A stretch of DNA of 28,295 nucleotides from a virus. Every line of letters starts with the position of its first letter. Position 1 is the first letter of the stretch. The position numbers and the translations under genes were made by a program. This document shows positions 1 through 28,295 of the stretch, piece after piece. Below the pieces are notes generated by a model. That model had not been told where the DNA came from and did not search any database. It was given only the letters and a program-made list of their open reading frames with translations. The DNA lies in IMG/VR virus record IMGVR_UViG_3300025674_000280, positions 1 to 28,295 of that record; one strand, given 5' to 3'.

Positions 1-35
1 CCACCACTACTTGACTTCGTGTAATAATGACTCAT
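1..35 (-). CDS. Start of a gene cut by the left edge
   Basis: An ATG at 35-33 overlaps the TGA of the preceding minus-strand gene (ATGA overlap). It opens a frame that stays open to the window edge and reads MSHYYTKSSSG. The ATGA junction is used repeatedly in this genome, which supports a real coupled start. Only eleven complete codons are visible, so no function can be given. By position it lies between the structural gene downstream of the portal and, if the molecule is circular, the scaffold gene cut at the right edge. Confidence 0.55.
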   Translation of the reverse strand, partial: MSHYYTKSSSG

Positions 36-1429
36 GTAAACACCTGTATTGCTAAATTACTTGCTGCACCACTCGCTATGGCATTTACAGCACTTGCTAC
101 TGTAATAGGCCCATCAATAATTAACTTCTCTTGTGTCGCTAAAACAATACCACTATTCAATGCAGCAGTGTTGTCAAAAGCTATACAAATAGTATTCCCA
201 CTCGTATTACAGAAGCTCATTTTAACATAATTACCAGCAGCAATTCCTAAAGACGCACTACTCGTTCCAACACTTGCGCTCGTAGGAGCCTGACCAGTGC
301 TTGTTGCTAGAACAACAGGCAAGCTGTTTGCCATTGTGTCCTCTCCAGCAACATCCCCGATGTCACCTATAGCCGTTAGCAAACTACCAGAGGGAGTCAC
401 CTTTACATTGTAATAGGTGCCCCCTCCCGTAGAACTTCTCCCAGCTATGACACTTCTATTAAGAGCAGCTAATGTATTGTCAGTTAGTGTGGTAGTCAGC
501 TTTTCTAAATTGGTAGTAGTACCACCAGCTATACAAGCAGTATATAGAATGAGATTGGTAGCATCTCCTCCCGTCTTTGCCACCTCAACTGTCACTGGCA
601 AGTTGGGACTAGCCAAGGATGGATCAAGTTGTAGGTTAGGGAATCGTAACGTGTGGAAAGTTATCCATTCACTGTCAGGAGAAAACACTTGATACTCAAC
701 AGGGCCACTCCCTAACCATGCCCATCGTATTCTGTATAAATTACTTTTTGTGAAGTCTATGGCTTCTGGAGTACCTGCACGTTTGAAGTTGCTACTTGCG
801 CTTCCGTCTAATGGATCGCCGTTAAAACTTCCATAAGCAACTGAAGTATCACTAGCAGAAAAACGCCTTGTAACATTAAAGGTAAGACCTTCATAGCCTA
901 AAAAGAATCCATTATTAGCATCAAATAAACCAATTCTCTGTACACCGTTACCATCAGTCGGTGTAGTAAATGCAGCAGTAAAATATACATACTGCTCAAA
1001 ACTCGGTCTATAATAAACTTTGTTTACACTTACACCTGAAACAGACGTAGTAGAAGAAGTACTAGAACTATATAAAGCATGACCATTAGTGATTGTAGCA
1101 CTTGCACCTCCTGTAGCGGTATTCGTTATTACAGCACTGTTAAAACTCGTATCAAAAGCTAATTCAACTTGGTTAGTTCGTTGTCCTGTCGTTTGTAGAC
1201 CTAAAACGTCTGTACTATTACCGCCACCTCCACCGCCACCTTGTGCAGCTAAGATTGCTTGTAAAGTTGTCTCACTTGCAAAATCAGGAACCGTAAGATT
1301 TTCAGCACCTGCACCTCCATAATCTACTACTACAACCTGTGCTTGCTCGCCTCCCTTTTCAACACTCCGCACTGGAATGTCATCATTACTACTTGTAGGT
1401 GAGTTGGATACTGTTACGTTGTCAGTCAC
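32..1429 (-). CDS. Putative virion structural protein downstream of portal
   Basis: This 465-residue protein starts only 2 bases after the portal stop, so it belongs to the head operon. It is rich in Thr, Ser, Ala, Gly and Asn with almost no charged clusters, as expected of a beta-rich virion surface protein. Residues 1-60 contain a Ser/Asn/Asp-rich lead and the segment SETTLQAILAAQ, followed by a run of seven Gly that looks like a flexible linker. The remainder (about 75-465) looks like beta domains. I do not recognise a named family. A head fibre or decoration protein is possible from the position next to the portal and the composition, but this is inference. Confidence 0.65.
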   Translation of the reverse strand: MTDNVTVSNSPTSSNDDIPVRSVEKGGEQAQVVVVDYGGAGAENLTVPDFASETTLQAILAAQGGGGGGGNSTDVLGLQTTGQRTNQVELAFDTSFNSAVITNTATGGASATITNGHALYSSSTSSTTSVSGVSVNKVYYRPSFEQYVYFTAAFTTPTDGNGVQRIGLFDANNGFFLGYEGLTFNVTRRFSASDTSVAYGSFNGDPLDGSASSNFKRAGTPEAIDFTKSNLYRIRWAWLGSGPVEYQVFSPDSEWITFHTLRFPNLQLDPSLASPNLPVTVEVAKTGGDATNLILYTACIAGGTTTNLEKLTTTLTDNTLAALNRSVIAGRSSTGGGTYYNVKVTPSGSLLTAIGDIGDVAGEDTMANSLPVVLATSTGQAPTSASVGTSSASLGIAAGNYVKMSFCNTSGNTICIAFDNTAALNSGIVLATQEKLIIDGPITVASAVNAIASGAASNLAIQVFT

Positions 1430-1431
1430 TC

Positions 1432-3900
1432 TTATTCCTCATCCTCTACTGTTTCAATCTCTACCGTTGTCTCTCCAGCTTCGTTCGTTTCCATCTTACC
1501 AATTTTTTTACTCGTCTTTGGTATAATGTTGTTAATCACAATCGGTTGTTGTTCAGCTTTAGGCGTTGTGGCTTCTGTTACCGTTTGCTGTTGAGTCTGC
1601 ATTGCAAGTCTGATCTTTTCAAGCTCTTGCTCTTGATTCAAACGCCGTTCCTCTAACAGCTTTTCAGACTCTTTCATTCTGACTGCCATGTTTTCCAGTT
1701 CGAGTCTCTGTAGATCAATGAGTTGCTCCACACGCTGTGCTTCACGCTTTGCTTCTGTTGAATCCACTTTAACTGCCGTCTCAGCTTGTATACGCGCTGT
1801 TTCAAGCTGTATCCGCTGCTGCTCAAGCTGGAGCTTTTGTGCGTCCACTTGTGATTTTTGTGCTGCAAGGTACTCATCTACGCTCGCCTTCTTAAAAGCT
1901 ATCTCTACTTCAGCTTGTGCTTGTGTCATTCTTGTTTGTGCATCAGCTTGCGCCATGTACATCTTTTGATTGGACTCTTGAGCTTCCATTTGGATGCGAG
2001 TCATCTCAGTTTGATACTTCATCTGTGAGGCTTCACGCTGTTGCTCTACCTGCATTGCAAGTGGATCTGGTGGAGCCTGTTGTGCTTGCTGTTGTTTTAT
2101 TTGTACTACTTGACTGAGATCGGCTAATGCTTTCTGGTAACACGCATCAAGCTCTTTACCACCTTTGAACCTTCGTACCAGATTCTGCATGAGTTCCATA
2201 GAGAATGTAGTTAGAGAAGGATACTCATTGATTAGTGCTCCCATCTGCTGAAAGAATTGACCAGAAGTAGTAAGAAGGTCTAGCCCGTCTTGCTTCTCTT
2301 GCGCCTGGTCTAGTGCAACCATCGAGTCTGTTGCAATGTTAATTCTGTATACACGCTCCTCAGTGTCTTTAATTACTTCTGCAATCTGTTGCTTCATTTG
2401 CTCAGCAACAATCATAGGTAGCTGTGGGTTCTCTTCTGTCGGCTCAGGTAGGTAAGGCCGTACAATAGAGTCTACATCTGCAACCTCAAAGATTGTTTCC
2501 ATACTAAACTGTTCAGCAATAATAGTGCCGAGTTTGTTCACTGCATCAGAGATAAACTTTGCAAACTGGTTTTGCCGAACAATAAGACCAAGGCTTGACC
2601 ATTGGTTTTCTAGCCTATTAGCCGTTGCAGTCTTGTATTGTGCGCTTGAACCTCTGAGAAGGTCAGATACTTTTAGTGTTTCATAGAGCTGTGCGAGAGC
2701 TTCGCCTCGTGCAGACTGTAGAACGCTTAGAGTTTCTACATACGGTCGAATGTCATGGTACTCAATCCCGTTAGCCTGACCGCCTCTACCTTTATAGTTA
2801 GGCCAGTTCATAACAGGGATGAATTTTAAGTCACCTTGCATGAGCTGCTCTACCTGGTCACCCATTGTAGCATCGTATAGAGCATTGGTACGGATTGCTT
2901 GTACAGTTGCAGCAATCCTTGTTGTCATGCGCTCAATCTGTAGTATCTGGTCACGGCAATGAGTGTAGTCAGATACAGGGATAACTGAGTCAGGGTCTAT
3001 AGACTGATTGATAGTAGAACAAGGCCAAAAGTGCTCATACCTAATAGGAACATCACCTTCTTCTAGTACCGACTTGTCACCTTTCTTCTGGAGCCAGTAG
3101 AGCTTGTCTGTTTCTTGGCACCATATCTCAAACAATTCAGCTTTCCCTTCATACTTCTCGGTTGTTTGATAAAGGTTTTTCTTGAGGGCATCAGGGTAAG
3201 AGTCGTATGACAGTTTACGTGCTGTCTCTTCACCGAACTGCTCAGTAGCTTCTTTCTTGCTCAAGAACGCTCGTCTAGCTTTCCACTCTATTTCAGCTTC
3301 GTTACGTGCATCAGATTGCAAGAAGTCGCAATATTGAATGTTATCGAGTACTGCTCGCTCTTTCGCTTTTACTTCAATCTCCATCATACCAAGTATGACA
3401 CCTTCTGGAGTTGTCCGTAGTGTGGACTCGTCACCTGTAAAAGGATTACCTTGTGCATCGACTAAGCCGTCTGGTGTCTGTAGTAGAGCAAACTCGACCT
3501 GTTCTACTTGGAATTCAGCTTCGTACCTTGCCCAGAGACAAGCCCTCCCAGTCAGCAAAAATTGCAGTGCAGCATTGTAACCTGTAAGGTCAAAATCAAA
3601 ATGCTCGTCCATTGCATACTGAGTGTTACGCTCAAGAACTACTGCACCTGCTTCGTACTGTAGACCACCTACACGTTTACGGAGTTGTACTTCACATTTT
3701 GGTGTGGATGAGTAGTAGGCTGGAAGAAGTGTATTGACAATGTACCACCAAACATTCAAACGTCGTTCTGTGTCTGGTAATTCTCTTTTACCTTTATAAC
3801 TTTGGATACTTTCTTTCGACTGTTCTACAAACTTCTCTTGTAGGTTTTCGCTCATGGTTAGCTGTGAGTGCCACCAACCACCTGTATATTTTCTTTTCAT
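1432..3900 (-). CDS. Portal protein (podovirus-type, long C-terminal coiled coil)
   Basis: The 822-residue product forms the dodecameric ring at the head vertex through which DNA is packaged and ejected. Assignment rests on its position directly after terL (its ATG overlaps the terL stop, ATGA) and its size. The N-terminal section also fits: polar helical residues, then RRLNVWWYIVNTLLPAYYS, then a mixed alpha/beta core with the motif SDLLRGSSAQYKTATANR near the middle. Residues about 600-770 are almost pure Gln/Glu/Ala/Met helix, a long coiled coil that in P22-like portals forms the barrel inside the head. The last 30 residues are strongly acidic (ending VEDEE). Family position relative to P22 gp1 or BPP-1-type portals cannot be settled by eye. 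Confidence 0.85.
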   Translation of the reverse strand: MKRKYTGGWWHSQLTMSENLQEKFVEQSKESIQSYKGKRELPDTERRLNVWWYIVNTLLPAYYSSTPKCEVQLRKRVGGLQYEAGAVVLERNTQYAMDEHFDFDLTGYNAALQFLLTGRACLWARYEAEFQVEQVEFALLQTPDGLVDAQGNPFTGDESTLRTTPEGVILGMMEIEVKAKERAVLDNIQYCDFLQSDARNEAEIEWKARRAFLSKKEATEQFGEETARKLSYDSYPDALKKNLYQTTEKYEGKAELFEIWCQETDKLYWLQKKGDKSVLEEGDVPIRYEHFWPCSTINQSIDPDSVIPVSDYTHCRDQILQIERMTTRIAATVQAIRTNALYDATMGDQVEQLMQGDLKFIPVMNWPNYKGRGGQANGIEYHDIRPYVETLSVLQSARGEALAQLYETLKVSDLLRGSSAQYKTATANRLENQWSSLGLIVRQNQFAKFISDAVNKLGTIIAEQFSMETIFEVADVDSIVRPYLPEPTEENPQLPMIVAEQMKQQIAEVIKDTEERVYRINIATDSMVALDQAQEKQDGLDLLTTSGQFFQQMGALINEYPSLTTFSMELMQNLVRRFKGGKELDACYQKALADLSQVVQIKQQQAQQAPPDPLAMQVEQQREASQMKYQTEMTRIQMEAQESNQKMYMAQADAQTRMTQAQAEVEIAFKKASVDEYLAAQKSQVDAQKLQLEQQRIQLETARIQAETAVKVDSTEAKREAQRVEQLIDLQRLELENMAVRMKESEKLLEERRLNQEQELEKIRLAMQTQQQTVTEATTPKAEQQPIVINNIIPKTSKKIGKMETNEAGETTVEIETVEDEE

Positions 3901-5303
3901 AATTTAGGAGCCTTCTGTTTGCGTCGAACCTCATTTACATAGAGCTGTAGCTTCACTCTACCCTTTTCGATGCTTTTAACAGCAGGTTTCTCATACTCAG
4001 ACTGCATTAAGCGTTCTTTACAGAGATAACGTAAGGCATCAGCAGCATGGTCATCACCCGTCGTATCAGCATCCTCGTGATTCTTTTGACAAAGTTGTAG
4101 TGCTGGAAGGGATTCTATCAGATACGGGCAAGCAGTTGAAATATATAAAAGTGGTGGGTCAGCCTGGAGCCTTTGGCGTATCTGTGACCAACCAGAGACT
4201 CTATCATTATCAGCCCTACGGAAAGAAGGATGTTTATACTTCGCAAACACCGCATTTAACTGGTCATTAATGGAAGGCCCTCCATCTGTCTTAAAGATAG
4301 AAGGGTCTGCTACTGCAATCGGGTCTTCTCCTACAGACAAGCTGGCAATCCGTTCAGCTTGTTCCTTGTTGTCAATCTGCGTTCCATGAAGTTCTCGATA
4401 GATTACTATGGCTCCTCGTGGGATCTCGACTTCTCCCCCGTCATCGCCCTTTCCAGAACATACTGCCCCCCAGACAGCAGCAAAAGGCGATCTATATCCC
4501 CAGTCGTACCCCAAATACCTTGGCCAATGCTTAGGGATAGTAAAAGGGTTAATGATGTGCTTGGTAGAAAACTCAGGGAAGTATGAGCCCTCGTGAATCT
4601 CAAAGTCACCTTCTAACCATGCTCTAACCAGCTCAGGGCTACCTACCATGTGGAGTCGGTCAATATACTCAGGGTCATTGTGTAACAGTATTTTATTATC
4701 CTGTACCCGACTCGGAATGTATATATACGGCACTTCCTTTCCTGTGCCGATTTTCCATTTGAGAAGCTCCCACCCTTTAGGAGCTGGCTTGATGAACTTC
4801 TCTTTGAGCCACCAGTGTCCAGGGCCTCCAGGGTTAAAGGTGAGTATCATCTGAATCTCTGTACCCCGTAGAGCACCAAAGAGCTTAAATATTGGGTCAG
4901 GTGAGGGGTAGTTCCCTGCTTCTTCTATAGCTGCATCAGATAGGTTTTGCCCTTGGTACTTCTCAGCATCTGAGTTATTGGCAAGTGGTCTAAAACGTAG
5001 CCTTCCACCTCCTGCAAAGGTAAACTGCTTCTTTTGATCGTTGTAGTGAGCTTCTAGGGGTAGGTATATCTGCTTGGCTCTTTCGATAAGGTCATCTGCC
5101 TGTGGGAGTTCCTTTCGGAAGAATATGCCATTAAACTTCTCTCCCATCGTCTCAGCTTTGATAGCGAACTTACCGAGAACGCCGTCTGTCTTGCCTCCAC
5201 CCCTAGCTCCTCCATAACCTATAAGAGGTAGTGGGCAGTCAATAAGTGCTTGCTGTGGTCCTTCCTGTGGTGCCCATACGATGTTTTGTTCAGGCTTTGT
5301 CAT
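3897..5303 (-). CDS. terL: Terminase large subunit
   Basis: This is the ATP-driven DNA packaging motor and headful/end-cutting nuclease, 468 residues. The Walker A loop is GARGGGKT (residues 32-39) and the Walker B-like segment is AAIEEAG (124-130), with paired Glu. The coupling motif TFNPGG is at 155-160. The C-terminal RNase H-like nuclease shows GYDWGY (Asp267), VADPSIF (Asp333) and DDHAADAL (Asp417/418, Asp422), the three acidic clusters expected for metal binding. The length is normal for the family. It follows the Dam gene by 15 bases and overlaps the portal start by 4. The small subunit is not adjacent; the best candidate lies on the other strand near 12.3 kb. Confidence 0.95.
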   Translation of the reverse strand: MTKPEQNIVWAPQEGPQQALIDCPLPLIGYGGARGGGKTDGVLGKFAIKAETMGEKFNGIFFRKELPQADDLIERAKQIYLPLEAHYNDQKKQFTFAGGGRLRFRPLANNSDAEKYQGQNLSDAAIEEAGNYPSPDPIFKLFGALRGTEIQMILTFNPGGPGHWWLKEKFIKPAPKGWELLKWKIGTGKEVPYIYIPSRVQDNKILLHNDPEYIDRLHMVGSPELVRAWLEGDFEIHEGSYFPEFSTKHIINPFTIPKHWPRYLGYDWGYRSPFAAVWGAVCSGKGDDGGEVEIPRGAIVIYRELHGTQIDNKEQAERIASLSVGEDPIAVADPSIFKTDGGPSINDQLNAVFAKYKHPSFRRADNDRVSGWSQIRQRLQADPPLLYISTACPYLIESLPALQLCQKNHEDADTTGDDHAADALRYLCKERLMQSEYEKPAVKSIEKGRVKLQLYVNEVRRKQKAPKL

Positions 5304-5318
5304 CGGGTAGCTCAGGCA

Positions 5319-6143
5319 TCAGATCAATGCCTCCTGTTTTTCTGGGTCAAAATTCATCCATACAACTTCAGTGCGGCTGGTCTTGTCTTTTGACGCTGTA
5401 CAAACCGCTTTAAATTCGTGTTTTATCCAGTTATCTGGAAAAGCGCATTTTTCTTGATTGTAATTAGAAAGAATAAATTTTCCTTTCACCGTTGCAAGTA
5501 AATCGATCAACTCTTGAAAGTCTTCTATGGTGTAGCCGCTATAGTGCCCTTGTTCGGCTTCTGGATAAGGCGGATCAATATAGAAAAACGTATTCTCATG
5601 ATCTCGCTGTTGAATGACTTTAAGCGCGTCTGTGCATGATATAGAAACGTCTCTAAACCGCTCATGTAATGCTTCTAATCTCGCTGTGTGATTCCACCAC
5701 GTAGCGCCCTGATTTCTCGCTGGAGTTCCTTTCGTACGCGCCCAGCCTCCGTTTATGACATTTGAAAAACTTTGTTGAATATTTACATAATAAGCCCACG
5801 CGAGATCGACGCTAGTATATGCCACTGATCCCGCTTGGTGGTCTTTCATAATATCCTTTGCGAGTCGGGATTCTGCCTCGCTGTGAAGCGTCCATACTAT
5901 ACGCTGATAGAGTTCCCCGAAATTGTTTTGGAAACATCGGTAAAAATTTATCAAACGCTCGTCTTTATCGTTTATAATTTCATGCCCATAGTCACTATTT
6001 GAAACCTTTGGCTTTCCCTTGGCGAAAAATACCGCACCACCACCGAAGAACGGCTCAACGTACATCAGGTGATGCGGTATCAAGGGCACGATCTTGGATG
6101 CCATGCGCTGCTTACCACCGTAATATGAAATTATTGGTTTCAT
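5319..6143 (-). CDS. dam: DNA adenine-N6 methyltransferase, D12 class (copy 1)
   Basis: This 274-residue enzyme of the Dam/D12 family would transfer a methyl group from S-adenosylmethionine to adenine N6 and may protect phage DNA from restriction. The N-terminal AdoMet motif ISYYGGK (5-11), motif I EPFFGGG (30-36) and the catalytic DPPY (190-193) are all intact, and the length is typical. ATG at 6143 gives the conserved MKPIISYYGG start, but there is no convincing Shine-Dalgarno before it; a run of nine G lies 22 bases upstream. A paralogue with about two-thirds matching residues is encoded at 12970-13791. The target sequence cannot be read from the protein. Confidence 0.92.
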   Translation of the reverse strand: MKPIISYYGGKQRMASKIVPLIPHHLMYVEPFFGGGAVFFAKGKPKVSNSDYGHEIINDKDERLINFYRCFQNNFGELYQRIVWTLHSEAESRLAKDIMKDHQAGSVAYTSVDLAWAYYVNIQQSFSNVINGGWARTKGTPARNQGATWWNHTARLEALHERFRDVSISCTDALKVIQQRDHENTFFYIDPPYPEAEQGHYSGYTIEDFQELIDLLATVKGKFILSNYNQEKCAFPDNWIKHEFKAVCTASKDKTSRTEVVWMNFDPEKQEALI

Positions 6144-6179
6144 AAAAAAACGAGGGAGCCTAAGCCCCCCCCCTACAGT

Positions 6180-6287
6180 TTAGCCTGGCATTATAGCTCC
6201 TAACAGTCCCATTATTGTAGCCAAGTGTAGCAGTCCTATCCCTGCCAACATGTTAATCCCTACAGTGAGTAGTCTTTCTAAAATCAT
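6180..6287 (-). CDS. Small hydrophobic membrane protein (35 aa)
   Basis: This is a 35-codon ORF whose ATG (6287-6285) overlaps the TGA of the upstream secreted-protein gene as ATGA, the junction type used throughout this operon. The product begins MILERLLTVGIN and continues as one hydrophobic stretch rich in Leu, Ile, Gly and Met to the C-terminus, enough for one membrane span. It may act with the secreted protein encoded just before it. A holin-like or exclusion role is possible, but nothing in the sequence decides this. Confidence 0.55.
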   Translation of the reverse strand: MILERLLTVGINMLAGIGLLHLATIMGLLGAIMPG

Positions 6288-6556
6288 TTTGCCCCCTTCG
6301 CGTTTACTACGTTGAACCGCTTAATTTCTAGCCTCTGCTGCTGTGTATTCCAGTAGCTATCAGCCTTATTTGGTTCAGCTTTACCTGTAACGACTAGCCC
6401 GTTCATAGCTTCTCCAAAGGCTCTAAGCCCTTCAGCATCGCTATTGAGCATAAATCGCCCAGATTCGGCTCCTGCGAAGAGGTTTTCTCCAGTAAGGGTA
6501 CAACCTACCCCCGTCAGACAAAACGCCCCTACGAGGCATATCATTAGCTTTTTCAT
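6284..6556 (-). CDS. Small exported protein, possible lipoprotein
   Basis: The 90-residue product starts with a clear signal peptide: MKK, a hydrophobic core, then LTGVGC with Cys19 as a possible lipidation site. The lipobox is imperfect because position -3 is Gly, so ordinary secretion is also possible. The mature part (AGAESGRFMLNSDAEGLRAF onward) is polar with no recognised domain. A strong ribosome binding site, AAAGGAG with five bases before ATG, fixes the start. The ribosome binding site and the first codons are nearly identical to those of the gene at 6899-7156, exactly 600 bases away. The stop overlaps the small membrane ORF at 6180-6287. Confidence 0.7.
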   Translation of the reverse strand: MKKLMICLVGAFCLTGVGCTLTGENLFAGAESGRFMLNSDAEGLRAFGEAMNGLVVTGKAEPNKADSYWNTQQQRLEIKRFNVVNAKGAK

Positions 6557-6586
6557 ACGTTCTCCTTTCGTTTGTTAAAACCCTTA

Positions 6587-6742
6587 TCACCTCGACCACG
6601 ACCACGACTTCCACAACGACCCCGACCACGACCACGACCACAACGACCTCGACCACGACCACGACTTCCACCCCGACCCCGACGACGACCCCGACCACTT
6701 CAGTGCTTGGTCTTGTGCAGTTCTCATTATTGCTGCCGTCAT
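6587..6742 (-). CDS. Trp/Ser-rich dipeptide-repeat small protein, copy B
   Basis: This 51-residue ORF starts one base after the stop of copy A (TGA-T-ATG). It reads MTAAIMRTAQDQALK and then becomes a low-complexity run in which Ser (nearly always TCG) alternates with Trp, Gly, Arg, Leu or Lys, ending WSWSR before TGA. It shares the MTAA start and a WSGSSSGSGWKS-like block with copy A. Support for translation is the matching start, near-equal length, and the chain of stop-start overlaps with the upstream gene. The composition is so odd that the DNA repeat itself could be the functional element. No function is recognised. Confidence 0.5.
   Translation of the reverse strand: MTAAIMRTAQDQALKWSGSSSGSGWKSWSWSRSLWSWSWSGSLWKSWSWSR
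6589..6697 (-). repeat. Hexanucleotide array 1 (NGGTCG type)
   Basis: This is a degenerate tandem array of six-base units, CGACCN on the plus strand and NGGTCG on the minus. It underlies the C-terminal two-thirds of the copy B ORF. It contains GGGG runs separated by short spacers near 6670-6700, so the minus strand could fold into G-quadruplex-like structures. Confidence 0.8.
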
Positions 6743-6743
6743 A

Positions 6744-6902
6744 TCACCTCGACCTCGACCACGACCGCAACCCCGACCTCGACCACGACCCCGACGACGA
6801 CCAAGACCTCGACTTCCACCCCGACCCCGACGACGACCAAGACCCCGACCGCGACCACGACAACGACCGTTCGTAACTAAGCCTTAAATGCGCTGCTGTC
6901 AT
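6744..6902 (-). CDS. Trp/Ser-rich dipeptide-repeat small protein, copy A
   Basis: This 52-residue ORF has an ATG (6902-6900) overlapping the TGA of the upstream 85-residue gene as ATGA. It starts MTAAHLRLSYERS and continues as Ser alternating with Trp, Arg, Gly, Leu and Lys to SWSRSR and TGA. The coding DNA is an array of hexamers of the form NGGTCG on the minus strand, with the variable base at the first codon position, so changes are nearly all amino-acid changing. A 29-base block (6810-6838) recurs exactly in copy B (6662-6690). Other frames over the array are also open, as expected for such repeats. The minus frame is chosen for its junctions and its MTAA start, which copy B repeats. Confidence 0.5.
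   Translation of the reverse strand: MTAAHLRLSYERSLSWSRSGSWSSSGSGWKSRSWSSSGSWSRSGLRSWSRSR
6747..6871 (-). repeat. Hexanucleotide array 2 (NGGTCG type)
   Basis: This is a second array of the same units, covering most of the copy A ORF. It is separated from array 1 by about 50 bases of ordinary sequence. A 29-base block at 6810-6838 is identical to 6662-6690 in array 1, so one array probably arose by duplication of the other. Confidence 0.8.
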
Positions 6903-7156
6903 ATCTGAGTTCTCGGAAGTTCGTGGTTCCATTCAAAAATATCAACCACCGCACCGAGTGATACGCGCACGAGTCCCTCAACTGGCTCAACCTCCGAAAG
7001 ATTCCCAGTTTTGAGCGCATCGCTGAATCGTCCAGTGTCAGCAATCCAAGCTGCATCAGATAGCGTTACAAATTTATCTGAAACCGCTACCACCTTGCCT
7101 GTGTGATACATCGTTACAGTACGAATAAATACGTTTTCACCTATTAGCTCCTTCAT
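6899..7156 (-). CDS. Conserved phage protein of unknown function (IADTGRF type)
   Basis: The 85-residue soluble protein starts MKELIGENVFIRTVT and contains AAWIADTGRFSDAL in the middle and VDIFEWNHELPR near the end. I recall similar small proteins in other phages, but I cannot name a family or function. The start is fixed by AAAGGAG five bases before the ATG. The ATG overlaps the TGA of the upstream basic protein (ATGA), and its own TGA overlaps the start of the Trp/Ser repeat ORF (ATGA), so all are probably translated from one message. Predicted mostly beta strand with one helix. Confidence 0.75.
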   Translation of the reverse strand: MKELIGENVFIRTVTMYHTGKVVAVSDKFVTLSDAAWIADTGRFSDALKTGNLSEVEPVEGLVRVSLGAVVDIFEWNHELPRTQI

Positions 7157-7329
7157 ACGTTCTCCTTTCGTTTTTTTAGTTGAATAACCTTTGCTCTAAT
7201 CTCAGGTGGGTAGACAACATGCCCTTTAAGAGCTTTCGCCTCCCTCCTCAGCTTCTTGATAGCTCTCGCTTCCGCTAAGAGCTTCCTGACTATCAGCTTC
7301 CTGCTGGCTGGATGTGGAATTACGTTCAT
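7153..7329 (-). CDS. Small basic protein overlapping the RHH gene
   Basis: This 58-residue protein starts at MNVIPHPASRKL, where AAAGGA precedes the ATG by seven bases. Further upstream in-frame starts lack a ribosome binding site and were rejected. The product is Lys/Arg-rich (LLAEARAIKKLRREAKALKG, then PEIRAKVIQLKKRKENV) and probably two helices, which could bind nucleic acid. Its first 104 bases overlap the 3' end of the RHH gene in another frame. Its stop overlaps the next start (ATGA). Function unknown. Confidence 0.55.
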   Translation of the reverse strand: MNVIPHPASRKLIVRKLLAEARAIKKLRREAKALKGHVVYPPEIRAKVIQLKKRKENV

Positions 7330-7495
7330 CTGCGATCCTTTCGTTTTGTTTACTGCTTCGTTTGATGAAGTCATCGAGTGCCATCTCGACAAATGCGCTC
7401 AAACTTAGCTTTCGTCTCTTGAGTTCTGGAAGTGCTTTCACCCATAGCTCAAAATCAATATTTACGTTCGTGTTCTTCTTTTGATTCCTTTCCAT
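7226..7495 (-). CDS. Ribbon-helix-helix-like DNA-binding protein
   Basis: The 89-residue protein begins MERNQKKNTNVNIDFELWVKA. The pattern NVNIDFELW followed by ELKRRKLSLSAFVEMALDDFI is a beta strand plus two helices, as in ribbon-helix-helix regulators. The C-terminal 40 residues are a Ser/Gln/Glu-rich acidic tail. An upstream TTG start at 7582 would run through the repeat field and gives unlikely protein sequence, so I prefer ATG at 7495, although it has no clear Shine-Dalgarno. It lies immediately downstream of a field of inverted and direct repeats (7540-7827), so autoregulation through those sites is a reasonable inference. Confidence 0.65.
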   Translation of the reverse strand: MERNQKKNTNVNIDFELWVKALPELKRRKLSLSAFVEMALDDFIKRSSKQNERIADERNSTSSQQEADSQEALSGSESYQEAEEGGESS

Positions 7496-7539
7496 AAAAG
7501 AAGTATCACATATATCGACAATAACGGCAAGGAATTTAG

Positions 7540-7827
7540 CCCAAAGTGTATACTTTTCGGTGAAATTTCCCAACTTAGGCAAACTGTTTACTCATCTACC
7601 CTTATATTTGAGTACAGCTTTTTTTATGTTGTATAAAGTTTTCCCCCTAAAAAAGCCTACATAGTATACACTTTGGGTACTTTCTTTAATGATATTCAAT
7701 TGTTATCGGTGTACCCTTTTGCCTAAAAAGTATACACTTGCTATACACCAAAGGGTACACCGCTTTTTGCTCAAACTACACCAGTGTACCCCAAAGTGTA
7801 GGCTTTTTGCCCCAAAGGGTACACCGC
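7540..7827. repeat. Iteron/operator field in the 350-base gap between the ATPase and RHH genes
   Basis: The non-coding stretch 7496-7848 holds at least seven copies of a 14-16 base element related to CCAAAGKGTAYACC, in both orientations. CCCAAAGTGTATAC occurs at 7540-7553 and, inverted and perfect, at 7664-7677. CCAAAGGGTACACCGC occurs twice at 7748-7763 and 7812-7827. Inverted or partial copies lie at 7707-7721, 7730-7740 and 7784-7800. The surroundings are AT-rich with T and A tracts. Two roles fit: operators for the adjacent RHH protein, or replication-origin iterons beside the VirE-type ATPase gene. Confidence 0.8.
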
Positions 7828-7848
7828 ACTTTTTTGTACCTGTATTCG

Positions 7849-9006
7849 TCATTTTTTGTATTTTTCTTTGAAGTATTTTACGCCTGAATTTGTCCTCACA
7901 CCGTACCCTTTTCGCTTCACAATGTTTCTTACTGTCTGGATGGTGTGTCCCGTTTCCCTGCTCAAGTCCTTCCAGATTTGACCCATCTCGGTGCTAAGGG
8001 CTGCCATTTGTTCGTTATGGTCGTGCCAGTCGATGTTAACGTCCTGCCTACATAGCCTTAAATACGTCCCACACACCTCCTCTTCGATATCTAGCGGTGC
8101 CAGTTCAGCATTAGTAGCCTCTATTGCTGCCTGTGTCTCAGGAGCTATCTGGTAGCCTCTAGTACAGAGGTATCTCATCTCTGCTAGTACCTGCTTGGAC
8201 TCACCCATAGGATACCTTCGCCTGATAGTTTCTACTGGTAGGATGATAAACCGCCTGTTGCTGCCAGGCTCTCTAAGAAGGTCTGCTGTGTTACATGACC
8301 CGATGAAGCTGGCTCTGTTTTTCCTACGTTCTGCTTTTCGCTCATACGCGCCCCTAAACGTGAAGGAGTCGCCTGTAATGATGCTTTTAATGAGCCCTGA
8401 GTCCTGCTTATGGGTTCGGTCAAACTCTTCAATATGAACGCACAGGGTGCTTGTAATGAGGTTTAGAGTATCGCTTTCGTTAGCTTGTACTGTGAAACCT
8501 GTAAATAGGTGCTCTAGTCCTCCTACAAGGTGTTTGATGAATGTATCCTTACCTAGCCCCTGAGCCCCTAGTAAGATGATGATTCGATTTTGAATCGTTG
8601 GGTCTGAACATCTCGCCCACATGGTAGCCCCCCAACTCTTTAGGATGTCTGTGACCATCTCAGGAGTATATCCTTCCACCTCCAGACACTCACCAAAGAC
8701 CTGTAGCCTTTCCAGCCCGTCCCATTTTGGGATGTCTACCATTAAACTGGCTTTCGTGTGGTAAGTTAGGCTGTGGATATGATCTTCTGCTGCTGATACA
8801 CTCCACTCAGCCCCAAGATCCCTGATTTTGCTCCGTATCCTGCCGAGATTCAGGCTGCTTAGGAGTGGTGTCCACCTACATCTCACTTTGTCGTATACGT
8901 GCAAGTCTTCTGTAAATAAATCCCTTTTAACTTCTCCGAACAGCTCTTGAACGAGAGCTATATAATCGTTCCGAACCTTCTTCTCTATCTTTTTGGCATA
9001 TCCCAT
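7849..9006 (-). CDS. VirE-family replication ATPase/helicase
   Basis: The 385-residue protein resembles phage and plasmid VirE-family (PF05272-like) P-loop ATPases that take part in replication initiation. Walker A is GAQGLGKDT (147-155) and Walker B is the hydrophobic strand ending HIEEFD. The later segment SCNTADLLREPGSNRRFIIL carries the sensor Asn and the GxNRRF arginine motif of this group. The short N-terminus does not contain a full primase domain. The start is supported by AAGGA eight to nine bases upstream, inside a 16-codon leader ORF. It is followed downstream by the iteron field, which fits a replication role. No DNA polymerase or separate primase is seen. Confidence 0.85.
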   Translation of the reverse strand: MGYAKKIEKKVRNDYIALVQELFGEVKRDLFTEDLHVYDKVRCRWTPLLSSLNLGRIRSKIRDLGAEWSVSAAEDHIHSLTYHTKASLMVDIPKWDGLERLQVFGECLEVEGYTPEMVTDILKSWGATMWARCSDPTIQNRIIILLGAQGLGKDTFIKHLVGGLEHLFTGFTVQANESDTLNLITSTLCVHIEEFDRTHKQDSGLIKSIITGDSFTFRGAYERKAERRKNRASFIGSCNTADLLREPGSNRRFIILPVETIRRRYPMGESKQVLAEMRYLCTRGYQIAPETQAAIEATNAELAPLDIEEEVCGTYLRLCRQDVNIDWHDHNEQMAALSTEMGQIWKDLSRETGHTIQTVRNIVKRKGYGVRTNSGVKYFKEKYKK

Positions 9007-9035
9007 GTTAAAATGTCCTTATCCCGCGTTTTCAT
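8985..9035 (-). CDS. Possible 16-aa leader peptide overlapping the ATPase start
   Basis: AAAAAGGA lies seven bases before an ATG (9035-9033), opening a 16-codon frame (MKTRDKDILTWDMPKR) that ends inside the first codons of the VirE-type ATPase gene in a different frame. It sits just after an intercistronic hairpin. It could couple or damp translation of the ATPase, or be an old start left over from rearrangement. Only the ribosome binding site supports it. Confidence 0.3.
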   Translation of the reverse strand: MKTRDKDILTWDMPKR

Positions 9036-9055
9036 ACGTGTGATCCTTTTTGTTA

Positions 9056-9077
9056 CCTCACCCCGAAAGGGGTGAGG
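9056..9077. other. Intercistronic hairpin before the ATPase gene
   Basis: This is a perfect nine-base-pair stem with a four-base loop (arms CCTCACCCC 9056-9064 and GGGGTGAGG 9069-9077). In the minus-strand transcript no U-tract follows; instead the next ribosome binding site follows within about ten bases. It is therefore more likely a stabilising or processing element than a terminator for that strand. On the plus strand it is followed by GGTTTTT, but no plus-strand gene ends here. Confidence 0.7.
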
Positions 9078-9091
9078 GTTTTTCCCACTAG

Positions 9092-9934
9092 CTAGAATGA
9101 AAAGTCGTCATCCTCGAACGAGATGTCCTCTTCAATAAGCTCCACGACTGGTTCAGGTTTAGGCTCAGGTTTCTTCTTTTTAGAATTTAACCACGTTCCA
9201 TTTTCATCACACTGTTGCCCAGATAGCTCAGGCAGTTCTTGTGTGAGTGTCCAGCATTTACCCGATGCGTTCCACTTCCCACCAGCGTCTTTTATGATCT
9301 GCTTTAGTTGAGTAAAGTTCTCCATCTTGGGATAAATCTTATAGTGATATACCCCTTCAGGAGTTTCAGGCTCTACCTCAGTCTCAGCAATATACACTTC
9401 AGGCTTTGGTGCCTGTGTTTGTGGTGCTGGCTGTTGTCTTGCCTGTGGAACGTCAAACTCGGCTGGCATCTCTTCAGCCGTGTACAGCCCGTTTAGCTCC
9501 TGTGGAAACGCTTCTCTGAGTGCTATGCTTTTAGCTACTTTGGTGAGCATAACCCTCGGCATCTTTCGCCAGATAGGAGTCTGTCCCCCATATTCTTTCA
9601 TGAGTGCGACCCCTTCCGATGGAATACTCCGATCCTTGCGGTATACCCTACACACTGCTCGTGTCGGGTTTTCGTCGTTATCGACCTCTGTTTCCATCCC
9701 GTCGAATTGTGGGTGATTGTTAGCAATCGCCAAGAATCCGTTGATTCCCGTCATCACTTGAAGCCGTCCACCTGCTTTAATTGCCCATACTTCTTTTTTG
9801 AAGGGGTTCAATCCTGTGCTTTTACAGTGCTCAGCAAATAGCCGAAATTCAGGTTCATTCAATCCTTGCGCTACTGTTGCTTTTAGCGTGTGAATCATTT
9901 GTGCATTGTTGTAATCAATTATTTCATTGCTCAT
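9092..9934 (-). CDS. bet: RecT/Bet-family single-strand annealing protein
   Basis: The 280-residue protein anneals single strands during recombination-dependent replication. The core resembles phage Bet/RecT proteins: TVAQGLNEPEFRLFAEHCK, GLNPFKKEVWAIKAGGRLQV, TGINGFLAIANNHPQF and PRVMLTKVAKSIALREAFP. After about residue 165 comes a Gln/Pro/Glu linker, then a small domain with GGKWNASGKCWTLT, then a Lys/Pro/Glu linker, and a final acidic tip ending EDDDFSF, which mimics the C-terminus of bacterial SSB. ATG at 9934 is chosen because AAGGA is eight bases away; ATG at 9940 is too close. It overlaps the end of the upstream gene. Confidence 0.88.
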   Translation of the reverse strand: MSNEIIDYNNAQMIHTLKATVAQGLNEPEFRLFAEHCKSTGLNPFKKEVWAIKAGGRLQVMTGINGFLAIANNHPQFDGMETEVDNDENPTRAVCRVYRKDRSIPSEGVALMKEYGGQTPIWRKMPRVMLTKVAKSIALREAFPQELNGLYTAEEMPAEFDVPQARQQPAPQTQAPKPEVYIAETEVEPETPEGVYHYKIYPKMENFTQLKQIIKDAGGKWNASGKCWTLTQELPELSGQQCDENGTWLNSKKKKPEPKPEPVVELIEEDISFEDDDFSF

Positions 9935-10121
9935 TATCATTTTCCTTTTTGTTTTTTAGTTCGTTAATTAAAAGCTCCTGCTGGATCATGGTGTTGACCC
10001 ACCTGGAAAAATTTGTGCTTTTTGCTTTTAGTATTCCGACAAGCTCTGAGTAGTCACCGATAGGTACATATACAGTAGCTTTGTGGATTACTTCATCATC
10101 TTTAGGTTTTAATAGTTTCAT
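9924..10121 (-). CDS. Small RHH-like protein before bet
   Basis: This 65-residue protein reads as strand (KATVYVPIGDYSELVGIL) followed by helices (NFSRWVNTMIQQELLINEL), a pattern compatible with a ribbon-helix-helix fold, and ends in a charged tail. Its ATG overlaps the stop of the upstream gene by four bases and its 3' end overlaps the bet start. It may regulate this operon or act with the annealase. The fold assignment is by pattern only. Confidence 0.6.
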   Translation of the reverse strand: MKLLKPKDDEVIHKATVYVPIGDYSELVGILKAKSTNFSRWVNTMIQQELLINELKNKKENDNEQ

Positions 10122-10333
10122 GCTGTGTTTTCCTTTTCTATTTTGTAAATATGTAAGTCTTTGATTGTATCAATAGCCTCCCACGGCGTAAATGCGGAAC
10201 CGTCTTCATAAGCTGAATACATCAAAGTTATACAATACTGATAGTCCTCCCGACTAATAAACCTTTCTGCTACCAGCTCGAAAAAGTGTGGCGGAAAAGC
10301 GAACTTAAAATCGTGAATTGTTAGCTCCATCAT
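10118..10333 (-). CDS. Hypothetical protein (71 aa)
   Basis: The 71-residue acidic protein (MELTIHDFKFAFPPHFFELV, then REDYQYCITLMYSAYEDGSA) has no signal, span or motif I recognise. Four-base overlaps with the Gp157-like gene upstream and the RHH-like gene downstream place it firmly inside the early operon. Confidence 0.6.
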   Translation of the reverse strand: MMELTIHDFKFAFPPHFFELVAERFISREDYQYCITLMYSAYEDGSAFTPWEAIDTIKDLHIYKIEKENTA

Positions 10334-10809
10334 TTGACCCCCATGTTTAGCTTCTCAATCATCTTTACACCTGCTATCTCAGCACCGATTTTTAGATCAT
10401 CGAGTAGTGCTTTTTTATCAGGTTCAATCGTAGTTTTTACACGCTGATAAATCTCAGCAAGTTCACTTGGATCAATTCCGATTTCTACGGATTGCGATTT
10501 TCGCCACGTTATTTTGTGCCGAGTCGATTCGTACTTTTCCCTTTCTTCTAACTGGCTCTGGAGATAGGCTTGCAGATTATCTGCTTTTCGTTCGTATCCC
10601 TTTGACCGTTCGCTCAGATTACGTGCTTCAGCCTTACAACCTTCAGCCATATGCCTGAGATGTTTTATCATCGAACAAACGTTTTCTATTTTCTCAGCAC
10701 GTTCTAATGCGAGTGCTTCCCACGTGTCCCGAAGTGTTTGTTCGTCCAGTTCGTGTTCTATTTCTGCTAGTTCTAAGAGTTCTAAATTTATGTCGTATAA
10801 TGATCCCAT
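10330..10809 (-). CDS. Gp157-like phage protein
   Basis: This 159-residue, largely helical protein matches the layout of the Siphovirus Gp157 family (PF05565). An N-terminal part (SLYDINLELLELAEIE) is followed by a central coiled coil with many Glu/Arg/Lys. Then comes a strand with KITWRKSQSVEI, and a C-terminal section IEPDKKALLDDLKIGAEIAG ending in a short strand. Members usually sit in early or recombination operons beside annealases, as here; a resistance role has been proposed for one member, but the biochemical function is unsettled. The start has GAGGA eight bases before the ATG. Confidence 0.8.
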   Translation of the reverse strand: MGSLYDINLELLELAEIEHELDEQTLRDTWEALALERAEKIENVCSMIKHLRHMAEGCKAEARNLSERSKGYERKADNLQAYLQSQLEEREKYESTRHKITWRKSQSVEIGIDPSELAEIYQRVKTTIEPDKKALLDDLKIGAEIAGVKMIEKLNMGVK

Positions 10810-10827
10810 ATTGTGTCCTCTTTTATG

Positions 10828-10983
10828 TTAGTGGTTAGCGTATCCGCAACCATAAAATTTTCCGATCTTTCCACCTTTATCGTGAAAAATTCTACCGTAT
10901 TGATCGATCCACCGACCGTTGTTGGTTTTGCAAAACCGTAAACCGTTCTGCTCTATCAATACTCTCGTGACTGCATGTTCCAT
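10828..10983 (-). CDS. Small hypothetical protein (51 aa)
   Basis: A 51-codon ORF fills the gap between its neighbours. AAAGGAG stands eight bases before the ATG (10983-10981). The product reads MEHAVTRVLIEQNG, then FCKTNNGRWIDQYGRIFHDK, and ends KFYGCGYANH. The alternating polar/aromatic pattern suggests a small beta-rich domain. It is preceded by a tetraloop hairpin and shares its ribosome-binding cassette with two neighbours. Confidence 0.65.
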   Translation of the reverse strand: MEHAVTRVLIEQNGLRFCKTNNGRWIDQYGRIFHDKGGKIGKFYGCGYANH

Positions 10984-11008
10984 GTTGTGTGCTCCTTTAT
11001 GTTGTTTA

Positions 11009-11024
11009 GGGGAATTGCTTCCCC
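11009..11024 (-). other. Intercistronic GNRA-tetraloop hairpin
   Basis: In the minus-strand transcript a six-base-pair stem GGGGAA/UUCCCC closes a GCAA tetraloop. It sits between the stop of the 88-residue gene and the ribosome binding site of the 51-residue gene, without a U-tract. The hairpin at 11324-11339 has the same design. Confidence 0.7.
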
Positions 11025-11034
11025 GTTCGTTAAG

Positions 11035-11301
11035 TTATAGTTTCGATTGATATCTTTCTCTGTGTTTTTCGATGTGGCGGATCGCACCTTTTAGCGTCTT
11101 AAAAGGGTTGGAGTCTCTGATAATGATCGGACACCAACCGCCACAAGTAGCTTTGACCACATAGCGAGGCCAGAATGATCCTAAGCCGTTTTTTGTAATG
11201 TAATATGCAGAAGTATCACTGATCCAGCTTTGTTCCGTGTATTCACCGCCGAGTAAAATGTTTCGCAATTCCTGATCGTTGGTTTCAAAATTAAATAGCA
11301 T
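11035..11301 (-). CDS. Hypothetical protein (88 aa)
   Basis: The 88-residue protein (MLFNFETNDQELRNILLGG) contains two Cys around CGGWC in the middle and a basic helix near the end (LKGAIRHIEKHRERYQSKL). AAAGGGA precedes the ATG by eight bases. It is flanked on both sides by tetraloop hairpins. No known domain is recognised. Confidence 0.6.
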   Translation of the reverse strand: MLFNFETNDQELRNILLGGEYTEQSWISDTSAYYITKNGLGSFWPRYVVKATCGGWCPIIIRDSNPFKTLKGAIRHIEKHRERYQSKL

Positions 11302-11323
11302 GTTGGTTTTCCCTTTTTGTTAT

Positions 11324-11339
11324 GGGGGATTGCTCCCCC
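11324..11339 (-). other. Intercistronic GNRA-tetraloop hairpin
   Basis: In the minus-strand transcript the stem GGGGGA/UCCCCC closes a GCAA loop. It lies between the stop of the 99-residue gene and the ribosome binding site of the 88-residue gene. No U-tract follows, so termination is unlikely. Confidence 0.7.
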
Positions 11340-11346
11340 GTTGGTA

Positions 11347-11646
11347 CTATCGCTTAGGTATACCAATGTAATTTTTTACATAGTGGTATAAAACTGGATT
11401 TTCTCCAGTTGAACCTAACTTTCTTAAAAGAGTTTCTTTATTTGCTTGCACGTTTTTTAGTGCTTTTAATTGTTCGGGTAAATTGGGCATTAAATATGCT
11501 TCCTGATAGGCTAATTCGAGAGCCTTAACTATCTTTCCCAACACTTCATTGATCTCAATCCACTCAACCCACCTTTTTTTAATACGCTTGCTGAATTCAG
11601 GTTTTCGCTCACCAATTAGTTTTTTATGCGTTCCTAAGTAATACAT
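11347..11646 (-). CDS. Hypothetical helical protein (99 aa)
   Basis: The 99-residue basic protein begins MYYLGTHKKLIGERKPEFSK and is mostly helical in the middle (LGKIVKALELAYQEAYLM, QLKALKNVQANKETLLRKLG). AAAAGGAG stands eight bases before the ATG in a cassette shared with the genes at 10828 and 10330. Function unknown; the position is that of an early gene. Confidence 0.6.
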   Translation of the reverse strand: MYYLGTHKKLIGERKPEFSKRIKKRWVEWIEINEVLGKIVKALELAYQEAYLMPNLPEQLKALKNVQANKETLLRKLGSTGENPVLYHYVKNYIGIPKR

Positions 11647-11694
11647 ATTGTGCGCTCCTTTTATGTTGTTTTTACAGTTTACCAGTTTTACCCG

Positions 11695-11940
11695 TTACTG
11701 GCAAGAGTTAAGGATGTTTTTTTCTTGCTCGCTAAAACGATGTTCCCGAACGTTCCTGTGATTGCCGAGAAAACTATTTGGCGCGATATTTGCTCCGATC
11801 ATGTATTGCAATGCTTGATCGCCATGTGAGAGATAGCCTAAGAAATCTTTCCCTCGGATTGCACCCCGTTCGTATTTAACGGGATACTTTTTGAAGCCGA
11901 TTCGCACGATCAACTGACCGCCGTGTTTTGTGAGTTTCAT
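11695..11940 (-). CDS. Hypothetical basic protein (81 aa)
   Basis: This 81-residue protein (MKLTKHGGQLIVRIGFKKYP) has an N-terminal beta hairpin-like segment and a polar C-terminus (HRFSEQEKNILNSCQ). AGGAAG lies six bases before the ATG. A weak inverted repeat (CCAGT/ACTGG) spans its stop codon. No family recognised. Confidence 0.55.
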   Translation of the reverse strand: MKLTKHGGQLIVRIGFKKYPVKYERGAIRGKDFLGYLSHGDQALQYMIGANIAPNSFLGNHRNVREHRFSEQEKNILNSCQ

Positions 11941-11958
11941 TTTGTCTTCCTATATTGC

Positions 11959-12153
11959 TTACTCTGTCATTTCTTCAAATACCGCATGAACCGTCCCGAA
12001 AGTGCCAGCAATCTGCGAAAACATTGAAGCATAATCTGCGTTATAGTGTCGGGACAGTATCTGAGCCAAGCTGTGTGTAGTGGTTCCATGTTCGTATTCC
12101 TTTTCGGTATCAACCGGATTACATCCGGAAGGGGGAGTGTATCTCCACCTCAT
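11959..12153 (-). CDS. First early-operon ORF (64 aa), start and frame uncertain
   Basis: The frame encodes 64 residues ending SLAQILSRHYNADYASMF and FGTVHAVFEEMTE, which looks like a genuine helical protein, but its ATG has no ribosome binding site. A second frame over the same DNA (11967-12089, 40 codons, MEPLHTAWLRYC at its start) has a good AAGGA eight bases before its ATG but less protein-like sequence. One of the two, or both, may be translated. The ORF is the first in the transcript expected from the promoter near 12265. Confidence 0.4.
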   Translation of the reverse strand: MRWRYTPPSGCNPVDTEKEYEHGTTTHSLAQILSRHYNADYASMFSQIAGTFGTVHAVFEEMTE

Positions 12154-12263
12154 AAAGCCAGTTTACAGGTATTATGTATAAACGGCAATAGTAGGATGCA
12201 TCTTGAGGTGTTTTTTTTTCGATATTTTTGAAAAACTGCTATCGTGTATTCAAATAAGTAAGG

Positions 12264-12272
12264 ATTATATCA
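12264..12272 (-). promoter_or_regulatory. Extended -10 promoter candidate for the early operon
   Basis: The minus strand reads TGATATAAT here, a perfect -10 hexamer with the TGn extension. I see no good -35, which extended -10 promoters can lack. A transcript would start near 12257 and read into the early genes. A second possible minus-strand promoter, TTGCCG with 17 bases before TAAACT, lies closer to the first gene. Confidence 0.5.
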
Positions 12273-12293
12273 CTACGTAAAGATTTCATAGCT

Positions 12294-12797
12294 ATGACTC
12301 AGAAGAAACGTAGGGGAAGGCCCCGTAAAAAACCAGATCAACCCGCTAAGATCAACGCCATGAGTGAGGAAAGTATAAGGAAAGCAAAGGCTCAAAAACT
12401 CCTATTACCTCACGAATTGTTACTGCTTTGGAGTAACGGTATAGCGTTTGGCGGGCTCAACCCTACGGAAGCCCAACAGATTTACGCAGCTGTGGCTGCT
12501 GCACCTTATTACGCGCCGAAACTGGCGAACGTCCAAGTCAAACAGGACGTTAGAGTGAGAGCGGTAGTATCAGCGCAGCCTATGACGCAGCAGCAGTGGG
12601 AGGCTAAGTATCTGGAATCACAAGAGAAACCAGTAGATCCCGATGCTGTTACATCCACGGGGGGGGCTTCCCCCGTGGTAGGTACTCTGGGAGAGATAAA
12701 AAGTCACGGGCTGGAAAAAGTGATGGGGGGGGGTGGTGACCTAGCAGTACCAGCGGATTATGAGCTTGTCAGCGATAAACAGAGCCAGGATAAGTGA
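12294..12797 (+). CDS. Putative small terminase-like AT-hook protein
   Basis: The 167-residue plus-strand protein starts with a basic AT-hook-like motif, KKRRGRPRKK (4-13). It continues with a helical segment (LLLPHELLLLWSNG) and a section GGLNPTEAQQIYAAVAAAPYYAPKLANVQVK. The AAPYYAPKLANVQV pattern resembles the AAPYIHPRLAAVE segment I associate with small terminase-like phage proteins, which would bind pac DNA and guide TerL. The C-terminus is low complexity and includes two G-runs (8 and 9 bases) in the DNA. No Shine-Dalgarno is evident. It is separated from terL by 7 kb and lies on the other strand, so the assignment is tentative. Confidence 0.55.
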   Translation: MTQKKRRGRPRKKPDQPAKINAMSEESIRKAKAQKLLLPHELLLLWSNGIAFGGLNPTEAQQIYAAVAAAPYYAPKLANVQVKQDVRVRAVVSAQPMTQQQWEAKYLESQEKPVDPDAVTSTGGASPVVGTLGEIKSHGLEKVMGGGGDLAVPADYELVSDKQSQDK

Positions 12798-12810
12798 AAC
12801 CAGGGGCTTA

Positions 12811-12848
12811 GGTCAATATTGATTGACCGATAAGGAGACTTATCGGTC
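12811..12848 (+). terminator. Two overlapping hairpins after the small-terminase-like gene
   Basis: Hairpin 1 pairs GGTCAAT (12811-12817) with ATTGACC (12822-12828). Hairpin 2 pairs GACCGATAAG (12825-12834) with CTTATCGGTC (12839-12848) around a GAGA loop and is followed by ATTTT. They share GACC and cannot form together. The likely role is a terminator for the plus-strand gene, perhaps also stopping transcripts from the opposite Dam gene. The rest of the gap to 12969 holds an A-tract and no ORF I would support. Confidence 0.5.
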
Positions 12849-12969
12849 ATTTTGGAAACATGCAAGTTTCATGCCAACCCCAAAATCTCAGAAAAAAAAC
12901 CAAAACGCTGGGACTCCTATAGCTATATATCCCTCTCCACACCGCATCCCATTTTAAGTGTTTTTTGCT

Positions 12970-13791
12970 TTATAACAGGTTTGGTTGTATTTCTGGGTTG
13001 AAATTCATCCATAAAACCTCGGTGCGCTTTCCTCGCGCCTCTATCTTTCTTGCTGCCGATGAAAATGCTTCGATGTCTTTTCTGATCCAAACATCAGGAA
13101 AAGTATTTTCTGGCTGCGGATAGTTTGAAAGAATGAACTTGCCTTTTATTGTTGCAAGCAGGTCGATCAAGTCTTGAAAGTCCTTTGTTGAATAGCCTGA
13201 GTAGTGCCCTTGGTCTACGTTCGGATACGGCGGATCGCAGTAAAAGAAAGCCGTTTCAGAATCTCGTTGCTGAATAACTGTCAGCGCATCGGTGCATGAT
13301 ATTGTTACTTTTTTGAATCGGTAAAATAGCTCTTCCAGCCTTGCTGTTTTATTTGTCCAAGCTGCGCCTTCATTTTTATCTGGTGTTTTTCTAATTCGTT
13401 GCCAACCTCCGTTTAGCTTACTTGCAAAACTTTGCTGAATGTTCACGTAATAAGCCCATGCAAGTTCTAAATCAGAATGAGATTGAGGCTCTTTCATTAT
13501 CTCTTTTGCGCGTCGATATTCTGCTTCGCTGTGCGGAGTAAAGGCTATTCGTTGATATAGTTCCCCGAAGTTTGTCTGGAACTGACGATAGAAGTTTATT
13601 AGCATTTCGTCTTTGTCGTTTATGACTTCATGATAATGTGTATCGCTTGTTACCTTTGGCAGCCCCTTGGCGAACATGACTGCACCGCCACCAAAAAACG
13701 GCTCGACATACATCTGGTGGTCTGGAATGAGCTTAACGATATGATGCGCCATTTTTTGTTTCCCGCCGTAGTAAGAAATGATTGGTTTGAT
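12970..13791 (-). CDS. dam: DNA adenine-N6 methyltransferase, D12 class (copy 2), ATC start or decayed start
   Basis: This paralogue of the Dam gene at 5319-6143 has the same motifs: ISYYGGK, motif I EPFFGGG and catalytic DPPY (186-189). Aligning the N-termini puts its first residue at an ATC codon (13791-13789), seven bases after a strong AAGGAG (13804-13799). That start gives 273 residues against 274 in copy 1. No ATG, GTG or TTG occurs between this codon and the upstream in-frame stop. The first ATG lies 13 codons in and would remove the N-terminal AdoMet motif. So either ATC initiates weakly, the gene is silenced, or there is a sequence error. It lies opposite to its plus-strand neighbours, like a separately acquired gene. 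Confidence 0.85.
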   Translation of the reverse strand: MKPIISYYGGKQKMAHHIVKLIPDHQMYVEPFFGGGAVMFAKGLPKVTSDTHYHEVINDKDEMLINFYRQFQTNFGELYQRIAFTPHSEAEYRRAKEIMKEPQSHSDLELAWAYYVNIQQSFASKLNGGWQRIRKTPDKNEGAAWTNKTARLEELFYRFKKVTISCTDALTVIQQRDSETAFFYCDPPYPNVDQGHYSGYSTKDFQDLIDLLATIKGKFILSNYPQPENTFPDVWIRKDIEAFSSAARKIEARGKRTEVLWMNFNPEIQPNLL

Positions 13792-13846
13792 AGTGATTCT
13801 CCTTGTTTGTTTTTGCGGAGTTTAGCATTAAAATATAGGTACAAGC

Positions 13847-13852
13847 TATAAT
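13847..13852 (+). promoter_or_regulatory. -10 element for the plus-strand gene group
   Basis: A perfect TATAAT stands 20 bases before the ATG of the first small basic protein gene. The -35 region is weak (TTTAGC is too far away). Transcription would begin almost at the ribosome binding site, giving a very short leader. Confidence 0.4.
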
Positions 13853-13871
13853 TATGTCGGAGGTGGGTATT

Positions 13872-14042
13872 ATGCCGTTGACGAAGAAGGGGATGAAGAT
13901 ACGTGGTGCTATGGAGAAGTATTACGGGAAGAAGAAGGGGAAGGCTGTTTTTTATGCATCTGAGAACAAGGGTTCGCTAGGAAAGGGTGTAGTAAAGGAA
14001 TCCCGAAGGGGCACCCCCAAATCTGAGAAAAAGGAGTATTAG
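13872..14042 (+). CDS. Small conserved basic phage protein (MPLTKKG type)
   Basis: The 56-residue Lys/Gly-rich protein reads MPLTKKGMKIRGAMEKYYGK and then GKAVFYASENKGS. Short proteins of this type are, from memory, common in environmental phage genomes, but no function is known to me. The ATG at 13872 has GGAGGTG six bases before it, so I prefer it to an in-frame ATG at 13854. The stop TAG is directly followed by the next gene's ATG. Confidence 0.75.
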   Translation: MPLTKKGMKIRGAMEKYYGKKKGKAVFYASENKGSLGKGVVKESRRGTPKSEKKEY

Positions 14043-14330
14043 ATGGCTAAGGTTAGGGAGTCACTGGACAAAAATTATCGAAAGCTGAACAAGCCGTTTC
14101 GTACCCCTGACGGGCCGAAGAAGTTTAGTGTGTATGTGAAGAATGACAAGGGTAACGTAGTCAAGGTGAATTTTGGAGATCCGAACATGGAGATCAAACG
14201 GGATTCTCCTGAGCGTCGAAAATCGTTTCGTGCTCGGCATAAGTGTGCTAATCCTGGGCCTAAGTGGAAGGCTCGGTATTGGAGTTGTCGGATGTGGTCT
14301 GACAAATCTGTGAGCGACATGACTGATTAG
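14043..14330 (+). CDS. Conserved phage protein with Cys/His-rich C-terminus (DUF5872-like)
   Basis: This 95-residue basic protein has the block KKFSVYVKNDKGNVVKVNFG, then MEIKRDSPERRKSFRARHKC, and ends with ARYWSCRMWSDKSVSDMTD. I associate this arrangement with a domain of unknown function (DUF5872-like, from memory) seen in many environmental phages. The His-Lys-Cys and Ser-Cys near aromatic residues could bind metal. It abuts the previous gene (TAG-ATG) and precedes the resolvase gene. Confidence 0.75.
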   Translation: MAKVRESLDKNYRKLNKPFRTPDGPKKFSVYVKNDKGNVVKVNFGDPNMEIKRDSPERRKSFRARHKCANPGPKWKARYWSCRMWSDKSVSDMTD

Positions 14331-14348
14331 TTGATTATGGGGTAAGTA

Positions 14349-14810
14349 GTGAAGTGGATAGGCATAGACCCTGGGAAGAGTGGTGGCATAGGGATTATTA
14401 GTGACGAAGGTGACTATGCCATTAAGATGCCTGAGACTGAGCGAGACTTGTTTGAGTATTTAAGTGACAACAAGGAGGATGCTTTTTGTTTGATTGAGAA
14501 GGTACATGCCATGCCTGGGCAGGGTGTTACCAGCATGTTCAATTTTGGCATGAGCTATGGTGGGTTACGAATGGCGATAGTTGGGAATGGGATACCATTT
14601 GAGACGGTTACGCCGCAGAAGTGGCAAAAGACGTTAGGGTGTATGACGAAGGGGGACAAGAATGTATCGAAGCGGAAAGCGCAGGAGTTATTCCCTAAGA
14701 TAAAGATTACTCATGCCATAGCGGATAGTTTATTGATAGCGCATTATGCGAAGTATTATCACAATGAACGTGGTCAAAAGACACTATTAGAGATGTTTGA
14801 TGCGTTATGA
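14349..14810 (+). CDS. RuvC-like Holliday junction resolvase
   Basis: The 153-residue RNase H-fold nuclease would cut four-way or branched DNA before or during packaging. The acidic active-site residues are visible: Asp7 in GIDPGKSG, Glu50 in LIEKVHAMPGQG, and Asp126 in THAIADSLLIAHY. The segment SMFNFGMSYGGLRMA is typical of phage RuvC-like proteins. The start is GTG, and the following gene overlaps its stop by four bases (ATGA). With no other resolvase visible, it is the likely branch-clearing enzyme for the annealase-driven replication inferred here. Confidence 0.88.
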   Translation: MKWIGIDPGKSGGIGIISDEGDYAIKMPETERDLFEYLSDNKEDAFCLIEKVHAMPGQGVTSMFNFGMSYGGLRMAIVGNGIPFETVTPQKWQKTLGCMTKGDKNVSKRKAQELFPKIKITHAIADSLLIAHYAKYYHNERGQKTLLEMFDAL

Positions 14811-15226
14811 AGCGCAAACGGTATGTAGATGTGAGCACCATCATAGAACCGAGTTATTACAAGCAGTATGTACCTGAGCACAAGTTATGGTGGAGTGTTC
14901 TGAAGAGAGCGATAGTAGACTACATCAATTTTTTTGATTATGCCTCGCACAATTTAATGGCAAAAGATATAGGCAGACGTATGCGAAAGAACATGCAGCG
15001 TCAGATGCGCGAGGAGTTATGGGCGTTGAATTGGTTTTTCTATGAGCGTGAAATATTACCGTACAATTTAACGTGGATAGCGGATATGTGTTTTCAGGAT
15101 ATTGACATTTTGCACAATGTACGTCGTGAGTTATTGCAGATACACATAGGACACATGAAAGAGTATATGGACTGTCCTGAAATGAAATTTTTGTTAGAGG
15201 ATTATTTTGACATGGAGGGGCGTTAA
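14807..15226 (+). CDS. Hypothetical phage protein after the resolvase
   Basis: This 139-residue helical protein is rich in Trp, Tyr, Met and Arg. It contains HKLWWSVLKRAIVDYINFF, LNWFFYEREILPYNLTWIAD and later DIDILHNVRRELL. The pattern of LWxxVLxxAI followed by a Trp-Phe helix and a short regulator-like helix pair recalls small phage proteins that may act in late regulation, but I cannot name a family. It is translationally coupled to the resolvase (ATGA) and ends inside a hairpin that meets the convergent minus-strand operon. Confidence 0.65.
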   Translation: MKRKRYVDVSTIIEPSYYKQYVPEHKLWWSVLKRAIVDYINFFDYASHNLMAKDIGRRMRKNMQRQMREELWALNWFFYEREILPYNLTWIADMCFQDIDILHNVRRELLQIHIGHMKEYMDCPEMKFLLEDYFDMEGR

Positions 15227-15231
15227 GCCCC
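15217..15231. terminator. Hairpin between convergent gene groups
   Basis: GGGGC and GCCCC pair around a five-base loop that contains the TAA of the plus-strand gene. A T-rich stretch (ATTTGTCTTT) follows on the plus strand. The minus-strand gene ends at 15240, so this short hairpin is the only candidate boundary between the two convergent transcripts. The five-pair stem is weak. Confidence 0.4.
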
Positions 15232-15239
15232 ATTTGTCT

Positions 15240-15377
15240 TTAGAGTCCTAGAAATGGTTTGATGAAGTCTACAATAGCAGCAGCAAATTGAGGCATCCCC
15301 ATAACTTCTAGAAACTGTGTCACAAACGCAATGAGCCCTACGGCACCTGCGAGTTTGAGTTTTTCTTTAGTGAACAT
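15240..15377 (-). CDS. Small membrane protein in lysis region (45 aa)
   Basis: A 45-codon ORF has AAAGGAG seven bases before its ATG (15377-15375), which overlaps the end of the lipoprotein gene by eleven bases. The product starts MFTKEKLKLAGAVGLIAFVT and ends FIKPFLGL. There is one clear hydrophobic span (about 8-24), then an amphipathic helix. The position after peptidase and lipoprotein suggests a lysis or membrane-associated role, such as a holin or antiholin. This is inference. Confidence 0.6.
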   Translation of the reverse strand: MFTKEKLKLAGAVGLIAFVTQFLEVMGMPQFAAAIVDFIKPFLGL

Positions 15378-16236
15378 ATTCTATCTCCTTTAGTGTATTA
15401 TTTATTTGTTCTCGATCATATTCCGAGACTGTTATAGTTCGTTGAGAAGGCGGAAGGCTGTTAGCAGAATTGCCCAAAAGCCCATTGAATGATGCTTTCC
15501 AGAGATAAATAATTCTTGCTCCTTGTAGTCCGTTGGTGATTCTACTAAGCACATCTTCTCTCGTATATTGATACGGTAGCCCCCAGAGGTTTCCTCCGAG
15601 ACTAAGATCGTACCCATCGTTTGACCATCCGAGACTTGTATTGATGTCCAAGGGTTCGGCTTGGTTGTGCAGCTCGCAGTAGTCAGCATCAGCACAATCG
15701 GCAGCAGATATTTGTAGACCATGCTTGTTCCTACCGATTTTGGCGTTTGGCGCATAAAAGCGTATTTGTTCTGCAATATATTGGTAATCGTATAGTTCCA
15801 GGTCATCTTCTAATCCTACGGTAATAATAAGCTCATCGTGCATTGAGATAAAGGGAATAATTGTATCGTAGGCGTGGATTGCGTGATTTATGACAGCATC
15901 ATAGCCAGCTATATCAGCATCAAAACAATTATTTTTTCTGAGACAAACACCGTTTACAAGGAAGACTTGTATGGATTTTGGTCTGAGATCTTGTAGAAGC
16001 TGCAAAAGACACTCATCCGACTCGCCAAAACTCTTCCAGAGAAATGAGATGGCGAATCTTTCTACGCCGTCGAACATTTCTATTACCTGGCTACAATCAG
16101 TGGTTTCTGAGCGCAAACCAAGGAAAGTTAAGCCGTAATAATTGTCTGAAGTTGGTGGCGTATCACTGTTGCTGCTGCCACTACCACCGCATGAGATGAG
16201 CAGAAGCATTAGAGTTGGAACTATAATTTTCGCCAT
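15367..16236 (-). CDS. Phage-encoded lipoprotein of unknown function
   Basis: The 289-residue product has a classic lipoprotein signal: a hydrophobic stretch ending LISC with Cys16 for lipidation, followed by a Gly/Ser/Asn linker. The mature domain (about 33-289) starts YYGLTFLGLRSETTDCSQ and holds several Cys pairs (near 47, 76, 98, 104), fitting a disulfide-stabilised periplasmic or outer-membrane domain. It also contains segments such as IIPFISMHDELIITVGLEDD that could be alternating strands and helices of a barrel. It lies after the M15 peptidase, overlapping it by 16 bases. It might act in lysis or superinfection exclusion, but no family is recognised. Confidence 0.75.
   Translation of the reverse strand: MAKIIVPTLMLLLISCGGSGSSNSDTPPTSDNYYGLTFLGLRSETTDCSQVIEMFDGVERFAISFLWKSFGESDECLLQLLQDLRPKSIQVFLVNGVCLRKNNCFDADIAGYDAVINHAIHAYDTIIPFISMHDELIITVGLEDDLELYDYQYIAEQIRFYAPNAKIGRNKHGLQISAADCADADYCELHNQAEPLDINTSLGWSNDGYDLSLGGNLWGLPYQYTREDVLSRITNGLQGARIIYLWKASFNGLLGNSANSLPPSQRTITVSEYDREQINNTLKEIEYVH
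15432..15722 (-). CDS. Possible nested lipoprotein inside the larger lipoprotein gene
   Basis: A 96-codon frame embedded in another frame of the lipoprotein gene starts MVYKYLLPIVLMLTTASC, a signal peptide with a lipobox-like end. AGGA lies about six bases before the ATG. Nested lipoprotein genes in lysis cassettes are known for outer-membrane spanins (Rz1 inside Rz). Here the host gene is not an inner-membrane spanin, and the nested protein is not Pro-rich and has a hydrophobic C-terminus. The resemblance may be chance. Confidence 0.3.
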   Translation of the reverse strand: MVYKYLLPIVLMLTTASCTTKPNPWTSIQVSDGQTMGTILVSEETSGGYRINIREKMCLVESPTDYKEQELFISGKHHSMGFWAILLTAFRLLNEL

Positions 16237-16646
16237 TTTGTCATTCGTCCGTCACCGTATCTATCCCAAGTATCTAGATGTACGAATGTATTATATTGCC
16301 CTATACCTTTCCACTTTCCAAAATCATGAGCAATAGTCATAAGGCTGTGGGTAGGAAGTCCTTCTGCTGTTACATCAAATGCTTGTCCACGACAATGAGG
16401 TGACATGCTGCTACCATGCCCCAATGCAGCGTGTTCTTTTGGTGTGCGATAGCCTCTCAGATTCAGTCCTCTATAATTTACGAATAGTGGAAAGTCTACA
16501 TATTTTCTGAACTCTTGGAGCAGGTCTAGTGAGAGTAGATCAATACCTATAACCTGTCCTGTTTCGTATCGTTGTAGAGCAATAGGACTAAGGACTTCTG
16601 CTGGCGAGAAGTTAGGGAACCGTTTTTCCCAGTCACTAGCTTTCAT
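16221..16646 (-). CDS. M15-family peptidase, probable endolysin
   Basis: The 141-residue protein belongs to the zinc D-Ala-D-Ala carboxypeptidase-like (peptidase M15) group and would cut peptidoglycan cross-links during lysis. The zinc motif SPHCRGQAFD supplies His84 and Asp91, and FVHLD supplies His123. The preceding NYRGLNLRGYRTPKEHAALG is the usual lead-in. There is no signal peptide, so release would depend on a holin. Its ATG overlaps the stop of the upstream membrane protein (ATGA), and it is followed by the lipoprotein gene. Confidence 0.9.
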   Translation of the reverse strand: MKASDWEKRFPNFSPAEVLSPIALQRYETGQVIGIDLLSLDLLQEFRKYVDFPLFVNYRGLNLRGYRTPKEHAALGHGSSMSPHCRGQAFDVTAEGLPTHSLMTIAHDFGKWKGIGQYNTFVHLDTWDRYGDGRMTKWRKL

Positions 16647-16897
16647 TTGTGCATTACCATGTTGTTGATAACAGCAATAAGACCAGCTATGGCACCTCCT
16701 ACAGTGGTTACAATAACAGTATAGAATTTGAATCCTTGCTTGGTTTTTGGCGTGAAATGTTCACGAATGAAACCAATTTCAGAGCGCAGCCGTTGATGTT
16801 CTACACGAATATTAACCATCTCATTTGTGATAGCTCGCACATCTTTTTGTAGAGTTTTTAGCTCACAAAGAAGTATTTCTATTACTTTTTCTGTCAT
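16643..16897 (-). CDS. XhlA/holin-like membrane protein
   Basis: The 84-residue protein has an N-terminal amphipathic coiled coil (about residues 4-48, LLCELKTLQKDVRAITNEM onward). A basic segment follows, then one C-terminal membrane span (about 57-80, TVIVTTVGGAIAGLIAVI). This is the layout of XhlA-type and small holin proteins. It overlaps the tail fibre gene upstream and the M15 peptidase downstream by four bases each. The family name is inferred from topology only. Confidence 0.7.
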   Translation of the reverse strand: MTEKVIEILLCELKTLQKDVRAITNEMVNIRVEHQRLRSEIGFIREHFTPKTKQGFKFYTVIVTTVGGAIAGLIAVINNMVMHK

Positions 16898-17787
16898 GTC
16901 TTTATGATGTAGTTTACGACCAAGAATGGTGGGTTATTAGTTCCAGAAGTCATAGCAGCATCACCATTAACTCCCCCTGTATTACCTACGGAACCAGTCA
17001 AACCATGGTTGTGCGTATCATTAGCAGTAGTACCTGAATAAGTATGATTGTGTGTATCACTTGATGTGCTTTGTGTAGTTAAACTTGTTACTGCATTACC
17101 GCTAATTGGGCTTGTTTGACCATAACCTGTTGTTCCAGTTGGCTGATTAGTCATTGTATGACTATGTGTATCAGAAGATGTTGTACCACTGTAAGTATGG
17201 CTGTGAGTGTCGTTAGCAGTAGCTAATGTGCCTTTACCATGATAGTGAGCAGGTACACTATGAGTGTGATCAATAGCACCCCCTGTATCTCCGAGTGTAT
17301 TACCAGTTCCACTTGCAGCTTTACCTAATGGGAATTTCTGTCTAAGGTCAGGAACATTAAAAGTAGTAGATCCATCTCCTACACCATACGTAGTGCCAAT
17401 AACAGCAAATAAATCAGAATAACTTGCTCTTGAGACTGCACCACCATTACACAAAAGATAACCAGTAGGAGCTGTGCTTCCACCGTACATCTGTATAGCT
17501 CCTGATGGCATACTTTCACTAACACTAGAGTTTAGTTGACCTAATGTTGCGTATTCGTTGTTAGCTGTAGCAGCATTACAGTTAGTATGCTTGTAGCCTC
17601 CCATAGGGAGGTTTCCAGTAGGAGTATTCTGTCCGTCTTTTGTTAGCGCATTGTTGATACCATTGGCAAAGTCATTGTCCTGCGTATCATGCCTACCAGC
17701 TTCAATGCCAATACCTAGACCAGCATCACCAGCCCAGCCTCCTGTACCTGCATTACCTTTCGTATATGTTCCACCACTCCAAGGCAT
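16894..17787 (-). CDS. Tail fibre/receptor-binding protein with collar domain and HxH tip
   Basis: This is a 297-residue short tail fibre. The N-terminal part (1-70, with HDTQDNDFANGINNALTKDG and LPMGGYKHTNC) is the sort of virion-attachment segment seen in collar-type fibres. Residues 95-156 form a phage tail collar domain (PF07484-like; MYGGSTAPTGYLLCNGGAVS and GDGSTTFNVPDLRQKFPLG). The C-terminal 120 residues carry six His-x-His motifs (174-176, 181-183, 195-197, 208-210, 246-248, 259-261) in DTHSHTYSGTT-type repeats. They recall the metal-binding needle at the T4 long-fibre tip. It ends FLVVNYIIKT, a normal collar-fibre C-terminus. Confidence 0.88.
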   Translation of the reverse strand: MPWSGGTYTKGNAGTGGWAGDAGLGIGIEAGRHDTQDNDFANGINNALTKDGQNTPTGNLPMGGYKHTNCNAATANNEYATLGQLNSSVSESMPSGAIQMYGGSTAPTGYLLCNGGAVSRASYSDLFAVIGTTYGVGDGSTTFNVPDLRQKFPLGKAASGTGNTLGDTGGAIDHTHSVPAHYHGKGTLATANDTHSHTYSGTTSSDTHSHTMTNQPTGTTGYGQTSPISGNAVTSLTTQSTSSDTHNHTYSGTTANDTHNHGLTGSVGNTGGVNGDAAMTSGTNNPPFLVVNYIIKT

Positions 17788-17788
17788 A

Positions 17789-19360
17789 TTATTCTCCTAA
17801 TGCTGCTAATAGTTGTTTTATTTGTGCCCGTCTATTGATTGCTTCTACATCCACTTCTTTACGAGGAAGCATAGGAGTTACTGCTTGTGCAGCAGTGCGT
17901 CCTGTCACTACTTCAGGTAATCGCGCTCCTATTTGTGCACTCAATGCTTGTACAAGTGGATCTTCCATTACCCTTGCTAACTCACCTTTAGCTCTTCGTG
18001 TACGTGCTAATGATGCTCCCGTACCTATCATTGCTGGAACTATGTTTCCTGTTTGTGCAGCTAATTGTAATGGAGTACCTGCTCCACCGCTGGTGCGTAT
18101 TTGTGCAAAGAAGTCTTCTATTACGTCTCCACCATAAACCTGGCCACCACGTTTTAGAAAGCCGTTTCGTAGGTCAACTGCTTCGCCATACTCTTTGTTA
18201 ATAGCTTTTAAGTTTTCAAGTACATCAGGCTTCAGTTTTTTCTTGTTTACTAAGATAGCAACCCGATTCTCTATTTCATCTTTCAAGTCTTCGCGAATAG
18301 CTTTCTGTACTGTCGCAGTAAGTGGACTGTCATCCCATGTGTAATTTAATCCAATCTTAGCGCGTTGTAAGTCTTCAATGCTTCCACCATTTTCAAACTG
18401 ACGTATGATTGCTTCTCTTTCTGCTTTTATTCTATTAGCTGCTTGTTCTTTAGCTTCTCCAGAAAGTTTAGCTAAGTATTTTTGTGAGTTTTCACTCATA
18501 AAGTCAGGAAATACATCTGCTTTTACATCAGCTTCATTTATTACATTTCCTAAACGTCCACCTAACTCTTCTCGTAATACTTCTAAGTTAGCAGCGTTTT
18601 GAATTAAATCAGATTCAGTATCTACAATACCCCTCTTCTCAAAGTCTTTTAGAGATTTAACTAGCGAAATTTCTTGCTTTGTCTTTACCTTCTTACCCTT
18701 AGCAGCCATTTCTTTAATGTTGCGCGTAATATCACTCGGTCGTAATCCAAATGATGACAGCCTCAACCTGTCTGCTTCTGTTGCTACGTCAGAAAAAATT
18801 TTACCAGCAACACTACTAGCTGCTGAACCTAATGTACCTACTGCACCAGTAAGTGCTCCAGCTGTTAGGCGTTCTTGAACTCCACCTTCTCCTGCTCCAA
18901 ATCCTGCAACTATTGCTTGTGTAGGAGCTGCACCTACTACCGCTTGTGTTAATTTTGCACCAGGAGCTGCTGCCACTGTTTGTCCAAGTCTAGTTGCTTG
19001 CTCACCACGGCCAATCATTGATAGCTTTTGTAGTGGGTTTAGAATAAGACCACTTAATAGCTCTGTGCCTAGTGAAGTTACTGGAGCTGCTTCAGCAAAT
19101 CGTGCTCGCTCTTGTCTAATACGTCCTAGTTCTGCTTCGTATGGTGTGCCTCTTGCAGCAGAAACTAATCCTGCCTCTGCTTCTTCAGCTAGGTTAAATG
19201 TCGGCCCAGCTAAGTAAGAACGGCTAAGACCAAGAATATAATCTCGTAATCCTAAGTCAGGTTTTGTAGGTACCGTTGGTGCAACGGGGGCTGCTGGTGG
19301 CTCAAGTCCTACATTTTCAAATTCCGCTAGAAAAGAACCTAAGTCTTCATTATCGGCCAT
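17789..19360 (-). CDS. Internal virion (ejection) protein, 523 aa
   Basis: The 523-residue protein has an acidic, Pro/Ala-rich N-terminus. An Ala/Gly-rich helical and hydrophobic region follows at about 130-200 (GAAPTQAIVAGFGAGEGGVQ, SAASSVAGKIFSDVATEADR), able to associate with membranes. A long charged helical section comes next (DLKDEIENRVAILVNKKKLK). It sits in the run of genes between tail connectors and tail fibre, where short-tailed phages encode proteins packaged in the head and ejected to build the DNA channel. The name is by position and composition; no catalytic motif seen. Its start overlaps the next gene upstream by 11 bases. Confidence 0.65.
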   Translation of the reverse strand: MADNEDLGSFLAEFENVGLEPPAAPVAPTVPTKPDLGLRDYILGLSRSYLAGPTFNLAEEAEAGLVSAARGTPYEAELGRIRQERARFAEAAPVTSLGTELLSGLILNPLQKLSMIGRGEQATRLGQTVAAAPGAKLTQAVVGAAPTQAIVAGFGAGEGGVQERLTAGALTGAVGTLGSAASSVAGKIFSDVATEADRLRLSSFGLRPSDITRNIKEMAAKGKKVKTKQEISLVKSLKDFEKRGIVDTESDLIQNAANLEVLREELGGRLGNVINEADVKADVFPDFMSENSQKYLAKLSGEAKEQAANRIKAEREAIIRQFENGGSIEDLQRAKIGLNYTWDDSPLTATVQKAIREDLKDEIENRVAILVNKKKLKPDVLENLKAINKEYGEAVDLRNGFLKRGGQVYGGDVIEDFFAQIRTSGGAGTPLQLAAQTGNIVPAMIGTGASLARTRRAKGELARVMEDPLVQALSAQIGARLPEVVTGRTAAQAVTPMLPRKEVDVEAINRRAQIKQLLAALGE

Positions 19361-20489
19361 TTTGTAGTTCCTCGTATTGTGCTTTTAACTTCTTTACCTC
19401 TTCTCTTTCGGCTGCACTAAGATTAGCTAAGCCTTTACGAGCTAATGCTCCTAGTCTCATCTCTATATCTTCTTGGCCAATAGTTTTTGTTACTTGCTCG
19501 CCTCTTTCTTCTGCTTTTGCTTGTCGCTTAGTAATCTCTTCAAAACTAGGAGCTGCGCCATAATAACTAATGTTTCTTGGTTCTAGTCCACGTTCTATTG
19601 CTCGCTTCTCATAGAAATCTTTTGCTTGAGTATATGCACGAGTATTTGCCGTGTAGCTACGTTCAGCAATACGAAGAACACCTTGACGCAATTGTGGCCC
19701 TAATGAACCTTCACCACGTAATACTTTATTGAGCTGTCCTTTAAATTGCTCTGGTATGCTTTGGCTTGCTGCTACTGCTGCTTGTTCACCTTCACGTACA
19801 GCCATGCCAGGTTCAATTAACTGTACAGCTCTACGCACCAGTTCTTGGTCAGCTACAGCACTTGGATCTTGTACTGCTGCACCTACAGTTTCGGCAGCTA
19901 TTTTAATGAGCCCGTAATTTTTAACTTCTGGCAGCTTATTGAACTCTAGGCGCAACTTATCTTCCATTTCACGAGATTTAGTTCCAGTAATTGGTAATGT
20001 TGCACCTGTGCCTAATACGTCTCGTAATCCTGGAGCAATTATTCCTTCTTTTAATGCAGCTAGTTCTACGGCTTGTCGTTGCTCTTGTTCTGCTAGTTGT
20101 CTCGCTTGCTCACGCTCTTGAATAGCACTAAGCCGATTTAATGCTGTACTTTGAAGACGGCTTTGCATATCCGATGGTAATTGCCCATATATGTCTGCAA
20201 CTTCTTGTTGTGTTTTAGCACCAACTATCCCAGTAAGAGCTGGCATCAACGCCTTGTTGCGCTCTTCTGCTTCTTGTCGTGCTTGATAACCAAGTAGCCC
20301 TGCAACTAAAGAACCACCAAGTACAGTTGCAATGTTAGAACCAGTAGAACCATACGGGTTTACCATCTTAGGCAATGCGCTTGCTATGCCACTTCCTATA
20401 CTTCCGTATATGTTTTCACGAGGACTAAACCCAAATCCTTCTTGTTGAGCTAATAGTTGTGCTAACTGTTCTTCTTCTATAGTAGCCAT
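19350..20489 (-). CDS. Internal virion (ejection) protein, 379 aa
   Basis: This 379-residue, Gln/Glu/Ala-rich helical protein begins MATIEEEQLAQLLAQQEGFG. It has a Gly/Ala/Leu hydrophobic stretch at about 45-70 (NIATVLGGSLVAGLLGYQ), and a coiled coil follows (IQEREQARQLAEQEQRQAVE). It overlaps the 523-residue gene by eleven bases. It resembles ejection proteins in composition and location. No enzyme motif was found. Confidence 0.6.
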   Translation of the reverse strand: MATIEEEQLAQLLAQQEGFGFSPRENIYGSIGSGIASALPKMVNPYGSTGSNIATVLGGSLVAGLLGYQARQEAEERNKALMPALTGIVGAKTQQEVADIYGQLPSDMQSRLQSTALNRLSAIQEREQARQLAEQEQRQAVELAALKEGIIAPGLRDVLGTGATLPITGTKSREMEDKLRLEFNKLPEVKNYGLIKIAAETVGAAVQDPSAVADQELVRRAVQLIEPGMAVREGEQAAVAASQSIPEQFKGQLNKVLRGEGSLGPQLRQGVLRIAERSYTANTRAYTQAKDFYEKRAIERGLEPRNISYYGAAPSFEEITKRQAKAEERGEQVTKTIGQEDIEMRLGALARKGLANLSAAEREEVKKLKAQYEELQNGR

Positions 20490-20498
20490 TGTTACCCC

Positions 20499-21419
20499 TT
20501 AGCTGAAAAATCCTGCCCCAATTCCTTGCGCTAATCCTTGTGCAAAGTAATTACCTGTGCTCATTTGTGGCTGTTGTTGTGGTGCTTGCGCTGCTAATTG
20601 CGTTTCTAGTCGTTTTACTGCGCCTTCTTCTTTTATTCGTTGCAATTCAAACGTTTGCTCAGGTGTTAGCTTTCCAAAGTTAGCTGCTTGTGCTGCTCCT
20701 AATGTTGCTCCACTTGACATACGCTGCATTGCAAGTTGGTTAGCCATTTGTTCACGCTGTAATTCTGCTTGCTGTAGGTTCGCTTGTTGCTGACCAAATT
20801 GAGCATAGAATGGACTGTATGCTCCAAGCATTTGACCAGGAGCTTGATACTGTTGTAAGGCTTGATTAAAACCTTGTTGCTGTACTGCTTGCGCTTGTTG
20901 CTGCGCTACTTGCATAGCATTTTGTCTTGCAAAATCTTGTCTCTGATTAAGCTGTGACTGCAAAGTTTTGTACGCTTCGCTGTTAGGGTCTAAGCCTCTT
21001 TCAGCAGCCATTTGCTGAAAGTTGGCTTGTTCTCTTGCAAACTGTGGGCCTTGAGTCATCTCAAACTGGTTCATGACATTTTGATAGGCTTGGTTCATCA
21101 TGTCCTGATAATTACCAGGTTGGAACGCTCCAGCTCCTTGTATTTGTCCCATGAGGGATTCAATACCAGCAGCAGTCTGACCACCTACACGCTCAAACAT
21201 TTGTTCTGGAGGAAGCTCTTGAATAGGTGCTGGCTCACTACTTGGTTCTTCATATAGACCAGCTTTTTTAAGTCTGTTAATTCCTCGTTTACCTAGCGTT
21301 TCACCAGCAGCTTGCCTAGCTTGCAACTCTTTAATAGTAAACTTAAACGGCTTGCCAGTCTTAGGATTGATGTTTGGACTTTGTGCTAATGCACCTTTTC
21401 CTTTCTTTTTACGTGCCAT
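20499..21419 (-). CDS. Gln-rich internal virion protein, 306 aa
   Basis: The 306-residue protein starts with a strongly basic segment (MARKKKGKGALAQSPNINPK) that could contact DNA. The rest is dominated by Gln, Ala and Met (QQAQAVQQQGFNQALQQYQA), probably a long helix with coiled-coil regions. The C-terminus NYFAQGLAQGIGAGFFS resembles the C-terminus of the 215-residue protein at 22945-23592 (AQG-x-AQG before Phe). Its ATG directly follows the stop of the gp10-like gene. Probably packaged in the head; this is inferred from position. Confidence 0.6.
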   Translation of the reverse strand: MARKKKGKGALAQSPNINPKTGKPFKFTIKELQARQAAGETLGKRGINRLKKAGLYEEPSSEPAPIQELPPEQMFERVGGQTAAGIESLMGQIQGAGAFQPGNYQDMMNQAYQNVMNQFEMTQGPQFAREQANFQQMAAERGLDPNSEAYKTLQSQLNQRQDFARQNAMQVAQQQAQAVQQQGFNQALQQYQAPGQMLGAYSPFYAQFGQQQANLQQAELQREQMANQLAMQRMSSGATLGAAQAANFGKLTPEQTFELQRIKEEGAVKRLETQLAAQAPQQQPQMSTGNYFAQGLAQGIGAGFFS

Positions 21420-22937
21420 TTATACCTGTCCTCCTTGGTCAAATCTTATCTCAAATCCATAAATTTGACAGTCTGCTTTATTTACACTTCCTCCGAATCT
21501 TACTGCTGCACTATGCCCTTGCCCTTTGACGGCATATCTGTTGAATATAAATTCTGTCGTAGATGCCCACGGACTACCCCAAGCACTGCCCCAAGGAGTA
21601 CTAACGGCTCCTCCTGTTGAGATAGTCTCAACTACTTGATCTCTAGCAAAATCAGTGTCAATACCTAATGACAATGTTAAGCCCTTTCGAGTCTTAATTA
21701 GTGGTCTGATATCTTTGAAAGCCTTAAAATTCCCTCGTGAATTGTAGAAGGAAAACGCTGTTCTGCCTTCAAAGGTAATAGCATTATCTTTATCTGTATT
21801 ACCTGTTTCTGCGCTGTAAACGTATCCATGAAAACTACCGTAATATGGAGCACCGTCTACAATCGCAAGTGTTATGCCATCCTCAGCATCAAATAATTCG
21901 TATACACACCAGCCACCTGTATCAATACTAAATACAAGCATGGTAGTGGTGCTTTCTGAACTTGGCACATTTACAAATACCCTCCTGCCTTCAGGCCAGA
22001 ATATACCATGCCAACGTGGTGAGAATTTAAGCAAGTTGGTGTATTGAGTGATATAGGGGTTTACTCGTGCGCTTACTACGTTTACTGCTTGCTCAGGGGA
22101 TGCTTGAAACAATACAGATACAGGCACAATTCCCTGCTGTGTAAGTATCCAAACGTCATTGTTTACTTTGATAAACGCTCTATACCCAAGTGGCTTACCA
22201 ATATAATACCTCGCTACTAACTGCCAATTTGTATCTCCTGGGTAGCTACCACTGTAAAAAACTACTTCTCCTTCACTGCTTATTGCAAAGAATAGGTCTT
22301 GACTTGTTTGTGCTGTTTGATTCGTGTAGCTCCCTGCAAAGACAAGGAATCCTCCTTGTTTCATGCTGTATTGCAGGTCAAACGATGTTAGAGCAGAAGC
22401 TCCTACGGCGTTAGTATTTCCATACCAGAACTTGAGCGTGTCTTTCTCTACAAAATATATACGTTCTCTGTAGGTGCTAACATTAATCAAATCAGCTAAT
22501 GTAACACCTGTAAACGTACTATCTGCAACTGTAGTACCATTATAGACTTGTACAGTATCTTCTCCATTACACATATACAGGTTGCTACCAAACTGCTGTG
22601 TCTGCATATTGGAGAAGTTAGCAGTAATTGGAGTGCTACCTGTAATATCAGTAGCTACTCCTGCCACAACCTTGTATATCTTAGGCGTTCCACCTTCTGA
22701 GACTACAATCATCTCGGAAGATCCATCTGCCTTGTTGTAATCTGCTATTGTGTTTACAGCAGTATTAGAAGCAGATAGGTCTACATACTCTTCATAACCT
22801 TTACGAGTAATAGGAGCTGTGGCACCAGGAAACACATTGACCAATTCCAATGCATAAGACGGGTCCATATTATCTATTGGACTTATTAGGTCTAAGCCTC
22901 CGTATGGTGGAGGCATTGTGAATCCTTGAAACGCCAT
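21420..22937 (-). CDS. gp10-like tail/head-stabilising protein
   Basis: The 505-residue beta-rich protein opens with PYGGLDLISPIDNMDPSYA and ELVNVFPGATAPITRKGYEE. This is the lead seen in P22 gp10-like stabilisation proteins that plug the connector after packaging. Repeating short strands follow (for example GSNLYMCNGEDTVQVYNG, ILTQQGIVPVSVLF, GAPYYGSFHGYVYSAETG) in the style of a beta-propeller. The position among adaptor and ejection genes agrees. The family link is by motif and layout, not alignment. Confidence 0.7.
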   Translation of the reverse strand: MAFQGFTMPPPYGGLDLISPIDNMDPSYALELVNVFPGATAPITRKGYEEYVDLSASNTAVNTIADYNKADGSSEMIVVSEGGTPKIYKVVAGVATDITGSTPITANFSNMQTQQFGSNLYMCNGEDTVQVYNGTTVADSTFTGVTLADLINVSTYRERIYFVEKDTLKFWYGNTNAVGASALTSFDLQYSMKQGGFLVFAGSYTNQTAQTSQDLFFAISSEGEVVFYSGSYPGDTNWQLVARYYIGKPLGYRAFIKVNNDVWILTQQGIVPVSVLFQASPEQAVNVVSARVNPYITQYTNLLKFSPRWHGIFWPEGRRVFVNVPSSESTTTMLVFSIDTGGWCVYELFDAEDGITLAIVDGAPYYGSFHGYVYSAETGNTDKDNAITFEGRTAFSFYNSRGNFKAFKDIRPLIKTRKGLTLSLGIDTDFARDQVVETISTGGAVSTPWGSAWGSPWASTTEFIFNRYAVKGQGHSAAVRFGGSVNKADCQIYGFEIRFDQGGQV

Positions 22938-22944
22938 TTAGCTT

Positions 22945-23592
22945 TTACCTAAAAAGTCCTTGTGCAAATCCTTGTGCAAGCATGTTAGGCTGTTGCCCAT
23001 AAAACTGATACGGCTGTTGCTGCGGTAATAGCGTATTCCTATATGGTGCGGATATCTTGTCTAACGGAATTTTTCCTGTTTCATAAGCATTTCTTAATGC
23101 TGGCATGTACCCAGGCTCAGGCTGCTGTGGCTGATATGGCTGCATAGGTCCACGATACATCATGTCTGTAATTGGATACCTATACATTTTGTCTTGAAAT
23201 AGTGGCTGCTGATCCATTCCTGATTGGTACTGACCTCTAGCCATTGCATCTTGCATCATTTCAGGTGTTGGTTTTTGCATTGGCGGTTGCTGTCGTAGTG
23301 CTTCCAGTTGCTCATCAGTAACTTGGAACCCTTGATCCATTGGTATCTGCCCTCTACCTGGCATTGGCATAGGCATAGGCATTGCTTGTACTGGTTGCCC
23401 TCTATCTGGCATTGGCATTGGTGCAGGTCTGTTTTGCATACCACGTACAGGTAGCCCTGCTTCTTGTCTCATTTGTCTACGCATTTGTCGTGCAGCACCT
23501 CGCCCTTGCTCCGCACGAACATCACGAATCTGCTGTCTTTGTTCATCCGAAAGCCTTAGGTTCGGCCCTTTACCCATCATTCCTAGTGCCAT
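22945..23592 (-). CDS. Met/Pro/Gln-rich virion protein, 215 aa
   Basis: The N-terminal 50 residues are charged and Arg-rich (LRLSDEQRQQIRDVRAEQGR, RQMRRQMRQEAG). The middle is a Met-Pro repeat (APMPMPDRGQ, AMPMPMPMPG) and the remainder is Gln/Pro/Tyr-rich and likely disordered. It ends NMLAQGFAQGLFR, like the Gln-rich protein at 20499-21419. It lies between two large virion genes and shares one base with the upstream stop. Probably a minor internal virion component. Confidence 0.55.
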   Translation of the reverse strand: MALGMMGKGPNLRLSDEQRQQIRDVRAEQGRGAARQMRRQMRQEAGLPVRGMQNRPAPMPMPDRGQPVQAMPMPMPMPGRGQIPMDQGFQVTDEQLEALRQQPPMQKPTPEMMQDAMARGQYQSGMDQQPLFQDKMYRYPITDMMYRGPMQPYQPQQPEPGYMPALRNAYETGKIPLDKISAPYRNTLLPQQQPYQFYGQQPNMLAQGFAQGLFR

Positions 23593-24956
23593 TATTGTAC
23601 TCCTTGTGCTGCAATTTCTTGCTCCATTAACATGTTCAAATTGTTCTGCTGAATATCATGATATTCTTGATTGATTTTACCTTCCGCTAACATATTCGAT
23701 ATGTGTTGTTGTGCAGCAGGTAAATCAAATTCATTCTTTTGCATGAAGTATCTAAAACGCTCTTTGACTTGATCGTCTGTAGCGTTAGCTGTGCTTCCTT
23801 CATTGTCAGCAAGAGAAGCTAATGCATATTGAGCTGCTATAGATTCCCCAGTCTTGCCTTCACCGATTCCCATAAGAGTTGACATCAAGTTACCATAGGA
23901 TGCTGCTTGTCCATGAACAGCATTTTCTTTTAGGTTAATGTCACCACTCTTTTCATCAGTTCCAAACCCAAACCTATCTTTGCCCCAATCAAATACTGTG
24001 CCGTCAGGAAGTGTACCCTTCCATGTTTCTGGATCCCATAAACCTACTTCAGATTCATTCATTGCTTTTCGCCATTTGTCTCGAATGATTTGTCTTTCTC
24101 CTTTGCCCGAACCACTGATGCCTTTTATAAAGCCTATAGTTCCACCAACAATAGCTCCGATAGCAGTTCCAACTCCTGGAATAGCACTACCTACAGCAGC
24201 ACCAGCAGCAGCTCCTTGAGCAGTTGCGCTGCCTGTTTGACTTTTTGTGATGTCATCATTAAGAGCAAGTTTTCCTAATTGATATGCACCGTAAATTGCC
24301 CCAACTGGCCCTGCTCCTGGAATACTCTGCCCCATTGAACTTGCTAGTTGCCCTGCGCCAGTATATGCACCTAATGCTCCTTCTAACTTGTCACCTGACT
24401 TAAATTTTTGTACTCCTTGATAAACATTGTATGCACCAAGAGCACCTTGCAGTGCGTCTCCAACTCCAAATTCGAAGCCACCCGTATCAGTTGTAGTAGG
24501 AACATCGGTAGTTGTAGTAGGGGCATCCGTTGGGGTAGTAGTTGCAGTAGGAGTAGTAGTTGTAGCATCAAAGGCTGCTTGTGCTTGTTGAACGGATTCA
24601 CTAGGAACCTGATCGCGTAACAGTTTGTCAACGGCTCCTATCTCTGCATCAGAACCAGAACCAAACAAACTTTCATATAGCTTATCGCCTTTTTCTCCGA
24701 GAATAGGCTTGTCAGTGACGTAGTTGTATAAGCCTTTAGCTCCTGCTAATCCTACAATTTGTCCACCTAGACCAGCTCTTTGAGCTTTGGCTTCTCTGCT
24801 TGCAGCAGCTTTTTGTTGCTCTTGTGCTTGCCTATGACGGTTTGCCTGTATGTTCTGGATTATCTGTTGATACCCAGATTGCTGCGAGGCTTGCAGTTCT
24901 GGTACACCCTGTCTACGCAATTCATAATAACGGTTATAGGCTTCAGTTAAACTCAT
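23592..24956 (-). CDS. Glycine-zipper internal virion (ejection) protein, 454 aa
   Basis: The 454-residue protein starts with a charged helical section (1-60). A Thr/Pro linker follows at 131-157 (TTTTPTATTTPTDAPTTTT), then Ala/Gly-rich segments. A classic glycine-zipper stretch spans about 248-280 (AAVGSAIPGVGTAIGAIVGG) and should insert into membranes. The C-terminal 170 residues are a mixed soluble domain (GTLPDGTVFDWGKDRFGFG, HGQAASYGNLMSTLMGIGEG). This combination fits a protein ejected from the head to form part of the DNA channel across the envelope. It overlaps the adaptor gene by one base. Confidence 0.65.
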   Translation of the reverse strand: MSLTEAYNRYYELRRQGVPELQASQQSGYQQIIQNIQANRHRQAQEQQKAAASREAKAQRAGLGGQIVGLAGAKGLYNYVTDKPILGEKGDKLYESLFGSGSDAEIGAVDKLLRDQVPSESVQQAQAAFDATTTTPTATTTPTDAPTTTTDVPTTTDTGGFEFGVGDALQGALGAYNVYQGVQKFKSGDKLEGALGAYTGAGQLASSMGQSIPGAGPVGAIYGAYQLGKLALNDDITKSQTGSATAQGAAAGAAVGSAIPGVGTAIGAIVGGTIGFIKGISGSGKGERQIIRDKWRKAMNESEVGLWDPETWKGTLPDGTVFDWGKDRFGFGTDEKSGDINLKENAVHGQAASYGNLMSTLMGIGEGKTGESIAAQYALASLADNEGSTANATDDQVKERFRYFMQKNEFDLPAAQQHISNMLAEGKINQEYHDIQQNNLNMLMEQEIAAQGVQ

Positions 24957-25810
24957 TATATAAACGTCCCAAAAGTAGCTATACCCTCACGCGCATACAA
25001 TGTGGTCTGCGGATAACCACCTGCATACACAACTTTTTGTGGATTCATCCTGCTGTAATCCTCATTCAACTGAACGTCGAATTTAGGAATGACTGTTAGC
25101 CCGTGTATCTCAGCAAATCTTTCTAATACCCCTTGCTCTAACGTCTTTTCATTGAAAACTGATACGTCAGTATTAGCTAAAAATTCAGGATATGCACCGT
25201 CGTAGTACGTCCAAGTTACTCCCCCATCGGATACAGAACCACTACTATGAGTAGGAGGAGTACCACCACTGGTTCCTCCGCTAGTCGTAGAATAATAATT
25301 TCCATTGTAGAAAGTGTATGCACCAGCACTGTAAACTGTTCCTGTAGTCCAAGTAGCAGGTCTTGCATATCGCTCTGCTACATATTGAAAGATAATGTTC
25401 TGACCCGTCGTGTCTGGTGTCGGATCAATCAATATTTGATTGTCGCTCAGTCCTCTAAACTGAAACCTTTGATAGACGGTTGTGCTTAATCCGTATCCTA
25501 ATATCTCGCCATATTCTTGCTCAGTCATCGGCCCTAACAAACGCCACCTAGTCGAGCTGTTCCAGAATGTATTGTAATGATATTGGCTGAAAGCTGCTGG
25601 CAATGCATAGGTAGCTTGCCCTGCTACAGTTTGAAAGGAACCAGAGGCAAACAGTATAGGCCAATTATACTGTTCGCCCATGAGACGATTGATGCGTTGC
25701 ACCATTGTGCGTAGCTGTTTTGTGGTGGTTTCAGTAGATGCAATAACATTGCTTTCTACCGTATAACCAGCCTCGTTTGCTACATTCTCAACAATCGTCT
25801 GTAAACTCAT
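24956..25810 (-). CDS. gp4-like head-tail adaptor with inserted tail-fibre-type module
   Basis: This is a 284-residue connector protein. The N-terminal helix pair and NRLMGEQYNWPILF, then the strands LIDPTPDTTGQNIIFQYVAE, match the usual layout of P22 gp4-like or short-tail adaptor proteins that sit under the portal. Residues about 152-202 hold an extra module (WTTGTVYSAGAYTFYNG, then GTSGGTPPT and SDGGVTWTYY) of the kind normally repeated in tail fibres. The fold resumes at PEFLANTDVSVFNEKTLEQG. It overlaps both neighbours by one or four bases. Confidence 0.72.
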   Translation of the reverse strand: MSLQTIVENVANEAGYTVESNVIASTETTTKQLRTMVQRINRLMGEQYNWPILFASGSFQTVAGQATYALPAAFSQYHYNTFWNSSTRWRLLGPMTEQEYGEILGYGLSTTVYQRFQFRGLSDNQILIDPTPDTTGQNIIFQYVAERYARPATWTTGTVYSAGAYTFYNGNYYSTTSGGTSGGTPPTHSSGSVSDGGVTWTYYDGAYPEFLANTDVSVFNEKTLEQGVLERFAEIHGLTVIPKFDVQLNEDYSRMNPQKVVYAGGYPQTTLYAREGIATFGTFI

Positions 25811-26433
25811 TCTTCCTGCTTTCGGGGTCTACCCTTTTTTTTTGGTTCTGCTGCTACTCGTTCAATGCGAATCCCTTCAGTAGCTTCTATTCGTTGCATC
25901 AACAATTCGACTTGCTCTTCTAACTTGTCAGCTCGCTTACGCTCACGATCAAGCTGTTGTTGCATCGCTACTACTTGAGCTTGTTCACAGCTCGCAGCTT
26001 CTAACCACTCTTTTGCTTCTTTTATGTATTGAGATAGTGGCCCCATACGCCGGCGCACTTCATCATTAGCTTCTGCAAGTTGTTCTACTGTTCGGAACCC
26101 AAGGTACGCTAGTTCATGTACTGCACTAGCTGTAATGCGTGTCCACTCTTTTAGTGGCATCCCAGATTGCACTTCTCCCATACCAGCAGTAAAGGCTTCC
26201 CATAGTTCTGGAAATTCGTGCTTGTCTTTTTCTTCAATAGCTCTGACAGTTTCATCACCACCTGGCCATTGGATAGAAATAGAAGGAACCTCGTCGTATA
26301 TGTCCCTTCCTGCTTCATTACTTTTCTGATCGTTCTTACGAACTACGTTGAGGAATTTAACGTTAGCTCCAGACCACCTACTACGGTTTTGCTGTCGCCC
26401 GTTCATTATTTGTTCCCAGTCAATTTGTGCCAT
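25807..26433 (-). CDS. Virion-operon protein with coiled coil and C-terminal AT-hook
   Basis: The 208-residue protein has a globular N-terminal part (MAQIDWEQIMNGRQQNRSRW, ISIQWPGGDETVRAIEEKDK). A helical section follows (VHELAYLGFRTVEQLAEAND), then a long coiled coil (about 130-185, QQLDRERKRADKLEEQVELL). It ends with KKKGRPRKQEE, an AT-hook-like GRP motif (201-203). It lies between the terminator-like hairpin after the capsid genes and the adaptor gene. The tail could bind packaged DNA. Function unknown; similar proteins occur at this position in related podoviruses as far as I recall. Confidence 0.65.
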   Translation of the reverse strand: MAQIDWEQIMNGRQQNRSRWSGANVKFLNVVRKNDQKSNEAGRDIYDEVPSISIQWPGGDETVRAIEEKDKHEFPELWEAFTAGMGEVQSGMPLKEWTRITASAVHELAYLGFRTVEQLAEANDEVRRRMGPLSQYIKEAKEWLEAASCEQAQVVAMQQQLDRERKRADKLEEQVELLMQRIEATEGIRIERVAAEPKKKGRPRKQEE

Positions 26434-26491
26434 TTTAGTCTCCTATATAAAGGCTTAGTAACCTGCATATAGTTTAGCATAGTTGACAAAT

Positions 26492-26515
26492 GAGGGGAGA
26501 CTTTCATCTCCCCTC
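26492..26515 (-). terminator. Terminator-like hairpin between capsid and tail genes
   Basis: The perfect nine-base-pair stem GAGGGGAGA/TCTCCCCTC has a six-base loop, in the gap between the decoration gene and the AT-hook protein gene. The minus-strand transcript continues with AUUUGUC, a weak U-tract. Partial termination here would keep capsid transcripts more abundant than tail transcripts. Confidence 0.6.
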
Positions 26516-26525
26516 TGGCTTGTTA

Positions 26526-27011
26526 CTAATTGACTGTTAGGTAGCCTGTAGACTTTAGCTCTACCGCAGCAGCACCAGTGTTAGTGGTAAGTCCCACAAC
26601 ATTCTTGATGAGTGTAGTAGAAGCATCGTCAGCGACACCAGCAGTTGCAGTAGTGTTAAGGTTAGCGTCAGCAGCATAGGAAGCAGCAGCTTTCCCCTGA
26701 ATACCTGTACCAACTCCACCACCGCCAACACCGCCAACCCATACCCAGAGGTACTCGTTGTCAGCAGCAGCTATTTGAGCCACACCTACTTGCAGGTTGT
26801 TTGAACCAGCGTTTGTAGTTGTGAGCATAGCAGCTTGGCCGTCGTCACTAATTTTTACAAAGGCATACTGATCTACTGCGCCATCGGCTTGAACAAACAT
26901 CCATTCGCCATTGACATCAGAACCAACATCACCTACCGCAGCAGGAAGTGGAACAGTAGTACCATCCCAAGTCTTGCCACCATTTACTCCAAAAGAACCG
27001 CTTCGTGACAT
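26526..27011 (-). CDS. Putative head decoration protein
   Basis: The 161-residue Ala/Gly/Thr/Val-rich beta protein lies directly after the capsid gene, the usual place of a decoration or capsid-stabilising protein. AAGGAG six bases before ATG at 27011 gives the start MSRSGSFGVNGGKTWDGTTV. A longer reading from 27068 would overlap the capsid gene and is rejected. The middle holds EYLWVWVGGVGGGGVGTGIQ, and it ends VELKSTGYLTVN. The family is not recognised; the call is from position, size and composition. Confidence 0.65.
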   Translation of the reverse strand: MSRSGSFGVNGGKTWDGTTVPLPAAVGDVGSDVNGEWMFVQADGAVDQYAFVKISDDGQAAMLTTTNAGSNNLQVGVAQIAAADNEYLWVWVGGVGGGGVGTGIQGKAAASYAADANLNTTATAGVADDASTTLIKNVVGLTTNTGAAAVELKSTGYLTVN

Positions 27012-27028
27012 ATCAATCTCCTTATCTA

Positions 27029-27985
27029 TTACTGGTAAATAACAGCTTGTAGAGCTGGAGCTGAACAACAGAGGTTTCCTTCAATGATAATCACAGTGAA
27101 GAACGCATCTTGGTCAACAGGACGGGCCATGTCTGGTGCGAGTGGCTTGAAATCAGCTCCTCGTACTAGATCCATAGTGAAGTACTTCGTGTTAAGAAGT
27201 CGGCAGCTATTTGTTTCTAGAACAGCAGAACCATATCCACCGTCGAAAACAAATGACGCTCCGTCATATTCCAGTGCTCTGAATCCAGCCTGTCCTTTCT
27301 TGACAGGAGACTGGATACGCTGAATGGCAGTCATTGAACCATGAAGTAGTTGCCAAGCACTACGCTCCATAAGTCCAAGGTCAGGCATCTCATCACCACG
27401 AGTAACTTGGCTGATAGCGTCAGTAATAGTTGCCTGTACGTTACCAGAAGTTAGAGTTGTGTTAATCGCAATGTTTCGTGCGAAAGTGTTGGTTGCTCTG
27501 TCAATACCACCGTATGTACCAGAAGAAGGGCTAGTTGAGATGGCTTTCTTGATACCATCAAATTCTAGTCCTCCAGAGCCAGTTCCGTCACCTCGAATAG
27601 AAGTTCCGACTGTGTTCTTGAGTCTAGCGATAGCAGCATTAATCTTAGTCTCTACGAGATCAAGAAGTTGTGCTTCATCTCTGTTAGCTCTTCTGTCGCG
27701 CCCTGAGATTGCCACTGGCTCGTAGGCTTGCTTGATAGCAAACTTGAACGCTGTGAAATCATCAATCGCGTCTAGGTTAAAGGATGAAAATCCAGAGTAG
27801 AATCCACCTACTGCTGAATCGTTATACATAATTGGCTTTCGGAGTTCATAGCCTCCAGAAAACCGTCGTACCAAGCCCTGCTCCTGCAAAGATGCAAGAA
27901 GAGGGTTATGGTGCAATACTTCGTCGGCAATAGCATCTGACTGATCAAACAGCGTTGCTACCACCGCTTCTTCTAAATTCGCCAT
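27029..27985 (-). CDS. Major capsid protein
   Basis: The 318-residue protein forms the head shell. It begins MANLEEAVVATLFDQSDAIA with an N-terminal helix, and has the long-helix region AQLLDLVETKINAAIARLKN (spine-helix-like). Then come GLEFDGIKKAI, the conserved segment RGDEMPDLGLMERSAWQLLH, and strands near the end (FDGGYGSAVLETNSCRLLNT, DQDAFFTVIIIEGNLCCSAP). The order is that of HK97-fold capsid proteins of podoviruses. It follows the scaffold-like gene and precedes the decoration gene. Confidence 0.85.
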   Translation of the reverse strand: MANLEEAVVATLFDQSDAIADEVLHHNPLLASLQEQGLVRRFSGGYELRKPIMYNDSAVGGFYSGFSSFNLDAIDDFTAFKFAIKQAYEPVAISGRDRRANRDEAQLLDLVETKINAAIARLKNTVGTSIRGDGTGSGGLEFDGIKKAISTSPSSGTYGGIDRATNTFARNIAINTTLTSGNVQATITDAISQVTRGDEMPDLGLMERSAWQLLHGSMTAIQRIQSPVKKGQAGFRALEYDGASFVFDGGYGSAVLETNSCRLLNTKYFTMDLVRGADFKPLAPDMARPVDQDAFFTVIIIEGNLCCSAPALQAVIYQ

Positions 27986-28002
27986 AATTTATCCCTATAG
28001 AA

Positions 28003-28295
28003 TCAATCTCCATTGAATCTTCTCTGGAGATTTTCTCTTATATTCTTCGATTTTATAGACGGGGTGCCACTTCCTGCGGAGCCCGAAATAGATTTAGTAG
28101 CAGACTTAGCTTTTTTAGTTGCTTGCACTTTTTGTTCGACTTGAACAGGTGCCTCTAACTTGGCTGTTAAAGCAGCGAAAGTCGGGTTTCCTTTAGTCAC
28201 ATACTCGTAGGCTTGCTCAAGAACGTCTTGAGGAGAACCTCCCTGTTGTGCAAGAGCTTGCACTATTGGTGCCATGGCTTCTTCTAGCTGCGCTG
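28003..28295 (-). CDS. Scaffolding-like protein, 3' part only
   Basis: The reading frame is open to the right edge, so the true start lies outside the window; the internal ATG at 28275 is probably not the start. The visible 96 residues run AQLEEAMAPIVQALAQQGGS, then a helical section and VQATKKAKSATKSISGSAGS, and end KNIRENLQRRFNGD. The helical middle plus basic, low-complexity C-terminus directly upstream of the capsid gene fits a head scaffolding protein, whose C-terminus binds the capsid protein. Confidence 0.65.
   Translation of the reverse strand, partial: AQLEEAMAPIVQALAQQGGSPQDVLEQAYEYVTKGNPTFAALTAKLEAPVQVEQKVQATKKAKSATKSISGSAGSGTPSIKSKNIRENLQRRFNGD

Follow-up and report, generated by a model that had tools for sequence, protein, structure and literature searches.

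The array genes studied here are neither a satellite nor a local oddity, but part of a recurrent two-gene phage cassette, in which a gene with a predicted Sm/LSm fold is followed by a gene for a Ser-dipeptide repeat protein. The cassette is real and widespread in environmental phages. It is undescribed in the literature searched, where a search of open-licence papers returned no description of such repeats or of DUF6948. The window, the whole stretch of DNA that was analysed, comprises the 28,295 nucleotides of the IMG/VR virus record IMGVR_UViG_3300025674_000280.

The ORF list and the sequence agreed with the layout given in the original prediction: two minus-strand ORFs that both start with MTAA, a TGA-T-ATG joint between them and an ATGA overlap with the upstream gene (Table 1). 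The hexamer array and the exact 29-base shared block were recovered with Tandem Repeats Finder and by direct comparison, and the identity of the two blocks stops at the block ends. On the minus strand, 24 of the 29 GGTCG motifs of the whole window lie inside the 316 bases of the arrays, and any other 316-base stretch contains at most 2. The kept Ser spacing that had been claimed for both genes was largely, though not strictly, found in gene A (position parity 18 vs 2) but was lost in gene B (8 at even vs 8 at odd positions), for which codon-sized indels are responsible. The arrays of the window are more degenerate than the typical arrays of its relatives. The proteins A and B have a net charge of +8 and +5 and contain 6 and 10 Trp per about 50 residues, respectively; Pfam and PHROG searches with them gave no match. 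A plus-strand ORF of 102 aa also spans the repeat. Since several frames of the repeat are free of stop codons, an open frame alone is weak evidence, and coding therefore had to be shown from relatives.

Table 1. Positions of the cassette genes, repeats and adjoining gene in the window
Feature	Position	Strand	Remarks
Lipoprotein-like gene (by sequence), 90 aa, downstream neighbour	6284..6556	minus	Retained in relative L010
Array gene B, 51 aa	6587..6742	minus	Leader MTAAIMRTAQDQALK, then Ser/Trp-rich tract; starts one base past the gene A stop
NGGTCG hexamer array in gene B, about 19 units	6589..6698	minus	Tandem Repeats Finder, period 6
29-base exact block, gene B copy	6662..6690	minus	Exact match to gene A copy
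Array gene A, 52 aa	6744..6902	minus	Leader MTAAHLRLSYERS, then Ser alternating with W/R/G; ATGA overlap with the Sm-like gene
NGGTCG hexamer array in gene A, about 20 units	6746..6868	minus	Tandem Repeats Finder, period 6
29-base exact block, gene A copy	6810..6838	minus	Exact match to gene B copy
Predicted Sm/LSm-fold protein ('IADTGRF' protein), 85 aa	6899..7156	minus	Constant partner of array genes; AlphaFold2, Foldseek/VIA-align

The predicted Sm-like partner gene and its linkage to the arrays

The gene upstream of the arrays, overlooked as a partner in the original prediction, is the constant companion of the array genes, and its product is predicted with high confidence to adopt an Sm/LSm fold. 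IMG/VR was scanned with the window protein, which yielded 80 loci, and 58 members were aligned (alignment A1). With this alignment as input, AlphaFold2 modelled the family with a pLDDT of 96.5. When the model was compared with the PDB by Foldseek/VIA-align, the best matches were nearly all Sm/LSm proteins, with a Z of about 10 and, in most rows, an rmsd of 1.1-2.5 Å over 60-73 residues; the predicted fold of the window protein is the five-stranded Sm fold. The family consensus VIxGRGAI resembles the 'RG' turn of Sm2. The window protein has VRVSLGAV instead, and the Sm1 Asn was not seen in the alignment. The window gene matched no PHROG and no Pfam entry, Sm-like Pfam families including Hfq were absent from the matches of the 58 family members even at E up to 1, and a profile search of the PDB sequences with the family found no solved structure. 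A second Sm-like family, 'VYETG', is homologous to the window family (hhalign 95.6%). Its model had an AlphaFold2 pLDDT of 81, and every top PDB match was Sm/LSm. The same kind of array gene stands behind it in nearly all loci, with a differing leader, e.g. MRGxKQKY.

The association of the two genes is well supported. As had been predicted, the relatives carried a repeat ORF next to the IADTGRF gene: in nearly all of them, an ORF that begins with a short leader (consensus approximately MNAAILRxGYD) and continues as a (W/R/G-Ser)n tract lies behind the Sm-like gene. After deduplication, an array was located at most 400 bases behind the Sm-like gene in 144 of the 173 listed occurrences, and the rest mostly had the array elsewhere in the locus or a shorter array. 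The array gene started in the four-base overlap ATGA in 84 of these 144 cases. The linkage was also seen in DNA-pattern scans that were made without reference to the Sm-like gene. Among the 69 W+G+R arrays with enough flank, 54 had an Sm-like gene at a distance of at most 1.6 kb, in every case on the strand of the array, and 15 had no recognisable one nearby, whereas only 1 of the 38 other arrays from these scans had such a neighbour (Fisher p 2e-15). The scan for GGAGC was of limited use because plain hexamer satellites occur in viral contigs.

A cassette contains one to four mini-genes. The original prediction had regarded the tandem pair as apparently maintained. One copy was found in the close relatives L010 and L012, two in L009 and L011 and four in L019 and L077, so the pair of the window is not a conserved feature. 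Fusions of the Sm-like and array proteins were sought and none was found. Few members of the window family come from outside environmental viral contigs: one GenBank phage record and four MAG contigs, all carrying arrays; a plasmid scan gave no relative of the window Sm-like gene. PADLOC, applied to the Sm-like genes and their neighbours, and Rfam returned nothing, with no match to a defence family.

In the window, a VapE-like helicase, RecT and a Gam-like gene lie on one side of the cassette and a methyltransferase and the terminase on the other. The suggested link to the packaging genes did not extend to other phages: the neighbours vary, and where a function could be recognised it was mostly that of a DNA polymerase, helicase or Gam-like end-protection gene. 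The adjoining lipoprotein-like gene probably does not belong to the cassette. It is itself adjoined by a short hydrophobic ORF (window about 6180-6290, minus strand), possibly a small membrane protein. Two related methyltransferases are encoded at 5319-6143 and 12970-13752, both on the minus strand; both match type II methyltransferase models, and the former matches the D12-class N6-adenine methyltransferase of Pfam. In two other loci, a (W/R/E/Q-S-A-A)n repeat protein is encoded about 2 kb upstream of the Sm-like gene (L081 413-1210, L076 3-209). In L183, near 5208 on the minus strand, a W/R/G-Ser array stands behind a protein with EAxRAYWEA repeats in place of the Sm-like gene.

Codon constraint and turnover of the array units

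That the array gene is under constraint at the level of the protein is well supported. The partner residue of Ser, in 180 arrays located behind Sm-like genes, was Arg in 33%, Trp in 30.5% and Gly in 30%. The codons TGG and GGG occurred together in 98% of the arrays, but the two Arg codons AGG and CGG in only 20%, and the choice between them tracks the G+C content of the genome. The Ser codon is 95.6% uniform inside an array and is TCG, AGC, TCA, TCT or AGT between arrays; the identity of the residue is thus kept from phage to phage across the disjoint codon families TCN and AGY. TCC, otherwise an ordinary codon for Ser, was never the dominant one in the 180 arrays; an array of GGUCC would be self-complementary. 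Like neighbours are depleted (WW z -3.5, GG z -5.8, RR z -4.0), which is the opposite of simple slippage. Frame-breaking indels, which had been named in advance as an argument against coding, were absent from the 3,654 unit steps of the Sm-linked arrays, compared with 8 breaks in 1,790 steps of arrays that are not linked to the gene. The relatives thereby bore out a coding frame that is kept while the order of the units changes.

The variation is concentrated in one base of the unit. The first base has an entropy of 1.52 bits, and none of the other five exceeds 0.24 bits. In L053, L062 and L066, whose Sm-like genes are 7-13% apart, the aligned units differ 10-20 times at the first base and 1-3 times at the other five bases together. 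Homogenisation of the units is therefore fast, yet the mixture of the three residues is preserved. The arrays also present a rare reversal of the usual pattern, with fixed synonymous and variable non-synonymous sites. The units turn over far faster than the flanking sequence. Some loci with identical Sm-like genes have unequal arrays of 13 vs 34 or 9 vs 37 units, a difference in which short-read assembly error is possible. Selection for composition together with rapid shuffling of units accounts most simply for the evolution of the arrays. Diversity-generating retroelements likewise concentrate amino-acid change at set positions and leave the rest fixed, but the arrays differ from them by gain and loss of whole units and by first-base differences in hexamers, and neither a template repeat nor a reverse transcriptase was noticed.

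Three other explanations were considered and set aside. A targeted mutator that places a random N predicts all four bases, yet A and C exclude each other. Stop readthrough from the Sm-like gene into the (Gly-Arg)n frame of the TCG arrays was dropped because the other Ser codons would give Ala, Val, Leu or His/Gln. For a RiPP precursor with leader and core, no modifying enzyme was noticed as a constant neighbour.

A sister class of (Tyr/Asp/Ser/Asn-Gly)n genes

When Gly alternating with Tyr and Tyr/Asp codons was scanned for, 117 distinct heterogeneous arrays were obtained. The variable residue is Tyr in 46%, Asp in 29%, Ser in 15% and Asn in 7%, and His, the fourth NAY codon, accounts for less than 1%. 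A small Sm-like or DUF6948-like gene is located directly upstream of 82 of the 96 arrays with flank, a count that is partly circular because the profiles were built from genes next to those arrays. Of five representatives of the genes before X-Gly arrays, three matched DUF6948 (PF22253). DUF6948 phage proteins resemble the window gene in two respects: in structure, their BFVD models rank among the best viral matches of the window Sm model, and a dipeptide-repeat gene follows them. They differ in that neither the window family nor the VYETG family matched the Pfam profile of DUF6948, and in that the alphabet of the linked array is X-Gly. The profile similarity of the DUF6948-like genes to the window family is weak.

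The sister pair occurs in cultured phages, namely Rhodobacter RcapNL, Rheinheimera Barba, Iodobacter PLPE, Vibrio IKEMa6-1 and Pectobacterium Sabo and its relatives. In six Rheinheimera Barba isolates, the upstream gene (315 bases) and 500 bases downstream are identical and all six arrays differ, by one-unit gains and Tyr/Asn exchanges. In five phages of the Pectobacterium type (Sabo, Koroua, Ymer, Amona and Setonix), the leader MSKLIKPE(K/R)YG is kept and the arrays differ throughout, all of them in frame.

Such genes are easily misannotated. Gene 25 of the Chlorobiaceae phage CV-1-33 (L472 1780-2025), which lies behind a DUF6948-like gene, is annotated as MAMAMALA... and reads GYGDGDGSG in another frame; it is probably annotated in the wrong frame. 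In Iodobacter phage PhiPLPE, an unannotated (Y/D/S-G)n ORF (L470, about 1171-1410) lies directly behind gp84, a DUF6948-like gene. L366, L372 and L412 also contain X-Gly arrays but lack a recognisable Sm-like gene. The leader MKYPKG is common to L372 and L412, as is another kind of protein upstream, and L366 has several tandem copies.

Possible function of the cassette and competing explanations

LSm4 and SmD1/D3 combine an Sm-fold core with low-complexity or RG-dipeptide tails. In Hfq, the Sm-fold core carries a disordered C-terminal domain that tunes RNA binding or assembly (PMC5606850). The phage cassette is similar to these proteins in that an Sm-fold core is combined with a disordered low-complexity or dipeptide-repeat segment. 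In the phages, by contrast, a gene of its own, translationally coupled and with a separate leader, encodes the tract, whose alphabet is W/R/G-Ser or X-Gly and whose units turn over very fast; the searches showed no sequence homology to these proteins. The Ser alternating with Arg, Gly and an aromatic residue also recalls the sticker-and-spacer composition of the eukaryotic SR/RS and RGG proteins, which are unrelated and resemble the array protein in composition only.

From this comparison a mechanism can be proposed to which we give somewhat less than an even chance: the array protein may be a disordered multivalent partner that is given in trans to an Sm-like ring and serves nucleic-acid assembly, where we infer the interaction, the binding and the assembly. 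The cassette would act as two translationally coupled genes. The product of the first would have the predicted Sm/LSm fold and presumably form a ring for the binding of RNA or single-stranded DNA. The product of the second would be short, disordered and of low complexity, with a conserved leader of about 8-14 residues followed by 10-40 Ser dipeptides with approximately equal Trp, Arg and Gly, and would provide in trans the contribution that disordered tails make in cis in Hfq, LSm4 or SmD1. Trp and Arg 'stickers' and Gly and Ser 'spacers' would make multivalent contacts, through which an RNP assembly or condensate with the Sm-like protein and nucleic acid would arise, probably at an early stage of infection. 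Units could be gained, lost and reshuffled quickly as whole hexamers because composition, and not order, would matter.

Other readings have to be weighed against this one, and several of them are weakened because the sister class is acidic or neutral and by the codon evidence. A neutral hexanucleotide satellite that is open in several frames by chance, with no protein selected, is barely credible. Pure hexamer satellites do exist in viral contigs, the repeat is free of stops in several frames and the unit number changes fast, but the reading is already contradicted by the near-equal W:G:R, the single Arg codon per array, the Ser kept across TCN and AGY, the avoidance of like neighbours, the lack of frame breaks, the conserved leader, the ATGA overlap and the strand-specific linkage to one gene family. 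The repeat could itself be functional as DNA or RNA, e.g. as an array of sites to which the Sm-like protein binds to regulate the mRNA it is made from, and the peptide would then be a by-product. We consider this unlikely, and the structural or binding site of the original prediction was not supported. GG recurs invariantly every six bases, the wobble bases of Ser and Gly/Arg are nearly fixed inside an array and the array lies directly behind a gene with a predicted RNA-binding fold; the other half of the unit nevertheless varies among related phages (GGTCG, GGAGC, GGTCA, GGTCT, GGAGT) as the Ser codon switches, A and C are mutually exclusive at N although either keeps the GG pattern, and the array RNA was less structured than shuffled sequence in both cases tested (z about +2.4). 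Very improbable is a translation device in which ribosomes are slowed or drop off on the NGG codons of the array, by which the coupled genes would be tuned. In its favour, NGG makes up half of the codons, the genes are translationally coupled and peptidyl-tRNA drop-off is promoted by NGG codons close to the start (PMC12204400). Such a device should accept AGG and CGG alike, yet the arrays use one of them, the leader places the array mostly 8-14 codons past the start and hence beyond the early window, and the sister class is without NGG codons.

Two further readings keep a functional protein and assign it another role. Short Arg/Trp peptides are classical membrane-active peptides, and a cationic Trp/Arg-rich peptide that acts like the disruptins or other phage lysis or host-killing peptides would agree with the charge and Trp content of the two window proteins, a composition compatible with a disruptin, and with the lipoprotein-like gene and the terminase near the arrays in the window. 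The constant partner is Sm-like and not a lysis gene, genes for DNA polymerase, helicase and Gam-like proteins are among the neighbours elsewhere, and the (Y/D/S/N-G)n proteins are acidic or neutral instead of cationic, which leaves such a role with a small chance. Improbable, too, is that the protein is a hypervariable decoy or acts in counter-defence, with arms races against host factors as the driver of its fast change. Such a role would explain the very fast turnover, the arrays that differ between isolates on one host with identical flanks and the multiple copies in some phages; a composition that is held while the order is free fits a low-complexity tract equally well, and the PADLOC analysis of the Sm-like genes and their neighbours gave no defence-family match.

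The Sm-plus-array reading can be extended to both classes. Phages may possess an undescribed general system in which an Sm-like protein is paired with a fast-evolving 'alphabet' gene (W/R/G-Ser or Y/D/S/N-Gly) as a tunable phase-separating partner of viral RNPs. A repeat mechanism, either dedicated or exploited, would shuffle, add and remove the hexamer units of this gene and alter one codon at its first base only. We regard this wider proposal as doubtful. Since the X-Gly class is present in the cultured phages RcapNL, Barba and PLPE, the idea is testable now.

In conclusion, many environmental phages devote coding space to a low-complexity protein that changes faster than its surroundings, yet keeps its frame, alphabet and composition. 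Its gene lies beside one whose product is predicted to share the fold of the cellular RNA-processing core. If both proteins work together, the cassette would be a minimal viral version of the principle of an Sm core plus a disordered tail, and its arrays would be ready-made natural sequence libraries.
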